In this document: positions 1 through 34,017 of the stretch, in pieces
Layout: every line of letters begins with the position of its first letter
Numbering within the stretch: position 1 is the stretch's first letter
IMG/VR virus record: IMGVR_UViG_3300037096_000090
Coordinates: 1 to 34,017 of that record
Reading direction: 5' to 3' (one strand)
DNA from: a virus
Length of the DNA stretch: 34,017 bases
Program-made: the position numbers and the translations under genes
Notes under the pieces: model-generated
Told to the model about the DNA's origin: nothing
The model's input: only the letters and a program-made list of their open reading frames with translations
Databases searched by the model: none

Positions 1-127
1 AAGATTCATGATGCGCAATCCTTCTAATACCTGTTCACCAATATCAGAATATTCAACGAGTTCATACTCTAACTGTTCTAACTGATCTTGGGAGATAGTA
101 TCAGCACTTTGCTCTTTAGGATTGTAC
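1..127. repeat. Terminal direct repeat, left copy (assembly overlap)
   Basis: These 127 bases are identical to the last 127 bases of the window, from the first base to the last. An exact overlap of 127, a common maximum assembly k-mer, is the signature of a circular contig, so this is probably one locus written twice. The genome is then circular, or circularly permuted with terminal redundancy, and 33,890 bp long. The repeat lies inside the ERF gene, whose reading frame continues correctly across the junction. Confidence 0.95.
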
Positions 128-630
128 TTAGTATTTAGAGCGGTTCCCTTGCTTTGCTCATCACGCACACCGGCCATTACTCGTTCACCATCATCATCCT
201 CATCTGAGGTTATGACACCGGTTAACGCAGCATAGGAGTATCTCTTTAAATAAGTAATGCAAGAACCCAGAGACTGAATATCATTCTTGATAGGAAGTAT
301 ACGCATTTGAGTACTTATAAACTGCCCCGAAGAATGAGCTAGAATGCAATGAAGTACATTTTGGCCATTATCGTTCGGTAGAATCTGATGTATTACGCTC
401 AGGCCATATTTGGTGAGCGCAGGACGTGATGCACGAACAATCTCAGCGAAATCTGCGTAACGAGATTTGAAGTAAGGATTCTCTGAAGATAGTCCCGCAG
501 TTCTCATTTCAGATTGTGCTTTAGCAAGTGCAGAAAACAGCTCTTTTAGATCTGGAGACCGACTTGGCATCGGGGTATAATTTTCACAGGATATATCGTC
601 TACTAAAGAATACTCTTTGTTATTTTCCAT
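1..630 (-). CDS. erf: ERF-family single-strand annealing recombinase, N-terminal part (gene crosses the window ends)
   Basis: The ATG at 628-630 opens a leftward frame that runs off base 1 and resumes at 33890, ending with TAA at 33810-33812. The whole protein is 236 aa. ERF proteins anneal complementary single strands during phage recombination and genome circularisation. The ERF signature is visible at about residues 35-80: a LAKAQ segment, then NPYFKSRYADFAEIV and RPALTKYGLSVIHQ, the conserved 'fkSkYAdla.v...rp.L.k.GLsv.q' pattern. The C-terminal third is acidic and then basic, as is usual. An AGAGAGG ribosome site lies a few bases upstream of the ATG. It is the first gene of a leftward unit that also includes an HNH endonuclease and a 96-aa protein. 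ERF was assigned from motifs alone. Confidence 0.88.
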   Translation of the reverse strand, partial: MENNKEYSLVDDISCENYTPMPSRSPDLKELFSALAKAQSEMRTAGLSSENPYFKSRYADFAEIVRASRPALTKYGLSVIHQILPNDNGQNVLHCILAHSSGQFISTQMRILPIKNDIQSLGSCITYLKRYSYAALTGVITSDEDDDGERVMAGVRDEQSKGTALNTKYNPKEQSADTISQDQLEQLEYELVEYSDIGEQVLEGLRIMNL

Positions 631-660
631 AGCGCCTCTCTGCTATACATGTGTCTATTT

Positions 661-689
661 ATTATAACATATTATTAAAAATCGTTCCA
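661..689 (-). promoter_or_regulatory. Leftward promoter of erf with extended -10
   Basis: Read on the minus strand, 661-669 is TGTTATAAT, a perfect -10 hexamer with the TGn extension. The element 17 bp upstream (684-689, TGGAAC) is a poor -35, which an extended -10 can compensate. It lies about 30 bp before the erf ATG. The 12-mer ATAACATATTAT (plus strand 664-675) that overlaps it recurs at the leftward promoter near 24271. Confidence 0.55.
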
Positions 690-732
690 GTAGCTTGCAT
701 ATTCAATAGCATAAAGTAATATTAGTGCATTG

Positions 733-767
733 AAATAAAAAGAGAGCCCCGATTTCTCAGGACTCTC
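733..767 (-). terminator. Leftward Rho-independent terminator in the divergent region
   Basis: On the minus strand the arms GAGAGTCCT and GGGGCTCTC can form a 9-bp stem including two U.G pairs, followed by CTTTTTATTT. On the plus strand two pairs are lost and no T run follows, so it acts leftward only. No leftward gene lies immediately upstream. It could end a short untranslated RNA starting in the 780-970 region, or shield the erf promoter from antisense reading. Confidence 0.6.
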
Positions 768-890
768 AAAGATCGAAGCAAGAAAGGAGTTCAGCTCAAA
801 CTTACAACGATCCTGTGTCAATCAGACTAGAGAAAGACATCTAATCTGAAGGATTGGTAGTAGCCTCTGTGAAAGCCACAACACAACACA

Positions 891-957
891 ACGTTAACAG
901 CGAGCGAAGCGAAGCGCAACGTTAACACCCTTTAACAGCGTTAACGACGTTATTAAC
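891..957. repeat. GTTAAC repeat cluster, candidate iterons or operators
   Basis: The palindrome GTTAAC occurs at 893, 921 and 940, with the near copies TTTAAC at 931 and ATTAAC at 952. Two of the copies sit in the context CAACGTTAACA. The cluster also contains the purine-rich stretch AGCGAGCGAAGCGAAGCG (899-916). It ends 13 bases before the start of the HTH replication-type gene at 971. Repeats directly in front of an initiator-like gene suggest an origin, an autoregulatory operator, or both. The rest of 631-970 holds only the erf promoter and a leftward terminator; no gene was seen. Confidence 0.5.
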
Positions 958-970
958 AACGAAAGCCTAT

Positions 971-1912
971 ATGAAAATACAATGCCGTCAAGTACTTAAC
1001 AATCCAGACGAATTCTTCAAGGGTCTTTGTTGGACCAAGTATAAAGTTTTAGAGAAGTATCTCAGTTACGCTTCCACTTGCAAGTCAGTTTACATATCAC
1101 AGCAGACCATAGCAGATTCTATTGGTATTCATCGTCGCTCAGTCAATCTAATAATAAAGTATTTTGAAAGTATCGGCGTTCTAGTAATCAAACATCGTTT
1201 CAATGCATCAAATATTACCTCTCTTTCTTCATGGTGGGCACTGTCTTCTGTACAAAAAGCAATGAGAAAGTGGTTTAAGCAGGTTCCTAAGAATATTGCG
1301 ATTCTTACGCTACTTTTTGGCTCCAATATCACTCTATTCAGCACAAAAAAAGCTATTTTGAATTCTCCTCTTTATAAAAAGGACCCTCAAATGGAGAAAA
1401 AAGCGGCGCAAGTGAGGGGGATACGAAAAGCGCTGGTTGCGAGAGGGGTAAGTTGGGAGCGAGACGTGTACAATTTATTCGCATTTGGGGAAGATGTGCT
1501 TGAGCATGTGAGTGAAAAGATGAAATACTCTACAAAACTGAGGGATCCGTTTGGGTTCATGATGAGTTTATGCATTAAACATTGCCAGTGGAATTCGATA
1601 ACGGTTGATTGGAGTTTGGTGGAGAAGGCGAAAGAGCTGAAGCTGCTGGACAATGTTGTGGTGAGAACGGTGGTCAACGGTGGAACAGCGCAGGATAGCA
1701 CAAATACGACAGTAGCACCACGAAAGCCCATATCCCAAGCAGAATATCGTGAAAGACGGGATTTGGTCATGGAAAAAGGTGACCGTAAGCATCTGGCTTC
1801 GTTACGGAAGGTACAGAAAAGAAAATGGACAGAGCGGTTGGAGAAGGAAGATCCGTCTAGCGTTTACGCTGAAGCGTTGAGAGAGATGTTAGCGAGATTG
1901 GAAGCAGTATGA
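971..1912 (+). CDS. Helix-turn-helix protein, probable replication initiator or early regulator
   Basis: 313 aa. Residues about 38-75 (VYISQQTIADSIGIHRRSVN and the following IIKYFESIGVLVIKHRF) form a winged-helix module like that of plasmid and phage replication proteins of the HTH_36 type. The basic middle and charged C-terminus (many K, R and E after residue 240) are not recognisable; no helicase or primase motif is visible. It is the first gene of the rightward packaging unit and starts 13 bases after the GTTAAC cluster, which is why an initiator acting at that cluster is proposed. The ATG is preceded by the weak site GAAAGCC. The function is inferred from HTH plus context; a transcriptional regulator is the main alternative. 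Confidence 0.55.
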   Translation: MKIQCRQVLNNPDEFFKGLCWTKYKVLEKYLSYASTCKSVYISQQTIADSIGIHRRSVNLIIKYFESIGVLVIKHRFNASNITSLSSWWALSSVQKAMRKWFKQVPKNIAILTLLFGSNITLFSTKKAILNSPLYKKDPQMEKKAAQVRGIRKALVARGVSWERDVYNLFAFGEDVLEHVSEKMKYSTKLRDPFGFMMSLCIKHCQWNSITVDWSLVEKAKELKLLDNVVVRTVVNGGTAQDSTNTTVAPRKPISQAEYRERRDLVMEKGDRKHLASLRKVQKRKWTERLEKEDPSSVYAEALREMLARLEAV

Positions 1913-2325
1913 AGAAAAAGTTTATCGTTATGGGTGAACCAAGCAAATTGGTGAGAGCGCGACTCAGCAAGAGCAGGCAGTGGGACTCTTTTGCAGAAGC
2001 ACAACATAGATGGCATAGCGTATTTGAGGATCAGCATGGTGGAGAGCGTCTCTTTGCAGGTCCTCTGAAGATGGAGATAAAGTTTGTGCTTGGATTTCAG
2101 GATAGTATTAGCGTTTATAAACGAACAGAAAAAGAGGGAGACTTTTTTTCTAATAGACCTTCTATGAGCTTACTTATTAGATCTATAGAAGATGTATGTC
2201 TCGAAAGTCTCTACCTTGAAGAAGGTATGATAGTTATCACTGAAGCATTTAAAGTGTATGGTATGGAGCCACGGACAGAGATAACCATTACTGAGGTTAA
2301 AATAGATGAAAAGAAACAGCAGTAA
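1909..2325 (+). CDS. RusA-like Holliday junction resolvase relative, catalytic residues altered
   Basis: 138 aa, overlapping the previous gene by 4 bp. The pattern from residue about 82 (RPSMSLLIRSIEDVC, then LYLEEGMIVI, then YGMEPRTEITI) follows the RusA core, which usually reads 'kPDlDNLiKyilDvc', then a DD pair, then 'K.y...prteI.I'. Family members resolve branched DNA as dimers using conserved aspartates. Here the expected KPDxDN is RPSMSL and the DD pair is EE, so cleavage activity is doubtful. Placement between a replication-type gene and terminase suits processing of replicated concatemers before packaging. The RusA call rests on motif order and length (usual 120-140 aa). Confidence 0.55.
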   Translation: MKKKFIVMGEPSKLVRARLSKSRQWDSFAEAQHRWHSVFEDQHGGERLFAGPLKMEIKFVLGFQDSISVYKRTEKEGDFFSNRPSMSLLIRSIEDVCLESLYLEEGMIVITEAFKVYGMEPRTEITITEVKIDEKKQQ

Positions 2326-2833
2326 GAAAGAACCAACAACGGGTAAGATAAACCCTCAAAGTAACCAGAAACCTTCTAAGAAGCCAAAAGTTGTGCTATT
2401 CGAAGAATATCAGTGCATGAGCAGTTGGCGTATGAAGCCAGTAACTGAAACAACAATATCACGATTGGCAGAAGCGGGAATTCAGTGGGCAATAACCGAT
2501 GAGCGTGCAATAAAGATAAATCAGTTCTTGCAGATGAATGGGATTCACCGCACACAGTGGGAACGATGGAAAGACAATTTTCCCCTGTTGCAGAAAGCAT
2601 CTGATTATATGGTAATGGTATTGGGTAACAGAAGAGAGCTTGGTTTGCTTGAGCGTAAATATGAACCGGGATCAACGACATACATGATGCCGCACTATGA
2701 TGAGGACTGGCATAAGATAGTGGAATGGCGCTCATCTTTGGTCAAAAAAGATAGTGATAGTGGTAAGGTTACGGAGCGGTATATTGTGATACCAGAAATT
2801 AAGGTGATGGATAGTGATAAGGAGACAGCATGA
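2306..2833 (+). CDS. terS: Probable terminase small subunit
   Basis: 175 aa. It starts inside the end of the RusA-like gene and overlaps the next gene by the 4-bp ATGA. A Lys/Ser-rich tail (residues 1-30) precedes a helical region with an HTH-like stretch (about 70-90: INQFLQMNGIHRTQWERWKD). The segment GNRRELGLLERKYEPG then leads to MMPHYDEDWHKIVEWRSSL, a pattern known to me from small terminases of podovirus-like phages. The small subunit recognises packaging DNA and delivers it to the large subunit. Position two genes before terL supports the call; no conserved catalytic motif exists to confirm it. Confidence 0.6.
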   Translation: MKRNSSKKEPTTGKINPQSNQKPSKKPKVVLFEEYQCMSSWRMKPVTETTISRLAEAGIQWAITDERAIKINQFLQMNGIHRTQWERWKDNFPLLQKASDYMVMVLGNRRELGLLERKYEPGSTTYMMPHYDEDWHKIVEWRSSLVKKDSDSGKVTERYIVIPEIKVMDSDKETA

Positions 2834-3171
2834 TACTCATGATTTTGTTGAATATATTTATGAGTACTAATATACAGATTAAAGAGACGCAGATGAGAAT
2901 GTCCTGCGTTGGATTACCAAGTCCTGTAGAGACGGTGCGTATCTATTTTGTGAATGATATGACTGGTTTTCATAGGGTTATACAACTTACCCATCACTCT
3001 GATGATTGGAAGATAGACAATTACAACAGTAGAGATAACAAGAAAGAGTTTGATGCTCTCATTCGTCACTATATTCGAGGGTGTAGAATGGCGCAGCAGA
3101 ATGGTGGATTCCATATAGAAAGAAGCGTATCTACTGAAGGATTGAGATTAATGGCGCATAGTAAGCTATAA
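2830..3171 (+). CDS. Hypothetical protein between the terminase genes
   Basis: 113 aa, not recognised. The start codon overlaps the stop of terS as ATGA, and AAGGAG lies 6 bases upstream, so this start is well supported despite a hydrophobic N-terminus (MILMILLNIFM) that could suggest a later ATG at residue 11. The rest is soluble and mixed in charge with several His and Asn, without a clear motif. Tight coupling to terS and terL suggests a role in packaging or an early accessory function. Confidence 0.7.
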   Translation: MILMILLNIFMSTNIQIKETQMRMSCVGLPSPVETVRIYFVNDMTGFHRVIQLTHHSDDWKIDNYNSRDNKKEFDALIRHYIRGCRMAQQNGGFHIERSVSTEGLRLMAHSKL

Positions 3172-3187
3172 TTTGAGAAGAGTAATA

Positions 3188-4546
3188 ATGAGTTTAGCAA
3201 CACAAATAACGCTAAATAAGTTTAAACCACGTTCGTATCAGATCCCTATAATGGATGCGATAGAAGTTAAGAAGTTTAAGCGGGTACTTGCTATAATGCC
3301 ACGTCGGGCTGGTAAGGATCTGACCGCATTTAACATATGTATTCGTGAGTGCTTGCGGAAGGTTTGTGTTATCTATTACATATTTCCTACTTATTCGCAG
3401 GGTAAGAAGGTTATATGGGACTCAATTACTAATAGCGGCGACCGTATATTGGATTATATTCCGGATGAACTTGTTTTCAGTAAGAATTCTCAGGAGATGA
3501 AGATAAGGTTTACTAATGGTTCTCTGCTTCAGATAGTTGGAAGTGACAATTATGATAGCTTGATGGGTACTAACCCGCAGGGTGTTGTGTTCTCAGAGTA
3601 TGCGCTCCAAGATCCGCGTGCTTATCAGTTCATTCGCCCTATATTGACTGCGAATGATGGGTGGGCCTTGTTTATCAGTACTCCTCGGGGTAAGAACCAT
3701 CTATGGGATCTCTATCAGATCGCAATAAATTCACCAGAAACATGGTTCTGCACAAAGCTTACCCTTGATGATACGAAGCACATTCCCCAGAGAGAGATTG
3801 ACAAGGAGCGCGCAGAAGGAATAATGTCAGAAGATCTTATCCAGCAGGAATATCATACAAGTTTTAATATGGGAGTAGAGGGTGCCTACTACACAAAATA
3901 TATTGATCGTATGCGTATTGATGGCCGTATCGGTGATGTGCCATGGGAGGTCGCCTTTAAGGTTAATACCTCATGGGATATTGGAGTCCGGGACTCAACC
4001 ACCATTATTTTCTTTCAATCCATCGGACAAACGGTTCGAATCATTGACTGTTACGAGAACACCAAAGAAGGGCTTGAGCATTACGTTAAAGTACTCGAAA
4101 GCAAACCTTACTCCTATGGAAGACACATTGCACCTCATGACATCCAAGTAAAAGAGTGGGGCAATGGGCTCACTCGGTTAGAAAAGGCTCGGCAGCTTGG
4201 TATAAAGTTTACAGTGGCTCCTGATTTCTCAATAGTAGATGGTATAGAGGCGGTCAGAACGACGCTGGGGAAAGTGTGGATAGATTCAACAAAGGCATTG
4301 CCGTTCCTCAAGGCAATTGAAAACTATAGGCAGGAATACGATGCAAAAAAGAGAGTCTATAAAACCGTACCTCTTCACAATTGGTCTTCTCACTTTGCTG
4401 ACGCTATGCGTTATCTCTGTATTTCGCTACCAAGAACAACAGATGGCCTTAGCGCTGAACAACTCGATAAAAGATACCAAGAGACAGTTATGGGTGCAGG
4501 AGCGGGACTCCCTGCTATGTTTAGAGACGATACTAGACACTACTGA
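3188..4546 (+). CDS. terL: Terminase large subunit (ATPase-nuclease)
   Basis: 452 aa. It powers DNA translocation into the prohead and cuts the concatemer. Visible motifs (numbered from the ATG at 3188): Walker A MPRRAGKD at about 37-44; Walker B GVVFSEYA with the catalytic Glu near 137; coupling motif FISTPRGKN near 162-170; and RNase H-type nuclease acidic residues Asp264 (SWDIGVRD), Asp318 (APHD) and Asp405 (HFADAMRYL). The open frame can be extended to a TTG at 3173, but the ATG at 3188 has AGAAGAG at proper spacing. Length fits P22/N4-type large terminases. Its 3' end overlaps a candidate membrane-protein frame (4341-4586). Confidence 0.95.
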   Translation: MSLATQITLNKFKPRSYQIPIMDAIEVKKFKRVLAIMPRRAGKDLTAFNICIRECLRKVCVIYYIFPTYSQGKKVIWDSITNSGDRILDYIPDELVFSKNSQEMKIRFTNGSLLQIVGSDNYDSLMGTNPQGVVFSEYALQDPRAYQFIRPILTANDGWALFISTPRGKNHLWDLYQIAINSPETWFCTKLTLDDTKHIPQREIDKERAEGIMSEDLIQQEYHTSFNMGVEGAYYTKYIDRMRIDGRIGDVPWEVAFKVNTSWDIGVRDSTTIIFFQSIGQTVRIIDCYENTKEGLEHYVKVLESKPYSYGRHIAPHDIQVKEWGNGLTRLEKARQLGIKFTVAPDFSIVDGIEAVRTTLGKVWIDSTKALPFLKAIENYRQEYDAKKRVYKTVPLHNWSSHFADAMRYLCISLPRTTDGLSAEQLDKRYQETVMGAGAGLPAMFRDDTRHY

Positions 4547-4586
4547 CCTTGAAGATGATTGGTTTGACTATGAGGTACTTCTATGA
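4341..4586 (+). CDS. Candidate overlapping gene: single-pass membrane protein embedded in the terL 3' end
   Basis: 81 aa in a different frame from terL, ending 40 bases beyond the terL stop. The ATG follows CAGGAATACG, an acceptable ribosome site. The protein has a basic N-terminus, a strongly hydrophobic segment (residues 10-30: YLFTIGLLTLLTLCVISVF), a Gln/Glu/Lys-rich probable coiled coil and an acidic tail (DDWFDYEVLL). Its stop overlaps the next start as ATGA, part of a chain of coupled small frames. That topology (N-terminal anchor plus helix) resembles i-spanins or small holins, and no other lysis gene is evident. Reality as a gene is uncertain because of the overlap with terL. Confidence 0.3.
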   Translation: MQKRESIKPYLFTIGLLTLLTLCVISVFRYQEQQMALALNNSIKDTKRQLWVQERDSLLCLETILDTTDLEDDWFDYEVLL

Positions 4587-4669
4587 TTATCAGTTGCAGA
4601 CAGTTGGCCTCTATTAATAATGCTATTAATAATGCTATTAAGAATGCTATTAAGAAAGTAGTTATATGA
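4583..4669 (+). CDS. 28-aa peptide with repeated INNA/IKNA units
   Basis: The short frame starts in an ATGA overlap with the embedded frame upstream and ends in an ATGA overlap with the RHH gene at 4666. It reads MIISCRQLAS followed by INNA, INNA, IKNA and IKKV-VI, because four 12-bp tandem repeats fall in frame. Overlapping stops and starts on both sides suggest it may serve as a translational-coupling leader for the RHH gene rather than as a functional peptide. No Shine-Dalgarno sequence of its own is obvious. Confidence 0.35.
   Translation: MIISCRQLASINNAINNAIKNAIKKVVI
4611..4658 (+). repeat. Four 12-bp tandem repeats (CTATTAATAATG type)
   Basis: Units: CTATTAATAATG (4611-4622), the same (4623-4634), CTATTAAGAATG (4635-4646) and CTATTAAGAAAG (4647-4658). 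The 12-bp period keeps a coding frame, giving tetrapeptide repeats. They may be binding sites for the RHH protein encoded immediately downstream, since RHH proteins often bind short tandem sites in front of their own genes. Confidence 0.8.
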
Positions 4670-4860
4670 AACATTTCCAACGTATGAAGTTTCCATTTAC
4701 TGTTCCCATGGATGAAGTAGTTATGGCTAATCTAAAGGCATTAGCTAAACAGCAGGGAGTTGCTGTTGCGCTCCTTATACGTGAGGCGATAAGAAAGGTT
4801 TATCCCGAGACGGAAGATCTTCCTGGTAAAGATCATCCCTATAATAAAGAAGCACGATAG
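4666..4860 (+). CDS. Ribbon-helix-helix (CopG/Arc-like) DNA-binding protein 1
   Basis: 64 aa. The arrangement fits an RHH fold: a short strand (residues 8-14, KFPFTVP), helix A (MDEVVMANLKALAKQQG) and helix B (VAVALLIREAIRKVYPE). Such proteins dimerise and insert the strand pair in the major groove; phage members often repress early genes or themselves. It lies just after terL and the 12-bp repeats, and shares the helix-B ending EA(I/L)(R/K)KVYPE with the next gene, so the two are paralogues. Confidence 0.65.
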   Translation: MKHFQRMKFPFTVPMDEVVMANLKALAKQQGVAVALLIREAIRKVYPETEDLPGKDHPYNKEAR

Positions 4861-4885
4861 TGATTGAGCATAAAGAGTCTTTGCT

Positions 4886-5116
4886 ATGAAATCACATCTC
4901 ATGAGCAACGTTATTGATTATTCTAAAGTGTTTGAGGAGCCTATGAGAACTATGTTTGAGCCCCAGGTATTAAGCATGAGATTGGAAAAAGGAATCATAC
5001 ACCGCTTGCGTGAAAAGTCCGTTAAAGATTCTGTTCGCACTAACTCTCACGTATCGGTAGCTTCATTAGTAATAGAAGCTTTGAAGAAAGTTTATCCGGA
5101 ACTATTTGCTCCGTAA
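4886..5116 (+). CDS. Ribbon-helix-helix-like DNA-binding protein 2
   Basis: 76 aa. After a 25-residue N-terminal extension the RHH pattern appears: strand QVLSMRLEKG, helix A IIHRLREKSVKDS, helix B SVASLVIEALKKVYPELF. The ending matches the preceding RHH gene, indicating duplication. The last two codons and stop fall inside the left copy of a 107-bp direct repeat, so the same gene ending is repeated at 5655 without a gene. An alternative ATG at 4901 would shorten the N-terminus. Confidence 0.6.
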   Translation: MKSHLMSNVIDYSKVFEEPMRTMFEPQVLSMRLEKGIIHRLREKSVKDSVRTNSHVSVASLVIEALKKVYPELFAP

Positions 5117-5215
5117 TAAGAACTACTATAATATCAACTATGTATTTTCCTTTTTTTGAACAGACTATCGGGCTTCTTCATTCTCCCGATAGTCTTTGCT
5201 TTAAACTCTTACATA
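5109..5215. repeat. 107-bp direct repeat, left copy
   Basis: Matches 5655-5761 with one difference (C/T in the AACTA(C/T)TATAAT part). It contains the end of RHH gene 2, an AT-rich TATAAT sequence, a T-rich tract and a strong terminator hairpin. The right end also encodes the last codons of the SpoVG-like gene reading leftward. The two copies bracket 439 bp of unique sequence, consistent with insertion of a foreign fragment with duplication of the site. Confidence 0.95.
5163..5202 (+). terminator. Rho-independent terminator after the packaging operon
   Basis: Perfect 10-bp stem GACTATCGGG / CCCGATAGTC with a 12-nt loop, followed by TTTGCTTT. It ends rightward transcription after the second RHH gene, and leftward transcripts of the SpoVG-like gene also run into this hairpin. 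A second identical copy lies in the right-hand direct repeat. Confidence 0.85.
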
Positions 5216-5479
5216 CTTTCCAACTAGTTCTTCAAACCGTGCTATTATTGCTTGTTCAATTTCTTGTGCGATCGTGTTGTTAATTGGGTAAAAAACGTTA
5301 AAATTAGATTTTGTACTTTGCCGCGTGGGATATGAAAGGCGATACCCTCCCTGAGGTCGTGTTATGATGCCTATTGAGCCCAGGTAAAAACAGTTGTCAT
5401 ATACCAGGCTTGCAATACCCACAAGCCCATTATTTGGTTTCAGTGGTACAATCTCGATCTCGCTTATGCGGTTCCGCAT
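5201..5479 (-). CDS. SpoVG-family protein
   Basis: 92 aa. The fold pattern follows SpoVG: an opening strand ISEIEIVPL, then GLVGIASLVYDNCFYLGSIGI, GGYRLSYPTR and the diagnostic end FYPINNTIAQEIEQAIIARFEE, corresponding to 'a.v.fDd.f.i..i.v', 'g.fv.mPs.r' and 'd.ahPin...r..i...v...y'. SpoVG proteins are small site-specific nucleic-acid-binding regulators in bacteria and occur in mobile elements. AAAGGA lies 7 bases before the ATG. The final residues (YVRV and stop) are encoded within the left 107-bp repeat, so the native C-terminus may have been replaced on insertion. It is opposite in strand to the surrounding genes, consistent with a transferred cassette. Confidence 0.75.
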   Translation of the reverse strand: MRNRISEIEIVPLKPNNGLVGIASLVYDNCFYLGSIGIITRPQGGYRLSYPTRQSTKSNFNVFYPINNTIAQEIEQAIIARFEELVGKYVRV

Positions 5480-5651
5480 TGGCGTTTCCTTTTGTTACAT
5501 TGTCTTCGTGATGCCATTCAAATAAAATCGCAAAAAAGTCTGTGACCATTTTTTCATCGCTTGTTTGCGGAGAGTATTTCTTTTCAGTGGAAATGCGACT
5601 ACTTAAAGTTACACTTGTTTTTGAGTTAACTTCTTTCCATAATTGTTTAAT
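5430..5651 (-). pseudogene. Start-less leftward gene remnant next to the direct repeat
   Basis: An open frame of 73 codons without a usable ATG begins within 4 bp of the left edge of the right 107-bp repeat (5655) and stops inside the SpoVG-like gene. It encodes a hydrophilic stretch and then EKMVTDFFAILFEWHHEDN. The overlap with the start of the SpoVG-like gene looks like a natural operon junction, so this is probably the 3' end of an upstream gene cut off when the cassette was captured. A 39-aa version could start at ATG 5549 but lacks a ribosome site. Confidence 0.45.
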
Positions 5652-5654
5652 TTA

Positions 5655-5761
5655 CTCCGTAATAAGAACTATTATAATATCAACTATGTATTTTCCTTTT
5701 TTTGAACAGACTATCGGGCTTCTTCATTCTCCCGATAGTCTTTGCTTTAAACTCTTACATA
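5655..5761. repeat. 107-bp direct repeat, right copy
   Basis: Second copy of 5109-5215, offset by 546 bp, with one substitution. It begins with the last bases of an RHH gene (CTCCGTAA) that is not present here, which shows the left copy is the original context and this copy a duplication. Confidence 0.95.
5709..5748 (+). terminator. Second copy of the operon terminator
   Basis: Same perfect 10-bp stem and TTTGCTTT tail as at 5163. It precedes the portal region, so portal transcription must start downstream of it or read through. Confidence 0.8.
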
Positions 5762-5811
5762 ATGACCCCCTGCACAGGTGATACTTAGGTGTGTATATAA
5801 AAGGAGGCACT

Positions 5812-5904
5812 ATGAATATTCTTCTGTTTGTTGCTCTCTACTGTATTCTTTGCGTGTCCGCAATAATAATTCTTGGTTCAAAAATAAATAACGATACAGA
5901 GTAG
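5812..5904 (+). CDS. 30-aa membrane microprotein upstream of portal
   Basis: MNILLFVALYCILCVSAIII spans one hydrophobic helix and is followed by the polar tail LGSKINNDTE. The start has one of the best ribosome sites in the window (AAGGAGG, 5 bases before ATG), which argues for real translation. Size and topology are those of minimal holins or other phage membrane microproteins. It lies between the duplicated terminator and portal. No family was recognised. Confidence 0.55.
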   Translation: MNILLFVALYCILCVSAIIILGSKINNDTE

Positions 5905-6049
5905 GTGTCAGTCCTAAACTTTAAACTACGATGGATTCTTGCAATAGAAGGATGCGATTCGTAGACTGAGCATAGCCTTTAAAAAAAGGGGGTGTGCCAT
6001 TTTATTCCCACAATTAGGACCTCAATATTATGATGAGAAAGACAAGGGA

Positions 6050-8083
6050 ATGCTTTCACGCATGGAAGCATTTTATGCCGAGTCTATTACGGTAAATCAG
6101 TCATTCTGGGGTGAGGCTGATACGGACACTCGTTTTGAAAGCGGTGATCAGTCGGTATGGAACGACATCTATGGTAATCTGCCCTCTAACCGAAGGAGAA
6201 ATTTCTCCTTCAATAGGATTAGACGGGTAATACAGATGATTAGTGGTCATCAACGCCGTAATCGTAAATCAACGATAGTGATACCCATAGAGAATGCTGA
6301 TAGTCAAACCGCTGATCAGTTTACTAAAGTGCTCAACTGGACTAATCGCCAGGAGGGGATATTAGAGACGATATCTGAATCCTTTCAAGGCTCTTTGATT
6401 ACCGGTATGAATCTGTTGCAGGTATGGCTCGACTTCAGGTCAGATCCAGTGTCTGGCAATATACGGGTTGATAACTGTAGCTATAACAGCTTTCTCATAG
6501 ACCCTTATTTCCGTAAGTCTGATCTATCTGATTGTAATGCATTGTGGAAACGATCATTTATCAATAAACGAGAAGCGCTCTCTCTTTTGCCCGATAAGGT
6601 TGAAGAGATATTGAGTCTGTATGGACAGGATAACCGTGATTCAAAATTCCAATTCATGCCAGAAAATTATGCGTTTTCTGGGCTTAAAAATCTTCTTACC
6701 TATGATGAGTTTTACTATCGTGACTATCGTACTCAGCGGATGCTTATTGACTCCCAAACCGGTGAGACGACCGAGTGGCGTGGTAATGATGAAGAAAAAC
6801 TTAAATACTTCATGCAGTCTTATCCTTCTATTACCGTTGTAGAGCAGGAAGTTTCTACGGTTAGAGTGGCACTAGTGTTACAAGGAAAGGTAATGTATGA
6901 TGGCCCTAATCCTCTTGGTGTTGATAGTTATCCATTCGTTCCCGTTTGGGCTTATTACAGACCTGAAATGCCCTATTTCCCACTGCGAATTCAAGGGGTC
7001 GTACGAGGACTTAGAGATGCGCAGTATCTCTATAATAGACGACGTATTATCGAACTCAACATCCTTGAATCACAGGTTTCTTCTGGTTGGAAATATAAAG
7101 AAAATGCGCTCGTTAATCCTAAAGATGTGTTTCTGCAAGGAGAAGGTAAAGGGATTGCTTTAAAAGATGAAGCACAGATGACCGATGTCGAACAGATTCT
7201 TCCACCACAGATTCCACCATCAATGATTCAACTATCGGAACTCCTAGCGCAAGAAATTACCCAAATTTCTGGTGTCAATGAAGAACTACTCGGTAGCAGT
7301 CAAGACGACAAAGCAGGAATTCTTTCCATGCTCAGACAAGGTGCTGGATTGACTACTTTGCAATCATTATTCGACAATCTAGATCATGCACAGAAACATC
7401 TTGGTGAGATTATGGTTGAAGTGATTCAGAATAATTTCACACCGGGTAAAATTAAAAAGATATTAGAAGGCCAAGAGCCTGAAAAGCAGTTTTATGATAA
7501 ATCGTTTGGTAAGTATGGCTGTGCTGTTGAAGAAGGTCTAAATACCACTACACAAAAACAGATGCAGTTTGCTCAACTGTTACAGCTACGGGAAGCTGGT
7601 GTTCCAGTACCTGATGATATTCTTCTTGATGCAGCTACCATTCAAAATAAGAGCAAGCTACTTCAATCTATCCAACAGATACAGCAGCAACAGCAACAGA
7701 TGCAGCAGCAGCAAATGCAGTCCTCTATGCAAGAACAGAAAGCACGTACCGATCTTGCACATGCACGCGCAGAAGCGGATCGTGGTCTTGGTGCTGAACG
7801 TATAAGCCGTATTGATGAAAATAGAGCCCTTGCTGAAGAACGAAGAGCAGCAGCAATACGTGATTCAGATATAGGGTTGTTGAACTTAATTAAAGCAGTT
7901 AAAGAGGTTGATAGTGTCGACATAGCACAGATAGAAAAGCTTATGTCCCTATCATCTATTCTTAAACAGCAAGAGGCGATTATTTCTAATAAGGACCAAG
8001 CTCCACCAACACCTAATTTGGTAGGGGGAGACACAGGTCAAGCACAGAATCTAGGCCCTATGCAGAATGTGTCTGCAGGGTAG
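6050..8083 (+). CDS. Portal protein (P22-like)
   Basis: 677 aa from the first ATG. Portals form the dodecameric DNA channel at one capsid vertex and dock terminase. Recognisable P22-type portal sequence includes NQSFWGEADTDTRF, NRRRNFSFNRIRRVI, ISGHQRRNRKS, LITGMNLLQVWLDF and the region GVNEELLGSSQDDKAGILSM. The C-terminal region has a Gln/Met-rich coiled coil (residues about 540-560), as in the P22 barrel. The open frame continues upstream to at least 5960 without a stop. A GGGGG-containing ribosome site at 5988-5992 precedes an in-frame ATT at 5999, which would add LFPQLGPQYYDEKDKG, a segment that looks native. The true start may therefore be AUU at 5999. Confidence 0.92.
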   Translation: MLSRMEAFYAESITVNQSFWGEADTDTRFESGDQSVWNDIYGNLPSNRRRNFSFNRIRRVIQMISGHQRRNRKSTIVIPIENADSQTADQFTKVLNWTNRQEGILETISESFQGSLITGMNLLQVWLDFRSDPVSGNIRVDNCSYNSFLIDPYFRKSDLSDCNALWKRSFINKREALSLLPDKVEEILSLYGQDNRDSKFQFMPENYAFSGLKNLLTYDEFYYRDYRTQRMLIDSQTGETTEWRGNDEEKLKYFMQSYPSITVVEQEVSTVRVALVLQGKVMYDGPNPLGVDSYPFVPVWAYYRPEMPYFPLRIQGVVRGLRDAQYLYNRRRIIELNILESQVSSGWKYKENALVNPKDVFLQGEGKGIALKDEAQMTDVEQILPPQIPPSMIQLSELLAQEITQISGVNEELLGSSQDDKAGILSMLRQGAGLTTLQSLFDNLDHAQKHLGEIMVEVIQNNFTPGKIKKILEGQEPEKQFYDKSFGKYGCAVEEGLNTTTQKQMQFAQLLQLREAGVPVPDDILLDAATIQNKSKLLQSIQQIQQQQQQMQQQQMQSSMQEQKARTDLAHARAEADRGLGAERISRIDENRALAEERRAAAIRDSDIGLLNLIKAVKEVDSVDIAQIEKLMSLSSILKQQEAIISNKDQAPPTPNLVGGDTGQAQNLGPMQNVSAG

Positions 8084-8134
8084 TTAGAGGTTAAACCTTG
8101 CCTCGTAAGGGGCAGTTGCTACCAAGGAAATGTT

Positions 8135-8473
8135 ATGGCAAAAAAACGACATTACGATAGCGGATCACGCGCTCATATGAGAATGGGCCAAGAAGATGGT
8201 CCAGCAATAGTAAGCCCAGGACCAGCAATGGTCGATGAAGGTAATTATTCTGGTGAGAAGGCACGTAGAATGATGGAAATGCATGATGCTGGTATGATCC
8301 ATGAAGATCGTTCTGCCATCGCTAACCTTCCTCAAAATGTTATGATAAAGCCTTATCCAAAGATGACTAATTATCTTCCTGAAGACCTTGACGACACTAT
8401 ACGTGCTGTTGATGGACAGATGGATCTTGATAATTCCCAGCGTCGTCGTAACTTCATGCCAAAAAAGGTATAA
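8135..8473 (+). CDS. Small virion-cluster protein, unknown function
   Basis: 112 aa, preceded by AAGGAAATGTT at normal distance. Basic N-terminus (MAKKRHYDSGSRAH) and several Met-rich segments. The motif MIHEDRSAIANLPQNV (about residues 50-65) is matched in the gene at 8764 (MVQEDHTAMANLSPVE). Position directly after portal suggests a capsid or head-completion component, but no known family was recognised. Confidence 0.7.
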   Translation: MAKKRHYDSGSRAHMRMGQEDGPAIVSPGPAMVDEGNYSGEKARRMMEMHDAGMIHEDRSAIANLPQNVMIKPYPKMTNYLPEDLDDTIRAVDGQMDLDNSQRRRNFMPKKV

Positions 8474-8474
8474 C

Positions 8475-8627
8475 ATGCCAGTCATGCCTCGCCTTAAGGG
8501 AAAATCTACTAAGATAGCATGGGCTATCCTAGGGAAACCATTGGCTATGCAGGAACAGAAGAAGTCTGGACTTCAAGCGAAGATAGACAAGCAACTTATA
8601 TTTGAAGAGACTACTCGCGTTAGATAG
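8475..8627 (+). CDS. Small basic hypothetical protein
   Basis: 50 aa starting MPVMPRLKGKSTKIAWAILG and ending QLIFEETTRVR. The frame is open further upstream, but the ATG at 8475 follows the previous stop by one base and has AAAGG upstream, so it is preferred. Positively charged and compact; possibly a nucleic-acid-contacting virion peptide. Unknown family. Confidence 0.6.
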   Translation: MPVMPRLKGKSTKIAWAILGKPLAMQEQKKSGLQAKIDKQLIFEETTRVR

Positions 8628-8643
8628 TGTCCGTACAACTCCC

Positions 8644-8681
8644 CAGAGAGATAGAAAGCAGAGATTCCCTCTATCTCTCTG
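8644..8681. other. Perfect 12-bp inverted repeat
   Basis: CAGAGAGATAGA pairs with TCTATCTCTCTG across a 14-nt loop. There is no T run, so it is not a typical terminator. It could stabilise mRNA ends between small late genes or be an RNA-processing or protein site. Confidence 0.7.
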
Positions 8682-8703
8682 AGTATTCGTCATACACAAA
8701 CTA

Positions 8704-8752
8704 GGGCATGGACGTAAAAAAATGAATAGCTTTCTATAGCCATGCCCTTTTA
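8704..8752 (+). terminator. Terminator-like hairpin before a small gene
   Basis: GGGCATGG pairs with CCATGCCC (8740-8747) across a long AT-rich loop of 28 nt and is followed by TTTTAT. It sits only 12 bases before the next start codon, so partial termination or attenuation is possible. Confidence 0.5.
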
Positions 8753-8763
8753 TAAGGATGATT

Positions 8764-8985
8764 ATGATAAAACAAAATGACCCAAGGAGATGGCAGGAAC
8801 GTGCCGATGCCCGCATGGTACAAGAAGACCATACTGCTATGGCAAACCTGTCTCCGGTCGAATTTCAACGTGAAATTCCTCACCATGATTTAACTTATGG
8901 GCCTGGCGACTCCCCATATGGCCCCCGTGCACAATTTGCAGAGTTAAAGATGGCATTTTTTGATGGTGTAAAAGGAAGACGTTAA
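8764..8985 (+). CDS. Small virion-cluster protein sharing a motif with the gene at 8135
   Basis: 73 aa from the ATG at 8764, which has TAAGG about 7 bases upstream; the ATG at 8758 overlaps that site and is less likely. The N-terminus NDPRRWQERADARMVQEDHT is followed by AMANLSPVEF and a Gly/Pro-rich turn (YGPGDSPYGPRAQF). The QEDxxAxANL motif recurs in the 112-aa protein at 8135. The stop shares its last base with the next ATG. Unknown function. Confidence 0.65.
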   Translation: MIKQNDPRRWQERADARMVQEDHTAMANLSPVEFQREIPHHDLTYGPGDSPYGPRAQFAELKMAFFDGVKGRR

Positions 8986-9287
8986 TGAAAAAGAAGAAGG
9001 TTACCGTTGCTAAGGGAGTTAGGGTAGCACGTGGTGTAGAGTCAAAGATGCGCAAGAAAAAGGGATCTTCTTCGGCAGGTAAATATAAAAATGTGAAGAA
9101 GAAGGATTTTGCTGGAAACTCTGGAGGAGCTTCTAAGTATTCATTTCCCATTCCTGATCTTGCCCATGCTCGTAATGCATTAGCACGCGCTCACTTTGCA
9201 CCAAATCCTGCTGGAATAAAAGAAAAAGTATATAAGATGTATCCCGAACTAAAAAAACGGGTAGCAAAAAGAAAATCAAAAAAATAG
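8985..9287 (+). CDS. Very basic small protein with SFPIPDLAHARNA motif
   Basis: 100 aa. Lys-rich ends (MKKKKVTVAKG and KRVAKRKSKK) enclose YSFPIPDLAHARNALARAHF and a KVYKMYPELKKR segment, a small phage and metagenomic domain usually written 'f.iPd..hAr.Al......i...v...yP.l'. Role unknown. The charge suggests DNA or RNA contact, perhaps packaged with the genome. Translationally coupled to the gene before it. Confidence 0.7.
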   Translation: MKKKKVTVAKGVRVARGVESKMRKKKGSSSAGKYKNVKKKDFAGNSGGASKYSFPIPDLAHARNALARAHFAPNPAGIKEKVYKMYPELKKRVAKRKSKK

Positions 9288-9294
9288 GACCGTT

Positions 9295-9501
9295 ATGAAA
9301 AAAGCAATGTGTTCCAAGTGCAGCAAGATGAAAGCTAAAAAAAAGATGCCTGCTGCTAAGAAAAAAGTAGAAAAAGTGATGAAAGAATATAAAGAAGGCA
9401 AGTTGCATAGTGGCAGCAAAAAGGGACCTAAGGTTTCTAATAGAAAACAGGCTGTTGCGATTGCTCTTTCTGAAGCACGAAAATCTAAAAAGAAAAAATA
9501 G
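9295..9501 (+). CDS. DUF6496-like small basic protein
   Basis: 68 aa. The core KVEKVMKEYKEGKLHSGSKK, then GPKVSNRKQAVAIALSEARK, matches the DUF6496 pattern 'kV.kVM.EfK.GkL.sGs...V.nrkQAiAIAlsEArk' that is common in phages. An N-terminal CSKCSKMK could bind metal. Last gene of this rightward block; a strong hairpin and a terminator follow. Confidence 0.75.
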   Translation: MKKAMCSKCSKMKAKKKMPAAKKKVEKVMKEYKEGKLHSGSKKGPKVSNRKQAVAIALSEARKSKKKK

Positions 9502-9512
9502 ACCCTTTACTA

Positions 9513-9553
9513 TGCAGAGACGCAAGAAGTATAAATACCCTTGCGTCTCTGCA
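9513..9553. other. Perfect 14-bp inverted repeat downstream of the DUF6496-like gene
   Basis: TGCAGAGACGCAAG pairs with CTTGCGTCTCTGCA across 13 nt. No T run follows directly, but a classical terminator lies 36 bases later, so this hairpin probably protects the mRNA end or acts with it. Confidence 0.75.
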
Positions 9554-9589
9554 TTCTGTGCTACGGAGCTAAGTAGGGAATTGCAGTGA

Positions 9590-9619
9590 GGACACCCAAC
9601 CACAGGTGTCCCTTTTTTA
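9590..9619 (+). terminator. Rho-independent terminator ending the portal block
   Basis: GGACACC pairs with GGTGTCC across 8 nt, followed by CTTTTTTATT. It lies between the rightward portal block and the converging leftward membrane-protein cluster. Confidence 0.8.
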
Positions 9620-9668
9620 TTGCCAACTACAGAATCCCATGGGGACCCTGACGATAGCACAGAATATT

Positions 9669-9959
9669 TTATAGATGATTATTTCTTTCATCAGTTACGT
9701 ATATTGGCCCACCAATAGGTACTAATCCCTTAAAGATGCCCAAACTTAAACTGATAATGCCTGCTATGCTGGGATACATTTCCCGCGTTTTAATCATCAT
9801 TTTAGCTATGATCGGATCAGTATTAATATCTAAACCTTCCCAGGTAATATTTTCAATGTTGTTATGATGGGGATTGTGCAGACTATTAAGATTCCCGGTC
9901 ATAAGAGAAGTAGCACAAAATGCTGCTTTAAAAATAATGAATTGTGGTGCAATCATCAT
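9669..9959 (-). CDS. Leftward protein with hydrophobic segments, last of the membrane cluster
   Basis: 96 aa, two adjacent ATG codons at 9959. An N-terminal hydrophobic stretch (MMIAPQFIIFKAAFCATSL) and a C-terminal one (SIAGIISLSLGIFKGLVPIG) flank an Asn/His-rich middle. The upstream 34-aa frame ends immediately before its ATG, implying coupling. No family recognised; membrane association is inferred. Confidence 0.6.
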   Translation of the reverse strand: MMIAPQFIIFKAAFCATSLMTGNLNSLHNPHHNNIENITWEGLDINTDPIIAKMMIKTREMYPSIAGIISLSLGIFKGLVPIGGPIYVTDERNNHL

Positions 9960-10064
9960 TTATTCATCTTCTCTGAAGTAAATCTTTTTTAATAATAAAT
10001 GCCAGGTTAGGGCAAACAGAATGAACGCAATAATATTGTGCATAAAACCACTCATAAGATCCAT
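9960..10064 (-). CDS. 34-aa membrane microprotein
   Basis: MDLMSGFMHNIIAFILFALT, then WHLLLKKIYFREDE: one predicted membrane helix (about residues 9-24) and a charged C-terminus. AAGGA lies upstream at correct spacing, and the stop abuts the start of the 96-aa gene. Second of two consecutive microproteins; a holin-like or membrane-exclusion role is possible but unproven. Confidence 0.5.
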   Translation of the reverse strand: MDLMSGFMHNIIAFILFALTWHLLLKKIYFREDE

Positions 10065-10065
10065 A

Positions 10066-10161
10066 TTATTTATCCTTAAATATGTAAAATTTAAAAATAT
10101 ATGAAATAAGAAATATTATTATGAGAAGTATATATATTTCATGCCAATGCCATTCGACCAT
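10066..10161 (-). CDS. 31-aa membrane microprotein
   Basis: MVEWHWHEIYILLIIIFLIS, then YIFKFYIFKDK: a helix of Ile/Leu/Phe with aromatic and His residues at one end and Lys at the other. AAGAGG is upstream of the ATG. It follows the secreted-type gene at 10184-10759 by 22 bases and precedes the 34-aa microprotein by 1 base, so the four genes form a leftward operon. Confidence 0.5.
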   Translation of the reverse strand: MVEWHWHEIYILLIIIFLISYIFKFYIFKDK

Positions 10162-10183
10162 ATTTGTTACCTCTTAATAAATA

Positions 10184-10759
10184 TTAAACTGGACCAGTTA
10201 TTACACCACCAACGATACCACCAGCTACCGATAGGGGAACACTTAATGCTTCAACAAAAGGAGTTAATGCATGAGTCAGTCCAGTATATACAGCACCCCC
10301 AGCTATCGGTGTAGCAAAAAAGCTTACAATCGAGCCAATCCCAAAGAATATTCCTTGCGCCGCTATATGTACTGCTGATTTAACAACTACTGCGCCCACA
10401 AGTGCTCCCACAGGACCACCACCATTTAATCGCCCTTGCAATTTCAGTGAATAGTCTTCACTATTGGACATCTTATTAACTGAAAGATACGCACCAGCTG
10501 TAACAAGCTTATTTAGTTTGTTGTTAGAGATATTGCGTAGCTCTTTATCCATTAAATGCGGTTGAATAATTTTGTTACTACTATCGCTATGTTTAACTAC
10601 AAAGCCGCTTTTATCACCGTGATGCAATGAAATATTGCCAAGTCGTTGAGGTATAAAGAGAGCTTTTTTATCAATTGGTGACAGTTCGCTCGCACAAATA
10701 AAACTATAAGATACAATAGCCGTAATAATAGCTAAAGCATTAACTTTTTTACATAACAT
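10184..10759 (-). CDS. Exported protein with glycine-zipper-like hydrophobic C-terminus
   Basis: 191 aa. The N-terminus (MLCKKVNALAIITAIVSYSF, then ICAS) is a typical Sec signal peptide with likely cleavage after Ala-Ser around residue 24. The polar middle leads to a Gly-rich hydrophobic region (residues about 110-191) with GxxxG-type spacings (GGGPVGALVGAVV; GGIVGGVITGPV), able to form membrane helices. Similar layouts occur in pore-forming or membrane-stress proteins. First gene of a leftward, all-membrane cluster against the rightward grain of the genome, so probably an accessory or host-derived gene. Superinfection exclusion or lysis are possible roles; neither is demonstrated. Confidence 0.65.
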   Translation of the reverse strand: MLCKKVNALAIITAIVSYSFICASELSPIDKKALFIPQRLGNISLHHGDKSGFVVKHSDSSNKIIQPHLMDKELRNISNNKLNKLVTAGAYLSVNKMSNSEDYSLKLQGRLNGGGPVGALVGAVVVKSAVHIAAQGIFFGIGSIVSFFATPIAGGAVYTGLTHALTPFVEALSVPLSVAGGIVGGVITGPV

Positions 10760-10984
10760 AGACTAATTCCTACATGATTATTTTAAACTATTAGTAACAT
10801 AAATATACAAGAATGATTAAATATTAAGACATTCGTGGATGTATCATAAAGATATCCTTGTGGTTATGATGTTAAAAGTCACCGCTGCTTCAGGCCCTTT
10901 GTCGCTTTATTTTCGCTAGGGCTTACGACCAACCAACTCAATTGTTATTAACATAATATAAATTGCAAAAGTTGCAAGTACAAT

Positions 10985-11020
10985 TTATAAATTGGGAGTA
11001 AAAGTATAAAAATATTTGAT
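10985..11020. repeat. 36-bp direct repeat, left copy
   Basis: Positions 10985-11020 (TTATAAATTGGGAGTAAAAG and the following 16 bases) recur exactly at 11261-11296. The block between (240 bp) contains an inverted repeat and a tandem repeat and no convincing gene. The stretch 10760-10984 shows only AT-rich sequence and the paired sites TTGCAA-AAG-TTGCAA at 10963-10977. Confidence 0.9.
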
Positions 11021-11070
11021 GGGCGACAATTGCGTGCCCCGAACGTGCTGATTGGCAGTGGATGCATGTG

Positions 11071-11115
11071 CATTCATATAGAACTCCTCTTTTATGAAAA
11101 ACTTCTATATGAATG
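11071..11115. other. Perfect 13-bp inverted repeat inside the 240-bp block
   Basis: CATTCATATAGAA (11071-11083) pairs with TTCTATATGAATG (11103-11115) across 19 nt. It could fold in RNA around the ATG at 11094 or be a protein-binding palindrome. No T run follows. Confidence 0.8.
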
Positions 11116-11285
11116 AGCCTACAGAGAGAGGAGTGCAGCTATGTGTAGTTAATAGTGCAGCTAACGGTGCAGCTAACGGTGCAGCGAAGAGCGAGAAACT
11201 CCGATTTTTACGCCACAAATACAGCTTATTTTTTTGTATAATTTTACTGAAACAATCCACTTATAAATTGGGAGTAAAAGTATAA
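11094..11285 (+). CDS. Doubtful 63-aa frame with Ala-Asn-Gly-Ala repeats
   Basis: The frame starts in the loop of the 13-bp inverted repeat and has no ribosome site. It includes SAANGAANGAAK from in-frame 12-bp repeats, a hydrophobic stretch (YSLFFCIILL), and ends in the right 36-bp repeat. The pattern of in-frame 12-bp repeats echoes the 28-aa peptide at 4583. Low support as a real gene. Confidence 0.2.
   Translation: MKNFYMNEPTERGVQLCVVNSAANGAANGAAKSEKLRFLRHKYSLFFCIILLKQSTYKLGVKV
11155..11190 (+). repeat. Three 12-bp tandem repeats (GTGCAGCTAACG)
   Basis: Two exact units (11155-11166, 11167-11178) and a third that diverges after GTGCAGC (11179-11190). A looser copy lies at about 11133. 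Possible protein sites or slippage product. Confidence 0.75.
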
Positions 11286-11296
11286 AAATATTTGAT
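11261..11296. repeat. 36-bp direct repeat, right copy
   Basis: Exact copy of 10985-11020. It leads directly into the leader of the gene at 11337, so the right copy is probably the original context. Downstream leader sequence has TTGCAA at 11312 and 11332, the same hexamer as the paired sites near 10963. Confidence 0.9.
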
Positions 11297-11336
11297 ATAC
11301 TGCCTTGTGTATTGCAATATATAAAAAGGGTTTGCA

Positions 11337-11816
11337 ATGGAGCGAGATACCGTTGGAAAATTGTCTTCAGAATTGCTGCAGCAGGACATCTCTTCAGACC
11401 ATTCGGTTGGGGAGCAGATGCGTGAGCAATTATCAGAGTTTGAATCAAACTTTTTTGATTGTGTTACTCGTGGTAAAAATTCTTTTACCGATGATTTTTA
11501 TGTTGTTGTTATCACTAAGCGTGAGCGGCTTATGCCAAATGTGATACGAAACTATTTTTTCCCCCGTCTATCATGCCCAACTCCTGACTATGATCAAGCG
11601 GTATATTTATACAATAGAAAAGATGACAACGTAGAGTTTTTATGGGTTATTCCATCCAAGCAGGCGGCAATAGAAATAAAACAAGACATGCTTATTCTTG
11701 ATTCTTCCCATCATGAATTGTTGAGATTTGTATTAGATTTTTTTGATGGAACATTGGATGCACGAGCACGCGCGTATAATGATGAAGTACCAATAAAAAA
11801 GGAACCGATAGTATGA
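11337..11816 (+). CDS. Conserved phage protein upstream of scaffold, unknown function
   Basis: 159 aa. AAGGG lies 6 bases before the ATG. The core DDFYVVVITKRERLMPNVIR, then NYFFPRLSCPTPDYDQAVYL and DNVEFLWVIP, looks like a conserved globular domain that I associate with a gene lying between portal and scaffold or coat in podovirus-like phages. No catalytic motif is evident. It overlaps the scaffold gene by ATGA, suggesting coordinated production during capsid assembly. Confidence 0.65.
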   Translation: MERDTVGKLSSELLQQDISSDHSVGEQMREQLSEFESNFFDCVTRGKNSFTDDFYVVVITKRERLMPNVIRNYFFPRLSCPTPDYDQAVYLYNRKDDNVEFLWVIPSKQAAIEIKQDMLILDSSHHELLRFVLDFFDGTLDARARAYNDEVPIKKEPIV

Positions 11817-12535
11817 TAGAAGAAACTGTTGAGCAAGTTGTTGAAGAAACTCCGGTTGAAGATACCATCCCGGTTGAACAAGAAGCTGCTCCGGCACAAC
11901 AATCAGCAAAAGATAAAGATTCCAATCTTAGTATATTGAGACAGACAGCAGAGCGGGCTTCTCGTGAGCGCGATGAAGCAATAGAGCGCCTACGTAAATT
12001 AGAAGCAAGTAGAGCTCAACCTGAAGAGCCTGATGAGGATATTCAGATAAATTCTGATGATCTTATAGAAGGTAAGCATCTCAAAAAGGTCGTAGCGAGA
12101 TATGAGAAGAAATTTAAGCAGTTAGAAGAGCAGCAACGCCAGTCACAGCAACAGGCTGCTGAATCATCTGCTATTTCTCTTTTAAGGTCGCAATATGCAG
12201 ATTTTGATAAAGTAGTGACTTTAGAGAATGTACAGGCGTTTAGTGCTGCTTATCCCGAAATGGCTAAATCTATAAATTCAGCTTCTGATATATATGATAA
12301 AGCAGTCTCGGCATATACCCTGATAAAAAAGTTTAATATTTACGAAGAAACTCCGTTTGATTCTGAAAAACAAAGAGCTATTGCCAACTCGATAAAGCCA
12401 CGCCCACTTTCTAGCGTTTCACCTCAACAAGGTGATAATCCATTGTCTCGCGCAAATGCATTTGCTAATGGATTGACTGAAGAGCTTAAGACTCAGTTGT
12501 TAAAAGAGATGAATGCTTACCGTAAAGCATATTAG
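11813..12535 (+). CDS. Probable capsid scaffolding protein
   Basis: 240 aa, acidic N-terminus rich in Glu, Val and Pro (EETVEQVVEETPVED) followed by a long charged coiled coil (about 45-125: RASRERDEAIERLRKLEASR and later KKFKQLEEQQRQSQQQ). A helical C-terminal part ends in basic KEMNAYRKAY, suitable for coat binding. Scaffolds guide coat assembly and leave before maturation. Position just upstream of the MCP gene and composition support the call; there is no protease motif. Confidence 0.72.
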   Translation: MIEETVEQVVEETPVEDTIPVEQEAAPAQQSAKDKDSNLSILRQTAERASRERDEAIERLRKLEASRAQPEEPDEDIQINSDDLIEGKHLKKVVARYEKKFKQLEEQQRQSQQQAAESSAISLLRSQYADFDKVVTLENVQAFSAAYPEMAKSINSASDIYDKAVSAYTLIKKFNIYEETPFDSEKQRAIANSIKPRPLSSVSPQQGDNPLSRANAFANGLTEELKTQLLKEMNAYRKAY

Positions 12536-12551
12536 ATCTACTCATGTGTGT

Positions 12552-12607
12552 GGTAAGAGATTCGTTAGGGGTTCGCCTCATTCCAGCGAATCTCTTACCT
12601 TTTGTTG
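12552..12607 (+). terminator. Strong terminator between scaffold and capsid genes
   Basis: Perfect 13-bp stem GGTAAGAGATTCG / CGAATCTCTTACC with a 22-nt loop, then TTTTGTT. It separates scaffold from coat expression, so the coat gene probably has its own promoter just downstream. Confidence 0.85.
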
Positions 12608-12611
12608 ATCG

Positions 12612-12617
12612 TATAAT
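12612..12617 (+). promoter_or_regulatory. Candidate coat-gene promoter -10
   Basis: A consensus TATAAT lies five bases past the terminator tail. No convincing -35 is present at 16-18 bp, where the terminator stem sits, so an activator or phage-modified polymerase may be needed. Transcription from here would give a leader of about 180 nt before the coat start. Confidence 0.4.
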
Positions 12618-12677
12618 TTGCGAAAAGTAGAGAGCAGGTGAATTTATTGCCTTTTCTTTCCTTCCTCTGGTATCTTT

Positions 12678-12756
12678 CGAATAGCGTATCTAAGCTTCGC
12701 TAGCTTATTCGGCGTATAGAGCATCGCCAACTCATATCGGCGTATCATGTCTCGCC
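12678..12756 (+). other. Structured leader of the capsid mRNA (three hairpins)
   Basis: First, CGAATA (12678-12683) can pair with TATTCG about 25 nt later, with an inner GCG/CGC match. Then two near-identical 28-nt units each hold GGCG...CGCC (12711-12728 and 12739-12756) with 10-nt loops. The leader could stabilise the mRNA or bind coat protein for feedback. No open frame lies in 12536-12801. Confidence 0.5.
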
Positions 12757-12801
12757 AACATATCATCTACATACACATACTCTTTAAAAAAGGAGACAGC
12801 T

Positions 12802-13065
12802 GTGGCAATTACCACAACTAGCGTGTTGCCAGCGCCCGTCCAGCAATCGTTTAATTATAAACTGTTGTCTGTACCGGTGCCTAACATGATCCACAAGATA
12901 CCGGCCATGAAGAAAAACATGCCGCGTAATGGTGGTACTACGCTTCGTATGCGTAGGTATAATCCGTTGAATACTGCGATGGTTCCATTAGGAAACTCTG
13001 GTGTAACGCCCCCGGCGCAAAACCTGACCGCGGTAGACATTGATGCGAAGATTTCGTTTTACGGT
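12802..13065 (+). CDS. Major capsid protein (N4 gp56-like), coding segment 1 of 4
   Basis: 88 codons from a GTG start preceded by AGGAGA at ideal spacing. The sequence MAITTTSVLPAPVQQSFNYK through AVDIDAKISFYG is the N-terminal arm and start of an HK97-fold coat of the N4 gp56 type. The same frame runs only two codons further (Lys-Ala) to a TAG at 13072. The expected continuation TYVQLNEQ lies 37 nt downstream in another frame. The final six bases TACGGT pair with GCCGTA at 13076-13081, forming a group I P1 helix with U.G at the boundary. The mature protein is 315 aa if all four segments are joined. Confidence 0.88.
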
Positions 13066-13102
13066 AAAGCTTAGGTGCCGTATGAATCAAGGCGTGAAAT
13101 TG
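13066..13102 (+). other. 37-nt group I intron remnant or mini-intron in the capsid gene
   Basis: This interrupts the coat frame between FYG and TYV. It keeps the boundary signals of a group I intron: U before it, G as its last base, and TTAGGTGCCGTA at 13070-13081, which pairs with both exons (TACGGU|, P1, and ACCUA, P10). It lacks P3-P9 altogether, so it cannot fold into a catalytic intron on its own. Unremoved, it adds a stop and a frame change. See findings for alternatives (trans excision, ribosome bypass, deletion or assembly artefact). Confidence 0.75.
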
Positions 13103-13188
13103 ACCTATGTGCAACTCAACGAACAGGTAACTCTGCAAAATCAGGACCCTGTTTTGAATGAGTGTGCTGCGCGTCTTGGTGTGTCGCT
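13103..13188 (+). CDS. Major capsid protein, coding segment 2 of 4
   Basis: 86 nt encoding TYVQLNEQVTLQNQDPVLNE, then CAARLGVS and two bases of the next codon. This is the conserved 'YV.l.eqv.l..qDPVl.e.a..LG' part of N4 gp56-type coats. It follows the 37-nt element and ends with U (CGCT|) at the first full intron. Joined to segment 3 the split codon becomes CTA (Leu). Reading on without splicing gives an unrelated tail to a stop at 13402. Confidence 0.85.
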
Positions 13189-13423
13189 AGACAAACTTGG
13201 CGACATTAAACTTTGCCTAAATACCTGGAAAATCTTACCGCGTAATGGCGAAGACAATCAGAGGGAACTTGACTCGAAGATAGGTCAAGACCCGCAGAGA
13301 CTAAACGGTGAAGACATTCTAAAGATGTATGCTATAGTCCAAACCATTAAGAAATTAATGGAGAGGGGATTAACAAGACCCTCCGCCTATGCTTTTGCAT
13401 AGGTCATAAAAAGTAATAGATTG
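13189..13423 (+). ncRNA. Group I intron 1 of the capsid gene (235 nt, no ORF)
   Basis: P1: exon GTCGCT pairs with intron GGCGAC (13199-13204) with U.G at the splice site, and the preceding CTT pairs with the AAG that opens the next exon (P10). Core in the right order: a hairpin CTTGAC/GTCAAG flanked by GGG/CCC (P5/P6 region), P7 strand GACTA, P3 strand ACGGT, P8 hairpin ACATTCTAAAGATGT, then P7 partner TATAGTCC. A 3' hairpin CCTATGC-TTTT-GCATAGG follows, and the intron ends in G. Exact joining restores SLRQTEDQLTRDML. These are direct sequence matches; subtype was not determined. Confidence 0.87.
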
Positions 13424-13505
13424 AAGACAAACAGAGGATCAGTTGACTCGTGATATGCTTGCATCGACAGCATCGTTCATTAACTGTGTTGGTGGTGTCA
13501 ACGGT
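13424..13505 (+). CDS. Major capsid protein, coding segment 3 of 4
   Basis: 82 nt: one base completing Leu, then RQTEDQLTRDMLASTASFIN and CVGGVNG. 'LTRDML' is a conserved coat helix. It ends with GGT, giving U at the second intron border, and AACGGT pairs with intron GCCGTT. Both borders are fixed by frame, by family sequence and by intron pairing. Confidence 0.85.
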
Positions 13506-13988
13506 AAACGTGTTGCCGTTGTAAAATCTTGGGTAATTGACTTGGACCCCGAAGTGGCCATCGGCTAACCGGAAACAAGGGCGAAGATTATGTGGATATC
13601 GTTTTTGGAAGAAAAGCCTAAATTAAATCGTCCGATTCTTATGAAAATAACTAGTTATTACGAATATAATGATGCTTTCGACCCGAGAAAAAATTTGTTT
13701 ATGGGTTACTACTATGGAAAAGGTTGTGTGTACATAGATACCCGCATAGATGAAAATCAAGATGTGAAGGGTCTTGGATGGAAAGCTCATAAAGATCACG
13801 ATTTGAAAGATGTTCTTTGGTACAAAAACTTATTATATAATCGCGCTGAACGACTAAATCCTGAGACATCCCGTCAGGGATGAAGCGATAGTCTAAACTG
13901 CATCGATAAGTTGCAGAGGCTGGATCGAAGAATCTGGCCCGCCCGTCTAAAGCCAAAGGCGAAGACAGGTCACACAAGTAATAGAGCG
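13506..13988 (+). ncRNA. Group I intron 2 of the capsid gene (483 nt, carries an ORF)
   Basis: P1: exon AACGGT with intron GCCGTT (U.G at the cut). Adjacent TGTT pairs with exon GACA for P10. Near the 3' end, GAGAC, a P8-like hairpin ATCCCGTCAGGGAT and ATAGTCT fit P7/P8/P7'. CTGCA...TGCAG fits P9, and the last base is G. Joining gives GVNG-DNPTEITRSD. A 97-aa frame lies inside the intron. The 5' end AAACGTGTTGCCGTT resembles the start of the 37-nt element (AAAGCTTAGGTGCCGTA), hinting at relatedness. Confidence 0.85.
13590..13883 (+). CDS. Intron-encoded small protein, unknown
   Basis: 97 aa: MWISFLEEKPKLNRPILMKI, then a Tyr-rich segment and GWKAHKDHDLKDVLWYKNLL. No LAGLIDADG, GIY-YIG, HNH or His-Cys motif is seen, so it is not a recognisable homing endonuclease. 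It is somewhat like small DUF551-type phage proteins ('WIS....P', late 'W' motif), but the match is weak. The ribosome site is poor (GGGCGAAGATT before ATG). The stop falls just before the P7 region, leaving the core intact. Confidence 0.5.
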   Translation: MWISFLEEKPKLNRPILMKITSYYEYNDAFDPRKNLFMGYYYGKGCVYIDTRIDENQDVKGLGWKAHKDHDLKDVLWYKNLLYNRAERLNPETSRQG

Positions 13989-14504
13989 GACAATCCTACT
14001 GAAATAACTCGTTCTGATGTTGATGAAGTGGTTCGCACGCTTCTTTCTAACAATGCGTACACCATCATGGATTATATTGAAGGTGAAGATAAGTTTGGTA
14101 CAGCGCCAGTTCGCGATGCTTATTTCGCGCTCTGTTCTACACAACTTACCGGTAACCTTGATGCAGTATCCGGATTCATTCAAAAGAACCAATATCCATC
14201 TCCGATGAATGCATTGCGTTCAGAATGGGGTGCAATTGGTAACCTTAGATTCCTTGTATCTTCTATCGGTTCAATGACTCCTAATGCATCCAGCCTTGGC
14301 AATACCGTATACAACATATTCTGTGTTGGTATGGAAGCATATGCATGTATTGAGCAAGACGGATATAGTGCGAGCTTTATCTATAGACCACCTATATATG
14401 ATGGGCCATTAGCATTGAACGCTTCTGTAGGTTACAAGTTTGCAGAAGTTCCTCGAATCACAAACGATTTATGGATCATCAGCTTGCGCTGCACATTAGC
14501 GTAA
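13989..14504 (+). CDS. Major capsid protein, coding segment 4 of 4
   Basis: 171 codons and TAA: DNPTEITRSDVDEVVRTLLS through to the end WIISLRCTLA. Typical coat C-terminal features are SEWGAIGNLRFLVSSIG, EAYACIEQDGYSASF and GYKFAEVPRITNDLWIISL. This is the bulk of the HK97-fold A and P domains. The open frame starts earlier (from 13911) but that part is intron sequence and has no ribosome site. The next gene follows 11 bases later with its own AAGGAA. Confidence 0.9.
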   Translation, partial: DNPTEITRSDVDEVVRTLLSNNAYTIMDYIEGEDKFGTAPVRDAYFALCSTQLTGNLDAVSGFIQKNQYPSPMNALRSEWGAIGNLRFLVSSIGSMTPNASSLGNTVYNIFCVGMEAYACIEQDGYSASFIYRPPIYDGPLALNASVGYKFAEVPRITNDLWIISLRCTLA

Positions 14505-14515
14505 AAGGAATAACT

Positions 14516-15715
14516 ATGGACGGTACGATATTAGGACAAGGTACCTTTAATGCCTTTTATACTGGTGCAAATCCTGATCCAGGAAGCGCAACGGTACAAG
14601 CAGGTAATCAATACATTATTCAAATACCTTCTGGTGCAGACTGGTTAAAAGTATATAACTATACCAAATCTGGCGCAGTAGGTAGTGATGTAGTGTACTT
14701 TAATGGCACCGGTAATGCGTTTGCAGGAAACTACTTTTATTGGCAACTTGGGATGCCAGTAGGTGCTGCTATAGTGCATTACAATGCGAGCACAACAAGC
14801 GTATTAAATATAGATACGTTAGCTTCTGGCGGATTTACACTTTATGATCCATCTGGACAAAATCCTGCTGCATTACCATTAGTTGGACCTGCAGTAGCAA
14901 CGACTGCTTCTACCAATGCAACACGACCAGTAGTTAGTACAGCAAACACAGCTGGTATTACTGTTGGTACAGTAGTTCGTATGAGCAATACTGCCCAAAC
15001 AGATGTTAACGGTGTTGACATGGTAGTTGGTGCGGTAACGGTAAATACTAGCTTTGAGCTACTTACTGCTACAAATGCTCTTGCTACAGCCCCTGGTGCA
15101 ATTGGTGGTGCTGGATTTTATCGAATTGTTAATACTAATCCTCTGTTCTACCCATGGCGTAGATATGTAGTAAACATTACTCAAGCATCTAATGCTCAAG
15201 TAAGTACTTCAGTTCCCCATGGTTTGACCGTTGGACAAGCAATTAGATTTGATATTCCAACACAATCAGGAATGGTTCAGCTTAATCCGACCGTGTACAA
15301 TAACTATCTTCCATCATATATAGTTACCGTTATTGATGATTATAACTTCACCATTAACGTTAACACTGTTGGTTTTAGTGCATTTACATGGCCTACAATA
15401 GCGCAACAACCATCATCATTCCCTATCGTTGTTCCATTCGGTGAAAATACTGCAAGTGCATTGTTAAGCACGTATGCACAAACCCCATCGATTGCTGGGC
15501 AACAGATATTTAATACCAATACAGGAATTCTTGCTGATTCTACGGTTAATACCGGATTTCTTGGCATGATTCTTGGTAGTGGTGGGAATGGTACTGCATT
15601 AACAACGCCTATATCAGGACCTGCAGGAACGGTATCGTTCTCAACAGGAAATGTGATCACGGCAACTGACACTATGTATTGGGTCGCCGGAAAATCCACA
15701 TTCGGTGGCTCATAA
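14516..15715 (+). CDS. Virion structural protein, probable capsid decoration or head protein
   Basis: 399 aa from the ATG at 14516 with AAGGAA upstream; the frame is open earlier but that part lies within the coat gene. Low in charge and rich in Thr, Gly, Ala and Val, suggesting beta-sandwich domains. Residues about 225-310 (VVNITQASNAQVSTSVPHGL and TVIDDYNFTINVNT) resemble the small FCCH-like beta domain also present in the gene at 16302. Position right after MCP suggests abundant head decoration. No enzyme motif. Confidence 0.65.
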   Translation: MDGTILGQGTFNAFYTGANPDPGSATVQAGNQYIIQIPSGADWLKVYNYTKSGAVGSDVVYFNGTGNAFAGNYFYWQLGMPVGAAIVHYNASTTSVLNIDTLASGGFTLYDPSGQNPAALPLVGPAVATTASTNATRPVVSTANTAGITVGTVVRMSNTAQTDVNGVDMVVGAVTVNTSFELLTATNALATAPGAIGGAGFYRIVNTNPLFYPWRRYVVNITQASNAQVSTSVPHGLTVGQAIRFDIPTQSGMVQLNPTVYNNYLPSYIVTVIDDYNFTINVNTVGFSAFTWPTIAQQPSSFPIVVPFGENTASALLSTYAQTPSIAGQQIFNTNTGILADSTVNTGFLGMILGSGGNGTALTTPISGPAGTVSFSTGNVITATDTMYWVAGKSTFGGS

Positions 15716-15734
15716 TAAAATCAGTTTTTAACTT

Positions 15735-15749
15735 GTGACATAACGTCAC
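15735..15749. other. GTGAC-N5-GTCAC inverted repeat
   Basis: Same arms and spacer length as an inverted repeat at 33223-33237. Possible operator; two copies are too few to be sure. Confidence 0.3.
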
Positions 15750-15804
15750 CGGTTGATATCAAAGACGATCTTATTATTATTCGGTTATTAAGTGGTATAC
15801 GATC

Positions 15805-15832
15805 CAGGGGGGCTGAGTATGCCCCCCTGTTA
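15805..15832 (+). terminator. GC-rich hairpin between head genes
   Basis: CAGGGGGGC pairs perfectly with GCCCCCCTG across 7 nt, followed only by TTAT. It lies 17 bases before the next ATG. Very stable; probably partial terminator or mRNA stabiliser. Confidence 0.6.
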
Positions 15833-15846
15833 TAAAGGAAAAAGCC

Positions 15847-16284
15847 ATGGTAGCAAAAAAAGAAACCCCAAAAGTAAATCTCAAATATCTTCGTGATAAA
15901 TCACGAGAGTTGGTCAAAGGGATATTTAAATTTTATGAAGTTCCTGGCGCTTTGATGAGTTTTAATTATAGAGAATTCAAAGAAGATCCGATTGAACGAT
16001 TTGATCTTCTTGATGGTGAAGTGTATCAAATACCGCTTGGAGTAGCGCGTCATCTCAATAAAAACGGATGGTATCCAGAGTATGAGTTTGTACAAGGAGA
16101 TCCTTCTGTTAAACAGTCACAATTTGGGCTGGATACCTCATTGAGATCAGCAAGTTTTGGTGGTGGAGCTGTTCAAAAGGTGACTAAAAAAGTGAGAAGA
16201 TTCGGCTTTCAAAGTTTGGAATTTGTTGATATTGAGGATATGCCTAATTCAACATCATCAATAGTAACGGTTGAGTCTGTCTAA
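15847..16284 (+). CDS. Conserved virion protein, unknown
   Basis: 145 aa, basic N-terminus (MVAKKETPKVNLKYLRDKSR). The central EDPIERFDLLDGEVYQIPLG, then VARHLNKNGWYPEYEF, and the later VRRFGFQSLEFVDIEDM form a pattern I associate with a head protein next to the coat gene in podovirus-like phages. Probable capsid-associated or head-completion protein; function not established. Confidence 0.65.
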   Translation: MVAKKETPKVNLKYLRDKSRELVKGIFKFYEVPGALMSFNYREFKEDPIERFDLLDGEVYQIPLGVARHLNKNGWYPEYEFVQGDPSVKQSQFGLDTSLRSASFGGGAVQKVTKKVRRFGFQSLEFVDIEDMPNSTSSIVTVESV

Positions 16285-16301
16285 TTAAAAAGGTGACAGT
16301 A

Positions 16302-16670
16302 ATGAGTACCTGCTATGCGTATCCTAATCCAATATTTCAGCCCGCTATGCGCTTAATATCTGCTATAACAAATGCTAACCCAGCAACAATAACGACTACT
16401 TTTGATAACCAGTATAAAACCGGTCTTATTGTACGCCTTGATCTCCCACCAGCAGTCGGTATGCAGCAGGCAAATGGATTAACGGGAACCATTACTGTCA
16501 TCAGTCCCACTACCTTCACCGTAAATATAGATACGACTAATTTTGATGTATTTGCTATCCCGATGTCCCCACCACCGCATGCAAATACTTGTGCTCAAGT
16601 CGTTCCTATCGGAGAGGTTAATGAGATACTATATTTAGCTACTCGAAATGTATTGCCATATCGATCATAA
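16302..16670 (+). CDS. Small structural protein made of one FCCH-like beta domain
   Basis: 122 aa from the ATG at 16302 (AAAAAGG upstream; an in-frame GTG at 16293 is less likely). The sequence ITNANPATITTTFDNQYKTG, then VRLDLPPAVGMQQANGLTGT, ITVISPTTFTVNIDTTNF and QVVPIGE matches the phage beta domain related to the E1 FCCH fold ('TtItt...HgL..Gd.V.f...sGM..lNg...tV..vt..tFtv..dtt.f'). A similar domain is in the 399-aa protein. Likely a connector or decoration component. Confidence 0.65.
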   Translation: MSTCYAYPNPIFQPAMRLISAITNANPATITTTFDNQYKTGLIVRLDLPPAVGMQQANGLTGTITVISPTTFTVNIDTTNFDVFAIPMSPPPHANTCAQVVPIGEVNEILYLATRNVLPYRS

Positions 16671-16685
16671 AAAAGGGAGATAGTT

Positions 16686-17774
16686 ATGCCAGTAAATGCT
16701 CCAACAACAACGCTGCAGGCAATACAGACGAAGGTTAGGCGTTTGACGCGATCGCCGTCTATGTCTCAGCTGACTGATATCGATTTACAAAATTATATTA
16801 ATACATTTGTTGTGTATGATTTTCCTGAACATCTTCGCATGTTCAACTTAAGAACTACCTATACCTTTGTATGTAATGCATTTCAGGATGCCTATCCAAC
16901 AGATATAAACTCTTTTGCAGGGGTAACCACTAATCCATTGTACGATTTCCAAAATAAATATCTTAGTGTGCATGCTCCCTTCTACATTGCCGGTTACGAC
17001 TCATTCTTTTCTCAATCAAGAGAGCAGTTCTATGGAATTTACCCATTTACTAACAACATTTCATCTATTGGTGTTACAGGAAACGGTATCACGCAGACGT
17101 TCACGGGCGTATTACCGCAAGCATCGGGGGGTGCTGTCCTGCTTAAAAGCAATGTACTGTTTAGTTCAGTTGACCCTAATGGGAATGGTTTATCCCTTGC
17201 TGATGTTCCACTCGTAGATCCGTCCACTGGCAATCAATCTGTTTTTGGGAACTTATATGTACCACAAACTCAGCCTACGATTCCTCCAACTACTAGTTCA
17301 TTTGATTCAACTAACTATATTAACTATATTACTGGACAGTATACGATCACCTTTGTTGCACCTCCTGCAGCTGGAGCAACTATAAATAGCCAGACGGTTC
17401 CATCGATAGTGTCATTGCCCCAGGCGGTACTTTTCTACGATAATACATTCTACCTACGCCCAGTTCCTGATCAGCCGTATAACATTAATTTTGAAGCCTA
17501 TATACGACCAACCTATTTAATGGAGACTACAGATTCTCCTGCTCTTAATGAGTGGTGGCAATATATAGCCTATGGAGCTGCTAAGAAGGTATTTGAAGAT
17601 AGAATGGATACAGACTCAGTTCAGCAGATTATGCCTGAATATAGAAAACAGGAAACATTGTGTTTGAGGCGTACTATTGTTCAGTACACCAATGAACGAA
17701 CAGCTACTATCTATACAGAAAGTCTTGGAAACCAATCTGGGAATGGATTTGGGTGGGGTGGGGGCCAATTTTGA
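16686..17774 (+). CDS. Probable head-tail connector / tail adaptor protein
   Basis: 362 aa. The N-terminal part has helical AIQTKVRRLTRSPSMSQLTD and IDLQNYINTFVVYDFPEHLR, consistent with adaptor (P22 gp4-like) helices. The middle is beta-rich and Thr/Pro-rich. The C-terminal part NEWWQYIAYGAAKKVFEDRM, then MPEYRKQETLCLRRTI is again helical. Its place between coat-proximal genes and the tail-hub gene fits a neck component. Identified by layout and composition, not by a diagnostic motif. Confidence 0.55.
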   Translation: MPVNAPTTTLQAIQTKVRRLTRSPSMSQLTDIDLQNYINTFVVYDFPEHLRMFNLRTTYTFVCNAFQDAYPTDINSFAGVTTNPLYDFQNKYLSVHAPFYIAGYDSFFSQSREQFYGIYPFTNNISSIGVTGNGITQTFTGVLPQASGGAVLLKSNVLFSSVDPNGNGLSLADVPLVDPSTGNQSVFGNLYVPQTQPTIPPTTSSFDSTNYINYITGQYTITFVAPPAAGATINSQTVPSIVSLPQAVLFYDNTFYLRPVPDQPYNINFEAYIRPTYLMETTDSPALNEWWQYIAYGAAKKVFEDRMDTDSVQQIMPEYRKQETLCLRRTIVQYTNERTATIYTESLGNQSGNGFGWGGGQF

Positions 17775-17810
17775 TGATATCTTTTGAATAAATTACGAAA
17801 GGAAATGTAG

Positions 17811-18374
17811 ATGGCGTACAATCCAAACATTCCACAAGTGACTGATATTTTATCGCAGTCACAAGCAGATATTCTCGGAAACTTTCAAGCGCTCAGTCCA
17901 TTTTTAAACGGAGTGACTAATTTTGCAGCTATATTTCCTGTTCTGTCATCAACTCCAACTACGAGTTCTTCAGAAGTATCGCTTTTTTCTGCACTTGATG
18001 GGTCTGGTAACCAGCAGCTCTACTATGGGCCTCCATCGAGTGGAACACCGATAAATTTGACCGGATCTGCAGGATTAACAGATGGTTGGGCATATCTTCC
18101 GTCCGGAATTCTGCTCAAATGGGGAACAACTACATGCGCCGTTAATACATTGAGCACTATTACCCTTCCTGTATTGAGTAGTACTCCTGTATTCAATTAT
18201 CTGTTTTATGTATCGGCAGCACAGACATTTGCTGCTAGTCCTACTACATCTACACTTAATACATCAGTAAGTGCAGGTAATTTTACTGCGACTACGTTCC
18301 AAGTATGGCCAAATGCAACGACTGCTCCTCTAACAGGAACCGTATCTATCGTATATTTTGCAATAGGAGCATAA
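17811..18374 (+). CDS. Short tail fibre-like protein
   Basis: 187 aa. Thr/Ser-rich with GWAYLPSGILLKWGTTTCAV near the middle, a pattern found at the tip domains of phage tail fibres ('G...lpnG.i.kWG'). The N-terminal IPQVTDILSQSQADILGNFQ is likely an anchoring helix. It precedes the tail-hub gene by one base. Probable adhesin or nozzle accessory. Confidence 0.55.
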   Translation: MAYNPNIPQVTDILSQSQADILGNFQALSPFLNGVTNFAAIFPVLSSTPTTSSSEVSLFSALDGSGNQQLYYGPPSSGTPINLTGSAGLTDGWAYLPSGILLKWGTTTCAVNTLSTITLPVLSSTPVFNYLFYVSAAQTFAASPTTSTLNTSVSAGNFTATTFQVWPNATTAPLTGTVSIVYFAIGA

Positions 18375-18375
18375 A

Positions 18376-20685
18376 ATGGCATATGATCGTTTTTTAATAG
18401 CACCAATTAATTCTGGATTGCAAACTGATTTAAGACCGTGGCTTATTCCAGACGATGCATTTGCTCAACTTCAGAATGCATATGTATTTAGAGGTCGTGT
18501 TAGAAAACGATTTGGTTCTCGTTTGATGGGGACAGGTTGGTCTAGCCCGTCGGTTCAGGGACTCTATTCCCGGTTAGCAATTCCGTTGGGAAATACTAAC
18601 GGTAGTGGGAATATATCGGTGTCAGTTCCAGGAACTGAATTTAATATTGGACAAGCGTTCTCGGTTGGTAATGAGATATTTACGGTCTATCAGATAGGGA
18701 CACCAGGAGTTATGCTTACTACTGGTGCTTCAACAGTGCATACATACAACACGACAACGGGAGCCGTTGTTATTAACGGAGCTGCTGCAACGACTGAGAC
18801 CTATTTTTATCCAGGGCAACCGGTAATGGGGCTCTGCAACTATGAATCGGGACCGATAAATAACCAACCATCCTATGCATTCGATACACAGTTTGCCTAT
18901 GTATTTTCCGGTGGATTTTGGTCTCGATCAGGGTCGCCCATTTGGCATGGTACTTACACAGATTTCTTTTGGACCTGTAATTGGCAGAGCATTGTTATAA
19001 GTCCAGCGATTATGTTCGTAACTAATTTTTTTGTTGTTAATTATAATGGTGCCGGATCTGCTAACGATGATCCAATATGGTATTTTGATGGAACAACGTG
19101 GACGGCTGCTATTGGTGTTAATGGATTTTATTTTATGCCTACTCCAGTTGGTGGGCCTGTAGGAGCGCCACGTACTGGTCCTTTTATACAAACAGCGCGT
19201 ATTATACTCCCCTTTAAAAATAGACTTATTCTATTGAATACGGTCGAAAATAATAATGCTGATTCTGATCCAACGTTAACTACTAATAAAAATTTTGTTA
19301 ATCGGTGTCGATATTCGCATAATGGCAGTCCATTTTCAAACAATGCCTGGTATGAGGCCAATCAGATTGATACGAATGGAATACCTACTGGGATTGCTGA
19401 TGGGGGTGGTTTTCTTGACGCAAGTACCGAAGAACAGATCGTTGGTGCTGAATTTATAAAAGATCGATTGGTAGTCTACTTTGAAAGAAGTACCTGGGAA
19501 TTAGCATATACCGGTAATGAAGTTTTACCTTTTGTTTGGCAGAAGATAAATACTGAACTTGGATCGGAATCAACTTTCTCCATTGTTCCCTTTGATAAAG
19601 TTGTTCTTGGTATTGGTAATGTTGGGATCCATGCTTGTAATGGATCTAATGTAGAACGTATTGATAAAAAAATTCCCGATGAGATTTTTGATATACGCAG
19701 TAGTGGAAACTCTATAAAGCAAGTCGGCGGTATACGCGATTATTATGTTGAAATGGTCTATTGGACATTTCCAGCAGAAAATTTCAGTGGCACATTTCCC
19801 AATCAAGTTCTTTTATTTAATTACAGAGATGGTTCTTGGGCTCTGAATGATGATTGTATAACCTGCTTTGGCTATTACGAACAACAGCCATTTGCCACAT
19901 GGGGTAATACATCATTGAGCTGGGGAGATATTAACTCTTCATGGGAGAGCGGTACTCTATCTGCTAATGCCCGCCAGGTTATAGCAGGAAACCAGCAAGG
20001 ATATGTATTTATTATTGACGCTGATGTTTCCCGCAATGCCGCTGCAATGCAGATTAATAATATTGTCGCATCAGGTTCAGGTATCAATGTAAGCATTACC
20101 AATCACACGCTTGTTGCCGGCGATTATATATCCATAGAATATGCACAAGGAATTACCTTTCCCAATGGGCAAGTTATCTTTATGGTAAACGGGGTGATAA
20201 ACGCGAATACAATCAACATAAATCCCACATCATTTACGGGAATCTATACTGGCGGTGGCCTAGCATCTCGTGTATCGATGATGCAGATACTATCAAAGCA
20301 ATGGAATCCATATGTCAGTGATGGTAGCAATGTATATTTAGCAAAAATAGATTTTGGGGTTGAAAGAACATCATCTGGTCAGGTAACCGTTGATTATTAT
20401 GCATCTGCAAGCCAATTATCAATGGTAAATGAGGCGATATCAACCGGTACAATAATGGGTACCAATGTTCTAGAAACTTACCCCTACAATCCTCTCCTTT
20501 ATCCCTTTGAGCAGGTTCAGGATAGATTATGGCATCAGGTATATTTTCAAGGTGATGGGGAATGTATCCAGATTTATATATATTTGAGTCCATCGCAGAT
20601 GACTAACAGTGCTATAGCATGGTCAGATTTCCAGCTAGAGGGGATTGTTATTTATACGATGAGTACCGCAGACAGATTACAGTAA
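18376..20685 (+). CDS. Tail hub / nozzle protein (P22 gp10-like)
   Basis: 769 aa. The opening PINSGLQTDLRPWLIPDDAF, then AQLQNAYVFRGRVRKRFGSR is the signature start of large podovirus tail-hub proteins ('G......p..lp......l.Na....g.v..R.G'). Repeated aromatic and Gly blades such as IWYFDGTTWTAA and VLLFNYRDGSWALNDD suggest a beta-propeller, as in gp10. Near residue 556 there is a small beta domain (IVASGSGINVSITNHTLVAG) like the FCCH domains upstream. It probably caps the connector and prevents DNA loss. Confidence 0.65.
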   Translation: MAYDRFLIAPINSGLQTDLRPWLIPDDAFAQLQNAYVFRGRVRKRFGSRLMGTGWSSPSVQGLYSRLAIPLGNTNGSGNISVSVPGTEFNIGQAFSVGNEIFTVYQIGTPGVMLTTGASTVHTYNTTTGAVVINGAAATTETYFYPGQPVMGLCNYESGPINNQPSYAFDTQFAYVFSGGFWSRSGSPIWHGTYTDFFWTCNWQSIVISPAIMFVTNFFVVNYNGAGSANDDPIWYFDGTTWTAAIGVNGFYFMPTPVGGPVGAPRTGPFIQTARIILPFKNRLILLNTVENNNADSDPTLTTNKNFVNRCRYSHNGSPFSNNAWYEANQIDTNGIPTGIADGGGFLDASTEEQIVGAEFIKDRLVVYFERSTWELAYTGNEVLPFVWQKINTELGSESTFSIVPFDKVVLGIGNVGIHACNGSNVERIDKKIPDEIFDIRSSGNSIKQVGGIRDYYVEMVYWTFPAENFSGTFPNQVLLFNYRDGSWALNDDCITCFGYYEQQPFATWGNTSLSWGDINSSWESGTLSANARQVIAGNQQGYVFIIDADVSRNAAAMQINNIVASGSGINVSITNHTLVAGDYISIEYAQGITFPNGQVIFMVNGVINANTININPTSFTGIYTGGGLASRVSMMQILSKQWNPYVSDGSNVYLAKIDFGVERTSSGQVTVDYYASASQLSMVNEAISTGTIMGTNVLETYPYNPLLYPFEQVQDRLWHQVYFQGDGECIQIYIYLSPSQMTNSAIAWSDFQLEGIVIYTMSTADRLQ

Positions 20686-20699
20686 CTAAAAGGATAGCC

Positions 20700-21236
20700 A
20701 TGGCAAATAGTACACTGTTTGGTGCATTTGTACCCACCACGAACATCTGGGATACCTCTCTTTTATATGAGGTTGATGTTACAAGCCCTCAATTTAAAGA
20801 GCTTTTTGTGCGCCTGTACCAGAATGTAAACTTGATTGCCATTGCGCTTAATCTGAAGGATACCGGTTACTATACCACTACAGAGTTTGTGAATGGGCAA
20901 TCCTTTTTTCCTAATCCACTTTTAAACTCTACGACATCGACCGCTGCTACTTATAGGCAAGCGTTTAGAATAGTAATTAATTTTGGTGCATTGCCTGATT
21001 CAACGACAAAGTCAGTACCGCATACTATTCCTATTACCACAGCGGTAACATTTACGAGAATATATGGTGCGGCATCAGACACAACGGATAGTTTATATAT
21101 ACCATTGCCTTATGTGTCGACATCTGGCGACAGTGTTGAATTAAATTTAGATGGTACGAATGTTAATATTACAACATCAAGTGACATGAGTAGTTATACG
21201 ATATGTTACGTTATAGTAGAATATTTAAAACAATAG
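20700..21236 (+). CDS. Tail-associated structural protein, unknown
   Basis: 178 aa from the ATG at 20700 (AAAAGGATAGCC upstream; the longer frame starts inside the previous gene). The sequence NSTLFGAFVPTTNIWDTSLL, then SPQFKELFVRLYQNVNLIA and TKSVPHTIPITTAVTFTRIY, and the end YTICYVIVEYLK form a compact beta-rich protein that I believe is conserved next to ejection proteins in related phages. It has a fibre-joint-like composition. Exact role unknown. Confidence 0.65.
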   Translation: MANSTLFGAFVPTTNIWDTSLLYEVDVTSPQFKELFVRLYQNVNLIAIALNLKDTGYYTTTEFVNGQSFFPNPLLNSTTSTAATYRQAFRIVINFGALPDSTTKSVPHTIPITTAVTFTRIYGAASDTTDSLYIPLPYVSTSGDSVELNLDGTNVNITTSSDMSSYTICYVIVEYLKQ

Positions 21237-21245
21237 GAGTGTATA

Positions 21246-22079
21246 ATGGCAAAGTGTAGAGGTGGTGCATGTGCACTCAGAAATCTTGCAAAACAAAATG
21301 CAGCCGTTCCTGCACAAATTACTCCTCAAAATAATCCGCAAGCAGCACAGCAACTTGCAACTCAAAACTTACCCGCAATACAGCAATTGGCATATTCATT
21401 AGGACAGCGGTCTCCGCAACAATATGGAATTCAAAATTCACAAGGTCCTATGACGGGTCTGATTCCACAGCAAAATAATGGATTTCAACAGCAGAAACCT
21501 AGGATTCCTATTCCGCAACCTAATCAACAAAATACTGTTATTCCGCAAGGCCAAGTGCTTCATAGATCAGGAAAACAAAGAGGGAAATTTGGTAGAATTG
21601 TCTTAGGAAGCAGACCGGAAGTTTTCAATACTCCTAATTTTACGCCGTATCAAACCGAAGCCTTGAATTATTTATTGCAGTATGGACTCGGTGGTCTCGA
21701 AGATATAGACAATAATCAATTTGATTTTGGACCGATTGAAAATCAAGAACTTGAGAGGTTTTATACACAAACAATTCCTTCTCTTGCTGAACGATTTACT
21801 GCAATGGGCGGTCAAGGTGGCCAACGTTCAAGTGCTTTCCAAGGAGCATTAGGAAATGCGGGTCGCTTCTTAGGTAATGATCTTGCATCCCAGCAACAAC
21901 AATATAATCTTCAACAACAGGGAAGGGACCAAAACTTGATTACTAATTTGTTGAGTTTTGGGTTATCGCCCCAGTTTTCAGCTAACCTAAATCAAGGTAA
22001 GAAAGGCGCATTACCATGGATAGCAAATGCGGGTTCACAGCTTGCTAAAGCAGGAATATCTGCTGCAATGATGGTTTAA
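21246..22079 (+). CDS. Internal virion / ejection protein candidate 1 (Gln-rich)
   Basis: 277 aa. Begins MAKCRGGACALRNLAKQNAA, followed by a Gln/Asn/Pro-rich disordered half. The ordered part (about 128-230) contains FTPYQTEALNYLLQYGLGGL, RFTAMGGQGGQRSSAFQGAL and GNDLASQQQQYNLQQQ. A hydrophobic C-terminus (AGSQLAKAGISAAMMV) could insert in membrane. Disordered Gln-rich, tail-proximal proteins of this size are typical ejection proteins that leave the virion with the DNA. Confidence 0.55.
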   Translation: MAKCRGGACALRNLAKQNAAVPAQITPQNNPQAAQQLATQNLPAIQQLAYSLGQRSPQQYGIQNSQGPMTGLIPQQNNGFQQQKPRIPIPQPNQQNTVIPQGQVLHRSGKQRGKFGRIVLGSRPEVFNTPNFTPYQTEALNYLLQYGLGGLEDIDNNQFDFGPIENQELERFYTQTIPSLAERFTAMGGQGGQRSSAFQGALGNAGRFLGNDLASQQQQYNLQQQGRDQNLITNLLSFGLSPQFSANLNQGKKGALPWIANAGSQLAKAGISAAMMV

Positions 22080-22095
22080 TAACAAAGGAATACAG

Positions 22096-23403
22096 ATGTT
22101 TATAATACCGCAACAACAAGGAATTGGTGAGATCTTGGGACAAGGTCTCAACGATGTTGTATCACACTGGGCTGATAAACATACAACAGCTAAAGCGTTA
22201 AGGGGACTTGGATTTAGTGATGTTCAGGCAAAAGCATATTCCCATTTTAGTCCCCAAATACAACAGGAGGCCATAGCAGCAAAGCAACGCGAACAACAAA
22301 AACAGGAGGCTAATAGAGTAATAAGTCAAATTCTCGGTGAAGAGTTGCCACAACCGCAATATCAACAATCTATGAATCAGTTTCAACAACAACCGCAGCA
22401 ACAAACTCAAATGATGCAGCAACCAAGACAAGAAAGACAACAGCAGGCTATTCAAGAAGCAACGAGCGTATTACAAAATCCTGCTTTCAGAAAACTACAG
22501 GAACAGCAACAGCAGGGAGCGGCACTTCAGCAACAACAGTTGGCACAGCAATTTGGACAATCACACGGCAAACAGCAGCCTACCCCGGAACAGAACGCGA
22601 TTGCTCAGGCAGAATCTAAACGAGAACAGAAAGAGAAAACACCTAAGGAACGATTAGAACAAATAAGAAATCAGAAGCGTGCTCTTGCCTCAGCGGGTCT
22701 TAGCCCTATTGATCGTCTCTTTGTTCAGAATGAACTCACTAATCAAGAGAGTGCTCTTAGAAGAGAGATGGAGCAAGAAAAAAAACAGTCGTTGGAAGAA
22801 AGGAAATTTGGTTACCAGAAGCAGAAAAATATTGATAAGGAAACGCTTCCCACCTATCAAAAAATAAACGAATCAGCAAAAGGAGCATACGATAGTAATT
22901 TGAGATTAGGAAGAATGGAAAAACTTATTGATGACGGACGTGTTCAATCTGGCGTTTTTTTTAGAGGTTTGCAAGCCTTAGAAGAGGTGCCTTATATTGG
23001 CAAACTTGCTGGTATCATCAGTGCAGCAGTTACGAATACTAATACCCAAGAATTTAAAAAACTTAGTGCTGACTTTGTTAAGGATGCTAAACAGTTCTTT
23101 GGAAGTCGTGTTACTGAAAATGAAGTACAACTATTTTTAGAAACAGTGCCTTCGTTAGTGCAAACTGCAGATGGACAGAAACGTGTCATACATAACATGA
23201 GACTTGTGAATGAGGCTGCAAAGGTAAGAAAATCCACAATGGATGAGCTTATTAAAGAAAATAATGGAGAGCGTCCAATGGACCTAGAATCTTTAATAGA
23301 AAAAAGGTCATCTGAGAAGTTAGATAATATTGCAAAAAGATTCGTAGACGAAATAAGGGATACACACGTAAGTCCTAAATCGCCCATAAGGTGGTTCAAC
23401 TGA
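22096..23403 (+). CDS. Internal virion / ejection protein candidate 2 (Gln-rich coiled coil)
   Basis: 435 aa. The N-terminal amphipathic region (IGEILGQGLNDVVSHWADKH) is followed by long Gln-rich coiled-coil stretches (residues about 60-260), then a helical domain with LIDDGRVQSGVFFRGLQALE and SRVTENEVQLFLETVPSLVQ, ending basic. The composition matches podovirus pilot/ejection proteins such as P22 gp16 or gp20 in style, not in recognisable sequence. It ends the rightward virion block; a leftward accessory block follows. Confidence 0.6.
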   Translation: MFIIPQQQGIGEILGQGLNDVVSHWADKHTTAKALRGLGFSDVQAKAYSHFSPQIQQEAIAAKQREQQKQEANRVISQILGEELPQPQYQQSMNQFQQQPQQQTQMMQQPRQERQQQAIQEATSVLQNPAFRKLQEQQQQGAALQQQQLAQQFGQSHGKQQPTPEQNAIAQAESKREQKEKTPKERLEQIRNQKRALASAGLSPIDRLFVQNELTNQESALRREMEQEKKQSLEERKFGYQKQKNIDKETLPTYQKINESAKGAYDSNLRLGRMEKLIDDGRVQSGVFFRGLQALEEVPYIGKLAGIISAAVTNTNTQEFKKLSADFVKDAKQFFGSRVTENEVQLFLETVPSLVQTADGQKRVIHNMRLVNEAAKVRKSTMDELIKENNGERPMDLESLIEKRSSEKLDNIAKRFVDEIRDTHVSPKSPIRWFN

Positions 23404-23411
23404 AACTGATG

Positions 23412-23434
23412 TATATAGTTTAAGTAGCATTACT
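23412..23434. repeat. 23-bp direct repeat, left copy
   Basis: TATATAGTTTAAGTAGCATT plus ACT, identical to 23970-23992. The stop codon and last residues of the leftward 61-aa membrane protein lie inside it, the same arrangement as the SpoVG-like gene ending in its flanking repeat. Confidence 0.9.
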
Positions 23435-23605
23435 TATTTTTCTTATTACTGCGCACAGTAATTGTATTAATAGAAATGGAATCATTATTGCAAGTGACGT
23501 GTATCCTATTACGAATATAGGAACTAATAGTTCAGGAACTATTAAAAATATAGCAGCCACTGCAATGCATATAATTACAAAATTTTTCTGAATAAGTTCT
23601 TTCAT
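23420..23605 (-). CDS. Leftward 61-aa integral membrane protein
   Basis: MKELIQKNFVIICIAVAAIF, then LIVPELLVPIFVIGYTSLAI and MIPFLLIQLLCAVIRKISNA: two or three closely packed membrane helices. Its ATG overlaps the stop of the RHH-like remnant upstream (ATGA), so the two were one operon. Similar in layout to the RHH plus 54-aa membrane pair to its right. Could be a holin, an immunity protein or a hydrophobic toxin; not identified. Confidence 0.55.
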   Translation of the reverse strand: MKELIQKNFVIICIAVAAIFLIVPELLVPIFVIGYTSLAIMIPFLLIQLLCAVIRKISNAT

Positions 23606-23769
23606 TGTAGTACCCCGTCTCGTTTCAATTTTTCTACTACTGCAGTAAATACATACTGCGTTATAGTCATGTTTATGGATAATACATAGCGTTTTATCTT
23701 CTCATGAAGTTCTGGCGCGATATTTGCAACTAATCGCTTATAAGTTGGTTCAACCTTTAAAAAGGGTTG
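23602..23769 (-). pseudogene. Start-less RHH-like gene (antitoxin-type)
   Basis: The open frame encodes VEPTYKRLVANIAPELHEKI, then KRYVLSINMTITQYVFTAVV and EKLKRDGVLQ. This is a good RHH pattern: strand YKRLVANIA, helix PELHEKIKRYVLSI, turn NMT, helix ITQYVFTAVVEKLKR. No ATG, GTG or TTG precedes the strand before the stop at 23770-23772. The 5' end may have been lost at the junction with the structured element to the right, or an unusual start is used. Confidence 0.5.
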
Positions 23770-23935
23770 CTATGACGTTCGAAGATAAGAACCGACTCAC
23801 CATTAAGTACATTTTAATTGTACATAATATGCGGGTTGGTTAAGCTGAAAACTGCCATCCAAGCAGTTGACGGGTAACTCACCCGTCAGCTTTGTTTACA
23901 GAAGCCGGAAGGACGGGAATCCTTCTGGCTTCCAA
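23752..23935. ncRNA. Candidate structured RNA region (five consecutive hairpins)
   Basis: In order on the plus strand: CAACCTTT-AAA-AAGGGTTG (8 bp with one G.U); a long stem AACCGAC/GTTGGTT enclosing GTAC...GTAC; AACTGC/GCAGTT; TGACGGGT-AACTC-ACCCGTCA followed by GCTTTGTTT (terminator-like for the plus strand); and GAAGCCGGAAGGA/TCCTTCTGGCTTC. A 23-aa frame (23772-23843) lies inside with a fair ribosome site. Dense pairing outside any solid gene suggests an RNA element or a stacked terminator. Confidence 0.4.
23772..23843 (+). CDS. Possible 23-aa peptide within the structured region
   Basis: MTFEDKNRLTIKYILIVHNM, then RVG. AAAGGG lies 6 bases before ATG, and a terminator-like hairpin follows at 23868-23888. 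The sequence overlaps RNA stems, so translation and folding would compete. Weak support. Confidence 0.2.
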   Translation: MTFEDKNRLTIKYILIVHNMRVG

Positions 23936-24060
23936 CACTTAACAACCAATGAAACGTATGTATATTTCTTATATAGTTTAAGTAGCATTACTATCACTGA
24001 TTCTAATGCCCGTATTACTATAAAGAATGCACAATAGGAAAGTGCGAAAGTCATAATCAT
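23896..24060 (-). CDS. Leftward 54-aa membrane protein
   Basis: MIMTFALSYCAFFIVIRALE, then SVIVMLLKLYKKYTYVSLVV and KCWKPEGFPSFRLL. One membrane helix near the N-terminus, a basic stretch and a second hydrophobic patch. GGAGG lies 4 bases before the ATG. It follows the RHH gene by 26 bases. The right 23-bp repeat runs through it (MLLKLY), and its C-terminus is encoded by the last hairpin of the structured region, so the original end may have been replaced. Confidence 0.45.
   Translation of the reverse strand: MIMTFALSYCAFFIVIRALESVIVMLLKLYKKYTYVSLVVKCWKPEGFPSFRLL
23970..23992. repeat. 23-bp direct repeat, right copy
   Basis: Exact copy of 23412-23434, offset by 558 bp. It brackets the RHH remnant, the 61-aa gene and the structured region. 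Confidence 0.9.
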
Positions 24061-24086
24061 AATGCCTCCATTTGGGAGCTATATAG

Positions 24087-24242
24087 TTATTTATGTTTTT
24101 CTTCTCTAACAATCTTTTCTGTGATTGCCTGTAATAGCCATGTTCTTAGGGGAATGCCGAGGTCTAGAGCCCTTTGCTTTAGATCTTTTATGAGCTCGGT
24201 ATCTACCCGAAAACCTATCTGTCTATAATCTATCTTTTTCAT
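24087..24242 (-). CDS. Ribbon-helix-helix (Arc/CopG-like) protein 3
   Basis: 51 aa: MKKIDYRQIGFRVDTELIKD, then LKQRALDLGIPLRTWLLQAI and TEKIVREEKHK. Strand YRQIGFRVD, helix A TELIKDLKQRALDLG and helix B PLRTWLLQAITEKIV form a textbook RHH. AAGGA lies 7 bases before the ATG. A 12-bp palindrome and a TATAAT lie immediately upstream on the same strand, consistent with autoregulation. Likely a repressor or antitoxin for the small membrane protein downstream. Confidence 0.7.
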   Translation of the reverse strand: MKKIDYRQIGFRVDTELIKDLKQRALDLGIPLRTWLLQAITEKIVREEKHK

Positions 24243-24262
24243 GATCAATCCTTATTAACTTA

Positions 24263-24283
24263 TTATCATGATAACATATTATA
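24263..24283 (-). promoter_or_regulatory. Leftward promoter and palindromic operator of the RHH gene
   Basis: On the minus strand TATAAT (24278-24283) lies just upstream of the perfect palindrome TTATCATGATAA (24263-24274), which sits about at the transcription start. The 12-mer ATAACATATTAT (24271-24282) is shared with the erf promoter. RHH proteins commonly bind such palindromes to repress their own genes. The -35 is weak. Confidence 0.45.
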
Positions 24284-24354
24284 ATAACATTGCAAGTTTA
24301 GAAAGAGTTTGGTCTACTAGGGGTAAGCATCACTCATTAAAAAAGGAGTAGGCA

Positions 24355-25044
24355 ATGGGAGTTAATCGTACCTATCCAAATGTTGGATATGGGCTCTCCG
24401 ACGCACTTTTAAACGTCTTTCCAGCACCTATTGTATCAACACGAAACCCTACGGCAAATGACACCGCCCAGTTTGGGACAGTATGGGTCAATAAATCCGC
24501 AAATTCCTTCTACGTTCTGACGTCTGTTGTTGCGGGTAATTCTACCTGGACAGCTCCAGCTAGTGGAGCAGGAGTATTTACTTCTGTAGAGGCTACTACG
24601 GGCAATATTACTGCTGATGTAGGCAATATAGTTGCTACGGCAGGAAATCTAACAGTTACAGCGGGTAATGTATTGGTTAGCGCAGGGACCATTACGGCTA
24701 CTGCAGGTAAGATATCCGGATATTCATTGGAAGCAACAATCGGCAATATCGTTGCTGATACTGGCAATGTAAATCTAACCGCCGGTAATATTAACGTCAC
24801 CTTGGGTAATATTTTTTGTCCATTAGGGTTTGTAGAAGGGGCTACCGTTACCGCGACTGGTGATTTGGGAGGTTTAACATCTCAAACTGCATTTACTAAT
24901 GTTGTTAATACAACACAGAGTAGTGGATCATTAACATTGTTGTCGGCTAATGCTAACAATGGTACTAATGCAGGATTTTTAAAGATATATGTAGGAACAG
25001 TTACGGCATATGTGCCGTATTTCACATCAATAACCCCAGCGTAA
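24355..25044 (+). CDS. Tail fibre protein with TAGN-type repeats
   Basis: 229 aa with AAAAAAGGAG upstream. The N-terminal domain (to about residue 70) has GTVWVNKSANSFYVLTSVVA then GNSTWTAP, shared in style with the 787-aa fibre and probably a virion anchor. Residues about 80-155 are short repeats (ATTGNITADVGNIVATAGNL, TVTAGNVLVSAGTITATAG), a likely triple-stranded beta-helix. The C-terminal region is Thr/Asn-rich. First gene of the fibre locus. Confidence 0.7.
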   Translation: MGVNRTYPNVGYGLSDALLNVFPAPIVSTRNPTANDTAQFGTVWVNKSANSFYVLTSVVAGNSTWTAPASGAGVFTSVEATTGNITADVGNIVATAGNLTVTAGNVLVSAGTITATAGKISGYSLEATIGNIVADTGNVNLTAGNINVTLGNIFCPLGFVEGATVTATGDLGGLTSQTAFTNVVNTTQSSGSLTLLSANANNGTNAGFLKIYVGTVTAYVPYFTSITPA

Positions 25045-25060
25045 AAGAAAGGGATGCCTT

Positions 25061-25249
25061 ATGGATATGAAGAATCATATCGAGTTTGAGATAGTAAAGA
25101 ACGAGAGAACCTATCGCTTTTGTATGCCAGCAGGAGCTCCTTTTGGAGAAATCTATGATGCTGCATTTGAAGTACTGACTGAGGTGACTCGTTTGGCACA
25201 AGATGCTGCTGAAAAAGCTAAGCCAAAAGAGCTTACCGAAGGGCAGTAG
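25061..25249 (+). CDS. Small acidic protein in the fibre locus
   Basis: 62 aa: MDMKNHIEFEIVKNERTYRF, then CMPAGAPFGEIYDAAFEVLT and a helical, charged tail. A beta hairpin followed by a helix is predicted by eye. The ribosome site AAGGGATGCCTT precedes it, and the next gene starts 2 bases after its stop. Possibly a fibre-assembly factor. Confidence 0.6.
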   Translation: MDMKNHIEFEIVKNERTYRFCMPAGAPFGEIYDAAFEVLTEVTRLAQDAAEKAKPKELTEGQ

Positions 25250-25251
25250 CA

Positions 25252-25587
25252 ATGGCTGCACAAAATAAAGTACAAGCGGTAGCATTATCCATTTTCAATT
25301 CGGCATCAATAACAACAAGTTATCAAATAATAAACACCGGTGGTCTTTCGGCAGCCTGTTTTTTGATACGGGTCGTTAACGCATCTGATGAGAATATCAT
25401 CATAAGCTATGACGGGGTTACGGATAATGAAGTAGTCCTTTCCGATTCGGCAGTGTATTTAGACTTTCAAGCTAATGCCCAACCAACAGGATGGACTTCA
25501 TTATTGGCTAAGGGGACGGTCGTATATGCTAAAGGAACTGCGGGGACGGGAACCATATATCTTAGCGGCTATTACATAGCGCAATAA
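25252..25587 (+). CDS. Small beta-rich fibre-locus protein A
   Basis: 111 aa. The core FLIRVVNASDENIIISYDGV, then TDNEVVLSDSAVYLDF and GTVVYAKGTAGTGTIYLSGY is aligned residue by residue with the following gene ('N..D..i..S.dG..dn..L..ss..lD..aN...a.GT.vY.K..gt...g.vY.s.yy'). All-beta, probably a small virion tip or collar protein. Confidence 0.6.
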   Translation: MAAQNKVQAVALSIFNSASITTSYQIINTGGLSAACFLIRVVNASDENIIISYDGVTDNEVVLSDSAVYLDFQANAQPTGWTSLLAKGTVVYAKGTAGTGTIYLSGYYIAQ

Positions 25588-25602
25588 AAAAAGGAGAGTA
25601 GT

Positions 25603-25944
25603 ATGGGGTCTTTAGCAATTCGAATAATGCCTGAGCCAGTACGTTCATTAGCATTTGGCTCTATCAGTGCTGCATATATGCCTATAGGTACTTCTTTTGC
25701 CAATCCAGTACGTATATTTTTTATACAAAATCTTACTGATGCATTGCTGATGTTTTCGTTCAATGGTATTGATGATAATTTTCCTTTGCCACCATCCAGT
25801 TTTTTACTACTTGACGTAACAGCAAATAGAACAGTGTCCCAGGGATTTTATATTGCTGAAGGGACCTTTATCTATGTAAAAGAGATAGGTACCCCTACGC
25901 TGGGATCAGTATATGTGTCTGTGTTTTATGGCATAGATATTTAA
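25603..25944 (+). CDS. Small beta-rich fibre-locus protein B (paralogue of A)
   Basis: 113 aa. IFFIQNLTDALLMFSFNGID, then DNFPLPPSSFLLLDVTANR and GTFIYVKEIGTPTLGSVYVS parallel the preceding gene, so they arose by duplication and diverged. AAAAAGGAG lies before the ATG. Role as for A. Confidence 0.6.
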   Translation: MGSLAIRIMPEPVRSLAFGSISAAYMPIGTSFANPVRIFFIQNLTDALLMFSFNGIDDNFPLPPSSFLLLDVTANRTVSQGFYIAEGTFIYVKEIGTPTLGSVYVSVFYGIDI

Positions 25945-25953
25945 GGAGCTCCT

Positions 25954-26748
25954 ATGAGTCAGGCTGGTCGTTTTCTTGATAACTCTGGGGGGATGGGACC
26001 TATACAAACGATTACCGGGAATACCGGTGGTCCGGTAGGTCCTGACGGTTCTGGAAATATTAATGTAGTTGGTGGTAATAATATTACTGTGGCGGGAGAT
26101 GCTGCAACTAATACTGAAACAGTAAGTGTCACCGGTACTACAAATCATGCAGTTCAAGTTGGTAACGCTTCTGGATCATTAACATCCATCCCTGTTGGAA
26201 CCAATGGGGAACTACTCATTGGCGCAACCGGAGCCAATCCAGCATTCGCATTACTTACATCAACCGGTGGAACCATCGCCTTTACTGTAGGACCCAATTC
26301 TCTCAATTTAGAAGCATCGGGAGAAGTGGCCCTTACCTTTGATGGTGATACCGGAACTGCAGCACCATCCGGTGGTGTAATAAAAATATTAGGTGACCCT
26401 AACATAACAACTATTGCTTCTGGTAATGAAATACAGATAACACTGAACAAAAGTTTTGTTATAGGGTTTACCTCCGTAACTACGACTCCCTATGTTGTAT
26501 TATCAACGGATAATTTTCTTGGTGTTACCACTTCTGCATTAGCTATAACGGTAGAATTACCCAATGCACCGGCAACAGGACGCATATTTATCATAAAAGA
26601 CTCAACGGGTGATTCAGCAACTAATCCAATAACAATAACTACCGTTGGTGGATCAGTAGACATTGATGGAGGTACTTCGTACACCATTAATACTGATTAT
26701 GAGGCTATAAACGTCTTATTTGATGGAACTGGTTACGAAATATATTAA
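25954..26748 (+). CDS. Tail fibre protein with shared TSTGGTI module
   Basis: 264 aa. The N-terminal QAGRFLDNSGGMGPIQTITG, then GPVGPDGSGNINVVGGNNIT, leads into the module NGELLIGATGANPAFALLTS TGGTI...NSLNLE that recurs in the next two fibre genes. The C-terminal half has a separate beta domain (VVLSTDNFLGVTTSALAITV; IKDSTGDSATNPITI) like fibre tip sandwich domains. Structural. Confidence 0.7.
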   Translation: MSQAGRFLDNSGGMGPIQTITGNTGGPVGPDGSGNINVVGGNNITVAGDAATNTETVSVTGTTNHAVQVGNASGSLTSIPVGTNGELLIGATGANPAFALLTSTGGTIAFTVGPNSLNLEASGEVALTFDGDTGTAAPSGGVIKILGDPNITTIASGNEIQITLNKSFVIGFTSVTTTPYVVLSTDNFLGVTTSALAITVELPNAPATGRIFIIKDSTGDSATNPITITTVGGSVDIDGGTSYTINTDYEAINVLFDGTGYEIY

Positions 26749-26759
26749 AAGGAATATAA

Positions 26760-29700
26760 ATGGCATATGTCGGTCCATTTCCCATACAGGTAAAAGACGG
26801 TGGGACGGGTGATTCTACGCTTACTATTCATGGTGTATTAATTGGTGATGCAACAGGTAATGTTTCTACAACAGCAGCAGGAACAAATGGTGAAGTTTTA
26901 ATAGCAGCGACCGGAGCTAATCCGGCTTTTGCAGCGCTGACCTCAACAGGAGGTACTGTAATATTTACTCCGGGTGCTAATAGTTTGAATTTAGAAACTG
27001 GTTCCTCTGTAGCTATTACCTTTGATACCGGTTCAGGTAGCGCTACTCCTTCAGCAAATACAATTACTATTGCAGGGGGTACTGGGATTACTACATCGGG
27101 TTCAGGTTCAACCGTTACTATTACTTCTACTGTAGCAGGTGGCATACAGATAATAGACGGAAATTCGGGATCGGTTACTGGATCAACGGTCACCCTAACC
27201 ACGGGTGCATCTAACGCAAATGGAACCACCAAGTTCACTGGTTCTGGTACCATAATGACGATGACATTTAATGATTCAGGCGAAAATATAGGTATAGGAC
27301 CGAGTGTATTTGAATCTATGGCTGGCGGTGGCTATAATATGGCAATTGGCGAGTTGGCTGGAGCAAGTATAACTACGGGAAGTTATAACGAGTTAATAGG
27401 ATTTTCTGCGCTCGTTACAGGAACCGGAGATGGAAACGTTGTAATTGGACATAATGGATTAAATCAGTTGCTCGGTGGAAGTTATAACGTTGGCATTGGA
27501 TATGAAGCAGGAATTGCCTACACCGGTGCTGAAAGCAGTAATATTCTTATTAATTCACCTGGTACCATTGGAGATTCCTATACTCTACGCATAGGTGATG
27601 CAACCGGTACGGGAAATCCTCGATATCTTAATGCCGCATATATTTGTGGAATAAATGGAATCAATGTAGGTTCAGTTGCTTCGGTAGTATCAATCAGTGG
27701 TGATCAGTTAGGTTTTACGACCTTAACGGCTGGTGCGAATGTTACTATAACGCCCGGTGCTAAGACTATCACTATTGCGGCGGGAAGTGGTTCAGGTGCA
27801 ATTACCTTTGATACAGGAAGTGGAACCGCTACCACCTCTGCAAATACAATTACTATCGCAGGCTCAGGAGATGTAACTACATCAGGAACTGGGTCTACAG
27901 TTACTGTTACAGGATCAGGTGCAAATACATTTAATGCAGGAACAGGAAGCGCAACAGCATCTTCCAATGCAATTACTATTGCTGGTGGTACTGGCATAGT
28001 AACAACCGCAACTGGATCAACGGTTACTATTACGGCTAGCGGCGAAGCAATGACGTTTGATTCAGATAGTGGAAGTGCTACTCCTTCTGCAGGAACGATC
28101 ACTATGCACGGAGCGGGAGATATAACTACATCAGCAACTGGATCTACTGTTACGTTTACTGGTGCAGGAACTACCACATTTGATGCAGATAGTGGTAGTG
28201 CAACAGCTTCGTCAAATACGATTACTATAGCAGGTGGTACTGGCATAAATACCTCAGCAACTGGCGCAACGGTCACGGTTAATCTTACTCATCCAGTATC
28301 AGTAGCAGATGGTGGTACGGGTGCTGCTACCCTGACCGCGCATAGCGTATTATTAGGAGAAGGCACCAGTGCAATCTCTAATACAGGTACTGGCACTGCT
28401 GGCCAAGTCATAGTCAGTGGTGGTTCATCTGCTGATCCAGCATGGGTTACACCTACTGCAGGTACCGGACTTACGGTAACCGAAAATGCAACTACCTTAT
28501 CCTTTGGATTATCTACACCGGTATCCGTAGCAAATGGTGGTACGGGTGCTGCTACATTTACGGCAGATTCATTGCTCATCGGTAATGGTACCGGTGCTAT
28601 AACTGCCCTTGGTGCTGCCACCAATGGACAGATTCCAATTGGTTCTACCAGTGCTGCTCCGGTACTATCAACAATCACCGCAGGATCCAACGTCACCGTA
28701 ACCAATGGTGCTGGTTCTATCACCATTGCTGCTGGCAGTGGATCTGGTGCTACCACATTTGATGCAGATAGTGGTAGTGCAACAACTTCATCAAATACGA
28801 TTACTATAGCAGGTGGTACTGGCATAAATACCTCAGCAACTGGCGCAACGGTCACGGTTAATCTTACTCATCCAGTATCAGTAGCAGATGGTGGTACGGG
28901 TGCTGCTACCCTGACCGGCGTACTAATAGGAAATGGTACCTCTGCAGTTACGGGCAATGCAGTAACTCAATATGATGTTCTGGTTGGTGGTGCAACTAAT
29001 GCTATAAGTTCAATAGCACCGTCAGCAACAGCGGGAGTTCCCCTCATATCAGGAGGTTCTGCAGCAAATCCATCATTTGGCACTGCAGTTGTTGCTGGAG
29101 GAGGGACTGGCGCTACCACTTTAGCATCTGACGGTGTTTTAATAGGCAACGGAACGAGCGCGGTAACCGCTACGGCTGCAGGAACTAATGGTGAAGTTCT
29201 TATAGCAGCAACATCAGCAGCGCCGGCATTTGCCGCATTAACATCAACCGGTGGCACTATAACCTACACTCTCGGTGTAAACACTCTTAATTTAGAAACG
29301 ACAAGCACTGGTTCAGGCATAGTCACATTGGATGGAAATTCTGGGTCTGCAACAGGGTCAACGGTAACAATAACTACCGGCACATCTAATACTCAAGGTA
29401 CAGCATTATTTACCGGTTCTTCAGCCAAATTGACTTTAACCTTTGATAATCTTTCAACAGGAAATATAGGATTAGGTTATAACAGTTTAAGTGGCGCTTC
29501 ATTGAGTGGTGATAACAATGCATGTTATGGATACAGAACGGGTGTAGCTATTACATCTGGTAGTGCTAATACATGCGTAGGTATTTCATGTGGGGAAAAC
29601 ACTACCACTGGAAGCTCTAACACATATGTAGGATATGTTGCAGGATTCAATTTCACGACTGGCAGCGAAAATGTAGGTATAGGGTATATGGCTTGTGGTT

Positions 29701-30251
29701 CCACTTCAACTGTGACTGGATCGAATAATATATGTATAGGAGCTTTAACTGCCGCCAATTATGATGCGGCAGAAAGTTCTAATATATTGATTGCCAATTC
29801 TGGAACAGCTGGCGAGTCAAATGTATTGAGAATAGGAACCGCAACAGGGACGAGTACTGGTGATCTTAACAAAGCTTTTATAGCAGGTATTACCGGAATA
29901 ACTGTTACTGGTGTCGCTATTCTCATATCCAGCGGAAATCAACTTGGAGTTGCAGCGTCGTCGCAGCGATTCAAAAATGACATACAATCAATGACCAATG
30001 AGAGCAATCTATTATATAAGGTGCGGCCAGTATCATTTGTCTGGAATAAGGATTCATCACCGGGACTTGCCGATGCTACCGATGATCGTCAATTTGGATT
30101 GATAGCAGAAGAGGTACATGCTATCGCACCATCGATGGTAAATATGGATAAAGAAGGTAAGCCATTTAATATTAGCTATGAAAAGTTTATTCCATTACTG
30201 ATAAATGAATTACAGAGATTAGCAAAACGAGTAGAAGAACTAGAAAACTAG
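26760..30251 (+). CDS. Large tail fibre with C-terminal S74 intramolecular chaperone
   Basis: 1163 aa. Many copies of a Thr/Ser/Gly unit (TFDTGSGSATPSANTITIAG then GTGITTSGSGSTVTI) form a repetitive shaft. Two blocks (near residues 180-300 and 900-1050) have YadA-like left-handed beta-roll repeats such as GSYNVGIGYEAGIAYTG and GSENVGIGYMACGS. Residues about 1067-1163 are a Peptidase_S74 chaperone: SSQRFKNDIQSM with the Ser-Lys pair, then VRPVSFVWNKD, FGLIAEEVHAIAPSMV and the final coiled coil LINELQRLAKRVEELEN. This domain trimerises the fibre and then cleaves itself off. Contains a 168-bp in-frame repeat. Confidence 0.88.
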   Translation: MAYVGPFPIQVKDGGTGDSTLTIHGVLIGDATGNVSTTAAGTNGEVLIAATGANPAFAALTSTGGTVIFTPGANSLNLETGSSVAITFDTGSGSATPSANTITIAGGTGITTSGSGSTVTITSTVAGGIQIIDGNSGSVTGSTVTLTTGASNANGTTKFTGSGTIMTMTFNDSGENIGIGPSVFESMAGGGYNMAIGELAGASITTGSYNELIGFSALVTGTGDGNVVIGHNGLNQLLGGSYNVGIGYEAGIAYTGAESSNILINSPGTIGDSYTLRIGDATGTGNPRYLNAAYICGINGINVGSVASVVSISGDQLGFTTLTAGANVTITPGAKTITIAAGSGSGAITFDTGSGTATTSANTITIAGSGDVTTSGTGSTVTVTGSGANTFNAGTGSATASSNAITIAGGTGIVTTATGSTVTITASGEAMTFDSDSGSATPSAGTITMHGAGDITTSATGSTVTFTGAGTTTFDADSGSATASSNTITIAGGTGINTSATGATVTVNLTHPVSVADGGTGAATLTAHSVLLGEGTSAISNTGTGTAGQVIVSGGSSADPAWVTPTAGTGLTVTENATTLSFGLSTPVSVANGGTGAATFTADSLLIGNGTGAITALGAATNGQIPIGSTSAAPVLSTITAGSNVTVTNGAGSITIAAGSGSGATTFDADSGSATTSSNTITIAGGTGINTSATGATVTVNLTHPVSVADGGTGAATLTGVLIGNGTSAVTGNAVTQYDVLVGGATNAISSIAPSATAGVPLISGGSAANPSFGTAVVAGGGTGATTLASDGVLIGNGTSAVTATAAGTNGEVLIAATSAAPAFAALTSTGGTITYTLGVNTLNLETTSTGSGIVTLDGNSGSATGSTVTITTGTSNTQGTALFTGSSAKLTLTFDNLSTGNIGLGYNSLSGASLSGDNNACYGYRTGVAITSGSANTCVGISCGENTTTGSSNTYVGYVAGFNFTTGSENVGIGYMACGSTSTVTGSNNICIGALTAANYDAAESSNILIANSGTAGESNVLRIGTATGTSTGDLNKAFIAGITGITVTGVAILISSGNQLGVAASSQRFKNDIQSMTNESNLLYKVRPVSFVWNKDSSPGLADATDDRQFGLIAEEVHAIAPSMVNMDKEGKPFNISYEKFIPLLINELQRLAKRVEELEN
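28171..28338 (+). repeat. 168-bp in-frame direct repeat in the fibre gene, left copy
   Basis: Matches 28750-28917 at 166 of 168 positions (differences in AACAGCTTCG vs AACAACTTCA). Encodes TTFDADSGSATASSNTITIA through VSVADGGTGAATLT. Offset 579 bp, a multiple of 3, so recombination would change fibre length by 193 residues without frameshift. Confidence 0.95.
28750..28917 (+). repeat. 168-bp in-frame direct repeat in the fibre gene, right copy
   Basis: Second copy of 28171-28338. Far more similar at DNA level than the other protein repeats in this gene, which points to recent duplication or ongoing gene conversion. Confidence 0.95.
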
Positions 30252-30259
30252 GAGTATAA

Positions 30260-32623
30260 ATGAGTAAACGTTTAACGGGGTTAAATCCCTTAGCATACAT
30301 TGGAGTGGAGTCTTTGACCCCTCCCTCCATGTACCTTTCAAATACATCACCTACATCCAGTGACTCACGCAATTTTAACCTGGGTGATATGTGGCTCAAT
30401 AAAGAAACACAGGTTCTCTATATATTAGTAAGCCTTGCGGCGGGCGTTGCTACATGGGTAGCAGCACCAGGAGCTACAACAACATTTGTGACCGATGGTG
30501 GATCAGCGGTTGATTTTGCTGGTATTATAAATATTTTTGGTGGCAATAGTATTGATACCACGGCATCGGGTAATACTATCACCATAAACTTACAGAATGA
30601 TATTACTGTTGATGGCATACGGGTTACTTCATTGACTGATGGGGTGATACAGGGTGATTCAACAGGAATTTTATTTGCGAGTAATGGTACCGATGGTCAG
30701 CTATTGATAGGTGGTGGCACTGCGCCTGAATGGGCACCCCTTACATCTCTTGATGGCTCTATAGATTTCACACTCGGCAACAATTCTTTGGATCTTTCTG
30801 TGGCTTCGGGCGCTGGCGCAGATAGCTTTGTGACTGATTCCGGAACCGCAACGCCATCGGGTGGCGCAATTGATATTGTGGGTGGTGGCACAACGATAAC
30901 AACTTCAGCAACAGGTAATATTGTCACCGTAGAGATTCCAAACGCTACTAATGGCCAACTTATCATTGGTAGCACCGGCAATCCGGTAGCCTTTGGTAAC
31001 ATCACTTCATTGGACGGTTCTATTACCGTTGCTAATGGATCTAATACGATAGATCTTTCAGCTCCTACGGCATCAGGCACTACAACGTTTCACACGGGCA
31101 GTGGTACAGCTACAGAGGCTGGTGGCGCTATCACCATTACGGGTAGTTCTGTACTTGATACAACGGGTTCTGGTTCTACAGTTACGGTTGGATTGACTTC
31201 TTCTACCAATGGTCAGCTTATCATCGGGCATACGTCAGGTAATCCAGCGTGGGCTAATCTTACCTCTATGGGTGGCACGGTTACGATTACCAATGGTGCC
31301 AGTACCATCAATCTTGAAGCAACTGGTGGCGGATCGAGTGGTGCATCGACATTTATCACGGACTCGGGCAATGCTCTTGAGGTTTTGGGTGATATTACTA
31401 TGGCAGGTGGTACTAATATAAGTACCTCTGGATCTGGTCAGACCGTTACATTTAATGTATCTGGTACGACTAATAACAGTATATTGCGGGGTAATTCTAG
31501 TGGTGGTATATCCTCCCTTTCTGCTGCTACAAACGGCCAAGTTTTGCTTGGATCTACTGGTGCTTCTCCAGCATTTGCCACACTGACCTCAACGGGTGGG
31601 ACTATTACCTTCACGCCGGGTGCAGCGAGTCTCAATTTAGAGGCAGTTGGTGGTGCGGGTGGTGGTATTATAGTTACCACATTTATGTCGTCAGGGACCT
31701 GGACTAAGAATGTTAATACTCAGTATGTAGAAGTCTATGGCTGGTGTGGTGGTGGCGGAGGGGGTTCTGGTGCCCGGAGTAGTACTCCAGGTTCAGCACA
31801 ACAAGGTGGCGGAGGAGGAGGTGCTGGATCTGCATTTAGATTTGGTGGCCCCGAGATGTTCTTTGGAGCGACTGAGACTGTCATGGTTGGCGCAGGCGGT
31901 TTAGGCGCTGCCGGTCAGACAATTAACAATACGGGTGGGCTCTTGGGTTCGAATGGTGGCGTCAGTTCATTTGGCAATATATCTGTGCCAGTATTTGTTT
32001 CGAATAGTATAAATGATACGGCGGCCTACCAAGGGGGTGGTGGCGGTAACACTATTGAGCAAAATATTGCTTCTGGTGGTGGTGGCGTATTCCTGGACTC
32101 GCTCACAACACGTACCTTTGTAGCGTCATTGTCGGTTCAATCCCGCACTGTGTTACCTAAATATGGTAATGGCGGCAAGAATAGTGTAACTAATGGGGCA
32201 GCGGGAGCATATGGGGGTGGTGATGGCACACCAAGTTTTGCTTTTATCTATAATCTACCGACATCGGGTGGTCAGGGGGGTACAGCAAGTACTACTACTG
32301 CATATTCTGGTGGTGCTGGTGGTGATATGTATGCCATTGATGGTACTACGATACTTGTGAATGGTGGTACAGGCGGTATTGAGACAGGCACTATAAACGG
32401 TGGCAATGGTAATCCTATGCCGACGAGGGGTGGTTTGGTCTATGGTGGTACCGGTGGAGGTGGTGGTGGTGGACAGAAATCAGGTGGTGTAGCAGGCATC
32501 GGTGGTAAAGGTGGACTTCCTGGTGCTGGCGGTGGCGGAGGCGGAGGATCATTTAATGGTACACTTTCTGGTGCCGGTGGTAATGGTGCAGATGGCTTTG
32601 TATTAGTATTGGAGTACTTATGA
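30260..32623 (+). CDS. Tail fibre / adhesin with C-terminal polyglycine-rich domain
   Basis: 787 aa. N-terminal anchor-like domain (LGDMWLNKETQVLYILVSLA, AGVATWVA) related to the 229-aa fibre. The middle repeats the TSTGGTI...SLNLE modules shared with neighbours. From about residue 475 (TFMSSGTWTKNVNTQYVEVY, then GWCGGGGGGSG) comes a Gly-rich domain with runs of four to seven Gly and loops between, ending GADGFVLVLEYL. Such domains form packed polyglycine II helices in receptor-binding adhesins such as the gp38 of T-even relatives. Likely the receptor-binding tip. Overlaps the next gene by 4 bp. Confidence 0.75.
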   Translation: MSKRLTGLNPLAYIGVESLTPPSMYLSNTSPTSSDSRNFNLGDMWLNKETQVLYILVSLAAGVATWVAAPGATTTFVTDGGSAVDFAGIINIFGGNSIDTTASGNTITINLQNDITVDGIRVTSLTDGVIQGDSTGILFASNGTDGQLLIGGGTAPEWAPLTSLDGSIDFTLGNNSLDLSVASGAGADSFVTDSGTATPSGGAIDIVGGGTTITTSATGNIVTVEIPNATNGQLIIGSTGNPVAFGNITSLDGSITVANGSNTIDLSAPTASGTTTFHTGSGTATEAGGAITITGSSVLDTTGSGSTVTVGLTSSTNGQLIIGHTSGNPAWANLTSMGGTVTITNGASTINLEATGGGSSGASTFITDSGNALEVLGDITMAGGTNISTSGSGQTVTFNVSGTTNNSILRGNSSGGISSLSAATNGQVLLGSTGASPAFATLTSTGGTITFTPGAASLNLEAVGGAGGGIIVTTFMSSGTWTKNVNTQYVEVYGWCGGGGGGSGARSSTPGSAQQGGGGGGAGSAFRFGGPEMFFGATETVMVGAGGLGAAGQTINNTGGLLGSNGGVSSFGNISVPVFVSNSINDTAAYQGGGGGNTIEQNIASGGGGVFLDSLTTRTFVASLSVQSRTVLPKYGNGGKNSVTNGAAGAYGGGDGTPSFAFIYNLPTSGGQGGTASTTTAYSGGAGGDMYAIDGTTILVNGGTGGIETGTINGGNGNPMPTRGGLVYGGTGGGGGGGQKSGGVAGIGGKGGLPGAGGGGGGGSFNGTLSGAGGNGADGFVLVLEYL

Positions 32624-32826
32624 TAAGTCGTTGGGCAGTTATTGATGAAAAGACTCAAGAGGTTAAGAGTGTGATTAAATGGGATGGAGAGACTCCCTTT
32701 AAGCAACGGCCTGGTCTTTACATGATTCAATCGGATACCGCATGTCCTGGTGACATTTATGTACCTAAAAAGAAGATATTTACTAAACAAGAGAAAAATG
32801 AGCAGGTGGCAGTGGTGGTGGATTAG
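32620..32826 (+). CDS. Small fibre-associated protein
   Basis: 68 aa: MISRWAVIDEKTQEVKSVIK, then WDGETPFKQRPGLYMIQSDT and a Lys-rich end. 'W.vID..T..V..VI.WDG' is a frequent motif of small proteins encoded beside phage fibre genes, possibly assembly factors. Start overlaps the fibre stop (ATGA). Last gene of the rightward fibre unit. Confidence 0.65.
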   Translation: MISRWAVIDEKTQEVKSVIKWDGETPFKQRPGLYMIQSDTACPGDIYVPKKKIFTKQEKNEQVAVVVD

Positions 32827-32876
32827 TAATAGTAATAGAGTATCTCTAGAAAGAGTTGTTCCTTTTCCATTTTTTT

Positions 32877-32906
32877 CCCCACTTCTTATTGAGTGGGGAT
32901 TTTCTT
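32877..32906 (+). terminator. Terminator of the fibre operon
   Basis: CCCCACT pairs with AGTGGGG across 8 nt, followed by ATTTTCTTT. The stop codon of the converging leftward gene (32886-32888) lies in its loop, so the two transcription units overlap here. Confidence 0.8.
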
Positions 32907-33176
32907 TAGAGGATCAATATTTTCGTATCTCTCTAAGCAATCTTTTATAAAGCAGTGATCGGTGAACTGCGGTTCGAAAACTTTATGAATAAGTTCCGAT
33001 ACCGCAATCCAATGGGGGTCATGTTCATCTTTAGATACCTGCACAAACAGCTCTTGCTGACTGCCATCATCATTTTTGAGTGCTGAGCATAGAGTTCCAT
33101 AGGCTGCATAGTCATAACGAGTAGGAGGAGCTGAATAACGAATAAGTGGCTTTATAGCTACAACGCATTCGTTCAT
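32886..33176 (-). CDS. Leftward 96-aa hypothetical protein
   Basis: MNECVVAIKPLIRYSAPPTR, then YDYAAYGTLCSALKNDDGSQ, QELFVQVSKDEHDPHWIAVS and a helical end. AAGGAACCGTA precedes the ATG. No family recognised; soluble, mixed charge. Last of the leftward erf unit, after the HNH gene, and possibly transcribed from its own promoter in the AT-rich 33177-33221 gap. Confidence 0.65.
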   Translation of the reverse strand: MNECVVAIKPLIRYSAPPTRYDYAAYGTLCSALKNDDGSQQELFVQVSKDEHDPHWIAVSELIHKVFEPQFTDHCFIKDCLERYENIDPLKKIPTQ

Positions 33177-33221
33177 TACGGTTCCTTTTTTTTGTTAATG
33201 CTAGCATATACTATGGCAGTT

Positions 33222-33238
33222 CGTGACAAAATGTCACG
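33222..33238. other. Inverted repeat CGTGACA-AAA-TGTCACG
   Basis: Perfect 7-bp arms, overlapping the HNH stop codon and lying upstream of the 96-aa gene. No T run, so operator is more likely than terminator. Its GTGAC-N5-GTCAC core also occurs at 15735. Confidence 0.45.
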
Positions 33239-33779
33239 GTGTTATTGGTGCCCGACGAACTGTTTGGCCACATTTACCTTTAAGGCTTATAACACCGAAC
33301 TTTTGTATTATGATTGGTCTTTTAACCAACTTCTCTATCCCTCTATCTGAGTATCCAAACATTTTCGCTAGTATTATAGGAGGATACCCCGTCAGAAGCT
33401 TTTCAACTATAATAATAGCTTCTTCATTACTTATTTTGAGGTTTTTACCTTTACGAATAGTATCATATCTATTATGAGAACGAGTACCAATGAATATATG
33501 TAAAGGATTTACACAGGTTCGTACATCGCAAGAGTGGCAGCAACATAGGGCAGTTGGGATAGATGCTTTATAATAAATCTCCCACACTAATCTATGTGCA
33601 GATATTGGAAACGCGGATCGTTTTTTAGAGTTATATACTTTAAACCAACCATAACCAGCTTTTTTGGTGACCGGTCCTTTCCACATCCAACATTCTGTAG
33701 GGCTTTTTATGTCTACGTTGGACCAGAACTTTGCTTCAATACGTACTCTTTCTCCAGGAGAAGCTGAAGCAAGATACAT
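33234..33779 (-). CDS. HNH endonuclease (free-standing homing type)
   Basis: 181 aa. FWSNVDIKSPTECWMWKG, then GYGWFKVYNSKKRSAFPISA and HRLVWEIYYKASIPTALCCC, then HSCDVRTCVNPLHIFIGTRS and HNRYD match the HNH_3-type fold: the first His in the CHSCD loop, a conserved Asn-Pro-Leu-His core and the final HN. The C-terminal segment (SNEEAIIIVEKLLTGYPPII, LAKMFGYSDRGIEKLVKR) is a helix-turn-helix for target binding. CAGGAT precedes the ATG. It lies 30 bases after erf. Such genes home into intron-less sites, so it may act on the capsid-gene intron sites, though this is unproven. Confidence 0.85.
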   Translation of the reverse strand: MYLASASPGERVRIEAKFWSNVDIKSPTECWMWKGPVTKKAGYGWFKVYNSKKRSAFPISAHRLVWEIYYKASIPTALCCCHSCDVRTCVNPLHIFIGTRSHNRYDTIRKGKNLKISNEEAIIIVEKLLTGYPPIILAKMFGYSDRGIEKLVKRPIIIQKFGVISLKGKCGQTVRRAPITP

Positions 33780-33809
33780 AATAGATCCTGTTATTTTACT
33801 ATATTTTAA

Positions 33810-34017
33810 TTATTTGTTGCCATTGCGTGCTGCCTTTATCTGCCTGATGCGTGTTAAAGAAGATATGAACTTATTTTTTGGCATATCAGCAAGATTCATG
33901 ATGCGCAATCCTTCTAATACCTGTTCACCAATATCAGAATATTCAACGAGTTCATACTCTAACTGTTCTAACTGATCTTGGGAGATAGTATCAGCACTTT
34001 GCTCTTTAGGATTGTAC
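33810..34017 (-). CDS. erf: ERF-family recombinase, C-terminal part (continues at base 630)
   Basis: This is the 3' end of the gene described at 1-630. The frame enters from the right edge and stops with TAA at 33810-33812. The part unique to this side (33810-33890) encodes a basic tail ending in RQIKAARNGNK, plausible for DNA contact. The HNH endonuclease gene starts about 30 bases further along the same strand, so the two are probably co-transcribed. The full gene is 711 nt including the stop once the circle is closed. Confidence 0.85.
   Translation of the reverse strand, partial: YNPKEQSADTISQDQLEQLEYELVEYSDIGEQVLEGLRIMNLADMPKNKFISSLTRIRQIKAARNGNK
33891..34017. repeat. Terminal direct repeat, right copy (assembly overlap)
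   Basis: Exact copy of positions 1-127. Joining base 33890 to base 1 restores a continuous open frame for the leftward ERF gene, which supports true circular continuity rather than a biological long terminal repeat. A genuine 127-bp terminal repeat cannot be excluded without read coverage. Confidence 0.95.

Follow-up and report, generated by a model that had tools for sequence, protein, structure and literature searches.

A near-identical in-frame repeat in the tail-fibre gene of an Erf-encoding phage: probable recombination between fibre modules and plausible variation in fibre length

The fibre gene, its modules, and the annealing protein

The window, i.e., the whole stretch of DNA analysed here, comprises 34,017 bases and corresponds to the IMG/VR virus record IMGVR_UViG_3300037096_000090. 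The genes and modules that matter for this analysis are the following.

26760 to 30251, plus strand: tail-fibre gene, a single open reading frame (ORF) of 1163 aa with a shaft of repeated modules and a C-terminal S74 chaperone (PF13884; PHROG matches)
27012 to 28287, plus strand: five of the six T modules of this gene (family D1; T-module HMM), starting at 27012, 27798, 27921, 28047, and 28170; the sixth starts at 28749
30260 to 32623, plus strand: a second gene of fibre-like appearance (787 aa), which contains four T modules and has a long C-terminal part rich in glycine
1 to 630, minus strand: single-strand annealing protein of the Erf family, whose ORF continues beyond the contig start, across the circle join

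Upstream of the fibre gene there are matches to terminase, portal, and tail proteins, an arrangement that places it among the clustered tail genes of a tailed phage. In the fibre ORF itself, Pfam places the S74 chaperone domain at residues 1067 to 1127 (E = 9.8e-10; 39 bits against a cut-off of 22), and the PHROG matches are to tail spike/fibre and virion structural families. With this C-terminal domain and its location in the tail cluster, the gene would be classified, judging by its sequence, as a tail fibre or tail spike of the S74 type. Its shaft is an array built from two kinds of repeated modules, the T module (about 41 residues, six copies) and the GGTG module (five copies by a strict pattern), and is capped by the S74 chaperone. 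An AlphaFold2 single-chain model of residues 460 to 735, made from 9 sequences, had a mean pLDDT of 52.7 and near-zero secondary structure, so that its fold is unusable. The second fibre-like gene has no match in Pfam or PHROG. Elsewhere in the window, there are two short arrays of 12-bp units, at 4611 to 4653 and 11155 to 11185.

The preliminary description of this DNA had assigned an ERF annealing protein to the phage, and profile searches bear this out: the ORF matches PF04404 with an E value of 4.6e-18 (66.1 bits against a cut-off of 25) and phrog_2324 with an E value of 5.6e-39. An Erf match above the cut-off is also found in 17 of the 20 related records searched, including two matches each in G033, G037, and G044. 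The other three records, of 12,963, 13,718, and 21,821 bases, may be fragments.

A near-identical pair within the shaft

The repeat in question lies inside the fibre gene and consists of the following parts.

28171 to 28338, plus strand: repeat copy 1, residues 471 to 527, identical to copy 2 at 166 of 168 positions
28212 to 28338, plus strand: exact 127-bp core, with its partner at 28791 to 28917
28339 to 28749, plus strand: stretch separating the copies, which contains an additional GGTG module at residue 593 and would be lost, together with one copy, in a 579-bp deletion
28750 to 28917, plus strand: repeat copy 2, residues 664 to 720
28890 to 28937, plus strand: GGTG module belonging to copy 2; its linker, located at the right edge of the repeat, has 2 residues (4 residues being the norm)

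The identity of 166/168 and the offset of 579 bp, or 193 codons, are as first described, and both copies lie within the single fibre ORF. The copies differ at two positions, 28206 (Ala to Thr) and 28211 (silent), which leaves exact runs of 35, 4, and 127 bp. Both differences are G/A, too few (n = 2) to judge whether they reflect adenine-specific change of the type caused by diversity-generating retroelements; none of the ORFs scanned against Pfam and PHROG matched a reverse transcriptase. The copied stretch begins within a T module and finishes within a GGTG module. On the left, it blends gradually into the background similarity among modules of the family, and on the right, the identity has a sharp edge at 28339. 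As the identity ends there and only 168 of the 579 bp recur, a true tandem array is ruled out; the pair is dispersed, and Tandem Repeats Finder reported nothing at this position. No other near-identical direct repeat found in the window is as long, the remaining two being a 127-bp overlap of the contig ends and a 112-bp pair at 5104/5650 (see below).

The linker of the GGTG module is 4 residues long in 26 of the 27 modules that fit the strict pattern (with a looser pattern, it has 4 residues in 31 of 39 modules and 2 residues in 3 of 39). The 2-residue linker of copy 2 was considered as a possible junction scar, an idea that was dropped because the same short linker is present in L129 and L158; accordingly, no direction of copying is based on it.

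The number of repeat units needs to be viewed in light of the assembly, for which the ends of the contig are informative.

1 to 127, no strand assigned: end overlap, identical to 33891 to 34017; the contig closes as a 33,890-bp circle

The contig IMGVR_UViG_3300046478_000082 (referred to as G001; 25,055 bases) is 99.7 to 99.9% identical to the window over long shared stretches and crosses the join with a single copy of the 127-bp ends. A real terminal repeat was rejected on these grounds, and we take the ends to be an overlap that arose in assembling a circular map; a genome with terminal redundancy would fit, too. An overlap of this size implies that the assembler probably used k = 127, which is also the length of the exact core of the fibre repeat. 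An exact repeat of at least k forms a loop in the de Bruijn graph, and its copy number is then settled by coverage or read pairs alone. Thus, the assembly itself does not establish how many 193-residue units the gene has, and the true number may differ from that in the contig, which is the chief caution in what follows. G001 cannot settle it, since this contig lacks window positions 22263 to 32566 and, with them, the entire fibre gene. It is rather unlikely, in our estimate, that the pair is an assembly effect, i.e., that two alleles or units were joined or collapsed at their common 127-mer and the real gene has a different number of units. The match in length between the exact core and the end overlap speaks for such an effect, as it points to k = 127, but the near-identity extends 41 bp past the exact core, with 2 mismatches, the frame stays open, and both junctions fall inside modules. 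Moreover, a chimera, too, would require that the stretch be present at two module positions in the population.

Possible length variants and related fibre genes

According to the preliminary description, loss or gain of 193 residues would keep the S74 chaperone in frame. This proved correct: the computed 579-bp deletion leaves an open frame of 970 aa, and the duplication gives one of 1356 aa. Searches for a second allele of the fibre gene were made in several collections, from which records very near the window may be missing. In the phage collection, blastn found no match to the fibre gene, and tblastn matched 36 of the 50,697 records, with the best place of each below 60% identity; the best 20 of these 36 matches cover only residues ~892 to 1163. 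Among the IMG/VR viral contigs, the fibre protein matched 9 distant loci (25 to 42% identity in the best segment) and no second allele, the 21-base pattern from the exact core was absent, and a search with the portal and neighbouring genes found no locus that was both close and spanned the fibre. In the genome contigs, there were 6 distant loci (28 to 47% identity) and no second allele of the fibre gene.

The suggestion that the pair could drive variation in fibre length has in its favor the recent or homogenised state of the pair (see below), the presence of Erf, the preserved frame, and the unit-sized gaps in related fibres, whereas the 579-bp variant itself was not found in these searches. 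As far as can be told from the gene, the pair is a plausible present source of fibre-length variants; such variation may be frequent, adaptive, or caused by Erf. We regard it as unlikely that the pair is a standing length switch, with forms of 970, 1163, 1356, and more residues coexisting through Erf annealing and the identity of the copies kept by selection on the switch.

Length differences on a longer time scale are seen in related phages. The fibre protein was used to search 44 of the 80 portal loci, picked by length, and gave a match at an E value of ≤0.001 in 21 of these 44 related records; stretches taken from those 21 and from two more records make up a set of 23 records and 26 loci. 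Orthologous fibre genes of 1014, 926, and 1075 aa are found in G013, G026, and G030 (L134:4805-7846, L140:1805-4582, and L144:2209-5433, respectively), and the proteins of G026 and G030 are 73% and 65% identical to that of G013. To judge from their C-terminal ends, which look different from that in the window, these appear to be relatives of the shaft and not of the whole gene. Their alignment is nearly gapless up to column ~697, bar one gap near column 223, and again over the last ~110 columns, but not in the stretch of modules in between. Relative to G013, G026 has a gap of 61 residues near column 223 and another of 43 near column 924. When G013 is matched against itself at the starts of these gaps, an offset of 61 gives 7/19 identities, the best of 280 offsets, and an offset of 43 gives 25/40, the best of 136. 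As the best offsets equal the sizes of the gaps, each gap represents one repeat unit. In addition, T and GGTG modules occupy the same position in different orthologues, which means that module types have been swapped. The repeats at the gaps are by now diverged (26/57 and 72/129 identities in DNA), so the events either are old or did not need near-identity, unless it has since been lost. Whole-module gain, loss, and swap over longer times in this phage group are seen as unit-sized gaps and exchanged module types among three orthologues; recombination would be their mechanism. A lack of length polymorphism among relatives had been named as evidence against length variation; in the wider sense, the orthologous fibres do differ, by whole repeat units.

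T modules are not confined to these genes. The T-module HMM matched 51 of 782 ORFs with a length of 200 aa or more, a set from which exact duplicates, but not fragments, had been removed; the 45 of the 51 that were listed have 1 to 6 modules each. Adjacent paralogous fibre genes sharing T modules occur as a group of three of ~400 aa (L159:12967-16652) and as a pair of ~440 aa (L149:8019-10692).

The frequency of fibre paralogues in the phage group, like the exchange of module types at a given position among orthologues, would suit an import, in which a segment of a fibre gene from a different phage took the place of one module, the other copy being either its source or a product of the same donor. 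We consider this decidedly unlikely, because the 21-base core pattern has no match in the viral contigs and neither the phage nor the IMG/VR searches revealed a donor.

Near-identical pairs within one ORF were then sought in other loci. At a threshold of 93% identity over 60 bp, there was none in the 26 loci from the 23 related records, which indicates that near-identical pairs are not the rule in these fibres. With the threshold lowered to 90%, a survey of all loci (1,892,495 bases including overlaps, with duplicate loci merged by hand) revealed five independent one-ORF pairs, in the window, G012, L125, L129, and L171. The offset was divisible by 3 in all five, compared to 2 of the 11 independent pairs that do not lie in one ORF. 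G012, a portal relative (locus L133), has an in-frame pair of 233 bp (90.6% identity, exact run of 76 bp) with the same T/GGTG module types as in the window. On a contig of a Ferruginibacter MAG, a gene that ends in an S74 domain (L125:4510-7155) contains an in-frame pair of 362 bp with 97.2% identity and the copies 429 bp apart, while the pair in L171 is located in an ORF without assigned function. Recent in-frame copying in such genes would therefore seem to be occasional, and the case in the window neither alone nor typical.

Finally, the window differs from G001 at another pair of direct repeats, which mark a cassette site between the terminase and portal genes.

5104 to 5215, plus strand: second direct repeat, 112 bp, 98.2% identical to its partner at 5650 to 5761, with a perfect hairpin; single-copy in G001

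The two copies are 546 bp apart and have a SpoVG-like gene (PF04026) between them. In G001 (site at L013:6300-9000), the sequence to the left of the first copy and that to the right of the second enclose a single copy of this repeat, which is broken by ~100 bp of other sequence. Beside it, G001 carries ~2 kb that are absent from the window, with a 631-aa ORF between 93-bp direct repeats; inspected by eye, this ORF is a putative DNA methyltransferase gene. These differences indicate that repeat-bounded changes occur in the lineage, be they gains or losses and whichever enzyme is responsible. G001 thus has one copy of a direct repeat whose geometry resembles that of the fibre pair, a point in favor of the proposed length variation, against which stands the interruption by ~100 bp.

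Recent or homogenised copies and probable recombination between modules

Whether the similarity of the two copies goes beyond what the protein sequence demands can be judged from silent positions. In 15 pairs of T modules, four-fold degenerate sites agree at 26 of 27 comparable positions in the 168-bp pair and at 5/17 to 13/23 in the other 14. In 2000 shuffles of synonymous codons with the protein held fixed, the mean number of identical positions was 126.6 (standard deviation, 4.3) and the maximum was 141 of 168; the longest exact run at the 579 offset was 32 bp, compared to the observed 127 bp. These results indicate that the DNA of the pair was copied, or kept alike, recently, in agreement with the initial view of it as recent or homogenised. 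The companion statement, that other repeats of the gene resemble each other in protein but have diverged at the DNA level, also held, as the remaining D1 copies are 64 to 71% identical to the D1 reference copy. Protein-level constraint on a structural repeat, which could by itself account for those other modules, has practically no chance of being the sole cause of this pair and is ruled out by the four-fold sites and the codon shuffle.

There is good support for reading the pair as a product of recent recombination between modules of the fibre. The fuller account, in which this recombination left a pair that can be resolved to other lengths, with Erf as the likely catalyst, is one that we consider probable. 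Gene conversion or a non-reciprocal duplication would have copied ~168 bp of one module region to another position, catalysed by Erf-type annealing that tolerates diverged sequences. In the report of De Paepe et al. (PMC3945230), the Erf protein of phage D3 recombines identical and 78% identical DNA about as efficiently as lambda Red. Based on such work on other phages and on the presence of Erf here, Erf-type annealing appears to be a likely catalyst of module recombination. Once present, the direct repeat could be resolved by single-strand annealing into the shorter or longer fibre computed above, with the frame intact, and over longer times, the same process would add, drop, and swap whole modules in the phage group. 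The Rad52-like phage recombinases described in that report, Erf among them, resemble the present case in that Erf is encoded and its activity tolerates diverged DNA. However, what was measured there, as reported, was exchange between phages and prophages and recombination in an intra-phage assay, not in fibre-gene repeats, and the Erf protein in the window is predicted from sequence.

Several known systems show related behavior. In Enterococcus phage EfV12-phi1, in-frame tandem duplications of 1.8 kb in the tail-fibre gene are reported to have arisen in 4 of 4 replicates with coevolution but in no control, with several lengths in one population (PMC6365445). As here, the change in length is in frame and within a tail-fibre gene. 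Those duplications, as described, consist of whole tandem 1.8-kb units observed in the laboratory, whereas the window is one assembly with a dispersed 168-bp pair and a 579-bp period, and complete tandem units, which characterise a tandem-duplicated fibre, do not occur in it. For a virophage, the loss of 81 nt from collagen-like repeats has been reported, along with a broader host range (PMC7242381). There, too, the repeat units are in frame, and the gene is thought to act in attachment; that report concerns another kind of virus and collagen-like repeats of 27 nt, and the deletion was seen by PCR and sequencing, in contrast to the DNA sequence considered here. The shuffling of protein fragments described for phage proteins linked to interaction with the host (PMC10684548) likewise amounts to module mosaicism within a protein, although it comes from a broad survey across phages and the present case from repeat units inside one group of genes. 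What is seen in the window is a known kind of fibre evolution, and the mechanism is not new.

De Paepe et al. remarked that phage genomes are usually without repeats and hence can tolerate low-fidelity recombination (PMC3945230). An Erf-encoding phage with a fibre gene built from repeats is a natural test of this remark. In the presence of Erf, such repeats should be unstable unless a change in length is tolerated or favored, and the unit-sized gaps among orthologous fibres indicate that, over evolutionary time, it is tolerated. Should several lengths coexist, uncultured phages would have in fibre length a trait that can be tuned quickly.
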